Positions 1 to 64,000 of a stretch of DNA of 64,000 nucleotides are shown one piece after another. Both the position numbers and the translations under genes were made by a program. Position 1 is the first letter of the stretch; each line of letters starts with the position of its first letter. Source of the DNA: Halobellus limi (lineage in GTDB: Archaea > Halobacteriota > Halobacteria > Halobacteriales > Haloferacaceae); contig NZ_CP031311.1 in assembly GCF_004799685.1 (NCBI RefSeq), positions 372,001-436,000 of the forward strand, written 5' to 3'. Under the pieces are notes generated by a model. It was not told the DNA's origin and made no database searches. It saw only the letters and a program-made list of their open reading frames with translations.

Positions 1-236
1 CCGCCAACCCCGTCAACTTCGGCCGACCGATGCGGCTGACGACCGTCGAGGCGCTCGCGGCGGCGCTCGCGATCTTCGACCGGCGCGAGCGCGCGGAGAC
101 GTTGCTCTCGAAGTTCACCTGGGGACACACGTTCCTGGAACTGAACGACGAACCGCTCCGCCGGTACGCCGAGTGCGACGACTCCTCCGAGATCGTCGCC
201 GTCCAGGGGGAGTACCTCGACCGCGGCGAGGGGTGA
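1..236 (+). CDS. Tsr3-type 16S rRNA aminocarboxypropyltransferase, C-terminal part
   Basis: Only the last 77 codons are in the window; the frame is open from base 3 and the gene begins upstream. The visible part resembles the C-terminus of the Tsr3/DUF367 family: NPVNFGRP, then TVEALAAAL, then [15 protein letters not shown], then [10 protein letters not shown]. The family transfers the aminocarboxypropyl group of S-adenosylmethionine to a pseudouridine-derived base in 16S/18S rRNA. The internal ATG at base 30 is not taken as the start because the conserved NPVNFGRP lies before it. The N-terminal half cannot be checked. Confidence 0.85.
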
Positions 237-275
237 TGTCCCAGCTTTCGCGCAACGCCGCCGCGCGCTCGCCGC

Positions 276-638
276 TCACCGGGTGAGCAGGCCGCCGATC
301 GCCCCGCCGATGGCGCTGTCGATCGCGAAAAGCAGCGTGACGACGACGCCGACGAGGAAGACCCCCGCGCCGCCGAGGAATCCACCCAACGGCCCGCCCG
401 CGAGCCCGATCAACCCGCCGAGCAGCGCGGCGAGCACGGAGACCGCGATCCCGGAGATCGAGCCGGCGACCAGCCCGTTCCACGCGCCGTTCCCGATCCC
501 GCCGGCGAGGTAGCCGGCGACGAAGCCGCCGACGAGGCCGGCACCGACCTGTCCGACGACCGGGAGCCACAGGCCGAACGCGCCGACGACGAGCATCACG
601 ACGAAGCCGATGCCGACCGCCCGCCAGTCCGTGTTCAT
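276..638 (-). CDS. DUF5518 family small membrane protein
   Basis: A 120-residue protein with about four hydrophobic segments, very rich in Gly and small residues (GLVGGFVAGYLAGG and later GGLIGLAGGPLGG). This glycine-zipper look is typical of the haloarchaeal DUF5518 family as I remember it; no function is known. The start is placed at the ATG giving MNTDWRAVG because the open frame upstream is basic, not hydrophobic, and overlaps the divergent GTPase promoter. It is divergent from the GTPase gene at 754 and convergent with the Tsr3-type gene. Membrane location is inferred from hydrophobicity only. Confidence 0.7.
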   Translation of the reverse strand: MNTDWRAVGIGFVVMLVVGAFGLWLPVVGQVGAGLVGGFVAGYLAGGIGNGAWNGLVAGSISGIAVSVLAALLGGLIGLAGGPLGGFLGGAGVFLVGVVVTLLFAIDSAIGGAIGGLLTR

Positions 639-753
639 ACCCGGAGAGAGGACCCGGTCGGACAAAACCTCCGCGAACGGCCCGAAGCGAGCGAGGCACA
701 CGCGACCGCCGAACGGACGCGCTTTTACGGTTCGGCGATGTAACGTGACCAAT

Positions 754-1728
754 ATGATTTTCGAGTCCCTCCCGACGACGCCCCGGTCGGAGGAACTTCT
801 CGACAAGGCGTTCTCCCGGGCGGCCCGCGCGGGGCGCGCGAAGTCCGGCCTGGAGGCCCAGCAGTCGATGCTTCAGACCGCTTCGTCGATCCTCTCGGAC
901 AACCTCGAGAACGTCGTCACGCAGTGGCCCGACTTCGGCACGGTCGACCCCTTCTACTACGAACTCGCCGACGCCATCGTCGACGTCGACGAACTCAGAC
1001 AGAGCCTCTCGCGGGTCACGTGGACGAGTCGACAGATCGGCGAACTCCGGCGGGAGTACCAGCCGAAGCTCCGGAAGACCGACGCCGACACGGCGAGGAA
1101 GCACCGGAAACAGGCGTTCGCGCGGATGGCCGACCTCGTCGAGGACGTCGCCGACGACCTCGAACGGATCGGCGAGGCCCGCGACGCGCTGAAGACGCTC
1201 CCGGACATCCGCCCGGACGAACCGGCCATCGTCGTCGCCGGCTATCCGAACGTCGGGAAGTCCTCGTTCGTCAACGAAGTCACCCGCGCGACGAACGAGA
1301 TCGCCCGCTATCCCTTCACGACGAAGGGCGTCCACGTCGGACACTTCGAACGGGATCGCATCCGGTATCAGATCATCGACACGCCGGGGCTGCTCGACCG
1401 GCCGGAGGCGGAGCGCAACGACATCGAGCGGCAGGCGGTGAGCGCGATCGAACACCTCGCGGACGCGGTCGTCTTCGTCGTCGACGCGAGCGAGGCCTGC
1501 GGCTACCCGCTGGCGGCGCAGCTGGAACTCCGCGAGTCGGTCGCCGAACGGTTCCGCGAGCGCGACGTCCCCGTGCTCACGGTGAACAACAAGAGCGACC
1601 GCTCGCGCGACGTCGAGGCGGACCTGCATATGAGCGTCGAGGGCGGCGAGGGCGTCGACGCGGTCCTCGACGCGGCGGTCGAGGCGGTCGACTGGACGCC
1701 CGACATCCCGCCGTCGCGCCAGGAGTAG
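754..1728 (+). CDS. NOG1-type GTPase (Obg/TRAFAC class)
   Basis: A 324-residue GTPase. The N-terminal 160 residues are the helical NOG1 N-domain (MIFESLPTTP start, then charged helices). The GTPase domain follows with G1 GYPNVGKSS at about residue 166, G3 DTPG and G4 NKSD. Eukaryotic NOG1 acts in 60S ribosome assembly, and archaeal homologues are assumed to act on the large subunit. The ATG at 754 is preferred because a TATA-like TTTTA sits at 723-727, about 28 nt upstream, which fits a leaderless transcript, and MIF.SLPT is the conserved family start. Confidence 0.9.
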   Translation: MIFESLPTTPRSEELLDKAFSRAARAGRAKSGLEAQQSMLQTASSILSDNLENVVTQWPDFGTVDPFYYELADAIVDVDELRQSLSRVTWTSRQIGELRREYQPKLRKTDADTARKHRKQAFARMADLVEDVADDLERIGEARDALKTLPDIRPDEPAIVVAGYPNVGKSSFVNEVTRATNEIARYPFTTKGVHVGHFERDRIRYQIIDTPGLLDRPEAERNDIERQAVSAIEHLADAVVFVVDASEACGYPLAAQLELRESVAERFRERDVPVLTVNNKSDRSRDVEADLHMSVEGGEGVDAVLDAAVEAVDWTPDIPPSRQE

Positions 1729-1782
1729 CCCGCGCCGACCGAACACGCGCCGCTCGCAGCACCGAGATACACCCGGCAACCG

Positions 1783-3042
1783 ATGTTCGACCCACTCACC
1801 GCTCCCCTGTCGGAAGTCGTCCTGCGACTCCTCGTCGCGACCAGCCTCGGCGCGCTCATCGGACTGGAACGCGAACAGAGCGAGTCGGCCGGGCGGTTCG
1901 CCGGCAGTCGGACGTTCCCGCTGTTCGCGCTGTACGGGGCGCTGACGTTCGCGTTCTTCGGCGGGACGCTACTCGCTGCGCTCGGCGTCCTCGTCGTTCC
2001 GCTGACGGTCGCATACGCCGCGAGAGTCTGGACTGACGGTGACCTCGGGCTCACGACGCTCACCTCGGCGCTCCTCACGGCGATCTTGGGGGCGATGACG
2101 ATGCACTCCGACCGGGCGGCGACGCTCGCGGTCGTCGTCGGCGGCGCCGTCACTGTCCTCCTCTCGGTGAAGGACCCGCTCCACGAGTTCGCCGACCGGA
2201 TCGACGCGAGCGAGCAACTGGCCTCGGCGAAGTTCATCCTCATCGTGCTCGTCGTGCTGCCCTCGCTCCCGGACCGCTCGATGGACGCCCTCTACGGCCT
2301 CAACCCGCGGTTCGTCTGGCTGATGGTCGTCTTCGTCACCGGCCTCGGGTTCGTCGCCTACGTGCTGGGAAGCGTCCTCGGCGCCGAGCGCGGCATCGCG
2401 CTCACGGGCGTCGTCGGCGGCTTCGTCTCATCGACGGCGACGACGGTGTCGATGGCGGGCAAGACCGCCCAGAACGAGACGCTGTATCGGATCTGCGCGT
2501 TCGCGGTGGTCACCGCGTCGATCGTGATGTTCCCCCGGGCGCTCGTCGAGGTTTCGGTGGTCAACCCGGACCTCCTGCCCGCGGTCGCGCTCCCGCTCGG
2601 CGTGATGACCGCCGTCGGAGCCGTCTCGGCGGCCCTGCTCTACTGGCGGACGGCGGCCGACGAGTCGATCGAGACCGAGGAGATGAAGAACCCGTTCCGG
2701 CTGCGGCCGGCGCTCGTCTTCGGCGCGGTCTTCGCCGTCGTCCTCCTGGTCTCGGAGTACGCCAACCAGTGGTTCGGCGCCTCGGGCGTGTACGCGACCG
2801 CCTTCTTCTCCGGGCTGGCGGACGTCGACGCGATGACGATCACGCTGAGCAGACTCGCGGCGCAGGGCACCGTCTCGACGGAGGTCGCGACCACCGGAAT
2901 CGTCATCGCCGCGATCGCGAACACCCTGGTTAAGGCCGGGTTAGCGCTGTTTCTCGGGACCTATCGACTCGGCCGTCTCGTCTCGATCGTGCTGGGCGTC
3001 GTCGTCCTGAGCGGGGTGGCGATGCTCGTGGTTCCGGTGTGA
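1783..3042 (+). CDS. MgtC/SapB and DUF4010 domain membrane protein
   Basis: A 419-residue polytopic membrane protein. The N-terminal third is an MgtC/SapB domain (LGALIGLEREQ at about residue 20, the family signature, plus four hydrophobic helices). The remainder is DUF4010, with several helices and an internal polar loop near residue 290 (DESIETEEMKNPF). Two-domain proteins of this kind are common in archaea; MgtC domains are linked to magnesium and acid stress, but transport by this protein is not shown. It lies 54 bp after the GTPase gene on the same strand and could be co-transcribed with it. Confidence 0.85.
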   Translation: MFDPLTAPLSEVVLRLLVATSLGALIGLEREQSESAGRFAGSRTFPLFALYGALTFAFFGGTLLAALGVLVVPLTVAYAARVWTDGDLGLTTLTSALLTAILGAMTMHSDRAATLAVVVGGAVTVLLSVKDPLHEFADRIDASEQLASAKFILIVLVVLPSLPDRSMDALYGLNPRFVWLMVVFVTGLGFVAYVLGSVLGAERGIALTGVVGGFVSSTATTVSMAGKTAQNETLYRICAFAVVTASIVMFPRALVEVSVVNPDLLPAVALPLGVMTAVGAVSAALLYWRTAADESIETEEMKNPFRLRPALVFGAVFAVVLLVSEYANQWFGASGVYATAFFSGLADVDAMTITLSRLAAQGTVSTEVATTGIVIAAIANTLVKAGLALFLGTYRLGRLVSIVLGVVVLSGVAMLVVPV

Positions 3043-3076
3043 CCGGTCGACCGGAACCCGCGGCGACCGATCCGGC

Positions 3077-3820
3077 CTACTCCTCGGCGGTGAACGTCAC
3101 GTCGACGTTCGCGGTGACCGTCACCGACCCGCCCTCGAACTGCGTCGGAACGCCGCCGGCGCCGCTGTCGGCGGCCGTCTCGCGCACCTCGTACGCCGGC
3201 GCGTAGCCGCCGCTCGTCGAGGCGGACTGGACGCCGGTCACGGTCAGGTCGGCGGCCGACGCGATGGCGTCGGCGTCGTCGCGGGCGGCGTCCATCGCCC
3301 GTTCGAGCGCCCGCTCGCGGAGTTCCGTCCGCGTCTCGTCGGCGAGCGTGAAGCTCACGCCGTACACCTCGGTGGCCCCGTTGCCGACGGCGGTGTCGAC
3401 GACGGTGCCCGCGGCGTCGGGCGTCGTCTCGATCCGGTAGGCGTGGACGGCCTCGTAGCCGGTGACTTCCCGCTCACCGCTCTCCCGGGGAGCCTCGACG
3501 ATCGGGCGGACGCCGTACGACGCGGTCGTCACCGCGTCGTCGTCGACGCCGGCCGCCCGGAGCGCCTCGCGCATTTCACTCGCCGCCGCGGCCACCGTCG
3601 ACCGCGCTTCCTCGGCGCTGTCGGCGCGGGCGGTGACGGCGACGGTCACGACGGCCCGGTCGGCCTCTGCGGACACCTCGCCGCTCCCGCTCGTCGAGAT
3701 CGTCCGCTGTGCGTCTCCCGATGGAGAATCGCCGTTCGCCGTCTGCAGCGGGGCGATGCATCCTGCCAGCAGGACGAGCGTCGCGATGGCGACCGTTGCG
3801 ATACCGAGTCGGCGGTTCAT
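3077..3820 (-). CDS. SIMPL (DUF541) domain lipoprotein
   Basis: A 247-residue exported protein. A signal peptide runs to a lipobox LLAGC at about residues 17-21, so a lipid-anchored extracellular protein is expected. The mature part is a SIMPL/DUF541 domain (ISTSGSGEVSAEADRAVVTVAV near the N-terminus and VTANVDVTFT near the C-terminus). Bacterial relatives are oxidative-stress or signalling proteins of unclear biochemistry. The ATG at 3820 is preferred over the upstream GTG because a TATA-like box (TTCAATACC on this strand, 3841-3849) lies 21-29 nt before it. A perfect palindrome lies just upstream of that box. Confidence 0.88.
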   Translation of the reverse strand: MNRRLGIATVAIATLVLLAGCIAPLQTANGDSPSGDAQRTISTSGSGEVSAEADRAVVTVAVTARADSAEEARSTVAAAASEMREALRAAGVDDDAVTTASYGVRPIVEAPRESGEREVTGYEAVHAYRIETTPDAAGTVVDTAVGNGATEVYGVSFTLADETRTELRERALERAMDAARDDADAIASAADLTVTGVQSASTSGGYAPAYEVRETAADSGAGGVPTQFEGGSVTVTANVDVTFTAEE

Positions 3821-3840
3821 ACCCACTCCTTCGTCGGCTC

Positions 3841-3881
3841 AGGTATTGAACGCGCGCTTGACGCAAAGGACTCTTTGCGTC
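3841..3881 (-). promoter_or_regulatory. Promoter of the SIMPL lipoprotein gene with adjoining 22-bp palindrome
   Basis: The TATA-like box is at 3841-3849. At 3860-3881 is a perfect inverted repeat, GACGCAAAG, four bases GACT, CTTTGCGTC. It ends about 10 bp upstream of the box on the promoter side and 57 bp after the stop codon of the DUF389 gene. It may be an operator for the lipoprotein gene or a 3' hairpin of the upstream transcript. No T-run follows the hairpin, which speaks against a classical terminator. Confidence 0.45.
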
Positions 3882-3937
3882 TTCGCACGGGCGCGTTACG
3901 TCTCCGCTCGCGGCGAGCCGGAAGCCCGACGCTTCGG

Positions 3938-5254
3938 TCAGCTCCCCGCTCGATCGACGCCGACGTACCTGATCTCCACGCGGACGTCGCCCCGTCCGAA
4001 CGGGCCGATCGGATCGGGAGCCAGGGCGGTGACGCGCTCGCGTATCGGACCGGCGGCGGGCGGCGACGACGACGGCGGGTGTCCGACCGTCACGACGACC
4101 GTCTGCGGGCTCTGCACGGGGAACCCCTCGTAGGTCACGTCGAGGCTCAGAAGCGTCGCGTCCGGCGGTAGCTCCGACTCGATGGCGGCGGTCGCGTCCG
4201 CCTCGAAGTCGGCGGTCCGGTAGGAGCTGTACGTGAACGCGCCGAGCAACCCCGTGAGGACGAGCAGAACCGCCGCGAGCGCGGCGATCCGCTTGATCGT
4301 CGCCGACCGGGCCTCGTCCTCGCGGAACCACAGCTTCGGCCGATAGCCCATCCGCCAGAGGACGACGAGGGCGACGAGGTTGATCGCGAGGATGTTCACG
4401 AGCACGAGCACCGCCGATCCGATCACCGTCTGCGGTTCGCCCCACGCGATTCCGATGCCGACGACGGCCGTCGGCGGAACGAGCGCGGCGGCGATCATCA
4501 CGCCGACGAGCGCCGAGGAGACGCCCGAGGCCAGCGAGACCGCACCCGCGGCTCCCGCGCCGAGCGCGATCACCAGCGAGAGGACGTCGGGGGCCAGTCG
4601 CTCTCTCACCTCGCCGATGGCGAACACCTCCTCGGCGGTGAGCGGGACGACGTTCGTCACTCGCAACAGCACCGCGAACACCGCGGCGGCGCCGATCGAC
4701 AGCAGTCCGCCGAGCGCCTGCAGCTTGATCCCGCGGACGGCGAGTTCGCTGTCGTCGACGACGGTCCCGACGCTCGCGGCCATCGCCGGCCCGATGAGCG
4801 GCGCGATGACCATCGATCCGACGACGACCGCGGGCGAGTCGAGGAGCAACCCGGCGGTGGCGACGACGGCGCTCACCGCCGTCATCAACACGTAGGGCCG
4901 AACCGTCGGAGCCATGTCGTTCGCCCGCGCCACCAACTCCTCGCGGGCGATTCGGTCGCCGTTGCCGTTCTCTTCCTCCTCGGACTCGTACCGCTCTTCG
5001 AGGGCCTCGAACCGCTCTGAAACGACTGTCTCCGCCTGGACGACGACGGTGTAGGCGTCCCGCTCGATGCCGACGCCGCGGAGTTCGTCCAGGATCGGCT
5101 CGACCGCTGCCGTCGGGAGCGGGAAGGATACGACGGCAGCGTAATCGCGGCCGCTTGTCTCGTCGGAGACGGCGTAATCGACGTCCTCGTCGTCGAGAAC
5201 GCCGAGAACCGCTTCCCGCTTTCCGGTCGGAACCATCACCTGAACGAGTCGCAC
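3938..5254 (-). CDS. DUF389 / TIGR00341 family membrane protein
   Basis: A 438-residue protein: an N-terminal soluble ACT-like region of about 90 residues (VRLVQVMVPTGKREAVLGVL), a highly charged linker (YESEEEENGNGDR), then about six transmembrane helices forming the DUF389 core (SPAVVVGSMVIAPLIGPAMA), and a soluble C-terminal tail of about 100 residues. The function of the family is unknown. The start is the GTG at 5254 because the conserved RLVQ..VP.GKR motif starts there; the frame remains open further upstream but runs into repeat DNA and is basic. Confidence 0.85.
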   Translation of the reverse strand: MRLVQVMVPTGKREAVLGVLDDEDVDYAVSDETSGRDYAAVVSFPLPTAAVEPILDELRGVGIERDAYTVVVQAETVVSERFEALEERYESEEEENGNGDRIAREELVARANDMAPTVRPYVLMTAVSAVVATAGLLLDSPAVVVGSMVIAPLIGPAMAASVGTVVDDSELAVRGIKLQALGGLLSIGAAAVFAVLLRVTNVVPLTAEEVFAIGEVRERLAPDVLSLVIALGAGAAGAVSLASGVSSALVGVMIAAALVPPTAVVGIGIAWGEPQTVIGSAVLVLVNILAINLVALVVLWRMGYRPKLWFREDEARSATIKRIAALAAVLLVLTGLLGAFTYSSYRTADFEADATAAIESELPPDATLLSLDVTYEGFPVQSPQTVVVTVGHPPSSSPPAAGPIRERVTALAPDPIGPFGRGDVRVEIRYVGVDRAGS

Positions 5255-5319
5255 ACCCGTCGCTCTCGCCGGTGAAACAAGAATCCGGCGGGTCCCGACG
5301 GGCCTGGTAGCCCGATGTC

Positions 5320-5493
5320 GTTGGCGAACAGCCGGCACCCGCGACCGACGACGCGGCCGCGGGGTCGCCGTCCGCCCGCGGCGACCGACGGCCGACTCGT
5401 CGCTCTCCCCGCGTCGACGTGCCGGACAACCGCGTCCCGACGCGGGGTGACGCTCACGTCACGCCGACTCTGGCCCCGTCCCCGTTTATAAAC
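5320..5493 (-). ncRNA. Dispersed structured element, copy 1 (candidate small RNA gene)
   Basis: First of five related intergenic elements; it fills most of the 317-bp gap between the DUF389 and rhomboid genes. On the predicted RNA strand (minus) the order is: TATA box at 5484-5493 (palindromic GTTTATAAAC); CGTGA at 5463-5459; hairpin P2 with arms at 5447-5438 and 5416-5407 (10 bp, perfect); hairpin P1 with arms at 5386-5379 and 5370-5363 (8 bp, perfect); and the conserved 3' block at 5340-5320. The P2 loop (CCGGCAC, 5425-5419) is complementary to GTGCCGG in the 3' block (5338-5332). Transcription in this direction is inferred. Confidence 0.55.
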
Positions 5494-5571
5494 CCTCGCC
5501 GGCGACGACGCCCGTTCCGCGCGGGACCGCCGCCCAAGCACTCATATCGGCGCGGGCCGGACACCCGTACG

Positions 5572-6315
5572 ATGCGGCCCGTCTCGGTGGCGAACCTGAT
5601 GACGCCGTTCGCGAACGGTCTGGGCTCGATCGTCGCCCAACACCGGTCGCTGTCGGCGCCGGTCACGGACCTCCTCTCCGTCGCGGTGTGTGGTGTCTAC
5701 GCGATTCAGGCCGCACAGGCCGTTTTCTGGGGCGTTCCGTCGGTATTCGAGGCCACCAACTACGTGTACCTCCGCGCGCCGTGGCTCGCGTGGCCGCTGT
5801 CGCCGCTGCTTCACGGCGGGCTCGCACACGTCGTCCCCAACGTGATCACGCTGTTCCTGTTCGGTCGAGTCGCCGAGTCGCACCTCCCGTTCGGTCGGTT
5901 TGCGACGATGGCGTCCGCCGCCGCCGTCGGGTCGATCGTCGCCCTCGCCGGCTGGAGCGTCGCCTTCGGATCGGGGTCGAACGTCGCCGTGTACGGCATC
6001 AGCGGCGTCGTCTTCGCCGCCGGCGGGTTCGCACTCGTCCACCTCCCGCGCCACGAGCGCGTGACCGACCTCGAACTGCTGGCCGTCCTGTTCGGTCTCT
6101 GCGCCGTCGCGCTCGTCGCCGTCGAATCGTTCGTCGCGCTCGTCTCGCTGTCGCCCGCGAACGTGAACGTCGGACACGCCGTGGGCCTGCTCGTCGGCCT
6201 CGGAACCGCGGCGGTCGCGCGTGACTGCCCTGATTCACTCCGCCGCGACGGCTCGGTCTCCGACGCTGACGAGAGCCCGAGAGACCGCGACGCGGCGGTC
6301 CCGGAGGAAAGCTAG
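5572..6315 (+). CDS. Rhomboid-family intramembrane serine protease
   Basis: A 247-residue polytopic membrane protein with rhomboid landmarks: HGGLAHVVPN (the H-x-x-x-x-H-x-x-x-N motif) at about residues 83-92, GISG holding the catalytic serine near residue 144, and the catalytic histidine in GHAVGLLVG near residue 203. A cleavage role within the membrane is therefore likely; substrates are unknown. The C-terminus is a short acidic cytoplasmic tail. The ATG at 5572 has its own TATA-like CATATC at 5543-5548, so the box in the upstream repeat element is probably not its only promoter. Confidence 0.88.
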   Translation: MRPVSVANLMTPFANGLGSIVAQHRSLSAPVTDLLSVAVCGVYAIQAAQAVFWGVPSVFEATNYVYLRAPWLAWPLSPLLHGGLAHVVPNVITLFLFGRVAESHLPFGRFATMASAAAVGSIVALAGWSVAFGSGSNVAVYGISGVVFAAGGFALVHLPRHERVTDLELLAVLFGLCAVALVAVESFVALVSLSPANVNVGHAVGLLVGLGTAAVARDCPDSLRRDGSVSDADESPRDRDAAVPEES

Positions 6316-6357
6316 CGAATCAGTACATTCAATTTTCTCCCCCGGTGAGACGAGGTA

Positions 6358-8454
6358 GTGCAGATCAAGCGAGCGTTCCTGGTCTCGATTCTGGTCGTCG
6401 GGATCGTCCTCTCGGCGGCGGTGTTCGTCGGGTTTCAGGAGTACAAGGACACGCTCTACGAACACGAACAGCGCGGGGTCGACCACGCGGCGGAGCACGT
6501 CGGTTCGGCGCTGGAGACGCAGCTCTCGTCGCTGAGGCGCACGGTTTCGATCGCGGCCACGAACCCGGAGGTGGCCGATCACGGGAGCGCGGCGCAGCGG
6601 CGGGCGCTTTCGGCGTTCGTCGAGCGGTCCGAGTTCTCGGGCGTCTCCGTGATCGCCGCGAACGGCACGATGACGAACATCGTCTCGAACGTCTCCGAGG
6701 AGCGCCGGGACGCGCTCGTCGGCTCCGACTTCGGCGACCGAACCTACCACCAGCGAGCGATGAACGGCACGACGTACGTCAGCGACCCCGTGGCGGCGGA
6801 CTCCGGAAACCACATCATCACGGTGAGCACGCCGATCCACCGCGACGGGCGAATCGTCGGCACGATGAACGCCGCGTTTCACCTCTCCGAACGGGAGTTC
6901 TTCGAGACCGTCGCCACCACCCTCGAAGACGGGCAACGACTGGAGCTGTACGCGCGCGACGGAACGCCCATCTACACGACTGGCCCCGACGGCTCGCCCG
7001 AATTCGAACGCGACGTCACGGTTCAGGGGACCGGGTGGACGGTCAGCGTCCAGGAGGGGCCGGAGTCGGTGCAGTCGACGATTCGGACCGTGACGTTCGT
7101 CCAGGCCGGATCGATCGCCGCCGTGTTGGGGATTCTCGCCGCGTTCGGTTGGCGGCTCTACCGACTGAGCATCGCCCAACTCTCCCGTCTGCTCTCTGGC
7201 TTTCGCAGGCTCGAAGACGGCCAGTACGGGACGGAGATCGAACTGCACGGCTCCGAGGAGTGGCGAGAGGTCGAGGTCGGGTTCAACCGCCTGAGCGAGG
7301 CCATCGCCGCGTCGCGGGCCGAGCAGATGGCGCGCCAGCGCGAACTCCAGCGCGAGCGCGACCGGTTCGAGGCGCTGTTCCAGGGCGTTCCGGAACCGGT
7401 CGTCGACGTCGAGATCACCGACGAGTCGACGATCCTGCGCGACGCCAACGAGGCATTCGAGACGACGTTCGGCCACGCTGTCGAGGCCGTCGCGGGCGAG
7501 GACATCAACGACCTCATCGTTCCCGACGACGCGGGGGCGGCCGACGAGGCCGAAACGATCGACGGGGAGGCGGCCGCGGGCGAACAGATCACCCGTCAGG
7601 TCCGACGAGAGGCGCGCGACGGGGTCCGAGAGTTCCTCTTTCGGTCCGCGCCGATCGACGCCGAGGGCGACGTCTCGCGACAGTTCGGCGTCTACGTCGA
7701 CATCACCGACAGGAACGCGTACGAGGACCGCCTGCGCGAGCAGCGCGACAACCTCGACACGCTGAATCAGGTCCTCAGACACGACATCCGAAACGACCTC
7801 CAGTTGGTCACCGCCTACGCGGACCTGCTCGCGGAGCTCTGCGAGCAGCGAGACGGCGAGAGCGACGGCGAGGAACGGGCGTATCTCGAAAAGATCAGCG
7901 ACAGCGCGGCGCACGCGGTCGAACTCACGGAGACGGCACGGAACATGGCGGACGTGATGCTCACCGACGAGACCGAGCGCAGGCCGATGCGCCTCCGGAC
8001 GGCGTTGGAGAGCGAACTCGAGGGAATCAGATCGGAGGTCGATGCCCTGATCGTCACCGACGGGACGATCCCGGACGTGACCGTCTCCGCCAACGAGATC
8101 CTCGGCTCGGTCTTCCGGAACCTCCTGACGAACGCCGTCCAGCACAACGACGAGGACGTCCCGGAGGTGCGGGTCTCGGCGACGGTCGACGAGGCTTCCG
8201 GCGTCGTTCGGGTCCGCGTCGCCGACAACGGCCCCGGGATCCCCGATGACCGGAAGGAGCAGATCTTCGGGAAGGGCGAGAAGGGACTGCAGAGCGGCGG
8301 CACGGGCCTCGGGCTCTACCTCGTCCAGACGCTCGTCGACACCTACGGCGGCGACGTCTGGGTCGAAGACAGAGCGGGCGAAGACGACCCGAACGGCGCC
8401 GACGACGCTCCGGGCGGCGCGGTGTTCGTCGTGGAACTGCCGCTGGCGGAGTGA
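6358..8454 (+). CDS. Membrane sensor histidine kinase (Cache-HAMP-PAS-HisKA-HATPase)
   Basis: A 698-residue kinase. A first membrane helix lies at about 7-27, an extracellular Cache-type sensor at about 30-240 and a second helix at about 244-263. It continues with a HAMP linker, a PAS domain (about 335-455), the phosphoacceptor H-box VLRHDIRN with His475, the N-box NLLTNAVQHN near 588, DNGPGIP near 623 and GGTGLGLYLV near 647. It should sense an external small ligand and pass phosphate to an unlinked response regulator; none is encoded nearby. The GTG start at 6358 follows an AT-rich box at 6327-6335 by about 25 nt. Confidence 0.92.
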   Translation: MQIKRAFLVSILVVGIVLSAAVFVGFQEYKDTLYEHEQRGVDHAAEHVGSALETQLSSLRRTVSIAATNPEVADHGSAAQRRALSAFVERSEFSGVSVIAANGTMTNIVSNVSEERRDALVGSDFGDRTYHQRAMNGTTYVSDPVAADSGNHIITVSTPIHRDGRIVGTMNAAFHLSEREFFETVATTLEDGQRLELYARDGTPIYTTGPDGSPEFERDVTVQGTGWTVSVQEGPESVQSTIRTVTFVQAGSIAAVLGILAAFGWRLYRLSIAQLSRLLSGFRRLEDGQYGTEIELHGSEEWREVEVGFNRLSEAIAASRAEQMARQRELQRERDRFEALFQGVPEPVVDVEITDESTILRDANEAFETTFGHAVEAVAGEDINDLIVPDDAGAADEAETIDGEAAAGEQITRQVRREARDGVREFLFRSAPIDAEGDVSRQFGVYVDITDRNAYEDRLREQRDNLDTLNQVLRHDIRNDLQLVTAYADLLAELCEQRDGESDGEERAYLEKISDSAAHAVELTETARNMADVMLTDETERRPMRLRTALESELEGIRSEVDALIVTDGTIPDVTVSANEILGSVFRNLLTNAVQHNDEDVPEVRVSATVDEASGVVRVRVADNGPGIPDDRKEQIFGKGEKGLQSGGTGLGLYLVQTLVDTYGGDVWVEDRAGEDDPNGADDAPGGAVFVVELPLAE

Positions 8455-8455
8455 G

Positions 8456-8552
8456 AGGGAGTACCGTAGCCGACCGGCGATCCACGACCCTCGGCTGGCC
8501 GCGGTCTTCGATTCGAGTGAACCCGAATCGATGGATTTCTGCGACATCCCTG
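8456..8552. repeat. Three-way-junction repeat element, copy 1
   Basis: This element begins two bases after the kinase stop codon and recurs at 60767-60864, with about four in five positions identical. Outer arms are AGGGAGTACCGTAG (8456-8469) and CTGCGACATCCCT (8539-8551), which pair imperfectly. Inside are two hairpins: GCCGA...TCGGC (8469-8473 with 8491-8495), and CGATTCG (8509-8515) with CGAATCG (8524-8530). The fold resembles a three-way junction. Both copies follow a stop codon, so a transcript-end or REP-like role is possible. I see no promoter or open frame in it. Confidence 0.6.
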
Positions 8553-8644
8553 TGAGTCTCGGCGCGCGACGTCGCTCCGGTCGCCCGATGCCGACGTTCC
8601 GACGAGGAGTAGAATTATGACGGATCGCTCCGTTCGTGTGGACG

Positions 8645-8878
8645 ATGGAGGACAGCGAGTACGACGAACTCACCACGTCGCTGACGCCGCACGAGTCGGC
8701 CGGCGGGGTGACGACGTACCGGAACACCGTGAGCATCGCCTGTCCCGCGTGCGGTGACCCGTTCGACGACCTGGTCATCTGCGAGGACGAGTACAACAGC
8801 TTAGAACTCAGTATGCTGCTCGACATCTGCGTGACGACCCACGAGGACGAGGTCCTGCTGTTCACGCACAAGCAGTGA
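8645..8878 (+). CDS. Small zinc-binding haloarchaeal protein (DUF7385-like)
   Basis: A 77-residue acidic protein with one CPAC motif (IACPACGDPFDDLVIC) and a conserved C-terminal part ending LLFTHKQ. I associate it with a haloarchaeal family often labelled flagella cluster protein or DUF7385; the function is unknown. The ATG at 8645 lies about 27-32 nt after an AATTAT box (8613-8618), fitting a leaderless start; an in-frame GTG at 8636 is the alternative. It is separated from the kinase gene by the structured repeat at 8456-8552. Confidence 0.7.
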   Translation: MEDSEYDELTTSLTPHESAGGVTTYRNTVSIACPACGDPFDDLVICEDEYNSLELSMLLDICVTTHEDEVLLFTHKQ

Positions 8879-8980
8879 CGCAGCCGCTCGCCGCGTTCGC
8901 GGATCCGAGCGGGCGCCGACCGCAGCGAGAGCCGAGGATGGCTCGCTGTCCGGGCGATCGAACGGCGGTCGGCCGCCCGA

Positions 8981-10315
8981 TCAGTCCCGCAGGTCGATCT
9001 CCTCGGGCGGCAGTCCCTTCTCGTTGACGACGTTTCCGTCGTCGTCGACGGTGACGACCCCGCGGTTGTTCACCGCGTGGGGATCGAGGTGGACCTCCTC
9101 TAAGAACTGCTTGTAGAGGCGTTCGGCGGTCTCGCCGTCCTTCTGGCGCTCGGAGGCGCGGTCGCACAGTTCGACGAGGTCCTCGGGGACGTCGTTCTCG
9201 TGGACGATCCAGTGGTTGATCAGATCGGAGAGCCGGCGGATCGGCGAGGTGAAGTGGCCGTAGATGTCGAAGTTCAGCGCGTAGTGCCCGCCGAAGGGGT
9301 CGTTCATGTACTTCGCCCGCGGCATCACCTTCAGCACCGCGCGCTGGATCTTGTTGAGCGCTCGCTTCTCGGAGTTCTCCAAGGCGTCGTTGACGGCCTT
9401 CCGGGGGTCCTCCCAGTTGGCCCCGGAGATGTTGACGCCGTCGAGTTCGGTGATCTCCCGCAGCGCCTCGTCCCACTGGTCGGGGGTCGGCTGCGGGTGG
9501 ACGCGGTACATCGCCTCGACGCCGCGGTTCCACATCAGCTCGTGCGTGACGGCCTTGTTCGCCTTCAGCATACACTCCTCGATGATCGTGTGCGCGCGGT
9601 CCCGACTCGGGTTCAACACGAGCGAGCCGTCCTCCTTCCGTTGCTCGTGCAGCTGATCGGCGAGTTCGTAGACGAGGACGTTCTCCTCGTGTAGCGGAGC
9701 GTCGGGGTCGTCGAGGCGGTTCTCACACTGCGTGTAGGTCAGCCGCTCGTTCGAGTGGACGACCGACTTGTAGATGTCGACCTCCTCGAACGACAGCGTG
9801 TCCTTCTTGATCTCCATCTCTACCGTGTGCGCCAGGCGGTCCTCCTCGGGCACCAGCGAGCAGACCGTCTCCGCGAGCGTCGGCGGGAGCATGTGGATCG
9901 TATAGCCCGGGAGGTAGACCGTGTTGCCGCGCTCGACGGCCTCTTCCCACATCTTCGAGTCGGGGTGGACGTAGTGGGTCACGTCGGCGATGTGGACCCA
10001 CAGCGTGTACGTCTCCTCGTTCTCGCGGATGCTCAGGGCGTCGTCGAAGTCCTGGGCGTCGACGGGGTCGGTCGTCCACGTCGTCAACTCGCGGAGGTCC
10101 TCTCTGTGTTCGAGTTCCTCTTCGATCTCCTCTTGGATGCCCTCCGTCCGCGACTTCGCCTCCGAGCGGACCGCGGGCGGGAACTCGTCGCGGATCTCGA
10201 ACTCCGCGAAGAGTTCCTCGCGCTTCTCCTGTAACTGCCGGGCGACGTCGATAGAGATCTCGACGGGGCCCTGCCCCTCGGCCGTCCCGGCCTGTGACTG
10301 CGCGTCGTTCGACAT
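8981..10315 (-). CDS. RNB-domain ribonuclease (RNase R/RNase II-like)
   Basis: A 444-residue protein made of an RNB catalytic domain with a short N-terminal helical extension. The active-site motif DPVDAQDFDDALS is at residues 83-95 and carries the metal-binding aspartates. YLPGYTIHMLPPTLAE and the C-terminal YGHFTSPIRRLSDL are further RNB signatures. No cold-shock or S1 RNA-binding domains are present, so it is about half the size of bacterial RNase R, as is usual for haloarchaeal homologues. Expected activity is 3'-5' hydrolytic exoribonuclease. It is transcribed from the long gap at 10316-10632. Confidence 0.88.
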   Translation of the reverse strand: MSNDAQSQAGTAEGQGPVEISIDVARQLQEKREELFAEFEIRDEFPPAVRSEAKSRTEGIQEEIEEELEHREDLRELTTWTTDPVDAQDFDDALSIRENEETYTLWVHIADVTHYVHPDSKMWEEAVERGNTVYLPGYTIHMLPPTLAETVCSLVPEEDRLAHTVEMEIKKDTLSFEEVDIYKSVVHSNERLTYTQCENRLDDPDAPLHEENVLVYELADQLHEQRKEDGSLVLNPSRDRAHTIIEECMLKANKAVTHELMWNRGVEAMYRVHPQPTPDQWDEALREITELDGVNISGANWEDPRKAVNDALENSEKRALNKIQRAVLKVMPRAKYMNDPFGGHYALNFDIYGHFTSPIRRLSDLINHWIVHENDVPEDLVELCDRASERQKDGETAERLYKQFLEEVHLDPHAVNNRGVVTVDDDGNVVNEKGLPPEEIDLRD

Positions 10316-10413
10316 ACCTGGTCTTCTTGTGTGAGGTAGTTAGTCGTGTCGCACCCATACCGTGTGAGTTGGAGGATTTGAACCGGGAGTAGGGTTGAGA
10401 GGGCTTCCAGTCC

Positions 10414-10463
10414 CGATGGACGCTTCGCGTCCATCGACGTCCCGCTCGTTTCACTCGCGGGAC
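10414..10463. repeat. Two adjacent hairpins in the rnr-azlC intergenic gap
   Basis: The 317-bp gap 10316-10632 separates two divergent genes. It contains a perfect 10-bp stem at 10414-10436 (CGATGGACGC, loop TTC, GCGTCCATCG), followed after two bases by GTCCCGC (10439-10445) pairing with GCGGGAC (10457-10463) across an 11-base loop. Both lie upstream of both genes, so they are more likely regulatory or leader structures than terminators. I see no gene in the remainder of the gap. Confidence 0.5.
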
Positions 10464-10632
10464 TCCCGCCCGGGCGTTTTCTCCTCGGCGATCGCCCGCC
10501 GAGATTCGGCCGCCATCGGATCTCCAACCCCCGGCACCGTCGCATCCCCGACCGCGGCAGTCGTCGTCACGTCGCCCGACTCGGCCGACGCAAACCGCAT
10601 CGATTTACCCCTCCCGCGCGGAATCTCCGCCC

Positions 10633-11376
10633 GTGTTCCGCTCTCGTCTCCCCGCCGAGGTCCGCCGCGGCGTCCGCGACGTCGCGCCGCTGCTGGTCGG
10701 GATCGCCCCGTTCGGCCTCGTCGCGGGCGCGGCCGCCGTCGACGCCGGGCTGACGCCGCTGCAGGCCGTCGGCCTCTCGCTCGTCGTCTTCGCGGGGGCA
10801 TCGCAACTGGCCGCGATCGACCTCTTCGGCAGCAACGCCGAACTGCTCGTGATCCTCCTCACGGGCGTCGTGATCAACCTCCGGATGCTGATGTACTCCG
10901 CGTCGATCGCGCCGCACTTCCGCTCGCTCCGCTCCGTCTGGAAGTCGATCTGCGCGTACATCCTCACCGACCAGGCGTACGCGCTCTCGATCGCGCGCTA
11001 CACGGACGCGGAGGCCGGACTCGACCCCGCGGAGCGCCGCCGCTACCACCTCGCGGTCGGCGGCTCCCTGTGGATCGTCTGGCAGTGCTGTACGATCCTG
11101 GGCGTCGTCGTCGGCGCGCGCGTCCCCGACTCCTGGGGGCTGTCCTTCGCCGTCCCGCTCGTCTTCCTGAGCCTCTTGATCCCCGCGGTCACCTCGAAGC
11201 CGAAGGCGATCGCCGCGCTCGTCGGCGGGAGCGTCGCCGTCGCGGGCGACGTGTTCGCCGTGCCGCTGGACCTGGGGCTCATCCTCGGCGGCCTCGCGGG
11301 CGTCGTCGCCGGCGTCCTCGCCGACGAGTGGCTCTCGACCCCGGGCGACGACTCGGAGATCGGAGGTGGCCACTGA
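10633..11376 (+). CDS. azlC: AzlC-family branched-chain amino acid exporter, large subunit
   Basis: A 247-residue membrane protein with the AzlC fold. Conserved features are GIAPFGLVAG near residue 23, AGASQLAAIDLF near 55 and LRMLMYSASIAPHF near 81. AzlC and AzlD form a two-component exporter for branched-chain amino acids and their analogues. The start is a GTG at 10633 (MFRSRLPAEVRRGVRD), since the family begins just before the first helix. The stop codon TGA overlaps the ATG of the next gene by one base, so translational coupling is likely. Confidence 0.9.
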   Translation: MFRSRLPAEVRRGVRDVAPLLVGIAPFGLVAGAAAVDAGLTPLQAVGLSLVVFAGASQLAAIDLFGSNAELLVILLTGVVINLRMLMYSASIAPHFRSLRSVWKSICAYILTDQAYALSIARYTDAEAGLDPAERRRYHLAVGGSLWIVWQCCTILGVVVGARVPDSWGLSFAVPLVFLSLLIPAVTSKPKAIAALVGGSVAVAGDVFAVPLDLGLILGGLAGVVAGVLADEWLSTPGDDSEIGGGH

Positions 11377-11711
11377 TGTCGACCGAGTACGGGCCGCTCG
11401 CGGTGTGGGGCGTCGTCGTCGCGCTGGGACTCGCCACGTTCGGCATCCGCGCGTCGTTCATCCACCTGTTCGGCCGCGTCGACGACGTCCCCGACCGGGC
11501 GACGAACGCGCTCCGGTTCGTCCCGCCGGCGGTGTTCGCCGCGCTCGTCGCCCCCGCCTTCGTCGCGCCCGAGGGCGCGATCGCCGTCGTCGGCAACGAG
11601 CGACTCCTCGCCGGCGTCGTCGCCGCCGGAGTCACCTGGTACCTCGACGACGTCTTCGCGACGATCGTCGCCGGGATGGCGACGCTGTGGCTGCTGCGGT
11701 TCGGGATCTGA
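11376..11711 (+). CDS. azlD: AzlD-family branched-chain amino acid exporter, small subunit
   Basis: A 111-residue protein with four predicted membrane helices; it is the usual small partner of AzlC. It resembles AzlD in the order of its features: WGVVVALGLATFGIRASF, then ALRFVPPAVFAALVAPAF, then a C-terminal helix with DVFATIVAGMATLWLLR. Its ATG overlaps the azlC stop by one base, so both subunits should be made in step. The identification rests on length, helix pattern and position next to azlC. Confidence 0.9.
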   Translation: MSTEYGPLAVWGVVVALGLATFGIRASFIHLFGRVDDVPDRATNALRFVPPAVFAALVAPAFVAPEGAIAVVGNERLLAGVVAAGVTWYLDDVFATIVAGMATLWLLRFGI

Positions 11712-11717
11712 GCGATC

Positions 11718-11761
11718 CGTCTCGGTCCCGCGGGGGAGCCGTCCCGGTCCCGCGGGGGAGA
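11718..11761. repeat. 22-bp tandem duplication after azlD
   Basis: Two adjoining 22-bp units (11718-11739 and 11740-11761) built on GGTCCCGCGGGGGAG differ at two or three positions. They lie just after the azlD stop and before the promoter of the acyl-CoA synthetase gene (AT-rich TTTAATTC near 11830). No function is visible. Confidence 0.7.
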
Positions 11762-11858
11762 CGTAAACGCCGCCCGCGTGTCTCGGGGTTGAACGGGGAA
11801 CAACCGGCGGACGACGGAACCACTGTACCTTTAATTCACACCGGCGTCTCGTGACCGT

Positions 11859-13829
11859 ATGGAGTGGCGGGACGCGGAGACGACGTTCGACGACGAGGTG
11901 CTCGGCGAGACGACGCTCGCCCGGATGTTCGACGAGAGCGCGGCGCGGAACGCCGACGGTGTCGCCCAGCGGTACAAGGGCGGGATCTACGACCGCTCGC
12001 TCGTCGGCGACGGGGCTCTCTCCGCCGCGCCCGACGGCGAGTACGCCGACCTGACGTACGCCGAGATGCGCGGCATCGTCCGACGGCTCGCGGCGGGGTT
12101 CCGCGACCTCGGCGTCGCCCCCGGCGACCGCGTCGGCGTCCTCTCGGCCACCCGGATGGAGTGGGCCCAGACCGACTTCGCGCTGCTCTCCGCCGGCGGC
12201 GTCGTCACCACGGTCTACACCTCCTCCTCGGAGTCGCAGATCGAGTACCTCCTCTCGGACCCCGACGCGAGCGGCGTCGTCGTCGAGAACGCCGACCTGC
12301 TCTCGAAGGTGCTCGCCGTCGAGGACGACCTCTCGCTCGAATTCGTCGTCGTCGTCGACGAGATCCCCGACGGGAGCGGGATGGCCGGCGCGGTGCGCGA
12401 CCGCGACGACGTCCACACGCTCGGGGAGGTCTACGCCCGCGGCGACGAGGGGTTCGACCCTGCCGTCTTCGAGTCGTGGCTGGACGACCGCGACCCCGAC
12501 GACCTGGCCTCGCTCATCTACACGTCGGGGACGACCGGCCGCCCGAAGGGCGTCGAACTGACCCACCGGAACTTCCGCGCGAACGTCGACGGCTGTTACC
12601 GGCGGTTCGGTCCCCGTCCGGACCGAGAGGGGGGTGCGATCTCGCCGGCGGCGACGACGCTTTCGTTCCTCCCGCTGGCACACGTCTTCGAGCGCCTCGC
12701 GGGTCACTTCCTGATGTTCGCCGCCGGCGCGACCGTCGCCTACGCGGAGAGCCCCGACACGCTCCGCGAGGACTTCCGGGCCGTCCGCCCGACCGTCGGG
12801 ACGTCGGTCCCGCGGGTCTACGAGAAGCTCTACGACGCGATCCGCTCGCAGGCGTCCGACTCGGGAGTAAAGCGACGGATCTTCGAGTGGGCGGTCGAGG
12901 TCGGGCGGGCGCACCAGACCGCGGACGAGCCGGGCCCGCTGCTGTCCGCGAAACACCGACTCGCGGACCGGCTGGTGTTCGAGCAGGTTCGGGAGGCGCT
13001 CGGCGGCCGCGTCGACTTCCTCATCAGCGGCGGCGGCAGCCTCTCGCCGGAGCTGTGCCGCCTCTATCACGCGATGGGGCTGCCGATCCTGGAGGGCTAC
13101 GGCCTCACGGAGACGTCGCCGGTCGTCGCGGCCAACCCGCCGGAGGAACCGCGGATCGGGACGATCGGCCCGCCGCTGTCGAACGTCGAGATCCGGCTGG
13201 ATCGGTCGGTCGTCGCCGACGGTGCCGAGGAGTCCGACGGCGGGTCCGACGCCGCCGACGTCGGCGAACTGCTCGTCCGCGGGCCGAGCGTCTCGGCCGG
13301 CTACTGGAACCGCCCCGACGAGACGGCCGCGGCGTTCACCGACGACGGTTGGTTCCGGACCGGCGACATCGTCGAGCGCGGCCCCGACGACTACCTCACG
13401 TTCCGCGAGCGGGCCAAACAGCTCCTGGTCCTCTCGACCGGCAAGAACGTCGCGCCCGGGCCGATAGAGGACGCCTTCGCCGCCAGCCCCGTGATCGAGC
13501 AGTGCCTCGTCGTCGGCGACGGCCGCAAGTTCGTCTCCGCGCTCTTGGTCCCCAACGTCGAGGGGCTCCGCGAGTGGGCCGACAGCGAGGGGATCGACCT
13601 CCCAGACGACCGCGCCGAACTCAGCCGGGACGAGCGGGTTCGCCGGCGGATCCAGCGGGAGGTCGACGAGATCAACGAGCGGTTCGAACCATACGAACGC
13701 ATCAAGGACTTCAGAGTCCTCTCCGAGCCGTTTTCGGCGGACGACGATACGCTGACTCCGACGATGAAGAAGAAGCGACGGAACATCCTCGACCGGTACG
13801 CCGACCGAATCGAGATGATATACGAGTAG
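11859..13829 (+). CDS. Long-chain acyl-CoA synthetase (AMP-forming)
   Basis: A 656-residue enzyme of the ANL superfamily, activating fatty acids to acyl-CoA through an acyl-adenylate. The P-loop-like motif YTSGTTGRPKG is at 221-231, GYGLTETSP at 413-421 and WFRTGDI near 498-504. The C-terminal domain ends with a Lys-rich stretch (TPTMKKKRRNI) as in FadD15-like proteins. Haloarchaea use such enzymes in fatty-acid degradation; a thiolase is encoded 2 kb downstream on the other strand. The ATG at 11859 follows an AT-rich box (about 11829-11836) at leaderless spacing. Confidence 0.9.
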   Translation: MEWRDAETTFDDEVLGETTLARMFDESAARNADGVAQRYKGGIYDRSLVGDGALSAAPDGEYADLTYAEMRGIVRRLAAGFRDLGVAPGDRVGVLSATRMEWAQTDFALLSAGGVVTTVYTSSSESQIEYLLSDPDASGVVVENADLLSKVLAVEDDLSLEFVVVVDEIPDGSGMAGAVRDRDDVHTLGEVYARGDEGFDPAVFESWLDDRDPDDLASLIYTSGTTGRPKGVELTHRNFRANVDGCYRRFGPRPDREGGAISPAATTLSFLPLAHVFERLAGHFLMFAAGATVAYAESPDTLREDFRAVRPTVGTSVPRVYEKLYDAIRSQASDSGVKRRIFEWAVEVGRAHQTADEPGPLLSAKHRLADRLVFEQVREALGGRVDFLISGGGSLSPELCRLYHAMGLPILEGYGLTETSPVVAANPPEEPRIGTIGPPLSNVEIRLDRSVVADGAEESDGGSDAADVGELLVRGPSVSAGYWNRPDETAAAFTDDGWFRTGDIVERGPDDYLTFRERAKQLLVLSTGKNVAPGPIEDAFAASPVIEQCLVVGDGRKFVSALLVPNVEGLREWADSEGIDLPDDRAELSRDERVRRRIQREVDEINERFEPYERIKDFRVLSEPFSADDDTLTPTMKKKRRNILDRYADRIEMIYE

Positions 13830-13846
13830 GGGCTCCGCGACGTCCG

Positions 13847-13918
13847 GGTCCCGTCGCGCGGATACGTTCCGTCGGGCGGATGGATCCCGTCGGGCGGATG
13901 GATCTCGTCGCGCGGACA
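13847..13918. repeat. Four 18-bp tandem repeats before the antiporter promoter
   Basis: Four units of 18 bp (13847-13864, 13865-13882, 13883-13900, 13901-13918) share the core CCGTCG-G-GCGGAT. The array ends six bases before the TTTTATA box at 13924-13930 that should drive the antiporter gene. It begins 18 bp after the acyl-CoA synthetase stop codon. It may offer repeated binding sites or be a replication-slippage product. Confidence 0.75.
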
Positions 13919-13923
13919 CGTGG

Positions 13924-13973
13924 TTTTATACGGGATCGGACCCCCGAGAGAGAAGTATGGAGGACGAATAGTG
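13924..13973 (+). promoter_or_regulatory. Antiporter promoter with a four-codon leader ORF
   Basis: TTTTATA lies at 13924-13930. An ATG at 13957 sits at leaderless distance and opens a mini-ORF of four codons (Met-Glu-Asp-Glu) ending in TAG at 13969-13971. The G of that stop codon is the first base of the GTG start of the antiporter. Ribosomes starting on the leaderless ATG would therefore end exactly on the main start, which suggests termination-reinitiation coupling. Confidence 0.5.
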
Positions 13974-15842
13974 GCCGCTGCCGGCGGATCCTTCCTGTTG
14001 CCGATCGTCGCGTCGATCATCGCCATCGGCGTGATCGCACAGATCCTCGCAGACCGGTTTCAGGTCCCGAGCGTCGTGTTCCTCATCGCGGCCGGCGTCC
14101 TCCTCGGACCTGAGGTCCTGGGCGTCGTCGGCCCCGACTCCTTCGGGAACGCGCTGGGGGCGATCGTCGGCCTCTCGGTGGCGATCATCGTCTTCGAGGG
14201 GGCGTTCCACCTCCGGTTCGAGAAGCTCCGCGAGGCCCCGGCAGCGACGCTGAAGCTCGTCACCTTCGGCGCCGCCGTCGCGCTCGTGGGAACGGCGACG
14301 GCCGTCCACTTCCTGCTCGGCGCGCCGTGGGACGTCTCCTTCCTCGTCGGCGCGCTCCTCGTGGCGACCGGGCCGACGGTCGTCACGCCGATCCTCGACG
14401 TCGTCCCCACCCGGGACCGGGTCGCCGCCGCCTTAGAGACGGAAGGCATCGTCAACGACGTGACGGCGGCGATCACCGCGGTCGTCATCTTCAACGCGAT
14501 CAACGTCGGTATCGACGATCCGCTCGCCCTCCTGGCGCTGTTCGCCGAACGCCTCGGCGTCGGCGTCGTCGTCGGCGGGATCGTCGCCGGACTGCTGTTC
14601 TACGCGCTCCGGTACGTCGATCTCTCGCCGGGGAACGCGCCGCGGAACGCCCGGTTGCTCGTGCTCGCGGGCGCGCTCGTCGCCTACGGCGCCGCCGACA
14701 CGATCGACACGGAGGCGGGCGTCGCGGCGGTCGCGACCGCGGGGATCCTCCTCGGGAACGCGGACATCCCCTACGAGGACGAGATCTCCGCGTTCAAAGG
14801 CGACGTGACGCTCGTGGTCCTCTCGTTCGTCTTCATCGCGCTCGCGGCGCTCCTCCGGTTCGACGTGCTCGTGTCGCTCGGGCTCCGCGGCCTCCTGGTC
14901 GCCGGCATCGTGGCGCTCGTCCTCCGACCGGCGCTCGTCTTCGCGTCCGCCACCGGCGGCCGCTTCACGACCGGCGAGAAGTGGTTCATGAGCCTGGTCG
15001 GTCCGCGCGGGATCATTCCGGCGTCGGTCGCGACGCTCTTCGCCATCGGCCTCCGGGACGCGGGACGGACCGGTGCGGCGGACCTGCTCGTCGGAACCGT
15101 CTTTCTCGTCATCTTCGTCACCGTCGTCTTCGAGGGCGGATTCGCCCGACAGATCGCAGAATACCTCGACATCATCCCAATGCGCGTACTCATCATCGGA
15201 GGCGGGAAGGTGGGCCGGACGCTCGCCGAACGCCTCGAAGACCGCGGAGAGAACGTAGTGCTCGTCGAACAGCAGAAAGAAGTCGTCGAAACCGCCCGGA
15301 ACGCCGGGTTCACGGTCCACCACGGCGACGGGACCGACACGGAGGTCCTCCGTTCGGCCGGCGCGGAGAACGCCCGCATCGTGGTCGGCGCGACCGGCGA
15401 CGACGACGTGAACCTGCTCGTCTCACAGCTCAGCAGCTCGAAGTTCGACCCCGAGACCGTCCTCGCGCGGGTGAACAACCCCGAGAACGCCGACGCGTTC
15501 GAGGAACTCGGCGTGCGGACCATCTCGGCGACGGTCGCGACGGCGCAGGCGATGGACAACTACATCGAGCGACCGGCGATGATGGACTGGATGGACGAGG
15601 TCGGCCACACCGGCGAAATCCAGGAGGCGGCGGTCACGTTCGAGGACCTGATCGGGCGGCCGATACGCGAGGTCGGCCCCGAACTGCCGGGCGACTGCCT
15701 GATCGCGCTCGTCCAGCGGGACGGTGAGACGCGGGTCCCGAGCGCGGACTTCACCGTCGAACGCGGCGACCGACTCACGATCATCGGCGGTCGCGAGGAG
15801 GTCCACGAGGCTGTTCGGTTCGTCGACCCCGAGGGGAGATAG
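13971..15842 (+). CDS. CPA-type cation:proton antiporter with TrkA-N/TrkA-C domains
   Basis: A 623-residue protein. Residues 1-400 carry about twelve membrane helices of a Na+/H+ (CPA1/NhaP-like) exchanger, with [25 protein letters not shown] early and [13 protein letters not shown] in the core. From residue 404 a Rossmann RCK/TrkA-N domain follows ([19 protein letters not shown], then [11 protein letters not shown]), and then a TrkA-C domain. Nucleotide-gated Na+ or K+/H+ exchange is likely; the ion cannot be told. GTG 13971 is preferred as start because the upstream frame lacks hydrophobic sequence. The gene is convergent with the thiolase gene, with three bases between. Confidence 0.9.
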
Positions 15843-15845
15843 CCG

Positions 15846-16979
15846 TTACCGCGAGAACTCGATGGCCGCGCCCTGCCCGAAGCCGACGCAGAGGGTCGCG
15901 AGACCGCGGTCGACGTCGCGCTTTTTCATCTCGTGGATCAGCGTCACCGGCAGCCGCGCCCCCGACGCGCCGAGCGGGTGGCCGATCGCGATGGCGCCGC
16001 CGTTGACGTTGTACCGCTCGGGATCGACGCCGAGTTCCCGCCGCGCGTAGACGCACTGGCTGGCGAACGCCTCGTTGAGTTCGACCAGGTCGTAGTCGTC
16101 GACGTCGGTGCCGGCGCGCGCAAGCAGGTTCCGCGTCGCCGGGACCGGACCGATGCCCATCACCGTCGGATCGACGCCGGCGACGGCGTTGGTGCCGACC
16201 TCAGCGAGGACGTCGAGTCCGCGTTCCTCGGCGAACGCCCGGGAGGTGACGAGGGTCGCGGCCGCGCCGTCGGTCACCTGTGAGGCGTTGCCGGCGGTGA
16301 CGCTTCCGTCGCCGGTGAACGCCGGGTCGAGCTCCGAGAGCGCCTCCAGCGAGGTGTCCGGGCGGATCCCCTCGTCCGCGGAGACGGTCCCATCATCCGT
16401 CTCGATCGGGACGATTTCGTCGTCGAATCGCCCCGTTTCGGTCGCCTCGGCGGCGCGCTGGTGGGACCGAAGCGCGTACTCGTCCTGGGTTTTCCGGGAG
16501 ACGCCGTACTCCTCGGCGACCTTCTCGGCGGTCATCCCCATCTGGAGCTCGAAGACGTTGTAGCGCTCCGAGAGCTCGGGGTGGAGGTGCTGGTAGGAGT
16601 CGCCGTCCATCGGCACGCGGCTCATGCTCTCGACGCCGCCGGCGAGGACGCACTCGCGGTTCCCCGCGGCGACCGCGTCGGCGGCGGAGATGATCGCCTG
16701 CATCGACGAGGCGCACCAGCGGTTGATCGTCGTCGCCGGCACGCCCTCGCCCAGCTCCGACAGCAGCGCGATCACGCGGGCGACGTTGTTGTCCTGCTCG
16801 CCGCGCTGCTGGGCGACGCCCCACATCAGGTCGTCGACGGCGTCGCTTCCCAGCCCGGTCTCGGCCAGGACGTGATCGATCAGCGCGGTCGAGAGGTCTT
16901 CGCTCCGGACGTCCTCGAAGACGCCGCCGGCCTTCCCGAACGGCGTGCGGTGTGCGGCGGCGATGACTGGCGTCGGCAT
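15846..16979 (-). CDS. Acetyl-CoA C-acyltransferase (thiolase)
   Basis: A 377-residue thiolase with the nucleophilic Cys89 in [10 protein letters not shown], His334 in GHPLGASGA and the second catalytic cysteine Cys364 in LCVGFGQG. All key residues are present. It should cleave 3-ketoacyl-CoA in beta-oxidation or condense acetyl-CoA; sequence alone does not tell which. The start is the ATG at 16979 ([15 protein letters not shown]). An ATTTTATG box at 17004-17011 on this strand gives leaderless spacing. Confidence 0.92.
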
Positions 16980-17195
16980 AGCGTGCAATGGCACCCGCGA
17001 CGCCATAAAATGGGGAGAACGCGGAGAACTACACACGGAGTTGTACGCGGGCGGTGTTTGTCGCGTTCGAGGCCGACACCGCCGCGCTCTGTGGACGGTT
17101 CAGTTCGGCGACCGCTTCGGCGACTCGTTCGGCAGCGAGTGGCGGCTACGGACGTTTCGACGCGCTTATGCGGATGAGTCGGTAACGTCTTTGGG

Positions 17196-18566
17196 ATGAC
17201 TAACCGGGCTCTCGAAGTCGTCGAGTTCCTCCTCACGGCGCACCTCTACAGCGAAAACCGTGACCTCGACGAGAACGATCTGCCACCGCGATACCGCCGT
17301 GTCTTCTGGACGGAGCCGCCCGAGGACGACGAGGACGACGACGGTCCGAACGTCGTCGGCATCGAGCGACCGCTCGTCGTCACCGACAGCGTCGCGCGGA
17401 AAGCGACCGGGGTCGAGCACCCCTGGGAGGCCATCTCCGACCTGCTCTTCACCCAGCGCGAGGAGTTCTCGGGACGCATCTCGCTGACGCAGCCCGAGAT
17501 GGCGGTCGAGTGGTACCTCGACCGCGCCGACCGCGAGCGACTGGAGACGAACCCGACGATCGCGGCCGCCGTCGAGGACCGCGAGGAGGTCGACGTGACC
17601 CACGAGGAGGCGCGCGAGCAGACCCGTCCGATCCAGGCCGACCGCGTCTGGATCGACAGCCTGCTCGAGGAGTACTTCGACGAGGAGGAGGACGCCGAGA
17701 TGCTCGATCTCGTCCAGGTCCGCGCGCCCGAGGAGATCGAGATGACGCTCGACGACCTCGTGCTGACCGGCGACCAGGAGGGCGAGATCCAGAAGCTGAT
17801 GCAGGCGATCGAACACCGCGAGTACCTCGCCGAGATCGGCCTCCGCGAGATCGGCAAGATCCTCTTCGTCGGGCCGCCGGGGACGGGGAAGACCACCGTT
17901 TCACGCGCGCTCGCACACGAACTGGGGCTCCCGTTCGTCGAGGTGAAGCTCTCGATGATCACGAGCCAGTACCTCGGCGAAACGGCCAAGAACGTCGAGA
18001 AGACGTTCGAGGTCGCAAAGCGGCTCTCGCCGTGTATCCTCTTCATCGACGAGTTCGACTCCGTCGCGAAGACCCGCCGCTCCGACGAGCACGCGGCGCT
18101 GAAGCGCGCGGTCAACACGCTCCTGAAGAGCATCGACGACATCTCCTTGATCCGCGACGAGGTGATCCTCATCGGCGCGACCAACCACCCCGACCAGCTC
18201 GATTCGGCGGCGTGGCGGCGGTTCGACGAGATCGTGAACTTCCCGAAGCCGGACAGCGAGATGCGCGCGGACATCCTCCGCATCATCACCCGGCGGATGG
18301 ACATCGCGGAGTTCGATCCGGAGGCCGTCGCCGAACTGACCGAGGGGCTCACCGGCTCTGACCTCCGGATGGTGCTCCGTGAGGCCGTGCTGGAGGCGCT
18401 GACCGAGGAGCGGACGACCCTCACGCAGGACGACATCGTCGAGGCCGTCGAGGACTTCGAGGAGCGTGACAACCTGAAGAATATGGATATGATGTCCGAC
18501 GGCGAGCAGTTAGTCGCGGGCAACGGCGGCGACGACCACTCTCACGACCACGCCCACGACCACTGA
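17196..18566 (+). CDS. AAA-family ATPase with His-rich C-terminal tail
   Basis: A 456-residue protein. A family-specific N-terminal domain of about 190 residues is followed by a single AAA module: Walker A GPPGTGKTT at 226-234, Walker B ILFIDEFD at 281-288, sensor GATNHPDQLD, and an arginine-rich end of the second region of homology (AAWRRFDEIV). The C-terminal lid is followed by a short tail, DDHSHDHAHDH, which looks like a metal-binding segment. Substrate and partners are unknown. A CTTATG box at 17165-17170 lies 26-31 nt before the ATG. Confidence 0.85.
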   Translation: MTNRALEVVEFLLTAHLYSENRDLDENDLPPRYRRVFWTEPPEDDEDDDGPNVVGIERPLVVTDSVARKATGVEHPWEAISDLLFTQREEFSGRISLTQPEMAVEWYLDRADRERLETNPTIAAAVEDREEVDVTHEEAREQTRPIQADRVWIDSLLEEYFDEEEDAEMLDLVQVRAPEEIEMTLDDLVLTGDQEGEIQKLMQAIEHREYLAEIGLREIGKILFVGPPGTGKTTVSRALAHELGLPFVEVKLSMITSQYLGETAKNVEKTFEVAKRLSPCILFIDEFDSVAKTRRSDEHAALKRAVNTLLKSIDDISLIRDEVILIGATNHPDQLDSAAWRRFDEIVNFPKPDSEMRADILRIITRRMDIAEFDPEAVAELTEGLTGSDLRMVLREAVLEALTEERTTLTQDDIVEAVEDFEERDNLKNMDMMSDGEQLVAGNGGDDHSHDHAHDH

Positions 18567-18672
18567 ACCTCGCTCGGCGTCCCGTCGCGACGACACCGTC
18601 GCACCGGCACGGGGTCTGTCTCGCCGATCGCTTCGGCCACGCTTATGAGCCGTCCGCTCTGACCCTCCTACG

Positions 18673-19497
18673 ATGCGGGTCACGCTCCTCGGCACGGGCG
18701 ATACGACCGGAACGCCGACCGTGGGTTGCGACTGCGAGACGTGCGCCGAGGCGCGCCGACTCGGCGTCGAGCGCACCCGCTTTTCGGTTCACGTCGAGAA
18801 CGAGCGCACCGGCGAGTCGCTGCTCGTCGACTTCAGCCCGGACTTCCGACACCAGTTTCTCACCCGAGAGGTCCCGCTGCCGGACGCCGGCATCGTCACG
18901 CACATCCACTTCGACCACCTCGACGGCCTCGGGAACGCCTACCGACTCTTCGACGACCTCCCGGTGTACGCCGCCGACGAGACCGATCCGCTGACCGACG
19001 AGAGCGTCGCCGAGACCGTCTCCCGGAAGTACGACTACCTGGACCGCGTGAGCGTCCACTCCCGCTCTCCCCTCGAACCGTTCGCGGTCTGCGGCCTGGA
19101 GGTGACGCTCGTTCCCGTCGACCACCCGCCGCTGCGCTGCTACGGCCTCGCGATCGAGGACCCCGAAACCGGGGCGAAACTGTCGCTATCGGGCGACACG
19201 AGCTACGGCGTCCCCGCGGAATCGCGGGCGGTCCTCGACGACCCGGACCTGTTGCTCGCGGACGGCATCGTCCCGGCGTCGCTGAGCGAACACCACCCGC
19301 GCGGCGGGAAGCACCTCGACGACGACGGCGTCCCGCGGACGTTCGGTCAGAAACACATGACCCGAGAGGGGGCACTCGCCCTCGCGGCCGACCTCTCCGC
19401 GTCGAGGACGCGTATCGTCCACACGGCGCACTTTTACCCCGCCGAGGAGGCCTTCGAGGAACCGCTGGCCGTCGACGGCGAGGTCTACGAGTTGTGA
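18673..19497 (+). CDS. Metallo-beta-lactamase fold hydrolase, PhnP-like
   Basis: A 274-residue protein. HIHFDHLDG at residues 77-85 is the metallo-beta-lactamase metal motif, with further ligands in SLSGDTSYG and VHTAHF. An N-terminal GCDCETCAEA (Cys19, Cys21, Cys24) resembles the extra zinc site of PhnP phosphodiesterases, so cleavage of a cyclic phosphate or phosphodiester is a reasonable guess. The ATG at 18673 follows a CTTATG box (about 18642-18647). The stop codon lies in a 23-bp tandem duplication. Confidence 0.85.
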   Translation: MRVTLLGTGDTTGTPTVGCDCETCAEARRLGVERTRFSVHVENERTGESLLVDFSPDFRHQFLTREVPLPDAGIVTHIHFDHLDGLGNAYRLFDDLPVYAADETDPLTDESVAETVSRKYDYLDRVSVHSRSPLEPFAVCGLEVTLVPVDHPPLRCYGLAIEDPETGAKLSLSGDTSYGVPAESRAVLDDPDLLLADGIVPASLSEHHPRGGKHLDDDGVPRTFGQKHMTREGALALAADLSASRTRIVHTAHFYPAEEAFEEPLAVDGEVYEL

Positions 19498-19533
19498 TTG
19501 GCAGGGTCAGCGAGTTGTGATCGGCAGTGTCAG
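19488..19533. repeat. 23-bp tandem duplication spanning the stop codon of the PhnP-like gene
   Basis: Units 19488-19510 and 19511-19533 match at 21 of 23 positions. The first contains the last codons and the TGA (19495-19497) of the gene; the second repeats them out of frame downstream. The duplication leaves the protein end unchanged. Confidence 0.8.
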
Positions 19534-19614
19534 TCCCGCCGCCGTCGCGTCAGCAGCGGAATCGAGCGGGACCGAGAAAGCGTCGGCGGTGGCTGCCCTC
19601 GCGGCGCGCACTGC

Positions 19615-20145
19615 TTACCCGAGGAGGAACTTCGCGATGCGCTTCTTGCCGAGTTCGGTCTTCTCGAGGATCGCGTCGAGGCCGAGCACGCGGCCCGCCC
19701 CGAGGACCCCGAGCGTGACGAACAGCATCAAGCCCATCAGGTCGCCGTTGACCAGCCCGTGCGCCCAACTGGCGTTCCCGAGGTAGAAGAACACCATCAG
19801 GACGCCCCCGAAGAAGCTCGCCAGCCGGACGAGTGCGCCGGCGACGAGCCCGAGGCCGATGAGCGTCTCTCCGAGCGGGATCATGAAGTTCGTGAACTCG
19901 AGCAGCCACGGCGTCTGGCCGGCCCACACGAGGAAGCCCTGGATGGGACTGGCCGCGGGGGCGTTGACGAGGTACCCCTGGGCGCTGAACGGTTCACCGG
20001 AGACGAAGGCGAACTTGGTGATCCCCGCGTGGAGGAACCAATAGCCCGTCACGACCCGGAGCACGGCGACCCAGTAGCCCGCGAGCGTGCCCTGTAGGTC
20101 GAACTCCACCGGATTTGCCAGTTTGGCCTGCGTGGATGTTGCCAT
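19615..20145 (-). CDS. DoxX-family membrane protein
   Basis: A 176-residue protein with four membrane helices. LRVVTGYWFLHAGITKFAF near residue 29 and MIPLGETLIGLGLVAGALVRLAS near residue 88 are DoxX/DoxD landmarks. DoxX relatives include subunits of thiosulfate:quinone oxidoreductase, but most haloarchaeal members are of unknown function; no partner subunit lies nearby. A GTTTATACC box on this strand (about 20187-20195) lies upstream. The gene is convergent with the PhnP-like gene. Confidence 0.85.
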   Translation of the reverse strand: MATSTQAKLANPVEFDLQGTLAGYWVAVLRVVTGYWFLHAGITKFAFVSGEPFSAQGYLVNAPAASPIQGFLVWAGQTPWLLEFTNFMIPLGETLIGLGLVAGALVRLASFFGGVLMVFFYLGNASWAHGLVNGDLMGLMLFVTLGVLGAGRVLGLDAILEKTELGKKRIAKFLLG

Positions 20146-20243
20146 CGTCGGTCACCTCACATCTGGACGATCGGACGGAGAGACGGTATAAACACGGGCC
20201 GGTTTTCAGTATTCTGGAACGAACGCACTCGAATCTCAAATAA

Positions 20244-21251
20244 CTACCCGAACCGGTCGAGTCCCGACTGCCGTCGCACGACTCCGGGTGGATCCCGTCG
20301 CCAGGGCGTCCGCTCGTCCCGGAGGTCGTCGCCGTCGACGTCGGGTTTCGATCCGGGGTCGTAGGCGCGACAGCCCCCGCCGCAGACGCGCGCCGGATCG
20401 ACGACGCGGTCGAAGTGGGCACAGTAGGGCCGGCCGTCGGCGGTCGCCGCCGCGTGTTCACACGCCGGGAGGTCGTACGTCCGCCAGCCCTTGCCGTAGG
20501 CCCGCTCGGCGACCCGTGTCCGAGCCCGTTCTTTCGCGTCGCGGTCGACCAGTTCGATCTCCGTTCGAAGCGGCCGCTCGGCGACGAGTTCGACACCCGG
20601 CGCGTCGGTCGACAGCGGCGCCGCCTCGCGGATCACCTCGCGCGCCCCGCTCTCGGGGTCGAACCGCCAGACGCCCACCTCGTCGGGGATCCGGTTCAGA
20701 TGCGCGCGCGTCACGTGACTCGCGGTCGCCAGGACCACCTCCTCGAACAGTCCGAGCGAGACGTCCGTCCGGAGCTGTCTGCCCAGCGCTCCCGGCTCGC
20801 CGAGGTCGGGCTTGTTCTCGATGCCGACGAGGCCGCGGAACCACTCTCGGGGGTACCGCGTCGTCTGCCGGAGGTACTCCCGACCCCCGCGGCGCTCCGT
20901 CGCGAAGAACCCGGCCTCGACGGCACTCTCGACGACCGAGTCGTGGAGTTCCTCGGAGTCGCGGACGGTGCGGGCCCGCGGGACGCGCTCGCCGACGCCG
21001 ACGTCGCTCTCGACGGCGCGGACCGGAATCGCTCGATCGGTGATCCGCGCGCGCCGCTCGAAGTCGGGTCCGGGCACGACGCCGACGACGTCCACGATGC
21101 GCCGGCCCGACCGGTCGACCGCCGCGCCCAGTTGGCGACCGACGACCCACTCGGTCGACTCTTCGAGGTGCGCACAGAGCGCGAGCTCGAAGGCGAACTC
21201 CCGCGGCGTGTCGGCGTCGACCACGTCGCATCGGAGGTCGTGGAGGAACAA
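20244..21251 (-). CDS. Conserved haloarchaeal protein, DUF5787-like
   Basis: A 335-residue soluble protein. The N-terminal half looks like a restriction-endonuclease-like fold by composition (EFAFELALCAHLE, then RRIVDVVGVVPGPDF, then a VGIENKPDL motif that resembles a catalytic E-x-K), and the C-terminus has a cysteine cluster (ACEHAA, PYCAHF, RVCGGGCRAYDP). I recall a haloarchaeal family DUF5787 with this start, but the function is unknown and the nuclease idea is only a guess from the ExK-type motif. It is followed by an NifU-like gene on the same strand in the same direction, which lies downstream of nothing else obvious. Confidence 0.6.
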   Translation of the reverse strand: MFLHDLRCDVVDADTPREFAFELALCAHLEESTEWVVGRQLGAAVDRSGRRIVDVVGVVPGPDFERRARITDRAIPVRAVESDVGVGERVPRARTVRDSEELHDSVVESAVEAGFFATERRGGREYLRQTTRYPREWFRGLVGIENKPDLGEPGALGRQLRTDVSLGLFEEVVLATASHVTRAHLNRIPDEVGVWRFDPESGAREVIREAAPLSTDAPGVELVAERPLRTEIELVDRDAKERARTRVAERAYGKGWRTYDLPACEHAAATADGRPYCAHFDRVVDPARVCGGGCRAYDPGSKPDVDGDDLRDERTPWRRDPPGVVRRQSGLDRFG

Positions 21252-21372
21252 AAACGCGCCGTCGGTTCGGCGAAACGAACACGCGCCGTCGGCTCAGAAA
21301 TGCAAAGACGTGCATCGGCTCTCTCGCCTCACGACGGGGGCGCGGCTCCGGCGGCGACCGCTCGGCGGCCCC

Positions 21373-21705
21373 TCAGAAGTGACCGGGATCCTCGGTGCCG
21401 TACTGGAGCTCGCCGCCGCGACCGCCCTCGACGGTGCTGCTCCCGTGGTCGCCGGCGCTCGGGACCTTCACGCGGACGTCTTCGATCTCCTCGAACTCCA
21501 TCAGCAGGTCCGCCTTGATGTTGTCCGCCGTGATGTTCGAGATGCCGCAGCCGGCGCAGGCACCGCCCAGTTCGACGACGACCTCGCCGCTGTCGGGGTC
21601 GGCCTTCCGGACGACGCTCTCGCCGCCGTGCATCTGGATGATCGGCATCTGTCCGACCATCCACGTCTCGACGCGCCGCCGGAGAGAGTCCTCGGAGTCG
21701 CTCAT
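21373..21705 (-). CDS. NifU-like C-terminal domain Fe-S scaffold
   Basis: A 110-residue protein. Residues 8-85 match the NifU C-terminal domain ([30 protein letters not shown]), with the cluster-binding C50-A-G-C53. It should assemble or carry an iron-sulfur cluster for transfer to apoproteins. The C-terminal tail after residue 88 is polar and Gly-rich. The ATG at 21705 is preferred because the longer frame adds only basic, non-conserved sequence. Confidence 0.9.
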
Positions 21706-21846
21706 CACCTCCTCTTCGACCCCGAAGCTTTGGAACCTTGCGGTTGTGCTCGCCCCGCTCGACCGTCGAGAAAAGTGTGTCACGGTCTTCGAGGAGGGTC
21801 TCGCCGGCGCTAGCGCCGCCCGGTCGACGGGCGGTCCCGATGTCGG

Positions 21847-23490
21847 TCACTCCCCCGCCAGCCGCCAGGCCGCCAGCGCCAGGCTGGCGACACCCGCCGT
21901 GAGGCCGAACCCCGGCGCGCCGATGCCGACGCCCTCCGACGCGCCGGATTCGGTCGTCGCCGACGCCGTTTTCGTCTCGGTCGCTCTCGTCTCGGTCGCA
22001 TCCGTCTGCGCCGTCCGTGAGGCGCCGCCGGATCCCGTCTCGATCCCGGCGACCGGCGTCGGCTCCCGATCGGGCAGCACTCCGGGCGGGTCGGCCTGCT
22101 CGCCGGCGTGATCGGGGAACGTGTACAGCCGGGCGGGGACGTCGCCGACGCCCATACTGCTCGCGACGAAGAAGCCCTCCCGCTCGCCGGCCCGGGCCAA
22201 CCGGGCGGTCCAGAACTTCGCCTCGTTCGGGTCCCGCCACCACGAGACCCGCTCGGGCGCTTCGGGGTCGGAGACGTCGTGGCGCGTGACGCCGCCCTGA
22301 TACCACGAGGCGTACAGGATCCCGTCCGCGATCTCGAAGTTGTGCGCGGTGGTCCACACGCCGCCGTAGGTCGGATCCGACGACGGCGGCGCCGGGATCG
22401 TCGCTCGGTGCTCCGGCGATCCGGGGTCGGAGACGTCCCAGAGGTCGATCCCGGAGGGACCGCCCTCGTAGGCGTCGGGCGGGAGGGTTCCGCCGGCGGT
22501 CGTCGTCCCCGCGGACGGGTCCCCGTCCGGTTCCGTCTCCGACCCGTTGCCCTTCTCGCCCGCCGTCTGTCCGCCTGCGTCTTCCTCCGCTCGGATCGCC
22601 CACGACTCGCGGCCGACGGCCAGGAGTGTCCCGGACTCGTCGGTCGCGACGTAGTGGTGGTTCCCCGGCGGCAGCGTCGCCTCGCGGCGGGCCGCGGAAC
22701 CGGATAGCTCCGCGAACGCCGCGGGGTCGCCGCCGCCGAGTGTTCCCACGGCGGTCGGGGATTCCGGGTCCGACACGTCGAGGATCCAGGTGCCGGCGTC
22801 CCACATCGCGACGAACGCCGTCGAGTCGCGAACGAAGACGTCGTGGACGCTCCGCAGCGTGCTCGGCACCTCGTCCCAGGACGGAGCGGCGTCTTCGAGC
22901 GCCCAGCGGCCGAGTTCCGCGCCCGACTCCGTATCGAGGAGGACGAGCGGGTTCCGCCCGCCGTCGTTTCCGGTGAGGTAGGCGACGCCGTCGCGGACGA
23001 AGCAGTTGTGGATCGGAAACGACGTCTCGTGGAAGGCCCGCCGCTGGGGGTTCTCCGGGTCGCTCACGTCGACGACGAGGACCCCCGCGAGCGCGCCGGG
23101 CAGCGGGTTCGCGGGCCCGACGACGACGAGCGTGTCCGGGTCGGTCGCGTCGAGTTTCACGTCGAAGATGCCGCGCAGGGGGCCGCCGTCGCGCTCTGCG
23201 AGCGGCTCGCGCACGTCGGCGAGAAGCCGGGGCCGATCCGGGACGGAGACGTCGACGGCGGCGTAGCCGGCCGTGGTCGCGAGGTAGGCGACTTCGCCGT
23301 CCGGACCGACGACCGCCTCCTTCGCGCCCTCGACGTCGATCGAACCGTACGGTTCGTACGGCCCGGGGTGCGCGGTCGCGGTCGACGCGCCCGGAAACCC
23401 ACGGCGCCCGATCAGGGCGCTCGTTCCGCCCAGCGCGCCGCCCGCTCCGACCAGCGCGCCGCCGACACGCAGGAAGTCGCGTCGACGCAT
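21847..23490 (-). CDS. Tat-exported LVIVD-repeat protein with PGF-CTERM anchor
   Basis: A 547-residue extracellular protein. The N-terminus is a twin-arginine signal ([18 protein letters not shown]). The body carries repeats of the form (V/I)DVSDP--P ([44 protein letters not shown]), expected to form a beta-propeller. A Thr-rich linker leads to PGFG and a C-terminal helix ending in Arg, the PGF-CTERM signal cut by archaeosortase A and replaced by a lipid. Its ATG overlaps the stop of the ROK kinase gene by one base, so the two are probably translated together. Confidence 0.85.
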
Positions 23491-24458
23491 CAGAGCCGCG
23501 TTCTGTCGCCGGTCCCGTCGGTCATCGCGCTGGCCAGCGCGCCCTTCACGACCACGTCGTCGCCGAGCGTCGTCAGCTGGATCTCGGGGACGTTCGACAT
23601 CACCATCTCGTCCATCCGCTCGCGGATCGGATCGAGGGTCCGCTCGGGGTTGTTGAGCGCGACCGCGCCGCCGACGTACACGATGAGCGGCGCGTACGCG
23701 TGGACGATGTTCGCGACGCCCATCGCGTTCCAGTGGGCGAGCTGCTCGACGACGTGCGTGGCGAACTCGTCGGTTCCGTCGTGTTCGAAGACGTCGACGG
23801 CGGAGAACTCCGGGTCCTCGATCGGGAGCGCCGTCTCGATGTCGTCCTCCTCGAAGAGGAACTCCGCGTAGCGCGGGATGTTGTTGCCCGAGCAGTACGC
23901 CTCCCAGTGACCGTCGTGCCCGCAGCCGCAGGTGAGAAGCCCCTGCGGGTCGACGGTCATGTGTCCGACTTCGCCCGCGTTCCCGTCCCATCCCGACAGG
24001 ACGTTGCCGTCGACGCAGACGCCCGCGCCGATCCCCGAGGAGATGGTGAGATAGACCATGTCGTCGGGGTTCCGATCGGAGTAGAACCGCTCGCCGATGA
24101 CGCCCGCGTTCGTGTCGTTGTGGAGGTACACGCGCTCGGTGTCGAAGAGCACCGACAGCGGACCGGTGAGCGGGATGCGGTCGATGGTGTCCGGGAGGTT
24201 CGCCGGGTTCTCGACCGTTCCTTCCGCGAGGTCCAGCGGACCGATCGCGCCGATTCCGGCCGCGTTCACCTGCTCGGGATCCACGCCGCCCTCGGCACAC
24301 GCTTCCCTGGCGACCCGGAGGACGGCCTCCGTGACCGTGATGCCGGTCGGCCCGCGCGGAGTCCCGCGGTCGCTGCGTCCGATGACCGTGCCGTCGTCGT
24401 CGGCGACGACCGCACGGACGTTCGTCGCCCCGAGGTCGACGCCCACGTAGTAGGCCAT
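23490..24458 (-). CDS. ROK-family sugar kinase (glucokinase-like)
   Basis: A 322-residue kinase with the ATP-binding [10 protein letters not shown] at residues 8-17, a sugar-binding HNDTNAG near 113-119, and the ROK zinc region GHM...[13 protein letters not shown] at 165-189. In that region the cysteine expected in GCxE is His184. The likely reaction is phosphorylation of glucose or a related sugar at C6. The start is the ATG giving [10 protein letters not shown]. One-base overlap with the following propeller gene is unusual for a cytoplasmic kinase. Confidence 0.87.
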
Positions 24459-24653
24459 TGTGTCGATACGGGTTATCCCCGCACTTAACTCAGCGGGTTC
24501 GGATCGATCCCGCGGTCGCACGGCCTCGCTGCGAACGCTGTACGTCCGGTATCGACGGCGGTCGAGGCCGGTTCGGGACCGGCGTCGACGACGGTCGGAT
24601 CAGCCCCGCGTGCGTCGGTGACGGTTCTTCGTCGCCCGGCTGCGACCGCGGCT

Positions 24654-25112
24654 TCACCTGGTTCCGGACCGGACGAACGTGACCGGACAGGGCGCCTCGA
24701 GCATCACCGTCTGGGCGGTGCTTCCGAACACTGCCTTGCCCGTCGGCGAGCGGTGACGACCGCCCACGAGGACGCGGTCGGCGGTGACGTCCTCGGCCAG
24801 TTCCACGATCGAGTCGGCGTGGTCGCCCACGGCACCGCGGATCTCGTAGTCGACGCCGGCCTCGTCGAGTCGGTCGACGATGTCGCGGACGGTCGTATGG
24901 CGGCCGGCGACGTCGTCGGCCGACACCTCGTCGACCTCGCGATCGAACTCCAACTTCTCGAGCACGTCCTCGTACTCGTCACGCGTGAATACGTGTCCGA
25001 CGACGACCGTCGCTCCTGTCGGGCCGGCGACGTCCAGCGTTTCCTCGGTCAGCCGATCGATTCGGTCCCGGTCGCTCGGTCCCACTGCCAGTAGCATCGT
25101 CTCTATGGCCAT
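24654..25112 (-). CDS. UspA-type universal stress protein
   Basis: A 152-residue protein with the Usp alpha/beta fold. MLLAVGPSDRDR is the first strand and loop, and GGRHRSPTGKAVFGSTAQTV near residues 117-136 is the ATP-binding signature (G-x-x-x-x-S-...-G-S). It should bind ATP and act as a stress-response protein; haloarchaea have many copies. It stands alone between the ROK and DUF5611 genes. The 195-bp gap on its downstream side shows nothing clear. Confidence 0.9.
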   Translation of the reverse strand: MAIETMLLAVGPSDRDRIDRLTEETLDVAGPTGATVVVGHVFTRDEYEDVLEKLEFDREVDEVSADDVAGRHTTVRDIVDRLDEAGVDYEIRGAVGDHADSIVELAEDVTADRVLVGGRHRSPTGKAVFGSTAQTVMLEAPCPVTFVRSGTR

Positions 25113-25183
25113 TTGTCACGAACGACTACTCGCTTCTGGGATTTAAAATCACGTCCCGGCCGCAGCGCCGCTCGGCTCGCCGA

Positions 25184-25564
25184 TCAGTAGTCCGGGGCGT
25201 CGTCCTCGACGTCCCGCTTCATCGAGTCGCGCCGCGACTTCGCGTCCCGACCCGTCGCCTCGAGGAGGAAGTCGTTCTTCGCGTCGACCGCGTCGCCGGC
25301 GGCTTCGAGGTCGTCGGGCGAGAGTTCGGTCGGGTCGCGTTCTTCGAACTCGACGCCGAGGCGGTCCTTCTTGCCGCTGTAGCTCACCGCGCCGGCGACG
25401 ACCCGCTCGAACACCGGGTTCTCCGGCTCTTCGACGACGTAGAGGTCGCTCCCCTTGTACTCCGTCGTCCCCGAGATCGGGCCGAAGTACTCCTCGACCG
25501 TCGACTCCATGTCCGGGATGCGATCCTCCAGCGTTTCCCCGCGACGCATCTTGTACTCCTTCAT
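25184..25564 (-). CDS. DUF5611 family haloarchaeal protein
   Basis: A 126-residue, highly charged cytoplasmic protein beginning MKEYKMRRGETLEDRIPDM. The N-terminal 80 residues look like one small alpha/beta domain (VEEYFGPISGT, then YVVEEPENPVFERVVAGAVSYSGKKDRLGVEFEE), followed by an acidic helical tail. I recall this as DUF5611; no function is known. The ATG at 25564 was chosen because MKEYKMRRGE is the conserved family start. It precedes the USP gene on the same strand by 72 bp. Confidence 0.72.
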   Translation of the reverse strand: MKEYKMRRGETLEDRIPDMESTVEEYFGPISGTTEYKGSDLYVVEEPENPVFERVVAGAVSYSGKKDRLGVEFEERDPTELSPDDLEAAGDAVDAKNDFLLEATGRDAKSRRDSMKRDVEDDAPDY

Positions 25565-25639
25565 GGGCCGTGGTTCGATAGGTGGTGGTTTACCTGTTTC
25601 GTCACCGATCGAGCGGCGTCGGCCTCGCACATACGGGCG

Positions 25640-26896
25640 TCAGCGCTCGCGTTCGGCGATGTACCCCTGTTTGCACTCCGGACAGATGTCGCCGGCGCGC
25701 ATCGAGGACGCGCCCGCGCTCCGGGCGTGACCGCAGTTCGGGCAGTAGAACTCGATGTGGTCGTCCGGCACGTCGGACTCGAGCGTCGTCGACTCCCGCG
25801 CGCGGATGAACCCCTCGTCGGACGCTTCGTCGGGCGCGTCCGGATCCGCGCGCGATCGGCCGTCGGCCGGACGCTCCCGTTCGACGGCGACGCCCTGGAC
25901 CGAACGGTCGCCGCGCTCGTCGAGGTCCGCGCGGCCGTTGACCTCCGGGGTGAGACCGTTTCCGCCGAGTTCGACGTCGGCGTCCTCGTCGACCGTCGCG
26001 TCGTATCCCTCGTCCTCGCCCTCGTGGTCGGGCCACTGACTCGCCGAGGGGGCGTCGTCCCGCTCGGGCCACTCGCCGTGGCCGCGTTCCCGCGGCGCGT
26101 CGTCCCCGTCCTCGTCGCCGTCGATGATCTCGGCGTCGTTCGTCACCTCTTCGTCGGCCGCCGGATCGTCGGCTGTCGCGGCGTCGCCCGCCGCGGGGTC
26201 GCCGGCCGTTGCGGCGTCGCCCGGCACGTCGTCTTCGGCGGTGGCGGGCCGGGTCGGATCCGCGTCGGTCTCCTCGGGCCACTGCGCCTCGTCTCGCTCG
26301 GTCACCTCGTCGTCGAGGATGACGGCGTCGTCGGCGTCCGGATCGGCCTCGACGTCCTCCCAGTCGTCGCTGCCGGTCTCCCACCCGTCGGACTCGGCCT
26401 CCTCGATCGGCTCGGACGACGCTCCGGCGGGGTCCTCGCCCGGACTCACTCCCGGTGAACCGGGCTCGCTTTCGTCGGCACGCTCACCGTCGGCGTCCGC
26501 CGGATCGGTATCCGCTCCCGCCGACGCCGACGCCCCCGCGCGGGCGCCCTCGGCCGTTTGGCTCCCGCTCTCGTCGCCCGTGCCGCGCTCGGCGGGCGTC
26601 GCGGTCGGTCCGTCCGTCTGGTCCGTCGTCCCCGCCTGCGACGGGGACGCTTGCGCGTCCTCGACCGTCGACGGATCGCCCTCGTCGGTCGTCGCGGAAT
26701 CGTCGAGGCCGACCTCCGCGGGCGAGCGGATCGCCGTCACCTCCTTGTTCTGGCTGACGACCTGTTCGGCGCCACACCGCTCACACACCTGCACCTCGCG
26801 GATGGTGACGACGACCTCGTCCCCCTGTTCCTCCCGGTTTCGCTCGACCTCGGCGTCCCCGTAGGCGTGCCCGAGAAGACGGCACTTGAGTCCCAT
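25640..26896 (-). CDS. DUF7093-like protein: zinc ribbons with a long acidic linker
   Basis: A 418-residue protein. The N-terminal 60 residues begin MGLKCRLLGHAYGD and carry a C-E-R-C pair. A low-complexity region of about 300 residues follows, dominated by Asp, Glu, Ala, Gly and Thr, with repeats such as DPAAGDAATADDPAAD and EWPE/QWP segments. The C-terminus is a zinc ribbon (FYCPNCGHARS then ICPECKQGYI). The ends are conserved in a haloarchaeal family I know as DUF7093, and the linker varies. It may bind nucleic acid or protein; nothing in the sequence shows which. Confidence 0.7.
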   Translation of the reverse strand: MGLKCRLLGHAYGDAEVERNREEQGDEVVVTIREVQVCERCGAEQVVSQNKEVTAIRSPAEVGLDDSATTDEGDPSTVEDAQASPSQAGTTDQTDGPTATPAERGTGDESGSQTAEGARAGASASAGADTDPADADGERADESEPGSPGVSPGEDPAGASSEPIEEAESDGWETGSDDWEDVEADPDADDAVILDDEVTERDEAQWPEETDADPTRPATAEDDVPGDAATAGDPAAGDAATADDPAADEEVTNDAEIIDGDEDGDDAPRERGHGEWPERDDAPSASQWPDHEGEDEGYDATVDEDADVELGGNGLTPEVNGRADLDERGDRSVQGVAVERERPADGRSRADPDAPDEASDEGFIRARESTTLESDVPDDHIEFYCPNCGHARSAGASSMRAGDICPECKQGYIAERER

Positions 26897-26973
26897 TACC
26901 CGCTGTTCCGGCATTCAGCGTCAAAAGTGTACCTCCTGCGTCAGACGGACGGCAGACGCGGCCGGTCACGACC

Positions 26974-27090
26974 TGAGGTGTCGGGTGCTGGTCGTTGACT
27001 TGAGGTGTCGGGTGCTGGTCGTTGGTCTGGCGTGGCAGTCCCCAGTTGTCGGCCAGATAGGGCGTCGTCGGTCGCCGGCCAGATAGGGCG
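26974..27090. repeat. Two short tandem repeats before the DUF6432 gene
   Basis: The 264-bp gap 26897-27160 contains two unrelated duplications. TGAGGTGTCGGGTGCTGG with GTCGTTG following occurs at 26974-26997 and again at 27001-27024 (27-bp spacing). GGCCAGATAGGGCG occurs at 27051-27064 and 27077-27090 (26-bp spacing). They lie between two divergent genes, upstream of the TATA-like GTATAC (27132-27137) of the downstream gene. Confidence 0.75.
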
Positions 27091-27160
27091 GCCGCTGCTC
27101 GTCGGTGCCCCGGCCCCGGCCGGCGGTAAGCGTATACCCCGTGGGAGTCAACGTCCCCCT

Positions 27161-27463
27161 ATGAGAGCGCGGCGGGAGTTCCGAGACCGACGCGACGTCG
27201 AAGTGGCGGTGCTCGACGCACTCGTCGATCGTGCGGGCGACGGGATGACCGTCTTCGAGGTGCGCGCCGCCGTCGACGCCGACATCGACGAGATCGAAGA
27301 CGCGCTGGCGGCGCTGAAGCGAGACGGCCTCATCTCGGTCGAGAACGGCGACGACGACCGGGTCGTCATCCTCGTCGCCGACAGAGTCGTCCCCGACCCG
27401 GAGGAGGCGAGAGACGAAGAGCAGGGGCTGGTCGACGCGCTTCGGGACCGGCTGGGGCTGTGA
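27161..27463 (+). CDS. Winged-helix-like haloarchaeal protein (DUF6432-like)
   Basis: A 100-residue protein with a likely winged-helix fold: EVAVLDALVDRAGDGMTVFEVRAAV then DIDEIEDALAALKRDGLISVEN then a beta wing DDRVVILVADRVV. It could be a small DNA-binding regulator. I recall the family as DUF6432, without known targets. The ATG at 27161 lies about 24-30 nt after GTATAC (27132-27137). The upstream extension of the frame runs into tandem repeats and was not used. Confidence 0.7.
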   Translation: MRARREFRDRRDVEVAVLDALVDRAGDGMTVFEVRAAVDADIDEIEDALAALKRDGLISVENGDDDRVVILVADRVVPDPEEARDEEQGLVDALRDRLGL

Positions 27464-27495
27464 GATGTGCACGGCTCCACGGGACCGATTCAGAC

Positions 27496-27648
27496 GTGGC
27501 GAACAGCCGGCACCCACCGGACGTCGTCCGCGCCGAACGAGATCCGCTCATACTGATTACTCCCGCGTCGACGTGCCGGGCAACCGCGACCCGACGCGGG
27601 GCGTCTCCTACGTCACGGGACGTCTGGGCCCGTCTTCGTATATAAACG
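27496..27648 (-). ncRNA. Dispersed structured element, copy 2 (candidate small RNA gene)
   Basis: This copy lies between two genes on the plus strand. On the minus strand the order is: TATA at 27648-27638 (GTTTATATAC as read on that strand); CGTGA at 27617-27613; P2 arms at 27600-27592 and 27570-27562 (9 bp, perfect); a short P1 of 5 bp with a three-base loop inside CGGACGTCGTCCG (27518-27530); and the 3' block at 27515-27496. The P2 loop CCGGCAC (27579-27573) is complementary to GTGCCGG in the 3' block (27513-27507). P1 is weakest in this copy. Confidence 0.55.
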
Positions 27649-27736
27649 CTCGTCGAGCGACCGGGAGCGAACCGACCTCACGGCGGCGACCGGCGGGACG
27701 CTGCGGTTTTCCCCGTAGAGCGCACACGATCCGACA

Positions 27737-28894
27737 ATGACGGTCGTCACGGAGCAGCACGAGGACCACGGTGCGACGTTCGAAGAGCGCGGCGGTCGCC
27801 GGATCGTCACCGACTACGGCCGGCCGGAGCGGACGACGCTGGCCGTCCGCAACGGCGCCGGCGTGATCGAGATGGGCTACGGCGTCGTCGTCGTCGAGGG
27901 CGACGACCGGGTCGAGTTCGTCGACGACACGGTCTCGAACCGGGTTCCCGGCCGTGACGGCCAGGGGGTCTACGCGCTGCTCCTCGATCCGCAGGGACGC
28001 ATCGAGACGGACCTGTACGTCTACAACGCCGGCGAGCGGCTGCTGTGTTTCACCCCGCCGGCGCGCGCGGCACCGCTGGCCGAGGAGTGGTCGGAGAACG
28101 TCTTCATCCGAGACGTCGAGGTCCGGGAGGCCTCGACCGATTTCGCGGTCTTCGGCGTCCACGGCTCGAAGTCAACCGAGAAGGTCGCGAGCGTGCTCAA
28201 CGGGGCGGGCGCGCCCGAACCCGAACTCTCCTTCGTGCGCGGGTCGATGGGCGGCGAGGGCGTCACCGTGATCGCGGGTGACGGTCTCGCGGGCGAGGAG
28301 GGGTACGAGGTCGTCTGCGCCGCCGACGCCGCCGAGCGCGTCTTCGAGACGCTCCTGACGTTCGGGATGAACGCCGTCCCGTTCGGCTATCGGACGTGGG
28401 ATATTCTCACCGCCGAGGCCGGAACGCCGCTCTTCGACACCGAACTCGACGGCCGGATCCCGAACGTGGTCGGCCTCCGCAACGCGCTCGACTTCGAGAA
28501 GGGCTGTTACGTCGGCCAGGAGGTCGTCTCGAAGGTCGAGAACCGCGGCCGGCCGAGTCAGCGACTGGTCGGCCTCCGACTCGACAGTCACGACGACGCG
28601 TCGGCCGGCGTCGACGCGCTCCCGGATGCCGGCGCGTCGCTCGTCGCTCGGCAGGACGGGGACGACGAGGCCGTCGGCGAGGTCACCCGGACCGTCGAGA
28701 GCCCCCGCCTGGGCCGGCCGATCGCCCTCGGCTTCGTCGACTTCGAGGTCGCGGCGCAACTCGCGTCGGGGGACGGGGGGCCGTCGCTGGCGGTCCGCAC
28801 CGACGGCGGCGCGGTCGACGCGTCCGTCGCTCCGCTGCCGTTCGTCGAGGGGAGCGCGGTGTCGGCGCGTCTCCCCTCGTATCCGGACGAGTAG
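27737..28894 (+). CDS. Folate-binding YgfZ/GcvT-like protein
   Basis: A 385-residue protein of the aminomethyltransferase fold. The YgfZ signature K-G-C-Y-x-G-Q-E is present (FEKGCYVGQEVVSKVENRG near residues 253-271). The family binds folate and supports maturation or repair of some iron-sulfur enzymes; the glycine cleavage T-protein is the other possibility, but no gcvH/gcvP lie nearby and the KGCYxGQE motif favours YgfZ. A GGTTTTCC box at 27704-27711 offers a promoter of its own between the gene and the repeat element upstream. Confidence 0.82.
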   Translation: MTVVTEQHEDHGATFEERGGRRIVTDYGRPERTTLAVRNGAGVIEMGYGVVVVEGDDRVEFVDDTVSNRVPGRDGQGVYALLLDPQGRIETDLYVYNAGERLLCFTPPARAAPLAEEWSENVFIRDVEVREASTDFAVFGVHGSKSTEKVASVLNGAGAPEPELSFVRGSMGGEGVTVIAGDGLAGEEGYEVVCAADAAERVFETLLTFGMNAVPFGYRTWDILTAEAGTPLFDTELDGRIPNVVGLRNALDFEKGCYVGQEVVSKVENRGRPSQRLVGLRLDSHDDASAGVDALPDAGASLVARQDGDDEAVGEVTRTVESPRLGRPIALGFVDFEVAAQLASGDGGPSLAVRTDGGAVDASVAPLPFVEGSAVSARLPSYPDE

Positions 28895-28968
28895 CGCGCC
28901 CGGATCCGGATTTCCGGGCCCGATACCGCATCCCAAGTATCAATATCTCCGGGTCCTCGGACCGTACT

Positions 28969-30549
28969 ATGCACGAGCGCGATCGTCTCTCGACCGGGAT
29001 CGCCGGTCTCGACGAGATCCTCCACGGCGGGCTCCTCCGGGAGCGGGCGTACATGATCACCGGCGGCGCCGGGACGGGAAAGACGATCGCGGGACTCCAC
29101 TTTCTGACCGCCGGCATCGACGCGGGCGAGAACGCCCTCTTCGTCGCCTTCGAGGAGGATCCGGCGGACCTCGCCGCCGACGCGGAGCAACTGGGGTTCG
29201 ACACGTCCGAGATCACGTTTCTCGACCTCTCGCCCGACGCGGATCGGTTCGTCGACGACCGGTCGTACGACGTGTTCGAGCCGGACGTCGTCGAGGGGTC
29301 GGGCGTCACCGCGCGGATCGTCGAGGCGGTCGAGGAGACCGCCCCCGACCGCGTCTTCGTCGACCCGCTGACGCACCTGCAGTACCTCGCGCCCGACGAG
29401 TACCAGTACCGCCAGGAGGTCGCCGGCTTCGTCCAGTACCTCGCCGACGCGGGCGCGACCGTCCTGTTCAGCGCGCAGGCGGCCGTCGAGGGCGAGCGAG
29501 CGACGCTCGAGTACCTCTGCGACGGGAGCATCAGGCTCGCACACGCTCCCAAGGGGCGGACGATCGAGGTGACGAAGCTCCGCGGCTCCGACTTCCTCTC
29601 GGGCGCGCACACGGTCCGGATCACTGACGGGGGGATGTCGGTGTTCACGAAGCTCTCTCCCGACGCCCACGGTCGTGATCGGGACTCTCGGACGCTCTCG
29701 TCCGGCGTCGACGAACTCGACGCTCTCCTTCACGGCGGCATCGAGGGTAGCACGGTGACGGTCGTGAGCGGCCCCAGCGGCGTCGGGAAGTCGACGACGG
29801 CGACGCAGTTCGCGAGCGAGTCGGCCGCTCGCGGCGAACGCGCCGTCTTCTACCTCTTCGAGGAGACGCGCGACACCTTCCTCCGCCGCTCGGAGGGCGT
29901 CGGCGTCCCGATCGAGGATCTGGAGGCCGAGGGGACCCTCTCCGTCGAGGAGGTCGAACCGCTGTCGATCTCCCCGGACGAGTTCGCAACGCGGGTCCGG
30001 AGCCAGGTCGAGGAGCGCGACGCCGAATTCGTCGTGATCGACGGCGTCTCCGGGTACCGGCTCTCGATCCGCGGCGACGAGTCGGAACTGATCCGCGAAC
30101 TCCACGCGCTCGGGCGGTACCTCAAGCGGATGGGCGTGAGCGCGATCTTCGTCGACGACCTCGACTCCGTCACGGGCGACTTCGAGCCGACGAGTTCGAA
30201 CATCAGCTACCTGGCCGATAACCTCCTGTTTCTCAGATACCTCGAAGCCTACGGCGAACTCCGCAAGGCGATCGGCGTGCTGAAGAAGCGGACCGGCGAC
30301 TTCGAGCGGACGCTCAGAGAGTTCGAGATCGGAGCGGACGGCGTTCACGTCGGCGAGCCGCTGACCGGGCTCCGCGGGATTCTCACGGGAACGCCGGAGT
30401 GGGGCGGCGACAGTCCGCTCGAACCGCACGCCGCCGATGCCGACGTGGCGTCCGGCCGCGCCGCCGGCCCGGGGAGCGGAACCGACCGGGCCGACGGGAC
30501 CGACGGTCCAGCCGAGGACGGCCCCGGTCGCTCCGATCCCTCCGAATGA
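28969..30549 (+). CDS. KaiC-like double RecA-domain ATPase
   Basis: A 526-residue protein with two KaiC/RecA modules. The first has Walker A GGAGTGKT at 32-39 and the paired glutamates of FEEDP at 62-63. The second has Walker A GPSGVGKST at 268-276 and FEETRD near 295. The last 60 residues are a disordered Asp/Gly/Pro tail. No kaiA or kaiB is nearby, so a clock is not implied; such proteins often act as ATP-driven signal relays. Its stop overlaps the start of the LOV kinase gene (ATGA), so the two probably work together. An AT-rich box lies at 28939-28946. Confidence 0.9.
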   Translation: MHERDRLSTGIAGLDEILHGGLLRERAYMITGGAGTGKTIAGLHFLTAGIDAGENALFVAFEEDPADLAADAEQLGFDTSEITFLDLSPDADRFVDDRSYDVFEPDVVEGSGVTARIVEAVEETAPDRVFVDPLTHLQYLAPDEYQYRQEVAGFVQYLADAGATVLFSAQAAVEGERATLEYLCDGSIRLAHAPKGRTIEVTKLRGSDFLSGAHTVRITDGGMSVFTKLSPDAHGRDRDSRTLSSGVDELDALLHGGIEGSTVTVVSGPSGVGKSTTATQFASESAARGERAVFYLFEETRDTFLRRSEGVGVPIEDLEAEGTLSVEEVEPLSISPDEFATRVRSQVEERDAEFVVIDGVSGYRLSIRGDESELIRELHALGRYLKRMGVSAIFVDDLDSVTGDFEPTSSNISYLADNLLFLRYLEAYGELRKAIGVLKKRTGDFERTLREFEIGADGVHVGEPLTGLRGILTGTPEWGGDSPLEPHAADADVASGRAAGPGSGTDRADGTDGPAEDGPGRSDPSE

Positions 30550-32327
30550 CGGGCGAGCGGACGACCCCCGAGACGAACGTCCTCGTCCTCGTCTCGACCC
30601 CCGGGAACCGCCGCGTGCTCGTCGACTGGATCCGGAACGCGTCGGCGTACAGCCTCGTCACACCGCCCGGGGAGGGCGTCGAGCGGCTGCCGGCCTTCGA
30701 CGTCTGTCTCGCCGACCGGGCCGGACTGCAGCGGTTCGCCGAGGCGATCCGGCGGTCGCAGGCGGAGGAGGGGACCTTCCTCCCCTGCCTGCTCGTCGAA
30801 GAGCGCGGCCGGGGGCTGGAGCGGCTCGACTCCTCGCTGCGGAATCTGATCGACGACGTGGTGACGGCGCCGATCGATCCCGAGCGGCTCCGGTTCAGGA
30901 TCGACACGCTCGCCCGTCGCCGGCAGCTCTCTCGGGACCTCTGGGAGGCCGAAGAGCGGTACCGCCGGCTGTTCGAGCTGGCGCCGAACGCGAAACTCCT
31001 GGTCGACGACGGCGAGATCACCGCGGCGAACCGGGCCGCAGAGCGGTTCTTCGGACGCGATTCGACGTCGATCTCGGGCGACGCCCCGGAGCGGTTCGTC
31101 GCGGCGGCGGACCGCGGTCCCTTCCGTCGACTGCTGGAGAACGCGCCCGCGGAGGTCACCGCCGGCGGTCCGCCGTATCGGACGGTCGCCTTCGAGACCG
31201 ACGATCGGACCGCGATCTGTGAGGTGGCGGCCGTCCGCACCGGGGAGGGGGACGAACTCCTGGTCCTCGTTCAGGACGTGACCGAGCGGATCGAGCGCGA
31301 GCGTCGACTCGAACTGTACCGCCGAGCGATGGACGAGGCGGCCGTCGGGATCACGATCACCGACCCGGAGCTTCCGGACAATCCGATGATCTACGTCAAC
31401 GAGAAGTTCGTCGAGATCACCGGTTACGACCGCCAGGAGGCGCTCGGTCGCAACTGTCGGTTCCTGCAGGGAGAGCGGACCGACGAGACGAGCGTCGCTC
31501 GGATACGGCGCGCGATCGACGTCGAGGAGTCGGTCAGCGAGATCCTCGTGAACTACCGCAAGGACGGCGAGCCCTTCTACAACGCGCTCGACGTGATGCC
31601 CGTCACAGGCGCGTCGGGGACGGTGACGAACTACCTCGGATTCCAGCGGGACGTCACCGAGTGGGTCAGGAACCGGCGGCGGCTCTCGGTGCTCGACCGG
31701 GTGCTCCGACACAACGTCCGCAACCGGATGAACGTCGTCACCGGCTACGCCGAGCAGTTGATCGATCACGACGAGCCCGCGGTCCGAACCGCCGCCGAGC
31801 GGATCCTCGACGCGGGCGAGGACCTGCTCGGACAGAGCGAGACCGCACGACACTTCCGAGACGTCGTGAGCAACGAGTCGACGACGGTCGATACCCGTGA
31901 CCTCGTCGCCGACGCGCTCGACGCCATCGAAGAGGTCAGGTCGGGCTATCCGGACGTTCCCGTTCAGACGTCCCTCCCCGACGAGGCACCGATCCGCGGC
32001 GACCAGGGCGTTCCCCTCGCGGTCGTCGAGATCGTCGAGAACGCGGCCCAGCACGGCGATCCGCCGGTCGTCGTTCGGATCGATCCCGGCCCCGAGGAGA
32101 CGGTGCTCGCGGTCACCGACCAGGGCGGGGGAATCCCCCGGCACGAACACACCGTCTTCGGCGACGCCGAGGAGCGTCCGACATCCCACGCCGGCGGCGT
32201 CGGCCTCTGGCTCGTCCGCTGGACGGTCGAGCGGATCGGCGGGCGGATCGAGTACTCCGAGGGCGACGGATCGACGGTCGAACTGTTCTTTTCGACCGCC
32301 GACGACGAGTCCGACCTCGCCCACTGA
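30546..32327 (+). CDS. LOV-domain blue-light photoreceptor histidine kinase
   Basis: A 593-residue soluble kinase: a receiver-like N-terminal domain without obvious phospho-acceptor set (about 10-130), a PAS domain (about 140-250), a LOV domain (about 265-375), the H-box VLRHNVRN with His389, and a HATPase domain with ENAAQHGD and TDQGGGIP. The LOV signature GRNCRFLQG (301-309) has the photoactive Cys304, and the flavin contacts Asn336 (NYRKDG), Asn346 (FYN) and Gln367 (GFQRD) are all present. Blue-light sensing through FMN is therefore very likely. No membrane helix is seen. It overlaps the KaiC-like gene by four bases. Confidence 0.9.
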   Translation: MTGERTTPETNVLVLVSTPGNRRVLVDWIRNASAYSLVTPPGEGVERLPAFDVCLADRAGLQRFAEAIRRSQAEEGTFLPCLLVEERGRGLERLDSSLRNLIDDVVTAPIDPERLRFRIDTLARRRQLSRDLWEAEERYRRLFELAPNAKLLVDDGEITAANRAAERFFGRDSTSISGDAPERFVAAADRGPFRRLLENAPAEVTAGGPPYRTVAFETDDRTAICEVAAVRTGEGDELLVLVQDVTERIERERRLELYRRAMDEAAVGITITDPELPDNPMIYVNEKFVEITGYDRQEALGRNCRFLQGERTDETSVARIRRAIDVEESVSEILVNYRKDGEPFYNALDVMPVTGASGTVTNYLGFQRDVTEWVRNRRRLSVLDRVLRHNVRNRMNVVTGYAEQLIDHDEPAVRTAAERILDAGEDLLGQSETARHFRDVVSNESTTVDTRDLVADALDAIEEVRSGYPDVPVQTSLPDEAPIRGDQGVPLAVVEIVENAAQHGDPPVVVRIDPGPEETVLAVTDQGGGIPRHEHTVFGDAEERPTSHAGGVGLWLVRWTVERIGGRIEYSEGDGSTVELFFSTADDESDLAH

Positions 32328-32392
32328 CGGCGGTCACGTCTCGACTGCTGGCGGGGGGCCGACGTCGGCCGCGACGGGTTCGGGCTCTACCG

Positions 32393-33475
32393 CTACCGAC
32401 CGACCAGTTTCGCCAGGTGCTCCCGCGAGAAGAACGAGGTGGGACGGTCCATGTGGACGCCGATCTCGCCCGAGAGCGTCCGTAGTCCGAGTCGCTGTAC
32501 CGGCTCCGGGAGCGAATACGCCCGACGGAGCCAGTGGCCCAGCGCGATCTCCCGAGAGAGCTCCGAGCGCCACGCCGACTCGTACTCCCGCAGCGTGCCC
32601 GGGTCGTCGGGGTCGACGGTCCGCGCGGCGCAGTCCGCGGCGGTCATCCCGTAGAGGATGCCGCCGCCGGTGAACGGCTTCGTCTGCGCGGCCGCGTCGC
32701 CGAGCAGGAACGCGCGTCGGCTATGCACCCGCTCGGGCGGGCCGATCGGTATCGCTCCCGAGCAGAAGTGCTCGGTCTCGACGCCGTAGGCGTCGGTGAG
32801 TCGGTCGAACAGGTCGTTGACCGAGCGCCCCGGCGGCGCGGCGAGGCCGTACTCGACGCCCGCGTCGCCGCGGGGGATGCGCCAGGCGAAGAAGCGCGGC
32901 GCGGTGAGGTGGACGTCGACGAAGTCGCCGTCGTCGGGGTCGGGGTCGAACGCGAGGACGCCGTGGAGGATCTCTGCGGGTTCGGGAAGCCCGCACTGTC
33001 GCCGCACCCGCGAGGTCGGCCCGTCGCAGCCGGCGACCATCTTCGCGCGGACGGTCTCGGTCCCGCCCGCGTTCGAGACGGTGAGTTCGACGCCGTCGTG
33101 GCGCTCGTCGACGTCGACGACGGTGTGTTCCTCGCGGACGTCCGCACCCGCTTCACGGGCGCAGTCGGCGAGCGTGCGGTCGAGTTCGACCCGGTCGATC
33201 ACGTTCGAGATCTCCTCGCGCTTGTAGAAGGGGTAGGCCGCCGAGTCGGGGCCGCCGACGTGAAAGCGCGCCCCGTAGACGCGGTTCTGGAGGAGTCCCG
33301 CCTTCGCGTCTTCGGGGACGTATTCCCAGATGTCGGTGCTGACGTGCCCCGAACACGCCAGCGGCGTCCCGACGGTTCCCTGCTCGAAGGCGACGACGTC
33401 GTGTCCGGACTCGGCCGCGCGCCGGGCGAAGCGCGCGCCGGCGGGGCCGACGCCCACGACCGCGAAATCGTACAT
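32393..33475 (-). CDS. Geranylgeranyl reductase family FAD oxidoreductase
   Basis: A 360-residue flavoprotein. The N-terminal Rossmann motif VVGVGPAGARFARRAAESG is followed by SGHVSTDIWEYV, and the second FAD motif is FLLGDAAAQTKPFTGGGILYG near residue 271. These fit the geranylgeranyl reductase family, which saturates isoprenoid chains of archaeal lipids or respiratory quinones; which substrate is used here is not visible. ATG 33475 is chosen over the adjacent GTG at 33478; a GGTATTTG box (about 33502-33509, this strand) lies at leaderless distance. It is convergent with the LOV kinase gene. Confidence 0.85.
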   Translation of the reverse strand: MYDFAVVGVGPAGARFARRAAESGHDVVAFEQGTVGTPLACSGHVSTDIWEYVPEDAKAGLLQNRVYGARFHVGGPDSAAYPFYKREEISNVIDRVELDRTLADCAREAGADVREEHTVVDVDERHDGVELTVSNAGGTETVRAKMVAGCDGPTSRVRRQCGLPEPAEILHGVLAFDPDPDDGDFVDVHLTAPRFFAWRIPRGDAGVEYGLAAPPGRSVNDLFDRLTDAYGVETEHFCSGAIPIGPPERVHSRRAFLLGDAAAQTKPFTGGGILYGMTAADCAARTVDPDDPGTLREYESAWRSELSREIALGHWLRRAYSLPEPVQRLGLRTLSGEIGVHMDRPTSFFSREHLAKLVGR

Positions 33476-33535
33476 CACTCACCCATACCGGATCCGACGG
33501 CAAATACCTTCTCGGTCGACGCGGGGCCGACGGCT

Positions 33536-33581
33536 CGCGTCATCGGTCCTCGACGACCCGCGTCACCGGTCTTCGACGACC
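33536..33581. repeat. 23-bp tandem duplication spanning the stop codon of the BNR-repeat gene
   Basis: Units 33536-33558 and 33559-33581 match at 21 of 23 positions. The second contains the end of the BNR-repeat gene with its stop codon (33563-33565); the first lies directly after the gene. The sequence is of the form CGCGTCA-CGGTC-TCGACGACC. Confidence 0.8.
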
Positions 33582-34654
33582 GCAAGCCCGCTCGCCGTCG
33601 TCCCCCGAAACGTCTCGGGCCACTCCACGTCGACGCGGCCGAAACTGTCGCCGCCGTCGCCTGTCCGGAACAGCCCGCGATCCGTGAGCGCGAACAGTTC
33701 GCCGTCGTCGGCGCCAGACGCCAGGACCGGCCGGAGGATCCCCTCGCCGGTCGGAACGCCCGAGTCGTCGAGGCGTTCCCAGTCGGCGTCGGTCGCCGTC
33801 TCTCCGCTACTGGCGGCGCTCCCGACACCGTCCTCCCGGCGGTACAGATACGACGCCGCGGAATCGGCGGTGTGCGCCCGACGGGCCCCCGCCGCCGCCG
33901 AGAGCAGCACGCGCCCCGGGTCGCCGGGATCGACCGCGACGCTCCAGCAGTAGCGGTGTTTCAGCCCCGCCTGCGGGAACGACCACGACTCGCCGCCGTC
34001 GCGGCTCTCGGCGTAACCGTCGCCCGCGGCCGCCCGGACGACGTCGGGCGCGTCGGGGTGGACGGCCATCGTGTGCGTGTCGCGGCGGGTCGACGGCGCG
34101 CGCTCCGCCCAGGTCTCGCCGCCGTCGTGCGTCTGGATCAGCGCGCCGGCCTCGACCGCAACGAAAAGGTGGTCCGGATCGGCCGGGTCGACCTCGATCC
34201 AGCGGACGTGGTGGGTGTCGGGGCGCGGCGGGAACGACCACGTGGGCGCGGAGGGGAGGTCGGTGAGTTCGGCCAGTTCCGCCCAGGTCTCGCCGCCGTC
34301 GACGGAGCGGTAGGCGCGGCTCGGTTCGGTTCCGGCGTAGACGACGTCCGGGTCGTGCGGCGAGACGGTCACGCTCGTCACCGACGGTTCGAGGACGCCC
34401 TCGCCGACGCGCTCCCAGGTTCGCCCGCCGTCGACCGAGCGGTGGAGACCGGCGTCGAACGTCCCGCAGAAGACGCGATCCGGAGCGTCGCTGGACGCGT
34501 CGAGGCACTCGACGTCGTCGCGCTCGAAGGTGTACTCGGCGGTCGGCCCGACGGCCGCGGTCTCGTCGTTCGACGCCGCGCGACCGTCGCCGTCGGTAGC
34601 GACGTCGCGGACGACGAGGACGCCCGCGCCCGAGGCGGCGTAGCAAGTCGTCAT
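33563..34654 (-). CDS. BNR/Asp-box repeat beta-propeller protein
   Basis: A 363-residue protein with Asp-box motifs (SVDGGRTWE, SVDGGETWA, THDGGETWA, SRDGGESWS, RTGDGGDSFG) spaced about 45-65 residues apart, as in sialidase-like and YCF48-like propellers. There is no signal peptide, lipobox or membrane helix, so a cytoplasmic location is likely, unlike most such proteins. Catalytic sialidase residues are not recognisable. Its function is unknown. It is transcribed from the gap holding copy 4 of the dispersed element, and its stop codon lies in a 23-bp duplication. Confidence 0.78.
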   Translation of the reverse strand: MTTCYAASGAGVLVVRDVATDGDGRAASNDETAAVGPTAEYTFERDDVECLDASSDAPDRVFCGTFDAGLHRSVDGGRTWERVGEGVLEPSVTSVTVSPHDPDVVYAGTEPSRAYRSVDGGETWAELAELTDLPSAPTWSFPPRPDTHHVRWIEVDPADPDHLFVAVEAGALIQTHDGGETWAERAPSTRRDTHTMAVHPDAPDVVRAAAGDGYAESRDGGESWSFPQAGLKHRYCWSVAVDPGDPGRVLLSAAAGARRAHTADSAASYLYRREDGVGSAASSGETATDADWERLDDSGVPTGEGILRPVLASGADDGELFALTDRGLFRTGDGGDSFGRVDVEWPETFRGTTASGLAVVEDR

Positions 34655-34750
34655 AGGACCTCGTACGGCACGCAGTCACTTGGCCTCGCCGGCGGGCTGG
34701 CACTGCGAGAGCCGGGACGGCGCGCACGCTACCGCAACGGGTCGTACGTG

Positions 34751-34889
34751 CATTTATATACGAAGCCGGGACCAGACGCGGCGTGATCTGAAGCCAGCCC
34801 CGCGTCGGGTCGCGATTGCTCGGCACGTCGGCGCGGGGAAAAAGCGACGGGCCGGGACGTCGCCGACGCGGGTGCCGACTGTTCGCCAC
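34751..34889 (+). ncRNA. Dispersed structured element, copy 4 (candidate small RNA gene)
   Basis: It lies in the 325-bp gap between uvrA and the BNR-repeat gene and is in the opposite orientation to copies 1-3. On the plus strand: TATA at 34751-34761; CGTGA at 34782-34786; P2 arms at 34798-34807 and 34829-34838 (10 bp with one U-G pair on this strand, which would be A-C on the other); P1 arms at 34844-34849 and 34858-34863; 3' block at 34870-34889. The P2 loop TCGGCAC (34820-34826) is complementary to GTGCCGA at 34872-34878. The rest of the gap shows no gene. Confidence 0.55.
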
Positions 34890-34979
34890 CGTGCAACTGT
34901 GCGGCCGACAGCGACGCGTCGGCTCCGTGCGATTCGCCGACCGTTGGGTGTGATCCGGTCGGCCGGGGTCCGAACCGAT

Positions 34980-37928
<2,949 letters not shown>

Positions 37929-38014
37929 CTACGCTCGGGTATGGAGAGCGGAGAGGAAAGTTCGTCGGTTCCGGCGGTCGAGGGCGATCCGTCGACCGCG
38001 GACGGAGGCGGCGT

Positions 38015-38073
38015 CGAAGAGACGCGCGTCAGTTCGAGAAGATCGGCCTCAGTCCCGAAGACCCGCGTCAGTT
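38015..38073. repeat. Degenerate 20-bp repeats spanning the sepF stop codon
   Basis: Three units of about 20 bp (38015-38034, 38035-38054, 38055-38073) share GAAGA and, 9-11 bases later, TCAGT. The sepF stop codon (38068-38070) is in the last unit; the other two follow the gene. The units are more diverged than in the other stop-codon duplications of this window. Confidence 0.55.
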
Positions 38074-38421
38074 CAGTTTCTCCCGCGCGACGCCGACGCC
38101 CGTGGGGGCGATGATGATCTGGTCGTCGCCCTTCTGGGCGATGTCGCCGTCGACCTCCTCGGCCACCTGCCGCAGGTCGTCGATGATGTGTTCCATCGTG
38201 CTGTCGGAGGTCGTGTGTCGCGTGATGTCCGCGATCACGAGGTCCCCGTCGTAGACGGCGTCCTTGATGGCGATGACGTCCTGCTGGCCGCTGATCTTCG
38301 CGATCCGGACGCTCATTCCGGCCTCACCGCGGGAGGTTTCGACGCCCTCGACGTCGAGATCGAGGTACTCGTCTGTCGAATGCTGTCCGCCCCCGCTGAT
38401 GATCTTGCTCATAATCCCCAT
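38068..38421 (-). CDS. sepF: Archaeal cell division protein SepF
   Basis: A 117-residue protein of the SepF/DUF552 family. The N-terminus MGIMSKIIS is the expected amphipathic membrane-binding helix, and the core [56 protein letters not shown] is the conserved SepF domain. In archaea SepF anchors FtsZ to the membrane at the division site. The ATG at 38421 is used because it includes the membrane-targeting helix. An AT-rich box with a 20-bp palindrome next to it lies upstream. Confidence 0.93.
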
Positions 38422-38446
38422 ACCTCTCTCAAACGGGAGTACCACG

Positions 38447-38476
38447 TTAGTTCTTACGTCAGACGAGCGTCTGACG
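38447..38476 (-). promoter_or_regulatory. sepF promoter with adjoining 20-bp palindrome
   Basis: On the minus strand an AT-rich TAAGAACTAA box (38447-38456) lies 26-35 nt before the sepF ATG. Directly abutting its upstream side is the perfect palindrome CGTCAGACGAGCGTCTGACG, counted as CGTCAGACG (38457-38465), AG, CGTCTGACG (38468-38476). Its place over the transcription-factor-B region is typical of archaeal operators. The alternative is a 3' hairpin of the PUA gene, which ends 66 bp away. Confidence 0.5.
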
Positions 38477-38541
38477 CGCGGCGTGGGATCGAGGAGTCCG
38501 ACGCGCGGTGCTCGGTCGGGGCGCCGACCGTTCGAGACGAT

Positions 38542-39021
38542 TCACACGACGAACTCGAAGAGGTCGTCGCCGACGTGGTGGACGGACTCGACGACCTTTC
38601 CCGAATCGCCGGTCATCTCCTCGCCGTCGACGAGCGCTCGGCCGATCGCGAGGACCTTGCCGTGGGTTTCCTCGGCGATCGTGACGAGGTCGCCCTCCGA
38701 GACCCCCGCGTCGGCCTCGACGATGCCCGGCCGCATCACGTCCGCGCCGTCGCTGACGAACGAGATCGCCCCGGCGTCGACGGTCACGACGCCCTTCGTC
38801 ACCCCGTGGCGGTTCGCGCCCTGGACGGTCAGGAAGGCCTCGTCCTCGAACTGCACGACGTCGCTCTCGCCGTCGACGAGGACCACGTCGAACGGCTCGT
38901 CGGCGAGTTCGACCATCTCGTAGCTGTCGCCGTCGAGTTCGACGCCCGTCTTCGACTCGATCGCGGCCTCCAACTCGCCGATCTCGTCGGCGCGGAGGTG
39001 GTGTCGGGATTTGACTTCCAT
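38542..39021 (-). CDS. PUA-domain RNA-binding protein (MCT-1/archaeal PUA family)
   Basis: A 159-residue protein. Residues 1-70 look like the pre-PUA domain ([26 protein letters not shown]) and residues 75-155 like a PUA domain ([35 protein letters not shown]). The layout matches the archaeal relatives of MCT-1, which bind RNA and in eukaryotes help recycle or reinitiate 40S subunits. The archaeal role is not established. The ATG at 39021 is chosen because [10 protein letters not shown] is the expected start; the longer frame is not conserved-looking. Confidence 0.83.
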
Positions 39022-39175
39022 ATCCGGTCGCACGGCGCGCCGGCCGATAAATGGCGCGACACGGGGCAGTCTCTCGCGCGCCCTCGCTCCGCCGGTCTCT
39101 CGGTTCAGTCGCACCGCGTCGGCGCGAGTGCGCACGCGGACAAACGCTAAGTGAGGGTGGTGCCTGGGTACGCGT

Positions 39176-39622
39176 ATGTGGCGCTCCCGGAACACCCGGG
39201 ACGGGACGACGGTGGTCTGCATCGCCTGCGGCACGTCGCTCCCGCGCTCGGAGGCGCGCGAGTACGACAAGCACGGCAACCGCTGGGAGAGACACGGCAA
39301 GTCCTTCGAGCACCTCTGTAAGGAGTGTTACCGCGGGCTCTGTCACCAGCCGCGCGGCGAACTCGAAGCGCTCCTGATCGACGTCGAGGAGACCGTCGCG
39401 GTGGACGCCGAGCGAACGCCGGCGCTCGATTCCGAGAGCGACTCCGAGCGGACGTCGACGCTGGATACCGAGGCCGAGCCCGAGGGAACGTCGCCAGCCG
39501 ATTCCGAAACCGAAGTCGGGCGGGAGCCGGGTCCACAGACGGCGTTCCTCTCCGAATACGTCCGGACGGTCGAGGAGCGATACGGCTCTCCGGGAGAGTC
39601 CGAATCCGAGCGGGACTCCTGA
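39176..39622 (+). CDS. Haloarchaeal zinc-finger protein with a repetitive acidic tail
   Basis: A 148-residue protein. The first 65 residues carry two Cys pairs (VCIACGTSL and HLCKECYRGL) about 32 residues apart, with YDKHGNRWERHGK between them, making a likely zinc finger. The tail has degenerate repeats of about 16 residues built on Asp/Glu/Ser/Thr (ERTPALDSESDS, ERTSTLDTEAEP, EGTSPADSETEV). I do not recognise the function; it may belong to one of the newer haloarchaeal DUF families. It is divergent from the PUA gene. Confidence 0.68.
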   Translation: MWRSRNTRDGTTVVCIACGTSLPRSEAREYDKHGNRWERHGKSFEHLCKECYRGLCHQPRGELEALLIDVEETVAVDAERTPALDSESDSERTSTLDTEAEPEGTSPADSETEVGREPGPQTAFLSEYVRTVEERYGSPGESESERDS

Positions 39623-39685
39623 CGCCGCTCGTGGCGTTTGCAGGTCGTCGCTCACTCGATCGACCGCGTGCGATCGGATGCGAGA

Positions 39686-40135
39686 TCAGTCGCAAACGCT
39701 ACTACGGCGCCCGACGACGACCGCCTCGCGGATCTCCAGGGCGGTCTCCAGTTCCTCGCGCCTGTCCGTCCGCGTCCCGATCCGTCTGAGTTGCTGGGCG
39801 TGCGCCCGCCGCACCGCGTCGACTTCGCGCTCGGGGAGGCCGAGTTCGGAACCGACGTCGGTCCAGTGGCCGTCGGGAACCAGAAAGACGGCGCGCTCCT
39901 CGTCGGCGTGAGCGCGTTCGTAGGAGCGGGCGTACGCCTCGAACTGCGGATCGAGGTGCGACTGCACCTCCCGCAGCAACGGCGCCAGGCGCTCGGGAGC
40001 GACGCTGGCGGTCGCGCCCGTGTACATCAGTACGTCGCCGTCGAGCGGGAGCGCCTGAGGCTCTCCCGCCCCGCCGGTCGCGTCGGTTCCGTCGGCCCCG
40101 CCGTTCGCCCCGCCGCCGTCGCTCACGTCACCCAC
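39686..40135 (-). CDS. Conserved hypothetical protein after the MoaD-related gene
   Basis: A 149-residue acidic protein with a Gly/Asp-rich N-terminus and a helical body (MYTGATASVAPERLAPLLREVQSHLDPQFEAYARSYERAHAD). I do not recognise a family. The GTG at 40135 would overlap the stop of the upstream gene by eight bases; a second in-frame GTG at 40126 starts just after that stop and is equally possible. Close spacing places it as third gene of a unit with the MoaD-related and ubiquitin-like genes. Confidence 0.6.
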   Translation of the reverse strand: MGDVSDGGGANGGADGTDATGGAGEPQALPLDGDVLMYTGATASVAPERLAPLLREVQSHLDPQFEAYARSYERAHADEERAVFLVPDGHWTDVGSELGLPEREVDAVRRAHAQQLRRIGTRTDRREELETALEIREAVVVGRRSSVCD

Positions 40136-40397
40136 CGGCGCGCATCGCCTTCTGGGAGAACCGATCGATCAGGTCGTCGAGGGCGGCGGGGTCGCCCTCG
40201 AAGACCACCGTCACCTCCGTGAGCTTCAGCGTCGGGCCGATCGACACCTTCTCCGCCGACAGCGACGCCGCCCAGTCGTCGGCCTCGACGCGCTCGTCGC
40301 CGACGGCGTCGCCGCCGAGTTTCTCGAGGTAGTGGCGCGCCAGTCTGAGCGAGATCCCCCGGAACGACTTCTCTCTTCTCACCCGCGCGTCGCTCAT
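40128..40397 (-). CDS. MoaD-associated C-terminal-domain-like protein
   Basis: An 89-residue protein: SFRGISLRLARHYLEKLGGD, then VEADDWAASLSAEKVSIGPTLKLTEVTVVFEGDPAALDDLIDRFSQKAMRAGG. The pattern resembles the domain that is fused to, or encoded next to, MoaD in some archaea; I cannot name it with certainty. Its ATG overlaps the stop of the ubiquitin-like gene in an ATGA, so the two proteins are probably made together and may interact. Confidence 0.6.
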   Translation of the reverse strand: MSDARVRREKSFRGISLRLARHYLEKLGGDAVGDERVEADDWAASLSAEKVSIGPTLKLTEVTVVFEGDPAALDDLIDRFSQKAMRAGG

Positions 40398-40687
40398 CGC
40401 GCCCTCCCCGGAGCGCCACCGGCGACCGGCGGGAAGATACTCAGCGTGTCGTCGGACTCGACTGGGGTCTCCGTCCCCCGCTCGTGTTCGACGTCGCGGC
40501 CGTTCAGGAGCACGTTCACCTGCGGTCGCACCGCGCCGTCCTCGAGGATCTCGCCGGTCAGGCCCTCGAACTCGTCTTCGAGCGCGACGAGGACGTCGCC
40601 GACGGTCTCGGCGTCGTACTCGCGGGTGATAGTCTTCGTCCCCACCGCCTCCCGAAAGGTGGCGAAGAACCGCAGTTGAACGGACAT
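40394..40687 (-). CDS. Ubiquitin-like small modifier / MoaD-family protein with residues after the GG
   Basis: A 97-residue beta-grasp protein starting MSVQLRFFATFREAVG, with the family end FPPVAGG at residues 85-91. MoaD and SAMP proteins normally stop at this diglycine, which is adenylated by an E1-like enzyme and carries sulfur or is linked to lysines. Here six more residues (APGRAR) follow before the TGA. The protein therefore looks like a precursor that needs trimming, or one that cannot be activated. The stop overlaps the next start by ATGA. Confidence 0.83.
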   Translation of the reverse strand: MSVQLRFFATFREAVGTKTITREYDAETVGDVLVALEDEFEGLTGEILEDGAVRPQVNVLLNGRDVEHERGTETPVESDDTLSIFPPVAGGAPGRAR

Positions 40688-40781
40688 ACTCGACCCTGGG
40701 GCGGGGCGGGCAAAAAAGTGCGCGCCCGTGCGGGGCGAGTACCGCTCTGGCCGATCAGGCGCGGGGGACGGTCAGCTCCGG

Positions 40782-41192
40782 TCAGCGGTCCCCGAACCGG
40801 ATCCCGTCTTCGACGAGGCGGTAGTTCCGCTCGCGGTCGATGTGGGCGGCGAGCCAGTCGTGCTCGTAGATCTGTGCGATCAGTTCCGCGTAGAGGTTCC
40901 GCCAGGCGATGGCGTAGATCGGCGACTGCCCCCACGCCCTGAGTTCGGGGACGAACCCGTCGTAGGTCTCCATCCGGTCTTCGAGGTGTTCGACGACGTC
41001 GACGGCGTAACTCGCCGCCTCCGCCTCGGAGTCGGCGGAGTCGATCGCGTCTTCGAGGCTCCCCTCCAGTCCCGCGACCGCCTGTTTCATGTCCGCGGCG
41101 GCGTTGTCGCCGTCTTCGGGCAGCGATTCGAGGACGCCTCTGGGGACGCCGAGTGAGAGTTCGCGGTCGGTCTCCGACGCGTCGTCTGTCAT
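40782..41192 (-). CDS. Conserved haloarchaeal hypothetical protein
   Basis: A 136-residue acidic, mostly helical protein. The N-terminal half is rich in Ala, Asp and Glu (ADMKQAVAGLEGSLEDAIDSADSEAEAASYAVDVVEHLEDR). The C-terminal half has a more conserved look with several aromatic residues (WGQSPIYAIAWRNLYAELIAQIYEHDWLAAHIDRERNYRL). No membrane helix, cysteine motif or known domain is seen. It is the gene upstream of the ubiquitin-like protein on the same strand, 94 bp away; no shared function can be claimed. Confidence 0.6.
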   Translation of the reverse strand: MTDDASETDRELSLGVPRGVLESLPEDGDNAAADMKQAVAGLEGSLEDAIDSADSEAEAASYAVDVVEHLEDRMETYDGFVPELRAWGQSPIYAIAWRNLYAELIAQIYEHDWLAAHIDRERNYRLVEDGIRFGDR

Positions 41193-41258
41193 ACCCCGAC
41201 CGAGGGCGGCCGGCGTGAAAAAGTCGCCGTCGGCGAGCCGTCGCCGGGGGGCCGCGGT

Positions 41259-42083
41259 TCACTCGTCGTCCGTCGGCCGCGACGGCGTCCGGGATTCGTC
41301 GTCGTAGATCCCGACGAGGTCCCGCTGTGCGTCGAGAGTTTCCGGACTCAGCTCGGCGACGAGGTCGTCCTCCCGACGGTCGAGCGCCGCGTGAATCCCG
41401 CCGTCCGGCCGCGCGACGAGCGAGCGCCCGGCGTAGGCGACGGACTCGGCGTCGGGGACGTCGCGACGCCCCGTCCGGCCCGCGCCGACGACCCAGCGGA
41501 CGCCGTCGAGCGCCCGCGCGCGGAGGAGCAGCGTCCAGTTCTCGCTGTAGGCCCCCGGCCACGCCCCGACGACGAACAGCGCGTCGACCCCCTCGCGGGT
41601 GAAGGCGGCGCTCTCGCCGACGAAGTTGAGATCGTAACAGGTGAGGATCCCCGTCTCTCCGACGGGCGTGTCGACGACGGTCCGCTCCGAACCGGCGTCG
41701 AGCACCTCGCGCTCGCCCTCCCACAGGTGTCGCTTCCGGTAGAACGTCCGCGTCCCGTCGGGGGAGACGTAGGCCGTCGTGTTGTAGAGCCCGGTACCGT
41801 CGGTTCCGCTCCCGTCGTCCCCGCGTTCGACGAACCCCACGAGGAGGGCGGTCTCCGAGTCGCGTGCGAGCCTCGCGACGCGGTCGAGTTCCGGTCCGTC
41901 CCGGGAGAGCGCGACGTCGACCGCGCGCCCGTCGGCGACGAATCCGGTGAGCGCGTACTCCGGGAAGAGCGCGACGGCGACGTCCTCGGGGAGTCCGCGG
42001 ACCCGCGCTTCGACGGCCGCGAGGTTCGCCTCGACGTCGAGATCGGCGAGTGCGAGCTGGCAGGCGGCGACGGTCGCAGACAT
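41259..42083 (-). CDS. Carbon-nitrogen hydrolase (nitrilase superfamily)
   Basis: A 274-residue enzyme with the complete Glu-Lys-Cys triad: Glu in FPEYALTG near residue 41, Lys in YRKRHLWEGE near 116, and Cys in ILTCYDLNF near 149. These enzymes hydrolyse amides or nitriles; substrate cannot be inferred. The ATG at 42083 (MSATVAACQLAL) is the usual family start. It lies 80 bp after arcS on the same strand and could be in its operon. Confidence 0.87.
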   Translation of the reverse strand: MSATVAACQLALADLDVEANLAAVEARVRGLPEDVAVALFPEYALTGFVADGRAVDVALSRDGPELDRVARLARDSETALLVGFVERGDDGSGTDGTGLYNTTAYVSPDGTRTFYRKRHLWEGEREVLDAGSERTVVDTPVGETGILTCYDLNFVGESAAFTREGVDALFVVGAWPGAYSENWTLLLRARALDGVRWVVGAGRTGRRDVPDAESVAYAGRSLVARPDGGIHAALDRREDDLVAELSPETLDAQRDLVGIYDDESRTPSRPTDDE

Positions 42084-42163
42084 ACCCCGACGCACCGTCG
42101 GCGGAGACAAAAAGCGTCCGCCGTCGCGGCCGTCGCGACTGTCGCGACGTTGCAGCCGGCTCG

Positions 42164-43990
42164 CTACCGTTCCTCGACGTGCCGCACCTGTACGGCCTCG
42201 CCGCGGGTCGACCCGACCATCTCCGAGCCGAACATCTGCGCGCGGCCGACCGCGAAGGCCTTCGGGCCCTCCACGACGACCTCGTCGCCGACGCGGATGT
42301 CCTCGTCGGCGTCGACGACGCCGGGCGCGAGGACGCTCCCGTGCGGGACGAACTCGTCGATCTCGACGCGCTTCGTGGGGGCGTCCGACTCCTCCCAGAC
42401 GCGCGCGCCGGCGAGCGTGAACGAGAGGACGCCGTACTGCGGAACCATCGTCGCGAGTTGCTCGCCGGGGCCGCCGTCGTCGCCCTCGCCGTCGCCGTCT
42501 CTCACCTGCAGTTTGGGGTAGCGGCTCGTCGTCTGCAGGTCGACGTCGGCGAAGAGCGCGTCGCCGGCGTCGGGGCCGAGTTGGTAGTCCGCGAGCGCCT
42601 TGATCGTGTTGTGCTGGCGCTTCCGTTTCCCGTACTTCAGTTCGCCGTCGAGCGTCGACATCAGATTCGCGATCGACTCGGTCGTCGTCGGGTGGTCTTC
42701 GACGGTGTACTCGAAGTCGATGTCGACGTCGCCCTCGACGCGCTCGACGATGTCGCGGTAGCCGCCGTCGGGGACGTGCGCGATCACGCGCGGGTAGTCG
42801 TTGCGGTCGAGGTAGCGCCGGAACACGTCCGCGACGAATGACTTCTCGTCCTCGGACCACCGACCCGTCACGACGGAGTCGTAGTGCTGGGCGGGGTAGG
42901 TGAGTTCCAGTTCCATCGGGACGACGCCGATGGGCGAGGTCATCGAGACCTGGTGGCCGCGGTACTGGATCGCGTCGTGGAACTGCGCGTGGCTCTGCGA
43001 TTCGCTGTAGGGCTTCGTCGCCGAGCACGGGACGAGCACGAGCGGGTTCTCGAAGCGGTTGCGGTACCGCTCGGTCACCCGCTCGGCGAAGCGCTGGATC
43101 TCGACGCGCCGCAGGGTGTCTTCGGTCGCCGCGGCGAGTTCGGTGTCGCGGACGACGGGCGTCCGCTCCTCGACGTAGCCGTACTGCTGGTCGAACTCGC
43201 GGAACGCCGCGGTGAGCCACTGGTCGTGGCGCGCCTGCCCCTCGACGTAGTCGCGCAGGCGGCCGTCGCGGATCCGACGGCGGACCGTCGCCAGTTCGGA
43301 CTTGAGCGCGTGCTCGTTGTGATCGGCGCAGTCCTCGCGGTCGAACGCGGCGGCGCGCGCGGCGTTCGTCTCTGCCGCCTCGGGGTCGATGTCGAGGCGC
43401 TTGCCCTGACACGCCGGGCACGAACACGGCAGTTCGTCTAAGTCCTCGAGGAAGTACTCCCCCTCCGAGGTGAGGTAGAACCCCTGGAGGCCGCGGACCC
43501 GCGCCCGTTTCGCGTCGAGGAGGTCGACGCCCGCATAGACGAGGACCGCGGCGTTCCGCGGCGTCGCGACGCCGGAGAGATACAGCGCGGTGTCGGCCGG
43601 GAGCGACTCCCGCGCGGCGATGATCTCCTCGCGGAACGCCGAGGCGTGGCCGACGAAGCCCTGCGCGTCCGAGAGGATGTAGGCGTCCGCGCCGTAATCG
43701 GCGGCGGTTTCGGCCGTCACGACCGCCGCGCTCGGGTAGTCGACGTCGGGGTAGTCGACCGCGAACGTCTCCTGAACGCGCTCGTCGGTCCCGGCGGGGA
43801 ACGATCGGTGGGGCAGCACCGTCAGGATCTCCCGATACCCCTTGGGGATCTCCCGCTCTCTCGTCCAGAGGCTCCCCCCGTCGTCGATGCTGTCGTCGAC
43901 GAGCGCGGGCGTCGTCAGCGGATCCGAGAGCCGGAGTTCCCCGAGCCGGGCGGCCCCGTCGCGCCCGTGGACCTCGAAGTAGTCGGTCAT
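42164..43990 (-). CDS. arcS: Archaeosine synthase subunit ArcS (TgtA2)
   Basis: A 608-residue protein. The N-terminal part is a degenerate tRNA-guanine transglycosylase fold (VLVYAGVDLLDAKRARVRGLQGFYL) with the zinc-like CSCPACQ. The middle has the ArcS hallmark PCSATKPYSESQSH near 334, and the C-terminus is a PUA domain (GSVLAPGVVDADEDIRVGDEVVVEG). ArcS converts preQ0 at tRNA position 15 toward archaeosine after TgtA has inserted it. tgtA lies 750 bp away on the same strand, with one opposite-strand gene between. Confidence 0.93.
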   Translation of the reverse strand: MTDYFEVHGRDGAARLGELRLSDPLTTPALVDDSIDDGGSLWTREREIPKGYREILTVLPHRSFPAGTDERVQETFAVDYPDVDYPSAAVVTAETAADYGADAYILSDAQGFVGHASAFREEIIAARESLPADTALYLSGVATPRNAAVLVYAGVDLLDAKRARVRGLQGFYLTSEGEYFLEDLDELPCSCPACQGKRLDIDPEAAETNAARAAAFDREDCADHNEHALKSELATVRRRIRDGRLRDYVEGQARHDQWLTAAFREFDQQYGYVEERTPVVRDTELAAATEDTLRRVEIQRFAERVTERYRNRFENPLVLVPCSATKPYSESQSHAQFHDAIQYRGHQVSMTSPIGVVPMELELTYPAQHYDSVVTGRWSEDEKSFVADVFRRYLDRNDYPRVIAHVPDGGYRDIVERVEGDVDIDFEYTVEDHPTTTESIANLMSTLDGELKYGKRKRQHNTIKALADYQLGPDAGDALFADVDLQTTSRYPKLQVRDGDGEGDDGGPGEQLATMVPQYGVLSFTLAGARVWEESDAPTKRVEIDEFVPHGSVLAPGVVDADEDIRVGDEVVVEGPKAFAVGRAQMFGSEMVGSTRGEAVQVRHVEER

Positions 43991-44110
43991 ACTCCCGTAT
44001 GTGCCGTCGAGCGTGAATTATCTGTCTGTTCGCGAGCCCGTTAGCGTCCCGCCTCCATCCAGGCTGATTCGGCCCGCGCGCTTTTGCCCCCGGCACCCGC
44101 AGCGAGAGGT

Positions 44111-44668
44111 ATGCACGTCACCGGTCCGTGGTCCGCCGAGGAAGCTGGGGCGTTCCTCGACGCGACCCGCGTTCCCGTCCGGCTCGGGTGTCACACGCCC
44201 AGCGACCACCTCTGGATGCTCTCGCTGTGGTTCGAGTGGGTCGAGGGCGACGAAGCGAACGCGGGAGCGGCCCCGACGGACGCGGGGACCGCCTCGGCCG
44301 AGGTCGAGCGAGGAACGAGCGCAAGCGACGCCGCGACCCCCGAACTCCGCTGTGCGACGGGTGCCGACGCGGCCGTCGTCGAGTACCTCCGCAACGACCC
44401 CGAAGTCGCGTTCGAGGTGTCGACGAACGAGCCGCCGTACAAGGGCGTCCGCGGACGCGGGACCGCATCGATCGAACCCGACACCGACAAGCGGCTCCTG
44501 CGCTCGCTCTTCGAGCGCTACCTCGGCGGCACCGACAACGACCTCGGCGACTTCCTCCTCGACCCCGACCGCGAGGAGGTCCGGATCCGCATCCGGCCGG
44601 AGCGACTGCACTCCTGGGACTTCACCGAGCGGATGGCGGACGTTTCGGCCGTCGACGCCGACGAGTGA
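44111..44668 (+). CDS. Pyridoxamine 5'-phosphate oxidase-like FMN-binding protein
   Basis: A 185-residue protein of the split-barrel flavin fold: FLDATRVPVRLGCHTPSDHLWMLSLWFEW at the N-terminus, a DPEVAFEVSTNEPPYKGVRGRGTASI strand pair in the middle and VRIRIRPERLHSWDF at the end. An Ala/Thr-rich insertion of about 30 residues follows the second strand. Flavin or heme binding is likely, but no substrate can be named. The ATG at 44111 starts just before conserved sequence. It is inserted on the opposite strand between arcS and tgtA. Confidence 0.72.
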   Translation: MHVTGPWSAEEAGAFLDATRVPVRLGCHTPSDHLWMLSLWFEWVEGDEANAGAAPTDAGTASAEVERGTSASDAATPELRCATGADAAVVEYLRNDPEVAFEVSTNEPPYKGVRGRGTASIEPDTDKRLLRSLFERYLGGTDNDLGDFLLDPDREEVRIRIRPERLHSWDFTERMADVSAVDADE

Positions 44669-44740
44669 CGTCGCTGGCGACGTTCGCGGAACGACGCCGG
44701 CAGTGGCCCCGACGGGAGCGTCCGAGCGCGCCCCGACGCG

Positions 44741-46228
44741 TCACTCGAACTGCTCGTCGCTTCGGAGGTTCTCCAGTCCGACGCCCTCCGGTAGCCGCTC
44801 CAGCGCCGACGCCGGCCAGTCGGAATGGGCGAGCACGAACGAGGTGTCGGGATTCGCGTCGACCACCCGGGCGATCCCGTCGGCGGCCACCTCGTAGGCC
44901 GCGCGGTCGAGCCGCTCCGGCACCTCGGCCGTGAGGGGGTACGTCTCCGAGAGCGCCCGCGGGAACGGCCCGAACGGCGGCACCACGCGCCAGGCGGCGT
45001 CGTAGGCGTCGCCGGAGGGTTTGCCGCCCTCCGTGAGCAGGACTCGCTCGCCGGCGTCGACCCGCCCGATGCGCTCGTGGTGTCGGCGCACTTCCGGACG
45101 ACGCGGGGCGTCCTCGGAGAGATAGAAGAACGACCCCTTCGAGACGGGATCCTCGCGTTCGAGCTGGTCGGCGTGGTCCAAGAGCGCGCGGTAGCCGTCG
45201 AGCATCGCCGGGTGCGAGCGCGCCCGCGCCTCGACCAGTTCGAGGAGGTTCCCCGAGCGGATCGCCTGCTTGATCCGCCGGATCTCCGCGAAGGAGACGT
45301 GGAGGTTGTGCTCGGCGAGCAGTCGCTCGCGTTCGGCGTCCTCCAGCGCGCGGAGGTCTGCCGGGTCGTGTTCCGAGCAGACCGCACACGAGCAGGGGAA
45401 GTACTCGACGTCTTCGAGATGTTCGGTGCCGCGGACCGTCAGGTAGCGGTCGTCGCGCGCGTAGATGGCGTACGCCGCCGAGTCGAAGAGGTCGCAGCCG
45501 GCGGCGACCGCCAGCGCGAACATCATCGGGTGGCCCGCGCCGAACAGGTGGACGGGGGCGTCGCGGCCGAGGCCGCGCTTCGCGCCCGCGACGACGTCGA
45601 TCATCTCCGCGTAGCGGTAGCTGTTCATCAGCGGGACGACCGCGCCGACGGGGAAGACGTCGAGGTCGGTGGCGTAGGCGTGCCGCCCGGCCGCCTCGCG
45701 GAGGTCCGGATACGTCGATCCCTGGACGGGCGCGTTCACGAGCATCTCGCCGGTCTCGACGGCCCCGGCGTCGGCGAGCGCCTCCTCGGTGGTCGAGAGG
45801 TCTTCCTCGGCTTGCGCTCGGGAGACGTCCGGCGGCGTCGGGATGTCGACCGGCGTGCCGACGTCGGAGCCGATATCGCGCTGGAATCCGAGGATCTCGC
45901 GGGTCGTCACCTCGATGTCGCCGTACTCGGCGAGCTGAAACGACCCCGAGTCGGTGACGATCGCCCCGTCGAAGTCGAGCATCTCGTGGAGGCCGTCGTC
46001 GAGGGCCGCCTCGCGAAGCTCCTCGTTCGTGTGGATGATGTAGGCGTTCGTGATCAGGATCTCCGCGCCGAACTCCGATTCGAGACGAGCGGGGGCGACC
46101 GTACGGATGTTCGGGTTGATGACCGGCATCAGCGCCGGCGTCTCGACCGTTACCCCCGCTCGGGGAACCGAGAGCTCGCCGATGCGGCCGGCGGCGTCCC
46201 CGTCGCGGAGTTCGAAGTGATCGCGCAT
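44741..46228 (-). CDS. tgtA: tRNA-guanine(15) transglycosylase (archaeosine pathway)
   Basis: A 495-residue enzyme that exchanges guanine 15 of archaeal tRNAs for preQ0. The TGT catalytic fold is clear: [15 protein letters not shown], then [13 protein letters not shown] with a catalytic Asp near residue 93, then [27 protein letters not shown] zinc site lies in CSCAVCSEH with a later His. The C-terminal part is the archaea-specific extension; a terminal PUA domain is not obvious. ArcS is encoded nearby. Its start faces htpX across a 480-bp gap. Confidence 0.95.
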
Positions 46229-46389
46229 ACACGGGTGTCGGCGGCGACTCGGTAAGTACCGTCGCTTTCCGTTCGGCGGCGGATCTGATCGGCTCTCGTC
46301 TCAGAGTGACGACCTCCGACGCTCTCTCCGTTCCCACCCGACGCGATCCCGTGGCCGTCGCTGGCCGACCGACGAGTCGGTCGTCTCAT

Positions 46390-46458
46390 CCGGTTGACCG
46401 AACGGGATCTCCCCGGTTGGCCGAACGAGATCATCCCGGTTGACCGGACGGGCTCACC
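46390..46458. repeat. Three 23-bp tandem repeats upstream of dispersed element copy 3
   Basis: Three units starting at 46390, 46413 and 46436 share CCGGTTG-CCG-ACG-GATC. They lie in the 480-bp gap between divergent tgtA and htpX (46229-46708), about 40 bp before copy 3 of the dispersed element. The rest of the tgtA-proximal half of the gap shows nothing clear. Confidence 0.75.
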
Positions 46459-46496
46459 ACGGTCTCTTGGGCCGCTCTGACCGACAGCTGATCGGT

Positions 46497-46652
46497 GTGG
46501 CGAACAGTCGGCACCCGCTCGACGCGCGGCGGCGGCCGCCACAGCACCGCCGTCGTCGCCCGTTTCCCGCGTCGCTGTGCCGAACGAGCGCTGCACGACG
46601 CGGGTTCGCTCTCAGATCACGGCGATCCTGGCCGCGTACTGGTATATAAACG
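46497..46652 (-). ncRNA. Dispersed structured element, copy 3 (candidate small RNA gene)
   Basis: On the minus strand the order is: TATA at 46652-46642; CGTGA at 46621-46617; P2 arms at 46604-46596 and 46574-46566 (9 bp, perfect); P1 formed by 46555-46547 with 46535-46527 (one mismatch, or a 6-bp perfect core CGGCGG/CCGCCG); 3' block at 46516-46497. The P2 loop TCGGCAC (46583-46577) is complementary to GTGCCGA in the 3' block (46514-46508). It lies between the divergent tgtA and htpX genes and points toward tgtA. Confidence 0.55.
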
Positions 46653-46708
46653 ATCACCGTGATCGAACCACCGAGTATTTGTGTCCGGACGGACAACAAA
46701 ATCGCCGT

Positions 46709-47536
46709 ATGCGACACCTCGGACTGAAAGCGCGGATGGCGATCGTCGGATCGATCCTGTTCGCATTCTACGCCGTCGCGGCCGTGGTGCTGATGGCGAT
46801 GTTCGGCGAGGGACTGCTGCCGCTCATCCTCGTCGGGAGCGTCGCCTTCGTCGGCGTTCAGTACAAGGTCGGCAAGTGGATGGCGCTGCGGAGCGTCGGT
46901 GCCGAGGACCTCCCCGAGGACCGCTACGCCGACATTCACCGCCGCGTCGAGTCGCTCTCGGAGTCGATGGGCATCGACAAACCGCGGCTGATGATCGCTC
47001 GGATGGGCGTCCCCAACGCCTTCGCCGTCGGGCGGAAGGGCGCGGGGACGGTCGTGGTGAGCGAGGAACTGCTCGGACGGCTGGATCCCGACGAGGTCGA
47101 GGGCGTGCTCGCGCACGAACTCGCGCACATCCGCAACCGCGACGTGGTGATGATGGTCCTCGGGCAGGGCGTCGCCTCCATCGTCGCCATCGTCGCCCAG
47201 TGGGCCGTGCTCCTGACCGGCGACAACGACATCGCCGATTTCTTCCTGGCGATCGTCGTCGGTCAGATCACCCAGATGCTGGTGATGCTCTTCGTCTTCG
47301 CCATCTCCAGGTATCGGGAGTACGTCGCCGACGGCGACGCCGCCGAGGCCATCGGCGGCGGCGAACCGCTGGCGCGAGCCTTAGAGAAGATCAGCCGCGG
47401 GAACGAGCGCAGCCAGGATTCGGCGGTCGACCCCCAGGTGAACGCGCTCTGCATCTTCGGTGAGGAACGCGGCCTCGCCCGGCTGTTCGCGACGCACCCG
47501 CCGATGGAGAAGCGGATCGAGCGGCTCCGGAACTGA
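46709..47536 (+). CDS. htpX: HtpX-like membrane zinc metalloprotease
   Basis: A 275-residue M48 protease. Two membrane helices lie near the N-terminus (IVGSILFAFYAVAAVVLMAMF and PLILVGSVAFVGV), the zinc motif HELAHIRNRD at about 135-144, two further helices, and the third ligand Glu probably in YREYVADGDAAE. HtpX degrades damaged membrane proteins; in bacteria it belongs to heat or envelope stress. The ATG at 46709 has its own AT-rich box GTATTTG (46675-46681) between it and the repeat element. Confidence 0.92.
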   Translation: MRHLGLKARMAIVGSILFAFYAVAAVVLMAMFGEGLLPLILVGSVAFVGVQYKVGKWMALRSVGAEDLPEDRYADIHRRVESLSESMGIDKPRLMIARMGVPNAFAVGRKGAGTVVVSEELLGRLDPDEVEGVLAHELAHIRNRDVVMMVLGQGVASIVAIVAQWAVLLTGDNDIADFFLAIVVGQITQMLVMLFVFAISRYREYVADGDAAEAIGGGEPLARALEKISRGNERSQDSAVDPQVNALCIFGEERGLARLFATHPPMEKRIERLRN

Positions 47537-47577
47537 GGCGCTGTACCCCGATCGATGATCGACCCACGCCACCCCCG

Positions 47578-47856
47578 ATGACCGACGCTCGAACGCTCGC
47601 GGCCGCCGTCCTCGGCGTCGCGCTCGGCCTCCTGTTCGTCGCCGCGCCCGAGACGATCCTCCAGGTGCAGACGGCCGGCCGCCTCCCGCAGGACCGGCAG
47701 GGTCGGTACGGCGAGGACGGCGTCTCCGGCGGTAACTCCGACACCGGAAACGGGGAGAGAGACCCCGCGGTTCCCGCGCGGTGGCGGCGACTCGTTCAGG
47801 CCGTCGGCGTCGCGTTGGTCCTCGGCGGCCTGTACTTCGCGTGGACGTTCTTTTGA
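47578..47856 (+). CDS. Small two-helix membrane protein of unknown function
   Basis: A 92-residue protein with a hydrophobic helix at each end (LAAAVLGVALGLLFVAAP and LVQAVGVALVLGGLYFAWTFF) and a polar, Gly/Asp/Asn-rich loop between, probably on the outside or inside as one short loop. No family is recognised. It lies 41 bp after htpX on the same strand and may be co-transcribed with it, so a link to membrane quality control is possible but unproven. Confidence 0.65.
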   Translation: MTDARTLAAAVLGVALGLLFVAAPETILQVQTAGRLPQDRQGRYGEDGVSGGNSDTGNGERDPAVPARWRRLVQAVGVALVLGGLYFAWTFF

Positions 47857-47883
47857 GGTTCGACGCGGAACGCGTTCCGTGGT

Positions 47884-48708
47884 TCAGAGCGGCAGCGACG
47901 CGGCCGCGACGAACTGCGGTAACTCCTCCATCCCCGCGAACCGGATCGTGAGGTACAGGAGCGAGAACAGGGTCGCGTTGTACGCGCCGTGGATCAAAGC
48001 CGGCACGACGATGTTGTCGGTGAGTTCGTACATCGTCCCGAACACGAGCGTCGGCAGGACGAGCACCGAGATGCTGACGAGTCGCGCCCGGGGCGCGCCC
48101 GACAGCGAGAAGAAGTGGATCGACGCGAAGATGAGGCTCGCGAGGAAGATGGCCGCGGCCGCGGGCAACGCCTCGCCCAGGCGGTTCTGAACCACGCCGC
48201 GGTACAGCAGTTCCTCGCCCGGGCCGATCAGGAGGAACGACGCCGGGATCAACAGGAGCAGGATCTCGGGGTTCTCCATCCCCATCTCGGCGGTGGTGTT
48301 CGGGGCCGGTTCGGCGCCGACCGTCGAAATGACGACCGACGCGAGCACGAGCAGCGCGAGTGACGCGACGTAGCCACCGACGACGAACGCGACATCGCGC
48401 AGCGACGGCACGGCGATGCCGACGTAGTCGATCCCGAGACCGCGATAGCGGAGGTACCCCAGCGCGACGCCGCCGAACCCGACACCGGTCGCGAGCGCGA
48501 GCGAGATGACGATGCTCAAAAGCGGCGTGACTCCCACGCCGGCGAAGAGCAGCGTGAGGACGACCGCGCCGACGAGGATCCCGCCGACGCCGATGCCGAC
48601 GACGGCGAGGAGGACCGCGACGACGAGCGCACGGAGGACGTCGACGAGGGGGTCCGACGAGGAGATCGGATCGTCGGTCCCGTCGGTCAGTTCTGATTCG
48701 GAGGACAC
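47884..48708 (-). CDS. CPBP-family intramembrane metalloprotease
   Basis: A 274-residue polytopic protein with the CPBP/Abi motifs: GPGEELLYRGVVQNRL (the E-E-x-x-x-R motif) near residue 165, FASIHFF near 198 and ALIHGAYNATLF near 241. Bacterial and eukaryotic relatives (Rce1) cleave prenylated or other membrane proteins. Eight hydrophobic segments are visible. It is convergent with the small membrane protein gene and near htpX, making this a stretch of membrane-protease genes. Confidence 0.85.
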   Translation of the reverse strand: MSSESELTDGTDDPISSSDPLVDVLRALVVAVLLAVVGIGVGGILVGAVVLTLLFAGVGVTPLLSIVISLALATGVGFGGVALGYLRYRGLGIDYVGIAVPSLRDVAFVVGGYVASLALLVLASVVISTVGAEPAPNTTAEMGMENPEILLLLIPASFLLIGPGEELLYRGVVQNRLGEALPAAAAIFLASLIFASIHFFSLSGAPRARLVSISVLVLPTLVFGTMYELTDNIVVPALIHGAYNATLFSLLYLTIRFAGMEELPQFVAAASLPL

Positions 48709-48833
48709 ACAGCACGTACGTGCTGGGGAGTCAAAGTCCTTCGTCTCTCGGACCGGTCCTCCTCACGCGGTCCGAACCTCCCGTCGCTCCCGTCGCGCAC
48801 GAACTGTTTCCTGTCGCGCCCGAACCCGCGGCG

Positions 48834-49400
48834 TCAGCGCCACCGGTCGGCGAGTTCGTACCGGGTGATGCCCGTGACGGTCCGACCGTCGCGGACGTCG
48901 CCGTCGAGGACGGCGTCGAGCAGATCGTCGTAGTCGACGACGTCGACGACGATGCTCTCGTTGAAGTCGAGGTTCTGTTCGCCGGAGGGCTCGCAGTCGC
49001 GTGCGACGAAGTAGTGATGGACGCTGTTCAACAGCCCGTTTGCGGGTTCGGCGGCGAACAGGTGTTCGACCGTCGCCGCCTCGTATCCCGTTTCCTCTCC
49101 CAGTTCCCGGCGGGCGACCGCGGCGAGGTCGTCGTCGTCGGGTTCGGCGCTCCCCGCCGGCAGTCCGCGGTTGACGCGCCCGACGGCCTGTCGCCACTCC
49201 TCGATCACGACGACGTCGCCGTCGGACGTGAACGGGAGGACGACGACCGCCGCCGGTTCGTCGACGTAGTGGAAGTCCGTCTCGGTTCCGTCCGGGAGGA
49301 CCACGTCGTCGCGGCGGACGTCGAATCCGGGGCAGGCGTAGTCGATCTCGCTGTCGGTCGTTCGCCACCGCAACTCGTCTTCTGACGCGTCGTCGGTCAT
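48834..49400 (-). CDS. NUDIX hydrolase, ADP-ribose pyrophosphatase-like
   Basis: A 188-residue enzyme. The Nudix box is read in LPAGSAEPDDDDLAAVARRELGEETG (about residues 79-104), with the metal ligands in REL-GEET-G; the spacing from the box Gly to REL is one residue longer than the textbook motif and the first acidic position is Asp. The surrounding sequence (VVVIEEWRQAVGRVNRGLPAG) fits ADP-ribose or nucleotide-sugar pyrophosphatases. A GATTTCTTG box at 49424-49432 on this strand is a likely own promoter, apart from the repeat element upstream. Confidence 0.85.
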   Translation of the reverse strand: MTDDASEDELRWRTTDSEIDYACPGFDVRRDDVVLPDGTETDFHYVDEPAAVVVLPFTSDGDVVVIEEWRQAVGRVNRGLPAGSAEPDDDDLAAVARRELGEETGYEAATVEHLFAAEPANGLLNSVHHYFVARDCEPSGEQNLDFNESIVVDVVDYDDLLDAVLDGDVRDGRTVTGITRYELADRWR

Positions 49401-49451
49401 ACCGGGTCATCCGTCCGGACCGGCAAGAAATCGAGGGTGTCGCGGTCGCGG

Positions 49452-49599
49452 AGTTTTATATCCCATCGGGCGGCCAGCACCCCCGTGACGTAAGAGCAGT
49501 CTCGCGTCGGGCAGCGGGTGTTCGGCACGTCGGCGCGGGATCGACAGAGACGGCACCGCGAGGGGAGTGCCGTCGACGCGGGTGCCGACTGTTCGCCAC
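49452..49599 (+). ncRNA. Dispersed structured element, copy 5 (candidate small RNA gene)
   Basis: On the plus strand: TATA at 49453-49462; CGTGA at 49484-49488; P2 arms at 49501-49509 and 49531-49539 (9 bp with two U-G pairs on this strand only); P1 arms GACGGCAC (49549-49556) and GTGCCGTC (49567-49574), 8 bp, perfect; 3' block at 49580-49599. The P2 loop TCGGCAC (49522-49528) is complementary to GTGCCGA at 49582-49588. It lies in the 314-bp gap 49401-49714, between the NUDIX and arylsulfotransferase-like genes; nothing else is seen in that gap. Confidence 0.55.
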
Positions 49600-49714
49600 A
49601 ACGGACCCCAGTCCCGATAGGGGCCGACCGGCGGCCGAGCAGCGACGCCGCCGGACGGGAAGCGACGTCGACGAACGGCCGCGGCAACGACGCCGACCGA
49701 CGTCCGGGACCCGG

Positions 49715-51010
49715 CTACCTCCGGCGAAGCCGATCGCGGACGACGAGTCCGACGCCGGCGAGGACAGAGAGGAGAGAGACGATCGTCACGGCGACGTGCA
49801 CCTCGGTGAACCAGAAGGGCGTCTGCAACCCGGTCTGGAAGATCACGAGGAGGAACGACAGCACGGGGACGTTGTACCCGTCGCCGATCGACGTCGGTTC
49901 GTCGCCGCCGTCAGCGTAGGAGACGCCGCCGACGGTCTCGCCCGCGGGCAGTCGCTCGGCCTCGTAGGGGACCTGCGGCGTCCCGTAGCTCCAGACGGTC
50001 GAGCCGTTCTGCGTCACCTCGACGACCCGCTGGTTCAGCGAGTCGGTGATCAGCGTGTTGCCGTTGGGGAGCCGATCGGCGTCGCGCGGCCAGTTGAAGT
50101 TGACGCCCTCGGCCGCGTAGATCTCCCAGGCGACCTCCCAGTCGCCGTCCTCGGCCCGTTCGAGTTCGACGATCCGGTCGTTGTGGCTGTCGGCGACGAG
50201 GACGTTGCCGTCGCCGAGCCACTGCGGGTTGTGCTGCTGGCGGAGCAGCGTCGGGTCGCCCTCGGTGACCTCCTCGTCGCCGTTGATCACCTCGACGACG
50301 CCCTCGCCGCGCTCGACGATCACCAACTGGTGGGCGTTGCGGACGGAGACGAGGTATCGGTCCTCGCCGATGACGTCGACGTCGTTGATGTGGAGCCAGT
50401 CGGTCCGCGTGGGATCGTCGGGCGCCTCGTAGCGCGAGCTGGCGTTCCACTGCCAGGTGATCTCGCCGTCTTTCACCGTGAAGATCCGTTCGTGCTCCAT
50501 GTCGCTCACGAGGAACTCCCCGGAGTCGAGCAGTTCGACGTCGTGCACCTCGCTGTTGGCGCGGGTCCGAACCGGGAAGGAGTACTCGTGTTCGACCTCG
50601 GGAGCGGCCGCGCTGTCGGCGTTCGGATCGATGATCCGGAACCCGGTGTGAGTACACGGCGACTCGTAGGGGCCGCAGTCCTCGTATCCGTCGTCCATAA
50701 AGCCGGCCATCACGCTGCCGTTCTCGAGCATCGTGACGTCGAAGTAGCTGTCAGTGTCACCCGTTCGCCACGCCGTCTCGCGGCCGTCGAGCAGGTAGAC
50801 GGAGCCGTGATCGTGGAGCCCCGGTCCACCGCCCTGTGACCCGACGAGCGTCTGCCGGGTCTCGCCGTCTTCGGCGGATCCGACTTCCGGCGCGAGCGCG
50901 GCGCCGAGGACGAGCGAAGTGACGAGGAGGAGGACGCCGAACGCGACGAGCGCGGCGCCCGCTCGCCGTCCGGAGCGGGAGCCGTCACCCGAGGAAATCA
51001 GGGCACGCAT
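49715..51010 (-). CDS. Arylsulfotransferase-like (ASST) beta-propeller membrane protein
   Basis: A 431-residue protein. One membrane helix near residues 18-40, a large extracellular propeller domain (repeats such as SEVHDVELLDSGEFLVSDMEHERIFTV, LHINDVDVIGEDRYLVSVRNAHQLVIV, RDADRLPNGNTLITDSLNQRVVEV), and two C-terminal helices before a basic end (RDRLRRR). The repeats and His-containing motifs match the arylsulfotransferase/PQQ-like family. Enzymatic activity is uncertain; signalling or structural roles are equally possible. Confidence 0.78.
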   Translation of the reverse strand: MRALISSGDGSRSGRRAGAALVAFGVLLLVTSLVLGAALAPEVGSAEDGETRQTLVGSQGGGPGLHDHGSVYLLDGRETAWRTGDTDSYFDVTMLENGSVMAGFMDDGYEDCGPYESPCTHTGFRIIDPNADSAAAPEVEHEYSFPVRTRANSEVHDVELLDSGEFLVSDMEHERIFTVKDGEITWQWNASSRYEAPDDPTRTDWLHINDVDVIGEDRYLVSVRNAHQLVIVERGEGVVEVINGDEEVTEGDPTLLRQQHNPQWLGDGNVLVADSHNDRIVELERAEDGDWEVAWEIYAAEGVNFNWPRDADRLPNGNTLITDSLNQRVVEVTQNGSTVWSYGTPQVPYEAERLPAGETVGGVSYADGGDEPTSIGDGYNVPVLSFLLVIFQTGLQTPFWFTEVHVAVTIVSLLSVLAGVGLVVRDRLRRR

Positions 51011-51094
51011 CGATTGGATGGGTCAAGCACGACCGACGAGAAAAACGGTTCGATGTCGGGGTTGGGGAGACGGGTCGCCGTCGAATCGGCCGGG

Positions 51095-51496
51095 TCACTC
51101 CCGCTCGGCTTTCAGTTCGAGTCGGTAGCCGAACGGGTCGGTGACGTACACCGCCGGAGCGACGCCGGTCGCTCCCAGCGGATCCAGCCGCCGATCGATC
51201 TCGACGCCGGCGTCGTCCAGCGCCGATTCGATCCCCTCGATGGTGTCGTCGACACGGACGGCGACGTGATCGTAGCCGGAGCGGTCCGCGCCCGGTCGCT
51301 CACCCGTTTCCGTCGGCTGGAGATGGATCACGGCACCGGGGGCGAGCCGCACCGAGAAGAACGGCTTCTCGTCCGCCTCGTACAGATCCATCCCCTCGAT
51401 GCCGAAGCCGAGCGCGTCGCGGTAGAACGCGATTGCGGTCTCGACGTCGCCTTCGGGTATCAGGAGCTTGACGTGGTCGATCGCGGTTCCGTTCAC
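51095..51496 (-). CDS. Glyoxalase/VOC-fold protein
   Basis: A 133-residue protein with two beta-alpha-beta-beta-beta units of the vicinal oxygen chelate fold: IDHVKLLIPEGDVETAIAFYRDALGFGIEGMDLYE and YDHVAVRVDDTIEGIESALDDAGVEI, ending VTDPFGYRLELKAERE. Metal ligands are probably the two DH histidines, a Glu/His of VIHLQP and the final Glu. It may be a lactoylglutathione-lyase-like or dioxygenase-like enzyme. The start is the GTG at 51496, just before conserved sequence. The gene is divergent from the membrane hydrolase gene. Confidence 0.8.
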   Translation of the reverse strand: MNGTAIDHVKLLIPEGDVETAIAFYRDALGFGIEGMDLYEADEKPFFSVRLAPGAVIHLQPTETGERPGADRSGYDHVAVRVDDTIEGIESALDDAGVEIDRRLDPLGATGVAPAVYVTDPFGYRLELKAERE

Positions 51497-51681
51497 GGCG
51501 GGTGTTCGCACCGAGAGGGCAAAAACGGCGCGGCGAGAGTCCTCCCCCGTTGGAGGCGTCCTTTCCCGTCCTTTCGCTGAGGCGTACGGGACCCATACCC
51601 GGGATCCGCCGGACGCACGTCGAGCCGACGACGTCACACCCGAAGACCTATTCTTTTCGACGGGCAGATCCGACGTGATCG

Positions 51682-52758
51682 ATGTTCGTCGGCCACGAGT
51701 TCCTCGCGTTCGCCCTCGCCGGGTGGGGGGCTCGGTCGACCGGTGCCGACCGGCGTACCGCGTTGCACCTCGGGGGGATCGCCGCGATCGCCGCCTTGCT
51801 TCCGGACCTCGATGTCGCCTACGCCGCGGCGACGTACGCGACCGCCGTCGCCGGTGGGGCGCCTCTCGGATGGGAGGCGTTCTGGGGCGTCGCCAACGGC
51901 GTCCACCGCGTGGTCACACATCCGCTCCCGGTCGGTGTCGTCGCCGCGCTCGCCTTCACCGCCGCCGCGGCGGTCGCCACAGCGTGGCTGGAACCGACTC
52001 CCCGGACCGCCGGTTCCGACTTTCCCTCGGAAAGCGGCCGCGACGCCCTCGCCGCGGTGCTCGCCACCCTGTTCGCGACCGCCGGGGTCGCCGCGCTGCT
52101 CTCGACCTTCTCGAGGGTCGTCGGCCGTACTCCCGCGCTCGTGGCCGCCGCGTTCTTGCTCGCTGTCGCCGTCGCCGGCGCGCTGGTCGGCCGGCGAGCG
52201 GACGCTTCGACGGCATCGCTGGCCGCGGCGGCCGGTGTCGGCTTTCTCTCCCACCCGTTCGGCGACGTCTTCCTGGCCGTACCGCCGCCGCTGCTCTCGC
52301 CGTTCGGCCCGCCGGTGCTCACCGAACGAGTCAGTCTCGCGGCCGATCCGACGGTCGAGATCCTCGCGGTGCTGTTCTTCGAACTGGCGGCCGTGTGGCT
52401 CGGCGTCGTCGTCGCGTTCCGCCTGACCGCGGGTGACTTCGCCCGCACCGACGGAAATCTGAGCGGCCTCCGGGGCGCGATCGACGTCCGGTCTATGACC
52501 GGCGTCGCCTACGGTGCGGCCGTCTTCGTCCTCCCGAGACCGACGGTCGTCGACGCCCACGTCCTGGGATTCACTATCGTCCCGCTGGCGGTCGTCGTCG
52601 GCCTCTGGACCGGCTACTCGAACGCCCGACGCGGCACGTCGGACGACCCCTCCGGCGGCCACCGTACCGGCGTCGCTGTCGGGGGCCTCAGCGCCCTCAC
52701 GGCACTCACCGTCGCTGCTGTAGTGTACCTCGTGGTGTACCTCGCCACGCCGTGGTGA
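51682..52758 (+). CDS. YdjM/DUF457-type membrane-bound metal-dependent hydrolase
   Basis: A 358-residue polytopic protein. The N-terminus has the family motifs FVGHEFLAFALAGW, LGGIAAIAALLPDLDV and VHRVVTHPLPVGVV, whose His and Asp residues are the presumed metal ligands, and SHPFGDVF occurs later. About nine helices are predicted. The family is annotated as metal-dependent hydrolases related to LexA-regulated YdjM, without a proven substrate. It is convergent with the tRNA gene. Confidence 0.8.
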   Translation: MFVGHEFLAFALAGWGARSTGADRRTALHLGGIAAIAALLPDLDVAYAAATYATAVAGGAPLGWEAFWGVANGVHRVVTHPLPVGVVAALAFTAAAAVATAWLEPTPRTAGSDFPSESGRDALAAVLATLFATAGVAALLSTFSRVVGRTPALVAAAFLLAVAVAGALVGRRADASTASLAAAAGVGFLSHPFGDVFLAVPPPLLSPFGPPVLTERVSLAADPTVEILAVLFFELAAVWLGVVVAFRLTAGDFARTDGNLSGLRGAIDVRSMTGVAYGAAVFVLPRPTVVDAHVLGFTIVPLAVVVGLWTGYSNARRGTSDDPSGGHRTGVAVGGLSALTALTVAAVVYLVVYLATPW

Positions 52759-52825
52759 TCGCCCTCGGATTCCGGGCCGGTTCGCGCCGCTCGTCGTCGT
52801 GAAATACACCCACTTTGGACGACTC

Positions 52826-52839
52826 GCTGCGCTCGCAGC
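52826..52839. terminator. Hairpin between convergent ydjM-like gene and tRNA-Pro
   Basis: GCTGCG, CT, CGCAGC forms a short perfect inverted repeat, extended by ACT/AGT with one bulged base. It lies 68 bp after the ydjM-like stop and 22 bp past the 3' end of the tRNA on the other strand. It could end either transcript. No strong T-run follows on either strand. Confidence 0.35.
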
Positions 52840-52860
52840 AGTGTGAAACGCGGGCAGAAA

Positions 52861-52933
52861 TGGGCCGGCGCAGATTCGAACTGCGGTTACGGCCACCCGA
52901 AGGCCGAAGGATACCAAGCTACCCCACCGGCCC
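52861..52933 (-). tRNA. tRNA-Pro (anticodon CGG)
   Basis: A 73-nt cloverleaf on the minus strand: acceptor GGGCCGG/CCGGCCC with discriminator A, a short D-stem around AGCTTGGTA, anticodon stem CGGCC/GGCCG with loop TTCGGGT (anticodon CGG), and T-stem CGCAG/CTGCG with loop TTCGAAT. CCA is not encoded and no intron is present. A CGTTAAAAG box on the minus strand (52958-52966) is at the right distance for its promoter. U54 and U55 are the sites of Pus10 and TrmY, both encoded in this window. Confidence 0.96.
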
Positions 52934-53016
52934 GCATCCCAACAGTCGCCGTTCGTTCTTTTAACGCTTCCGAACCGGATTTGGCTGCCGGCGCCCCGAC
53001 GACCCGCCGGGGGTCC

Positions 53017-53448
53017 CTACTCCTCGAAGTACCGGTCGCGGTGACGTCGACACCCCGGATTGAATGCCGCGCCGCAGTTCGGACACGCGTCCTCGCCGTC
53101 GAGGTACGTCCGCGCCGACAGCGTCGTTCCACAGACGCCGCACAGGACCGTGGGCTCGTCGAACCGCTCGCGGGGCCACGGTTCGGGCTCGTGATCGGCC
53201 GTCTCGACGTGGCAGGCGTGACACGGCGAGAACTCCCCACAGCAGCCGAATCGAAGCGCGACGACGTCGACCTCGTCGTCCCAGTGGGCACACCGGGTCT
53301 CGGTGTCGACGGCGACGCCGCGGAGCGGAACCGAGAACCGGTCGTCGAGAGCGGGCGCGTACGTCGTCCGCCGCTCCCGACTCTCGCCGTCGCCCGTCGG
53401 TGGGGAGTCGCCCGGGTTCCGCCGATCGCGGGTGCGATCGCCAGTCAT
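53017..53448 (-). CDS. CHY zinc-finger protein
   Basis: A 143-residue protein. The first 45 residues are polar and probably disordered; the rest is a CHY-type zinc finger with many Cys/His ligands (TRCAHWDDEVDVVALRFGCCGEFSPCHACH, then LCGVC, then ACPNCGAAF, then GCRRHRDRYF). In eukaryotes CHY fingers occur in ubiquitin ligases such as Pirh2; in archaea they are stand-alone and of unknown role. It follows trmY directly with four bases between, so they are probably co-transcribed. Confidence 0.87.
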   Translation of the reverse strand: MTGDRTRDRRNPGDSPPTGDGESRERRTTYAPALDDRFSVPLRGVAVDTETRCAHWDDEVDVVALRFGCCGEFSPCHACHVETADHEPEPWPRERFDEPTVLCGVCGTTLSARTYLDGEDACPNCGAAFNPGCRRHRDRYFEE

Positions 53449-53452
53449 CGTC

Positions 53453-54049
53453 TCAGTACGTGGTGTAGCCGTCCGTGTCGAGGTAGTTGTGGGCGACGGT
53501 GACCGTGTGGTCCGCGTGGAGGACCTCCGGCCCGACTCTGACGCGCTCGTCGGCCTCCGCTTCGAGCAGGGAGCGCTCGCTCTCGGCGAACTCGTGGTGG
53601 TCCGACAGCACGAACAGGGGGTCGGCGGGTGGCTCGACGTCCGCGATCGGATCGCCGTCCTCGTGGAGTTCGACGACGGTCGCCCCCTCGGCGACGTCGT
53701 CGAGCGTCGCCTCGAAGCCCATCCGGCGGATCGAGACGCCGGGCGTGCTCTCGGCGGGCATGTGTCCGATCGCGTCATCGCGGTGTTCGAGGGCCTGCCG
53801 GACGAGCGCCGCGGTGCTCCGCTCGTCGGGATTGAGTCGCCGGAGTTCGGAACCCTCGAACCGGACGGTGAACTCGTCGCCGAGCACGAGGTGCACCCGC
53901 ACGTCCTCGCGGATCGAGTGCGAGAGGAAGAACGCGCTGTTGACGCACCGGCAGAGGACGTCGAGCCGTCCCGCGCCGCCGGCGAGGTCGTCGAGCGAGA
54001 ACTCGGGCGTCGTCGGCGCGTCGTGACCGACGATCAGGAACTGTCGCAT
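53453..54049 (-). CDS. trmY: tRNA (pseudouridine54-N1)-methyltransferase
   Basis: A 198-residue SPOUT methyltransferase. [25 protein letters not shown], then [29 protein letters not shown] and [10 protein letters not shown] with a C-terminal FVLSDHHEF knot region match TrmY. It methylates N1 of pseudouridine 54 in the tRNA T-loop, using S-adenosylmethionine; the pseudouridine is made by Pus10, encoded 4.7 kb away. Three 30-bp repeats, each with a TATA-like sequence, lie directly upstream. Confidence 0.94.
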
Positions 54050-54069
54050 AGCGGTGCTCGCCGCTCGAA

Positions 54070-54159
54070 CACTATGAGTCGACCGTTCGCCGTCGCGGTC
54101 ACTATACGTCGACCGTTCGCAGTCGCAGTCACTATACGCCGGCCGTTCGAGTCAGCGAG
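54070..54159 (-). promoter_or_regulatory. Triple 30-bp repeat, each with a TATA-like box, upstream of trmY
   Basis: Units 54070-54099, 54100-54129 and 54130-54159 share CACTATA-G-CGACCGTTCG. On the trmY strand the two outer-most units each present GTATAGTGAC, and the unit nearest the gene has CATAGTG. The nearest is about 20-30 bp from the trmY ATG at 54049. The array may give tandem promoters or operators; it could also be slippage of a promoter segment. Confidence 0.6.
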
Positions 54160-54200
54160 AACCACGTCAAAAAAGCGGTCTCGAGCCGGTCGGAGTCGGG

Positions 54201-55190
54201 TTAGGCGGTCGGTGCCGGCCGCGTCGGTGCGCTTTCGCCCCGTTCGGGCGACGGCGGCGACGGCGCGTTCGACGTCTTCTGGCCGCTCACGAGGAAGTCC
54301 GCGAGGTTGCCGACGAAGGCCTCGTTGTCCGCGACGTACGCGTTCGTCGGCGCGAGGAAGTCGGTGTCGCCGACGATGGCGACGTCGCCGGACTGCGCCG
54401 CGACGGCGTAGGTGTCGGCGCGGCGCGTCGTCGACAGGCGAGTCCGTTCGATCGCCGAGAGCGCGACCTGCCCGTCCGCCGTCGTGACGGCGCGCGCGTC
54501 GTGGAAGACGACGCGGTCGACGCCCTGGGAGAGGGAGCCGCTACCGCCCGTCGCGTAGACGCTCTCGAAGTTGTGCTGGTACTCGTGCATGTTGAACAGG
54601 TAGCCCGAGCGTGCCGCGACGCCGAGCGAGGAACTCAGCCCGGGACCGCCGCTCGCGGGCTGCTGGACGCTCAGTCCCAGCAGGCTCGTCACCGCGCTCG
54701 CGCCCGACCCCGAGGCCGGGTCCGAGAGCAGCACGACGCGGCCGCCCGCCTCGTTGAACGCGCGGACGCCGGCGAGTTGCTCGGACGTGTACGGCCGTCC
54801 CGGGTTCGCGACGAGGAGCGCGTCGGCGGTTCGGAGCGACTGGTTCCAGGCCTGGCCGCGGGCCTGCTCCTGGGTCACGAACCGGACCTCGTGACCGTTC
54901 TCGACCAGCGCGGCCGTGAGCGTCGAGAGCTTCTCGTCGGAGAGTTCGTTTCCGTGCGCTCGGTCGACGAGGATCGTCTTGCTCTCTGCGTCGGCGTCCA
55001 TCGTGATCTCGCCGCTCTCCTCGGCGGGATCGACGCGGACCGCGTCGAGGTCGGTCTGCCGTTCGGCGAGGTTCGTCACCTCGGGGGTGTCGCCGCCGGT
55101 GACCAGCGGGACGACCGCGGCACCGCCGACGACGACGGCGACGATCACGACGAACGCGACCGCGGGACCGGTCAGCTCACGCGCTTGCAT
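54201..55190 (-). CDS. DUF4350 domain protein (GldG-like), membrane-anchored
   Basis: A 329-residue protein with an N-terminal membrane helix (VAFVVIVAVVVGGAAVVPLV) and an extracellular domain of the DUF4350 type: TILVDRAHGNELSDEKLSTLTAALVENGHEVRFVT, then ADALLVANPGRPYTSEQLAGVRAFNEAGGRVVLLSD, then VAIVGDTDFLAP. These resemble GldG-type domains of ABC export systems and glutamine-amidotransferase folds without catalytic Cys. The C-terminus is a Pro/Ser-rich tail. Its start overlaps the end of the sppA gene by 14 bp, so the two are a pair. Confidence 0.8.
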   Translation of the reverse strand: MQARELTGPAVAFVVIVAVVVGGAAVVPLVTGGDTPEVTNLAERQTDLDAVRVDPAEESGEITMDADAESKTILVDRAHGNELSDEKLSTLTAALVENGHEVRFVTQEQARGQAWNQSLRTADALLVANPGRPYTSEQLAGVRAFNEAGGRVVLLSDPASGSGASAVTSLLGLSVQQPASGGPGLSSSLGVAARSGYLFNMHEYQHNFESVYATGGSGSLSQGVDRVVFHDARAVTTADGQVALSAIERTRLSTTRRADTYAVAAQSGDVAIVGDTDFLAPTNAYVADNEAFVGNLADFLVSGQKTSNAPSPPSPERGESAPTRPAPTA

Positions 55191-56082
55191 TGCCGGTCAC
55201 CTCCGGGTCGTGGTAGGGTACTTCGTCCACCATCAGCGGTCCCGTGACGGGGACGAGGCCGTTCGTCCGATCGCTCCGCTTGTAGATCTCGGTTCCATTG
55301 TCGGTCTGACTGGCCAGGAGGATCAGGCCGAGCGAACTCGGCGGCTCCTGTCTGGCGACGTCGTAGTCCTCCATCCCGGCCAGCTCCGCGGCGTGATCGA
55401 TCGCCGTCGGGAGCGCGCCGATCCGGTCGGCGTAGCCGTTCTGGACGGCCTCCGGTCCGAGGTAGGTCCGCGCGTAGGCGACCTCCTCGCGCGAGAGGGA
55501 GATGTTCTCGCCGCGGTGCTCCATCACGCGGCCGACGAACTGCCGCTTCAGCGACTCGACGGTCCGTTCCCGCTGGTCCGTCGTCGGCTGTGCCTTGTCC
55601 GGCCCGGTTCGGATCACCGAGTCCGGGTAGGGCACGCTGCCGCCGGAGCCGATCACGCCGACGCTGCCGATCTGCGTCGAGGAGAGGACGAATATCTCGT
55701 CGGCCGGGAGCATTCCGTAGTACGCGCCCGAGGCCCCGGTGCCCTGCACCGAAGCGACCACGGGCATCTGTTCTGCCGTTCGCAACACTTCGAGGTACAA
55801 CCGCTCGCTGGGAGCGACGGCGCCGCCACCGCTGTCGACCTTGAGGACGACCGCCTTCACGGACTCGTTGGTCCGCGCGTTTCGGAGGTCCTCGGAGATA
55901 CCGTCCACCGTCGTCGCGGAGATGGTGCCGGAGACCGTGATGACCGACACCGTCCCGTCGGACTGCGTGGAGGATCCGTAATCGTAGGCAACGGGGGCGA
56001 GCACCGCACTCACCAGGACGGCCGCGGCGATGGCGACGACGAACGTCTCCTTCGCCGACGCCGCGGATGGTTTGCGTTTCAT
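55177..56082 (-). CDS. sppA: Signal peptide peptidase SppA (S49 family)
   Basis: A 301-residue protease with one N-terminal helix (TFVVAIAAAVLVSAVLAPVAYDY) and the S49 fold: VSVITVSGTISATTVDGI, VLKVDSGGGAVAPSERLY, and the nucleophile Ser118 in VQGTGASGAYYG. Lys163 in IRTGPDKAQPT is a good candidate for the general base. It should degrade leftover signal peptides or membrane fragments outside or within the membrane. It overlaps the DUF4350 gene by 14 bp, an unusual partner worth noting. Confidence 0.88.
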   Translation of the reverse strand: MKRKPSAASAKETFVVAIAAAVLVSAVLAPVAYDYGSSTQSDGTVSVITVSGTISATTVDGISEDLRNARTNESVKAVVLKVDSGGGAVAPSERLYLEVLRTAEQMPVVASVQGTGASGAYYGMLPADEIFVLSSTQIGSVGVIGSGGSVPYPDSVIRTGPDKAQPTTDQRERTVESLKRQFVGRVMEHRGENISLSREEVAYARTYLGPEAVQNGYADRIGALPTAIDHAAELAGMEDYDVARQEPPSSLGLILLASQTDNGTEIYKRSDRTNGLVPVTGPLMVDEVPYHDPEVTGNASA

Positions 56083-56214
56083 ACTGCATCACGGCGGTGT
56101 CGATCGATTCCTAAAGACGTTCGTGTGACGAAAATCGGGATTTCACCCACGGCCGATAGTCGGCCGATCACCGACGCCGGGTGGGCGTAGCTCCCTCGGA
56201 TCCGGCCGGGGCCA

Positions 56215-56982
56215 TCACTCCGACAGCCCGTATCCCCGTCGGAAGAGAACGATATCGAGGCCGACGACGACGACGGCGAGTCCCGAGAGCACCGCCAGCG
56301 ACGCGTTCGGATCGACCTCGCTGACGCCGAGGAAGCCGTACCGGACGCCGTTGACCATGTAGATCATGGGATTCAGCAGCGACACCTGCTGGACCGTCCC
56401 CGGCAGCTCGTTCAGCGAGTAGAAGACGCCGCCGAAGAAGACCAGCGGTCGGAGGATGAACTGGTTCAGCATCGTCAGGTCGTCGAAGTCGTCGGCCCAC
56501 AGCCCGGCGACGACCCCGAGCCCCGCGAACAGGACCGTGATGACGACGCCGAAGGCGACGAGATACAGCGGTCGGACGACGCCGACGGAGGTGAAGAACG
56601 CCCCGATGAGGGCGATGAGGATCCCGACGACCGCGCCTCGGACCGCCGCCGCGAGCACGTACGCGCCGACCATCGTCCGGTAGGACAGCGGCGAGGTGAG
56701 CACCTCCTCGATGTAGCGGTTCCACCGGCCGTGGAAGATGTTGAACGAGGTGTTCTCGAAGGCGTTGGAGATGGCCCCGAGCACGACGAGCCCGGGGAGG
56801 ATGAAGAGGATGTACGGCACGCCGGCGATCTGGTCGATGCGCTCGCCGAGGATCACGCCGAAGACCGAGAAGTACAGGACGTTGGTGATGAAGGGCGGCA
56901 GGAAGGTGTTCCGGGGCCGACGGAGGAAGCGGAGGATCTCCCGTCGCAGCAGCGCGAGAAACCCCGTGGTGTCGAAGCTCAC
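56215..56982 (-). CDS. ABC-2 type transporter permease
   Basis: A 255-residue polytopic protein of the ABC-2 family. FLALLRREILRFLRRPRNTFLPPFITNVLYFSVFG is the typical N-terminus; the ABC-2 signature region is FENTSFNIFHGRWNRYIEEVLTSPLSYR, and FILRPLVFFGGVFYSLNELP with LLNPMIYMVNGVRYGF follows. It should export a drug, lipid or polysaccharide together with the ATPase encoded just upstream; the substrate is not visible. The start overlaps the ATPase stop by four bases (ATGA). Confidence 0.9.
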   Translation of the reverse strand: MSFDTTGFLALLRREILRFLRRPRNTFLPPFITNVLYFSVFGVILGERIDQIAGVPYILFILPGLVVLGAISNAFENTSFNIFHGRWNRYIEEVLTSPLSYRTMVGAYVLAAAVRGAVVGILIALIGAFFTSVGVVRPLYLVAFGVVITVLFAGLGVVAGLWADDFDDLTMLNQFILRPLVFFGGVFYSLNELPGTVQQVSLLNPMIYMVNGVRYGFLGVSEVDPNASLAVLSGLAVVVVGLDIVLFRRGYGLSE

Positions 56983-57935
56983 TGCGAGGACACCTCCGGC
57001 GTCGCCCGCCCCTCGCCGGCTCTCGTCATCTCGACGAAGACCTCCTCTAAGGAGGTGCGCTGGATCTCCAGGTCGACGATCTCGTGGCCGGCCTCGTCGA
57101 GTCGACTCACGATGTCCGGCGTGACGAGTCCGCCCTGGCGCGCGGTGACGACGAGGCGCGTCCCGTCCAGTTCGACCGACTCGACCCGGTCGTCAAGCGC
57201 TGCGAAGTCCGGAACGGCAGTCGGTTCGTCGCGCAGTTTGACGACGACGTCGTCGGTGCCGCGGTCCATCAGTTCCTCGGGGCTCGCGACGTCGAGGACG
57301 CGGCCCGAGTCGAGGATCGCGACCTCGTCGCAGAGCCGTTCGGCCTCCTCGATGTAGTGGGTCGTGAGCAGGATGGTCGTCCCCCGCTGGTTCAGGTCGA
57401 CGATGGTCTCCCAGAGCTCGTGACGGAGCTGGACGTCGACGCCGGCGGTCGGTTCGTCGAGGATCAGGAGATCCGGCTCCGTGATGAGCGCTCGGGCGAG
57501 CATGAACCGTCGCTTCATCCCGCCGGAGAGCCAGTCGAACCGCGTGTCGCGCTTCTCGTAGATGCCGACGCGTTTCAGGACCTCCTCGGTCCGCTCGCGG
57601 GCGTGCTCCCGGGAGATTCCGTGGTAACCGGCCTTGTGTTCGAGCACCTCGCGGATCGGGAAGAAGCGGTCGACGTTGAACTCCTGGGGCGCGAGGCCGA
57701 TCCGGTCGCGGACCTCGCGGTAGTCGTCCTCGACGTCGTAGCCGAACACCCGGGCGTCGCCGCCGCTCTTGCGGACGAGGCCGACGAGGACGTTGATGAA
57801 AGTGGTCTTGCCCGCGCCGTTCGGCCCCAGGAGGCCGAAGAACGATCCCTCCGGAACCGTGAGATCGACGCCGTCGAGCGCCTGTACGTCGCCGTAGGAC
57901 TTCCGTAGATCCCGTATCTCGATCGCAGACTCCAT
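56979..57935 (-). CDS. ABC-2 transporter ATP-binding protein
   Basis: A 318-residue ATPase: Walker A GPNGAGKTTFINVL near residues 39-52, Q-loop APQEFNVD, signature LSGGMKRRFMLA near 138, Walker B LLILDEPTAGVD near 158 and H-loop TTHYIEE near 195. A C-terminal extension of about 90 residues (VVKLRDEPTAVPDFAALDDRVESV) is typical of drug/antibiotic exporters of the DrrA/CcmA type. It pairs with the permease gene that overlaps it. It is divergent from the DUF4112 gene. Confidence 0.93.
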   Translation of the reverse strand: MESAIEIRDLRKSYGDVQALDGVDLTVPEGSFFGLLGPNGAGKTTFINVLVGLVRKSGGDARVFGYDVEDDYREVRDRIGLAPQEFNVDRFFPIREVLEHKAGYHGISREHARERTEEVLKRVGIYEKRDTRFDWLSGGMKRRFMLARALITEPDLLILDEPTAGVDVQLRHELWETIVDLNQRGTTILLTTHYIEEAERLCDEVAILDSGRVLDVASPEELMDRGTDDVVVKLRDEPTAVPDFAALDDRVESVELDGTRLVVTARQGGLVTPDIVSRLDEAGHEIVDLEIQRTSLEEVFVEMTRAGEGRATPEVSSQ

Positions 57936-58037
57936 TCACTCTCCGTCGGTTCCGCGCGGACCTAAGGACCACGAAGTCGGATTCGCTCTCCCCTTTTGAT
58001 CGACAGGCCGCTCGTCCTCGGGTCCGTCGCGCTCTTG

Positions 58038-58077
58038 GCAGTCGAAAATCGCCCTCAGCAGTCGAAAATCGCCCGCG
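58038..58077. repeat. 20-bp tandem duplication between the ABC and DUF4112 genes
   Basis: GCAGTCGAAAATCGCCC occurs at 58038-58054 and 58058-58074 (20-bp spacing). Each contains an AAAAT stretch. They lie in the 209-bp gap between two divergent genes, about 70-105 bp before the DUF4112 start. Confidence 0.7.
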
Positions 58078-58144
58078 ACGGCGAAACACCGATACCCGCC
58101 GGCCGCGACGGGTCACCGTTGACCCGTCGCATCGCCCCGATGTC

Positions 58145-58633
58145 GTGGACCCGGAGAACCGTTCCGACGCGACGGACTCGGAGCGACTGGCTCGCCTCCG
58201 TCGGGTGAGCCGCCTGCTCGACAGCGCCGTCGAGATCCCCGGAACGAACGTCAGGATCGGGCTCGATCCCCTTCTGGGGCTACTCCCGGGCGTCGGCGAC
58301 GCGACCGCGACGGCGGCGTCGGCGTACGTCGTCGCGGAAGCCGCGGCGCTCGGCGCGCCGCGAGCGACGATCGCCCGGATGTGTCTGAACCTCCTCGTCG
58401 ACGCGCTCTTCGGGTCGGTACCGCTCGTCGGCGACGCGTTCGACGTCGTCTGGCGCGCGAACGACCGGAACGTCCGCCTGCTCGAAGCCCGACTGGCGGA
58501 CCCGACAGCCGAACGCCGGGACAGACGCGTCGTGGTTGTGCTCGGGATCGCCGTGTTCGCCGGTGTCCTCGTCGTCAGCGCGGCCGTGTTCGCGACGCTG
58601 TGGTGGCTCTTCGGCGTCGCTGGCGTGGCGTAG
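58145..58633 (+). CDS. DUF4112 family membrane protein
   Basis: A 162-residue protein. SRLLDSAVEIPGTNVRIGLDPLLGLLPGVGDATATAASAYVVAEA near the N-terminus and LFGSVPLVGDAFDVVWRANDRNVRLLE in the middle are DUF4112 hallmarks; a C-terminal membrane helix follows (VVVVLGIAVFAGVLVVSAAVFATLWWLF). The function is unknown. The start is a GTG at 58145; the nearby ATG is out of frame. It precedes pus10 by 101 bp on the same strand. Confidence 0.85.
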   Translation: MDPENRSDATDSERLARLRRVSRLLDSAVEIPGTNVRIGLDPLLGLLPGVGDATATAASAYVVAEAAALGAPRATIARMCLNLLVDALFGSVPLVGDAFDVVWRANDRNVRLLEARLADPTAERRDRRVVVVLGIAVFAGVLVVSAAVFATLWWLFGVAGVA

Positions 58634-58734
58634 TACCGGGTCGCTTCGTGTCTCTCGGGTCCGTTACCGGACTCCGGGCGTCGACGCCAACGCGAAAGGA
58701 CAAGACAGAAGCGAGCGCCGTCTCTGGTACCCGT

Positions 58735-60087
58735 ATGAGCATTCTCGCCGACGCCCGCGCGCTCGCCGCGCAGGAACCCGTCTGTGACGCCTGTCTCGGG
58801 CGGGCCTTCGCGGAGCGGAGCCACGGGCTGACGAACGCCGAGCGGGGTCGGAGCCTCCGTATCGCCGCCGCGCTGGACGACGATGAGCCGTACGAGCAGG
58901 TCGAGACCGCCGACTGCTGGGTGTGTGAGGGCCTCTGTGACCAGTTCGACGAGTGGGCCGAACGCTGCGCGGCCGCGGTCGAGGACGTCGAGTTCGAGAC
59001 GTATCAGGTCGGCACGCGCACGCCGCCGCTGATCGAGGAGAACGAGGTCCTGTTCCGGGAAGGAGCCGGCCTCGACGAGGACGCGGGCGAACTCTTCAAA
59101 TCGGAGTTCAACCGCGAGGTCGGCAAGCGCGTCGGACGGCTCACGGACACGACCGTCGACTTCGGGCGGCCGGACGTGCAGTTCACGCTCGATCTGGAGG
59201 CCGGCTCCGTCGAGGTCGACGTCCACTCGACGTTCGTCTACGGCCGCTACCGAAAGCTCGAACGCGACATCCCGCAGACGGAGTGGCCCTGCAACGACTG
59301 CCAGGGCTCCGGGTATATCGGCAAACAGCCCTGCGAGAAGTGCGACGGAACGGGCTACCTCTATCAGGACAGCGTCGAGGGCCTGACCGCGCCGGTGGTC
59401 CGCGACGTGATGGACGGCACCGACGCGAAGTTCCACGGCGCGGGGAGAGAGGACGTCGACGCGCGGATGCTCGGCACCGGGAGACCGTTCGTCATCGAGG
59501 TGATGGAACCGCGCCGCCGTCGGGTCGACGTCGAACGCCTGGAGGGCGACATCAACGCCTTCGCCGGGGGCCGCGTCGAGGTCGAGGGCCTCCGCCTCGC
59601 CGACTACGAGATGGTCGAGCGGGTCAAGGCGCTGGACGCCTCCAAGCGCTACCGCGCGGAGGTCGAGTTCGCCGACCCCGTCGACGACGACGCGCTCGCG
59701 GCCGCTCTCGACGAACTCGAGGGCGCGACGATCGAACAGTACACCCCCCACCGGGTCGACCACCGCCGGGCGAGTCTGACCCGGAAGCGAGAGGTCTACG
59801 AGACCGAGGGCGAACTCGACGACGACACCCACGCGACCGTCGAGATCCACGGCGCGGGCGGCCTCTACATCAAGGAACTCGTCTCCGGCGACGAGGGGCG
59901 GACGAACCCGAGCCTCGCGGGGCTGCTCGACGTCGACGCCGAGGTGACCGCGCTCGACGTCGTCGGCGTTTACGGCGAAGACGAACCCTTCGAGGACGAG
60001 TCGTTCTTCCGCGACGACCGTCCGGCCCAGACGCCCGAGACGGGCGAATCGCCGTCGAACGACGGCGGAGCGTCGAACCCCGAGTGA
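58735..60087 (+). CDS. pus10: tRNA pseudouridine(54/55) synthase Pus10
   Basis: A 450-residue enzyme. The N-terminal zinc/THUMP region begins SILADARALAAQEPVCDACLGRAFAE; a second cysteine cluster resembling DnaJ-type ribbons (WPCNDCQGSGYIGKQPCEKCDGTG) follows. The catalytic core has VYGRYRKLERDIPQTEW and GREDVDARMLGTGRPF, where Asp240 is the probable catalytic aspartate. In archaea Pus10 makes pseudouridines 54 and 55 of tRNA. It feeds TrmY, encoded nearby. Its stop overlaps the start of the RNase HII gene by one base. Confidence 0.94.
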   Translation: MSILADARALAAQEPVCDACLGRAFAERSHGLTNAERGRSLRIAAALDDDEPYEQVETADCWVCEGLCDQFDEWAERCAAAVEDVEFETYQVGTRTPPLIEENEVLFREGAGLDEDAGELFKSEFNREVGKRVGRLTDTTVDFGRPDVQFTLDLEAGSVEVDVHSTFVYGRYRKLERDIPQTEWPCNDCQGSGYIGKQPCEKCDGTGYLYQDSVEGLTAPVVRDVMDGTDAKFHGAGREDVDARMLGTGRPFVIEVMEPRRRRVDVERLEGDINAFAGGRVEVEGLRLADYEMVERVKALDASKRYRAEVEFADPVDDDALAAALDELEGATIEQYTPHRVDHRRASLTRKREVYETEGELDDDTHATVEIHGAGGLYIKELVSGDEGRTNPSLAGLLDVDAEVTALDVVGVYGEDEPFEDESFFRDDRPAQTPETGESPSNDGGASNPE

Positions 60088-60764
60088 TGACCGCCGAGGA
60101 TCCCGTCGTCGGCAGCGACGAGGCCGGCAAGGGTCCCGTCCTCGGACCGATGGTCGCCGCCGCAGTGCGTGCACCGGCGGCCGCGATCCCCGACGACGTC
60201 GACGACTCCAAGCGGCTGTCCCCCGCCAAACGGGAGTCAATCGCGGAGACGCTCCGCGAGCGGGACGCGGTCGCCGTCGGCGTCGCCGTCGTCTCCACCG
60301 ACCGGATCGACGACCCCGAGACGGACATGAACACGCTCACCGTGGCGGCGCACGCCGAGGCCGTCGCCGCGGTCGCTCGCGACGGCGACGCGGTCGTCGC
60401 CGACGCCGGCGACGTCAGCGAGTCGCGGTTCGCCCGCCGCGTTCGCGAGGGGGTCGCCGACGCCGGTTCGGACGCCGATGTGGCCGTCAGTGCCGAGCAC
60501 GGCGCCGACGAATCGTACCCGCTCGTCGCCGCGGCCTCGGTCGTCGCGAAGGTCCGACGCGACGCCGAGATCGACGCGATCGCGGACGAGTACGCCGAGT
60601 ACGGCCCGATCGGGAGCGGCTATCCGAGCGATCCGACGACGCGGGACTTCCTCCGAGAGTACGTCGAGCGGACCGGCGAACTCCCCGATTGCGCGCGGGC
60701 GTCGTGGTCGACGTCGACCGACGTGCTCGCGGCCGCCGAGCAGTCCGGACTCTCGGAGTTCTGA
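60087..60764 (+). CDS. rnhB: Ribonuclease HII
   Basis: A 225-residue endonuclease that removes ribonucleotides from RNA-DNA hybrids. GSDEAGKGPVLGPMV near residues 9-23 holds the first catalytic acidic pair, VVADAGDVSESRF the third acidic residue, and YPLVAAASVVAKVRRDAEI plus GSGYPSDPTTRDFL are typical type-2 motifs. All key residues are present. It is translationally coupled to pus10. A structured repeat starts two bases after its stop codon. Confidence 0.95.
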   Translation: MTAEDPVVGSDEAGKGPVLGPMVAAAVRAPAAAIPDDVDDSKRLSPAKRESIAETLRERDAVAVGVAVVSTDRIDDPETDMNTLTVAAHAEAVAAVARDGDAVVADAGDVSESRFARRVREGVADAGSDADVAVSAEHGADESYPLVAAASVVAKVRRDAEIDAIADEYAEYGPIGSGYPSDPTTRDFLREYVERTGELPDCARASWSTSTDVLAAAEQSGLSEF

Positions 60765-60766
60765 TC

Positions 60767-60864
60767 GGGATTACCGTAGCCGACCGGCGATCTATAGACC
60801 CCCGGCTGGCCGCGATGCTCGATTCGGCTGCAACCGAATCGATGGGTTTCTACGATACTCCCTG
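60767..60864. repeat. Three-way-junction repeat element, copy 2
   Basis: This is the second copy of the element at 8456-8552, again directly after a stop codon (rnhB). Outer arms: GGGATTACCGTAG (60767-60779) and CTACGATACTCCC (60850-60862), 11 of 13 positions able to pair. An inner imperfect hairpin uses GCCGACCGG and CCGGCTGGC. The other inner hairpin is perfect: CGATTCGG (60820-60827) with CCGAATCG (60834-60841). The sequence between the arms is nearly the same as in copy 1. Confidence 0.6.
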
Positions 60865-60910
60865 TGGGCGGGGTCGGGACGGCGGACGGAGAGCGGCTAC
60901 CGAACGCCGA

Positions 60911-61156
60911 TCAGTGCATCTCCTCCAGCGAGACGAACGCTCCCTCCTCGGCGGAGAGCCACGTCGTCGGGAGTTCCGCCGCCGTCGCGTTCGCCGGGTA
61001 GATCGTGCACTCGTCGGGCCCGTCGTCGTACTCCTCGACGCGGGCGAGGAGGACCTGCTCGCGGTCGGTGGTCTCTGCGTCGCCGACGTGCGGCGCGTCG
61101 GCGTGCGGGGCGTCGGTGGGCGTGGAGTCGGTGGGGAGATCAGTGTCAGTGGCCAT
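60911..61156 (-). CDS. Small haloarchaeal protein, DUF7511-like
   Basis: An 81-residue protein. The N-terminal 25 residues are low-complexity (PTDSTPTDAPHADAPH). The conserved part follows: VLLARVEEYDDGPDECTIYPANATAAELPTTWLSAEEGAFVSLEEMH. I recall a family with this pattern, DUF7511; function unknown. The ATG at 61156 is listed, but a TTTAAATA box (about 61240-61248, this strand) lies 22-29 nt before an in-frame GTG at 61219, so a leaderless start there (21 extra residues) is a real alternative. Confidence 0.65.
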   Translation of the reverse strand: MATDTDLPTDSTPTDAPHADAPHVGDAETTDREQVLLARVEEYDDGPDECTIYPANATAAELPTTWLSAEEGAFVSLEEMH

Positions 61157-61330
61157 CGTGGGTCTCGTCGTCCGCCGTTTTCCCGACGGCGGTGCGGCGT
61201 CGATCGTCGCCCGGTACACCTCGACGTTGTCGCGGTCTCGTATTTAAACAGTCGCCTATTCTTGTAGGCTGGGATTCGACCGCGGGGAGGCCGTCGTCCC
61301 CGAGTTTTCGGCAGCCGACCGTCGTTAGAC

Positions 61331-61364
61331 GTCGACAGTCGTCAGCGGTCGACGGTCGTCAGCG
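61331..61364. repeat. 17-bp tandem duplication spanning the secD stop codon
   Basis: GTCGACAGTCGTCAGCG (61331-61347) and GTCGACGGTCGTCAGCG (61348-61364) differ at one position. Because 17 is not a multiple of three, the second unit is read in another frame and supplies the TGA of secD (61342-61344). Confidence 0.8.
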
Positions 61365-62949
61365 AGCGCAGGATGTCGCCGTACGCCGGGCGGGTGATGA
61401 GCACCCCGACGAGCACGCCGAGGATGGTGAAGATGGCGAAGCCCTGCAGGTCCCCGAGCGAGAGGATCGCCAGCGGCGACATCGCGATGATCGTCGTCGC
61501 GGCCGCCGCGCCGATCACCCAGAACGCCTTCCGGAACCGCGACTGGAAGACGCGCCTGGAGTCGATCTGCCCCTCGGCCATCACCTCGTCGGCGATGATG
61601 ATGAGGTCGTCCACGCCGGTCCCGATGACGGCGATGAAGCCGGCGATGACGGACAGGTCCAGCGGGTAGCCGATCCCGGCCGCGAACCCGAGGAGGATGA
61701 CGACCTCCGAGAGCGCGGTCACGATCATCGGCGCGGCGACGCGGACGTCTTTGTAGCGGGCGAAGACGGTCCCGCTGACCGCGAGCACGGCGATGATTCC
61801 GGTCAGGAGCGAGTTGACGCGGAAGTCGGCACCCTGCGAGGGCGAGATGTAGGAGGTCGTCCCGCCGCTGTCCTGCGAGAAGTCCAACTGTGCCGGGAGC
61901 GCACCGGCGCGGAGGTTGATCGAGACCTCCTGGGCCTCGGAGACGTTCGTCGTCTGCAGCTGGAAGACGGGGTTGCCCGCCCACTCGCCGCTCCGCATAC
62001 TGTCTGCGAGCCCGGGGCTCATCCCGAAGGCGTTCGTCACCTCGCCGTTGACGACGAGGAGGAGACACGGCTCGGTGCTCTCGGTGTCGGCCTGGTACGT
62101 ACATCGCGTCCCGCCGGGCTGTGCGAGTCCCGTGTCCTGCATCGCCGTCTGGAACTCCGGCGCGACGGGTTCGGAGACCGTCACGGGGACGTACGCGCCG
62201 CCGGCGTCGCCCTCCTGTGCGGTCCCGATGCTCTGGAAGTCCTCCTGCTGGAGGACGACGTCACGGGCGTAACCGCTCCCGTTCTCGGTTGGGTAGTACG
62301 CCTCGATCACGACGGTCCCGCGCTCGCCGACGAGGTCGCGGACCGACGAGGCGTCCTGGTTCGGCACCTCGACGAGGACGTAGTTGTCGCCCTGGGCGGT
62401 CGTCACCTGCTGGACCGTTCCGCCGGAGAGGCCGGCCTCGTTGATCTTGTTCTGGAGGATCCGCACGACCTCCTGTCGTGTCGTCTCCGTGACGCCCTCC
62501 CGCGTCGTCTCGTAGCCGTATCCGGCGTCCTCGAGGGCGGCGGCGAGCTGCTCAGTGGTGACGCCCTCCGCCGTCACCTCGATGGTGTTGCCCGACTCCG
62601 ACTGCGGTTGTGCGGTCGACTGCCCTCCGGACTGCGCACCGTATCTGGCGATGACGTCCGCCGGCCCGGCCCCTTCGAGCTCCGCGGCGACGTTCTGTTC
62701 GACCGTGCGCGGCTCGTCGCCGCCGAAGTCGACCTCCTCGGCCGTGACGCCGACGAGCGGCGCGCGGACGCGTGTCCCGCCGGAGAGCTCCAGTCCGTAC
62801 TGGAGGTTCGTCACGCTGCTCGTGCCCGCGACGTTACCTCCGTCGCCGCCGTCGTCCGCCGCGAGCGTCGGCGAGAAGAGTGCGAACGCCGAGATCAGGA
62901 TGAAGACCACGAGCAGGATCACCCGCCAGTTGTCGCGAACGTCGATCAT
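61342..62949 (-). CDS. secD: Protein translocase subunit SecD
   Basis: A 535-residue membrane protein. A first helix is followed by a large extracellular domain with LQYGLELSGGTRVRAPLVG (the SecD DLRGG-like region), then five helices in the C-terminal RND-like domain (PLDLSVIAGFIAVIGTGVDDLIIIADEVM and SRFRKAFWVIGAAAATTIIAMSP). SecDF helps protein export through SecYEG, using the ion gradient. The start overlaps the secF stop by one base. The stop lies in a 17-bp duplication. Confidence 0.95.
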   Translation of the reverse strand: MIDVRDNWRVILLVVFILISAFALFSPTLAADDGGDGGNVAGTSSVTNLQYGLELSGGTRVRAPLVGVTAEEVDFGGDEPRTVEQNVAAELEGAGPADVIARYGAQSGGQSTAQPQSESGNTIEVTAEGVTTEQLAAALEDAGYGYETTREGVTETTRQEVVRILQNKINEAGLSGGTVQQVTTAQGDNYVLVEVPNQDASSVRDLVGERGTVVIEAYYPTENGSGYARDVVLQQEDFQSIGTAQEGDAGGAYVPVTVSEPVAPEFQTAMQDTGLAQPGGTRCTYQADTESTEPCLLLVVNGEVTNAFGMSPGLADSMRSGEWAGNPVFQLQTTNVSEAQEVSINLRAGALPAQLDFSQDSGGTTSYISPSQGADFRVNSLLTGIIAVLAVSGTVFARYKDVRVAAPMIVTALSEVVILLGFAAGIGYPLDLSVIAGFIAVIGTGVDDLIIIADEVMAEGQIDSRRVFQSRFRKAFWVIGAAAATTIIAMSPLAILSLGDLQGFAIFTILGVLVGVLITRPAYGDILRSLTTVDR

Positions 62950-63836
62950 CAGCGGTTCACCCCCTCGAACTTGTACCAGCGAAGCAGACTCAGATTCAGC
63001 ATGTACGTGTTCATCAGGTCGGTCGCGAGCCCGAAGACGAGCACCGTCCCGATCGCCGCCAGGAGCTGAATGCCGAACAGCGTCGCCGTGACCGTCATCA
63101 CGAGCATCGCGACGATCGACGTCAGCGTCATCGTCACGCCGGTCCGCATCGCCCGGTACGTCGACTCGTAGAAGTCACCCGAGCGCCGGAGGACGTGGTT
63201 GTTCAGGAGGATGTCCGAGTCGACGGAGTACCCGATGAGCATCAGGAGCGCCGCGACGGTCCCGAGTGAGAGTTCGATCCCGAGGACGTTCATCAGCGCC
63301 AGCGGGATCATGATGTCCGAGAACGCCGAGATGACGACGGCGATCGAGGGGACGAACACGCGGAACATCGCGAAGACGAGCACGCTCATCCCGAGGAACG
63401 CGACCGCGAGCCCGCCGATCGCGAGGGTCTGCGTGTCGCCGCCGAAGCTCGCCGAGACGGTGGATATCGACCGGACGTCGAGCCCGGCGTCCTCGGCCTG
63501 TTGCTCCAACTCGGTCGCGCCGACCGACTCCGACCCCGGTCCGGACTGGAACGTCACGACGTAGACGCTCTGTGCCGGCACGGATCGGATGGACTCGGGC
63601 TCCGCGGAGAACGCCGACCTGATCTGCTGTTCGGCTTCCGACTGCGGTCCGTCGATAGCGACCTGTACCTCCGTCCCGCCGGTGAACGCGATGCCCTGGT
63701 TCACCGGTGAACCGGTCATCACGTACCAGCCCGCGATGATGAGGAGCGCCACCACCAGCACGGCGAGCGGGATCGCCGCGAGCTGGCGGTTCGTGTACCG
63801 GGTGTAGTCGACCTCCGGTACCGTGAACTCGACCAT
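62949..63836 (-). CDS. secF: Protein translocase subunit SecF
   Basis: A 295-residue partner of SecD with six helices. IAFTGGTEVQVAIDGP after the first helix, LMLIGYSVDSDILLNNHVLRRSGDFYESTYRAMRTGVTMTLTSI and FGLATDLMNTYMLNLSLLRWYKFEG near the end are SecF landmarks. The order secF-secD is the usual one in haloarchaea, opposite to E. coli. A promoter box GCTTATTC lies on this strand near 63864-63871. Confidence 0.95.
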   Translation of the reverse strand: MVEFTVPEVDYTRYTNRQLAAIPLAVLVVALLIIAGWYVMTGSPVNQGIAFTGGTEVQVAIDGPQSEAEQQIRSAFSAEPESIRSVPAQSVYVVTFQSGPGSESVGATELEQQAEDAGLDVRSISTVSASFGGDTQTLAIGGLAVAFLGMSVLVFAMFRVFVPSIAVVISAFSDIMIPLALMNVLGIELSLGTVAALLMLIGYSVDSDILLNNHVLRRSGDFYESTYRAMRTGVTMTLTSIVAMLVMTVTATLFGIQLLAAIGTVLVFGLATDLMNTYMLNLSLLRWYKFEGVNR

Positions 63837-63936
63837 AGACTCCGGTCGAGAGCCGCGCCGAATAAGCCTTCTTATGCTCGGCTACGCGTGATGCGCCACG
63901 GGGCGACCCGGCACGTCTGCTCGCCGCCGATCCCCG

Positions 63937-64000
63937 TCAGGGCATATAGCGAACCGAGAGCACACCCGGTGCCGAGCGGATTTCGACCCGGTCGACGCCG
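63937..64000 (-). CDS. Partial CDS upstream of secF, DUF5812-like C-terminus
   Basis: Only the last 20 codons are in the window: GVDRVEIRSAPGVLSVRYMP and a TGA at 63937-63939. This resembles the end of the haloarchaeal DUF5812 family, which I remember as lying upstream of secF. The identification is weak because of the short visible length; the gene continues past the end of the window. Confidence 0.5.
   Translation of the reverse strand, partial: GVDRVEIRSAPGVLSVRYMP

Follow-up and report, generated by a model that had tools for sequence, protein, structure and literature searches.

A stretch of 64,000 nucleotides from the genome of Halobellus limi (contig NZ_CP031311.1, positions 372,001 to 436,000; hereafter the window) harbors a gene for a KaiC-like ATPase that runs directly into a gene for a histidine kinase with a LOV domain. 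This arrangement raises the question of what ties the two genes together, and an initial annotation of the window read them as, in essence, a light-signaling module. We find instead that the window kinase represents one variant of a more general pair, in which KaiC adjoins a partner protein with an N-terminal pseudo-receiver (PsR) domain, and that the light sensor is not the core of this pair but one of many swappable attachments. The features on which the analysis rests are collected in Table 1.

Table 1. Features of the KaiC-like ATPase gene and its partner kinase gene, numbered from the first nucleotide of the window.
Feature	Position	Strand	Evidence and details
KaiC-like double-domain ATPase gene, 526 aa	28969..30549	+	Pfam PF06745 twice, E 5.8e-73; full-length KaiC structures, E 3e-63
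CI (N-terminal) KaiC domain	28990..29652	+	Walker A GAGTGKT, residues 33-39; catalytic Glu pair AFEED
CII (C-terminal) KaiC domain	29689..30351	+	Walker A GPSGVGKST, residues 268-276; catalytic Glu pair LFEET; second PF06745 place G000:C1:401698-402360
KaiC phosphorylation-site segment, residues 408-414	30190..30210	+	Columns of relatives; alignment to 8zn5
ATGA stop/start overlap of the KaiC and kinase genes	30546..30549	+	Sequence
PsR-PAS-LOV histidine kinase gene, 593 aa	30546..32327	+	Pfam PAS, PAS, HATPase_c; AlphaFold model pLDDT 84.5
PsR domain, residues 9-132	30570..30941	+	Asp57 kept, other active-site residues lost; AlphaFold pLDDT 94; Foldseek receiver fold; sole match in genome
Continuous helix from PsR to first PAS, residues 112-145	30879..30980	+	AlphaFold model
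First PAS domain, residues 146-244	30981..31277	+	Pfam; AlphaFold model
LOV domain, residues 265-369	31338..31652	+	Pfam; structure alignments; AlphaFold model
LOV Cys304 codon (GRNCRFLQG)	31455..31457	+	Sequence
Dimerization/phospho-acceptor helices, residues 371-442	31656..31871	+	H-box RHNVRN, His389 codon 31710-31712; AlphaFold model
HATPase_c catalytic domain, residues 449-584	31890..32297	+	PF02518, E 6e-13; AlphaFold model

The upstream protein is built of two RecA/KaiC ATPase domains, each with a Walker A motif and catalytic Glu, and these motifs are intact in nearly all of its relatives, the closest named of which come from Halobellus species. Alignment to 8zn5 equates T408, S413, and Y414 with T426, S431, and T432 of cyanobacterial KaiC; across 101 relatives, the T426 position is invariably Thr or Ser (101/101), the S431 position is Ser in 100, and the T432 position is Tyr in 93. 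The protein scores far below the cutoff for NCBIfam circ_KaiC (187.8 versus 546 bits) and below that for PRK09302 (268 versus 408 bits), and by its sequence is best described as KaiC-like and not as a clock KaiC. No KaiB exceeds the cutoff in its own genome or in any of 97 Halobacteria genomes, which bears out the earlier remark that kaiB does not lie nearby.

Both open reading frames and their ATGA overlap are as first annotated. The LOV domain of the downstream protein aligns with the YtvA and phototropin structures with E values of 1e-30 to 1e-35, and its AlphaFold model superimposes on a solved LOV domain with an rmsd of 0.9 Å and a TM score of 0.95 to 0.96. The flavin-contact residues (N, C, R, Q, N, N, and Q) are all matched; the adduct-forming Cys and the contact residues of a LOV photoreceptor are therefore present, as the initial annotation held, and a flavin photocycle is predicted. 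The kinase helices follow LOV in the AlphaFold model and carry the phospho-acceptor His389, which, like Asn393, is invariant among 29 relatives. The HATPase_c domain retains N and G boxes at residues 497, 525, and 551, and the protein thus has the parts of a histidine kinase. No response regulator is found among nine neighboring genes in a Pfam scan, again in keeping with the first reading of the locus.

No Pfam family matches residues 1–130 of the kinase, and it is here that the PsR domain is located. The AlphaFold model of this domain adopts a receiver-like fold (Foldseek TM 0.6–0.69 to receivers), and a PsR profile compared with the PDB retrieves receivers, with the PleD receivers the best match (E 3e-15). 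Pfam Response_reg nevertheless recognizes 0 of 50 PsR members, nor does any other Pfam family match them. In 101 PsR domains, the phospho-site Asp is present in 97; the metal-binding acidic pair is lost, with a hydrophobic residue in the first position and an acidic one in the second in only ≈30; Thr or Ser occupies its characteristic position in 26; and the Lys is in most cases replaced by Ala, Thr, Leu, or Ile. Because the acidic pair, Thr/Ser, and Lys are mostly lost while the Asp is kept, we designate this domain a pseudo-receiver, with a predicted receiver fold and an active site that appears largely dismantled save for the Asp.

To place the window pair in the context of its relatives, we assembled KaiC relatives from public genomes, from 391 Halobacteria genomes (244 of which matched at E ≤1e-60), and from retrieved loci. 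A partner with a receiver-like N-terminal domain adjoins KaiC in 126 of 133 ORFs (130 loci), so the two genes do not stand apart in most relatives; 119 of these partners belong to the PsR family proper. The exceptions include a locus at a contig end (L017) and a KaiB-linked KaiC in a Methylobacter genome (L026). The partner lies directly downstream in tandem in 90 cases, is divergent in 35, and lies upstream in one; orientation changes once on the KaiC tree and the pairing persists through that change. Tandem genes are closely spaced, 98 of 122 pairs lying within about 25 nt and 25 sharing exactly the ATGA overlap. A PsR neighbor is absent from the loci of the other KaiC paralogs in the same genome (L001–L003 and L006–L008), which, together with the 126/133 adjacency, rules out that KaiC and PsR are chance neighbors. 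Seven KaiC loci have a stand-alone receiver alongside; these are not naked PsR domains, since they score only 17 to 32 against the profile and bear Asp and Lys, which assigns them to another receiver type.

Alignment of the partners reveals a single N-terminal domain in all major lineages, joined to remainders that are unrelated. Pfam tallies assign most of these remainders to histidine kinases that contain PAS domains; HTH_10 with a BAT domain is found in seven of 102 haloarchaeal partners, and GGDEF-EAL, which is seen in gammaproteobacteria, in nine of 15 bacterial partners. The LOV Cys motif is present in 47 of the 126. On the KaiC tree, a quick LG+G4 tree with a weak root on which LOV and the other classes were set by sequence motif, LOV changes state at least eight times and output class changes at least 12 times. 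The proposal that the pair is essentially a light-signaling module is not supported by this comparison. The companion suggestion, that the receiver-like N-terminal domain may be the contact with KaiC, is the best-supported part of the initial annotation, to which we add that it is PsR, and not LOV, that stays with KaiC across lineages; the contact itself is a matter of inference.

The evolutionary histories of the two proteins also run in parallel. Pairwise distances for KaiC and PsR are correlated (Mantel r 0.71, n = 101; permutation maximum 0.19), also within Halobacteria (0.69; maximum 0.18), and in genomes with two pairs, PsR tracks the clade of its own KaiC in 11 of 12 tests. Congruence of this kind can also come from co-inheritance of neighbors that make no contact. 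On the weakly rooted KaiC tree, the Chloroflexota and gammaproteobacteria form one clade inside the haloarchaeal radiation, which suggests that the pair moved as a unit between lineages. A plasmid of the cyanobacterium Acaryochloris carries KaiC with a divergent PsR kinase. In alpha- and betaproteobacteria, all nine KaiC genes (≈34–39% identical) are followed directly by a kinase whose N-terminal domain, a remote homolog of PsR when profiles are compared (probability 90%, E 1.7e-6), has lost the Asp. Of six PsR loci in another archaeal class, three have the PsR kinase after a single-domain, CI-like KaiC and the other three lack an adjacent KaiC; in the two complete copies of this CI-like KaiC the Walker A Lys is replaced by Arg, and the protein may therefore be a dead ATPase.

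Since the PsR profile had been seeded from KaiC neighbors, we put the reverse question genome-wide. The window kinase provides the only PsR match (E ≤1e-3) in its own genome. KaiC and PsR occur together in 61 of the 97 Halobacteria genomes, KaiC alone in one, PsR alone in four, and neither in 31 (Fisher p 7e-20). In seven named genomes (six bacterial and one Natronococcus, with the KaiB control kept apart), the sole strong PsR match lies at the KaiC locus and stands many orders of magnitude above the next ones; the ordinary receivers of bacterial genomes score no better than E ≈1e-9 against the profile. These weak scores, the single match in the H. limi genome, and the failure of Response_reg to recognize PsR rule out that PsR is simply a generic receiver. 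PsR is scarce in gammaproteobacteria (7/369 genomes at E ≤1e-14, with KaiC alongside in six of the seven) and in Chloroflexota (13/301 genomes at the same threshold, with KaiC alongside in 11 of the 13). Even among 40 further PsR loci picked for having no listed KaiC position, KaiC lies alongside in 29, is absent nearby in 10 (four of these in genomes that lack KaiC), and is ambiguous in one; in nine of the 40, a single KaiC is followed by two consecutive PsR proteins.

KaiC and PsR are the constant elements of the pair and the variable parts all lie C-terminal to PsR; we infer that PsR governs the output module through docking on KaiC. We think it probable that PsR reads the state of the KaiC ring and relays it to exchangeable outputs, with blue light as a second input in the window. 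In such a mechanism, KaiC would hydrolyze ATP and probably self-phosphorylate at S413, the counterpart of S431, and its nucleotide or phosphorylation state would report energy status or time. The PsR of the dedicated partner would dock on the ring, probably on the CI tier, a site suggested by the PsR kinases that accompany a CI-only KaiC; KaiB docks on the CI tier in cyanobacteria. PsR would sense the KaiC state without phosphorylation chemistry and pass the signal along the continuous helix to the attached module. In the Halobellus-type lineage, this module would be the PAS-LOV-histidine kinase; blue light could act on it through Cys304 as an additional input, and its phosphate would pass to a response regulator encoded elsewhere. 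We favor the direction from KaiC to output because the outputs include GGDEF-EAL and HTH_10, but it could be reversed, with the kinase acting on KaiC. Points that sit against docking are that no natural KaiC–PsR fusion is found among about 200 KaiC ORFs, that some PsR loci are without KaiC, and that seven KaiC loci have the other type of stand-alone receiver.

Three other readings of the pair deserve consideration. In one, the pair is defined by its LOV kinase, through which blue light acts on KaiC. An intact LOV domain in the window, in other Halobellus species, and in Haloferax is consistent with this reading, as is the published light/dark regulation of the four Haloferax volcanii kaiC homologs including cirC (PMC3941300); it is nonetheless unlikely, as LOV is confined to a minority of partners and repeatedly changes state on the KaiC tree, and partners that have GGDEF-EAL or HTH_10 outputs and lack LOV retain the PsR–KaiC pairing. 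Alternatively, KaiC and the sensor protein might be co-regulated neighbors that share a physiology and do not bind each other. All of the evidence is genomic and tight operons alone are no proof of contact, but we regard this explanation as improbable, given an N-terminal domain that stays constant while the rest varies in archaea, Chloroflexota, gammaproteobacteria, and a cyanobacterial plasmid, a pairing that outlasts the switch to divergent orientation, and a PsR that tracks KaiC paralogs within a genome.

PsR might, finally, be a working receiver in which D57 is phosphorylated by the CII kinase of KaiC or by another histidine kinase. Phosphorylation is still conceivable because the Asp is so widely kept, and the stand-alone receivers with Asp and Lys at seven KaiC loci point the same way; the loss of the acidic pair, the altered Lys column, the infrequent Thr/Ser, and the related alpha- and betaproteobacterial domain that lacks the Asp make this very unlikely. 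The docking reading that we prefer can also be extended to a timer free of KaiA and KaiB, in which KaiC–PsR would be a portable oscillator or hourglass, with PsR replacing KaiB and KaiA as reader of the ring. Such a unit would have spread among haloarchaea, Chloroflexota, and halophilic gammaproteobacteria, with phosphorelay, transcription, and c-di-GMP as outputs and LOV as a light-resetting input in Halobellus and Haloferax; we offer this extension as a doubtful one.

The pair shares with cyanobacterial KaiABC and its kinases CikA and SasA a double-domain KaiC with intact Walker motifs, catalytic Glu, and a Ser at the S431 position, and pseudo-receivers occur there too. It differs in the Tyr that replaces Thr432 in most relatives, in the absence of KaiB from the Halobacteria genomes searched, and in the placement of PsR, which here is N-terminal and in the KaiC neighbor itself. 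SasA has a KaiB-like N-terminal domain, whereas CikA has a C-terminal PsR after a phytochrome-like GAF domain and the histidine kinase; the window kinase has neither a KaiB-like nor a GAF domain, and its PsR is at the opposite end. The PsR of CikA binds KaiB and that of KaiA binds quinones (PMC12632262).

Archaeal KaiC-like ATPases have been proposed as signal-transduction hubs linked to sensory and output domains (Makarova, Galperin, and Koonin 2017, as recounted in PMC5847659). The KaiC–PsR pair is an instance of this proposal, whose account in PMC5847659 describes no fixed pseudo-receiver partner, bacterial spread, or output swapping. Our literature searches, which reached the 2017 proposal through that account, returned no description of the pair; because the hub idea is published and was compared through that account, the novelty of the pairing is provisional. 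The output of non-cyanobacterial KaiC must, according to a survey of 11,264 genomes, take a different, unidentified route (PMC5520375). The small PsR domain, which accompanies KaiC in both archaea and bacteria as outputs are exchanged, offers a specific candidate for this route; it names the interface to test and is a candidate KaiC readout in organisms without KaiB.

Like the YtvA-FixL chimera YF1, Brucella LOV-HK, and archaeal ALovD-1, for which LOV photochemistry has been demonstrated (PMC12202551), the window kinase couples LOV to a histidine kinase and matches solved structures; unlike them, it carries PsR at its N terminus and its gene is coupled to one for KaiC. In H. volcanii, cirC, the sole double-domain KaiC among four cir genes, lies between orc2 and a gene named fixL for the oxygen sensor, with no PsR, LOV, or partnership reported there, and expression of the cir genes varies with the light/dark cycle and is perturbed in cir knockouts (PMC3941300). 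Two Haloferax loci in our set (L087 and L096; genus code g6, assigned because G113 matches an H. larsenii plasmid at 99%) present orc1/cdc6, KaiC, and a PsR-LOV-histidine kinase in that order, which, compared by published description, matches the cirC-fixL gene order. Haloferax thus has the LOV version of the pair, which makes the link to KaiC and the link to light accessible to gene deletion in a laboratory strain.

The pseudo-receiver (PsR) proteins encoded beside relatives of the window KaiC vary in number as well as in output module. At nine of the fetched loci (L151, L155, L165, L170, L171, L172, L175, L179, and L182), a single KaiC gene is followed by two consecutive PsR genes, the products of which differ from one another in their C-terminal modules, as if two outputs were served by one KaiC ring. 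A stand-alone receiver of about 115 to 130 residues takes the place of the PsR protein beside KaiC at L078, L080, L081 (where there are two), L085, L099, and L117; these receivers are of a different type from PsR and retain the Asp and the Lys. Orphan PsR proteins also occur, with no KaiC found within the fetched stretch around those of L143 to L146, L160, L162, L167, L173, and L174, and four of these proteins come from genomes that lack a window-type KaiC.

The pairing extends to more distant lineages. In another archaeal class, a PsR kinase immediately follows a single-domain, CI-like KaiC (L229, L230, and L231), which in L230 and L231 carries an Arg in place of the Walker A Lys (GESGTGRT). 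A KaiC–PsR pair is also found on plasmid pMB01 of the cyanobacterium Acaryochloris sp. 'Moss Beach' (L206). Public plasmid records (H2, H3, H11, H15–H17, and H29) label relatives of the window KaiC as gvpD or gas vesicle protein GvpD, a name that is probably misleading. The C-terminal tail of the window KaiC lies outside the region that can be aligned to distant relatives.

Tail of the window KaiC
Feature	Position	Strand	Extent
Acidic low-complexity C-terminal tail	30409-30549	+	last ~45 residues

Many LOV-like domains of the divergent LOV partners, for example, those of L053, L055, and L059, read GEDCRFLQ, in which the flavin-contact Asn preceding the Cys is replaced by Asp; their photochemistry may be different. 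At another site, the Halobellus limi genome harbors a second LOV-like domain (G000:C1:533195-533551; 51% identity) within a 642-codon open frame.
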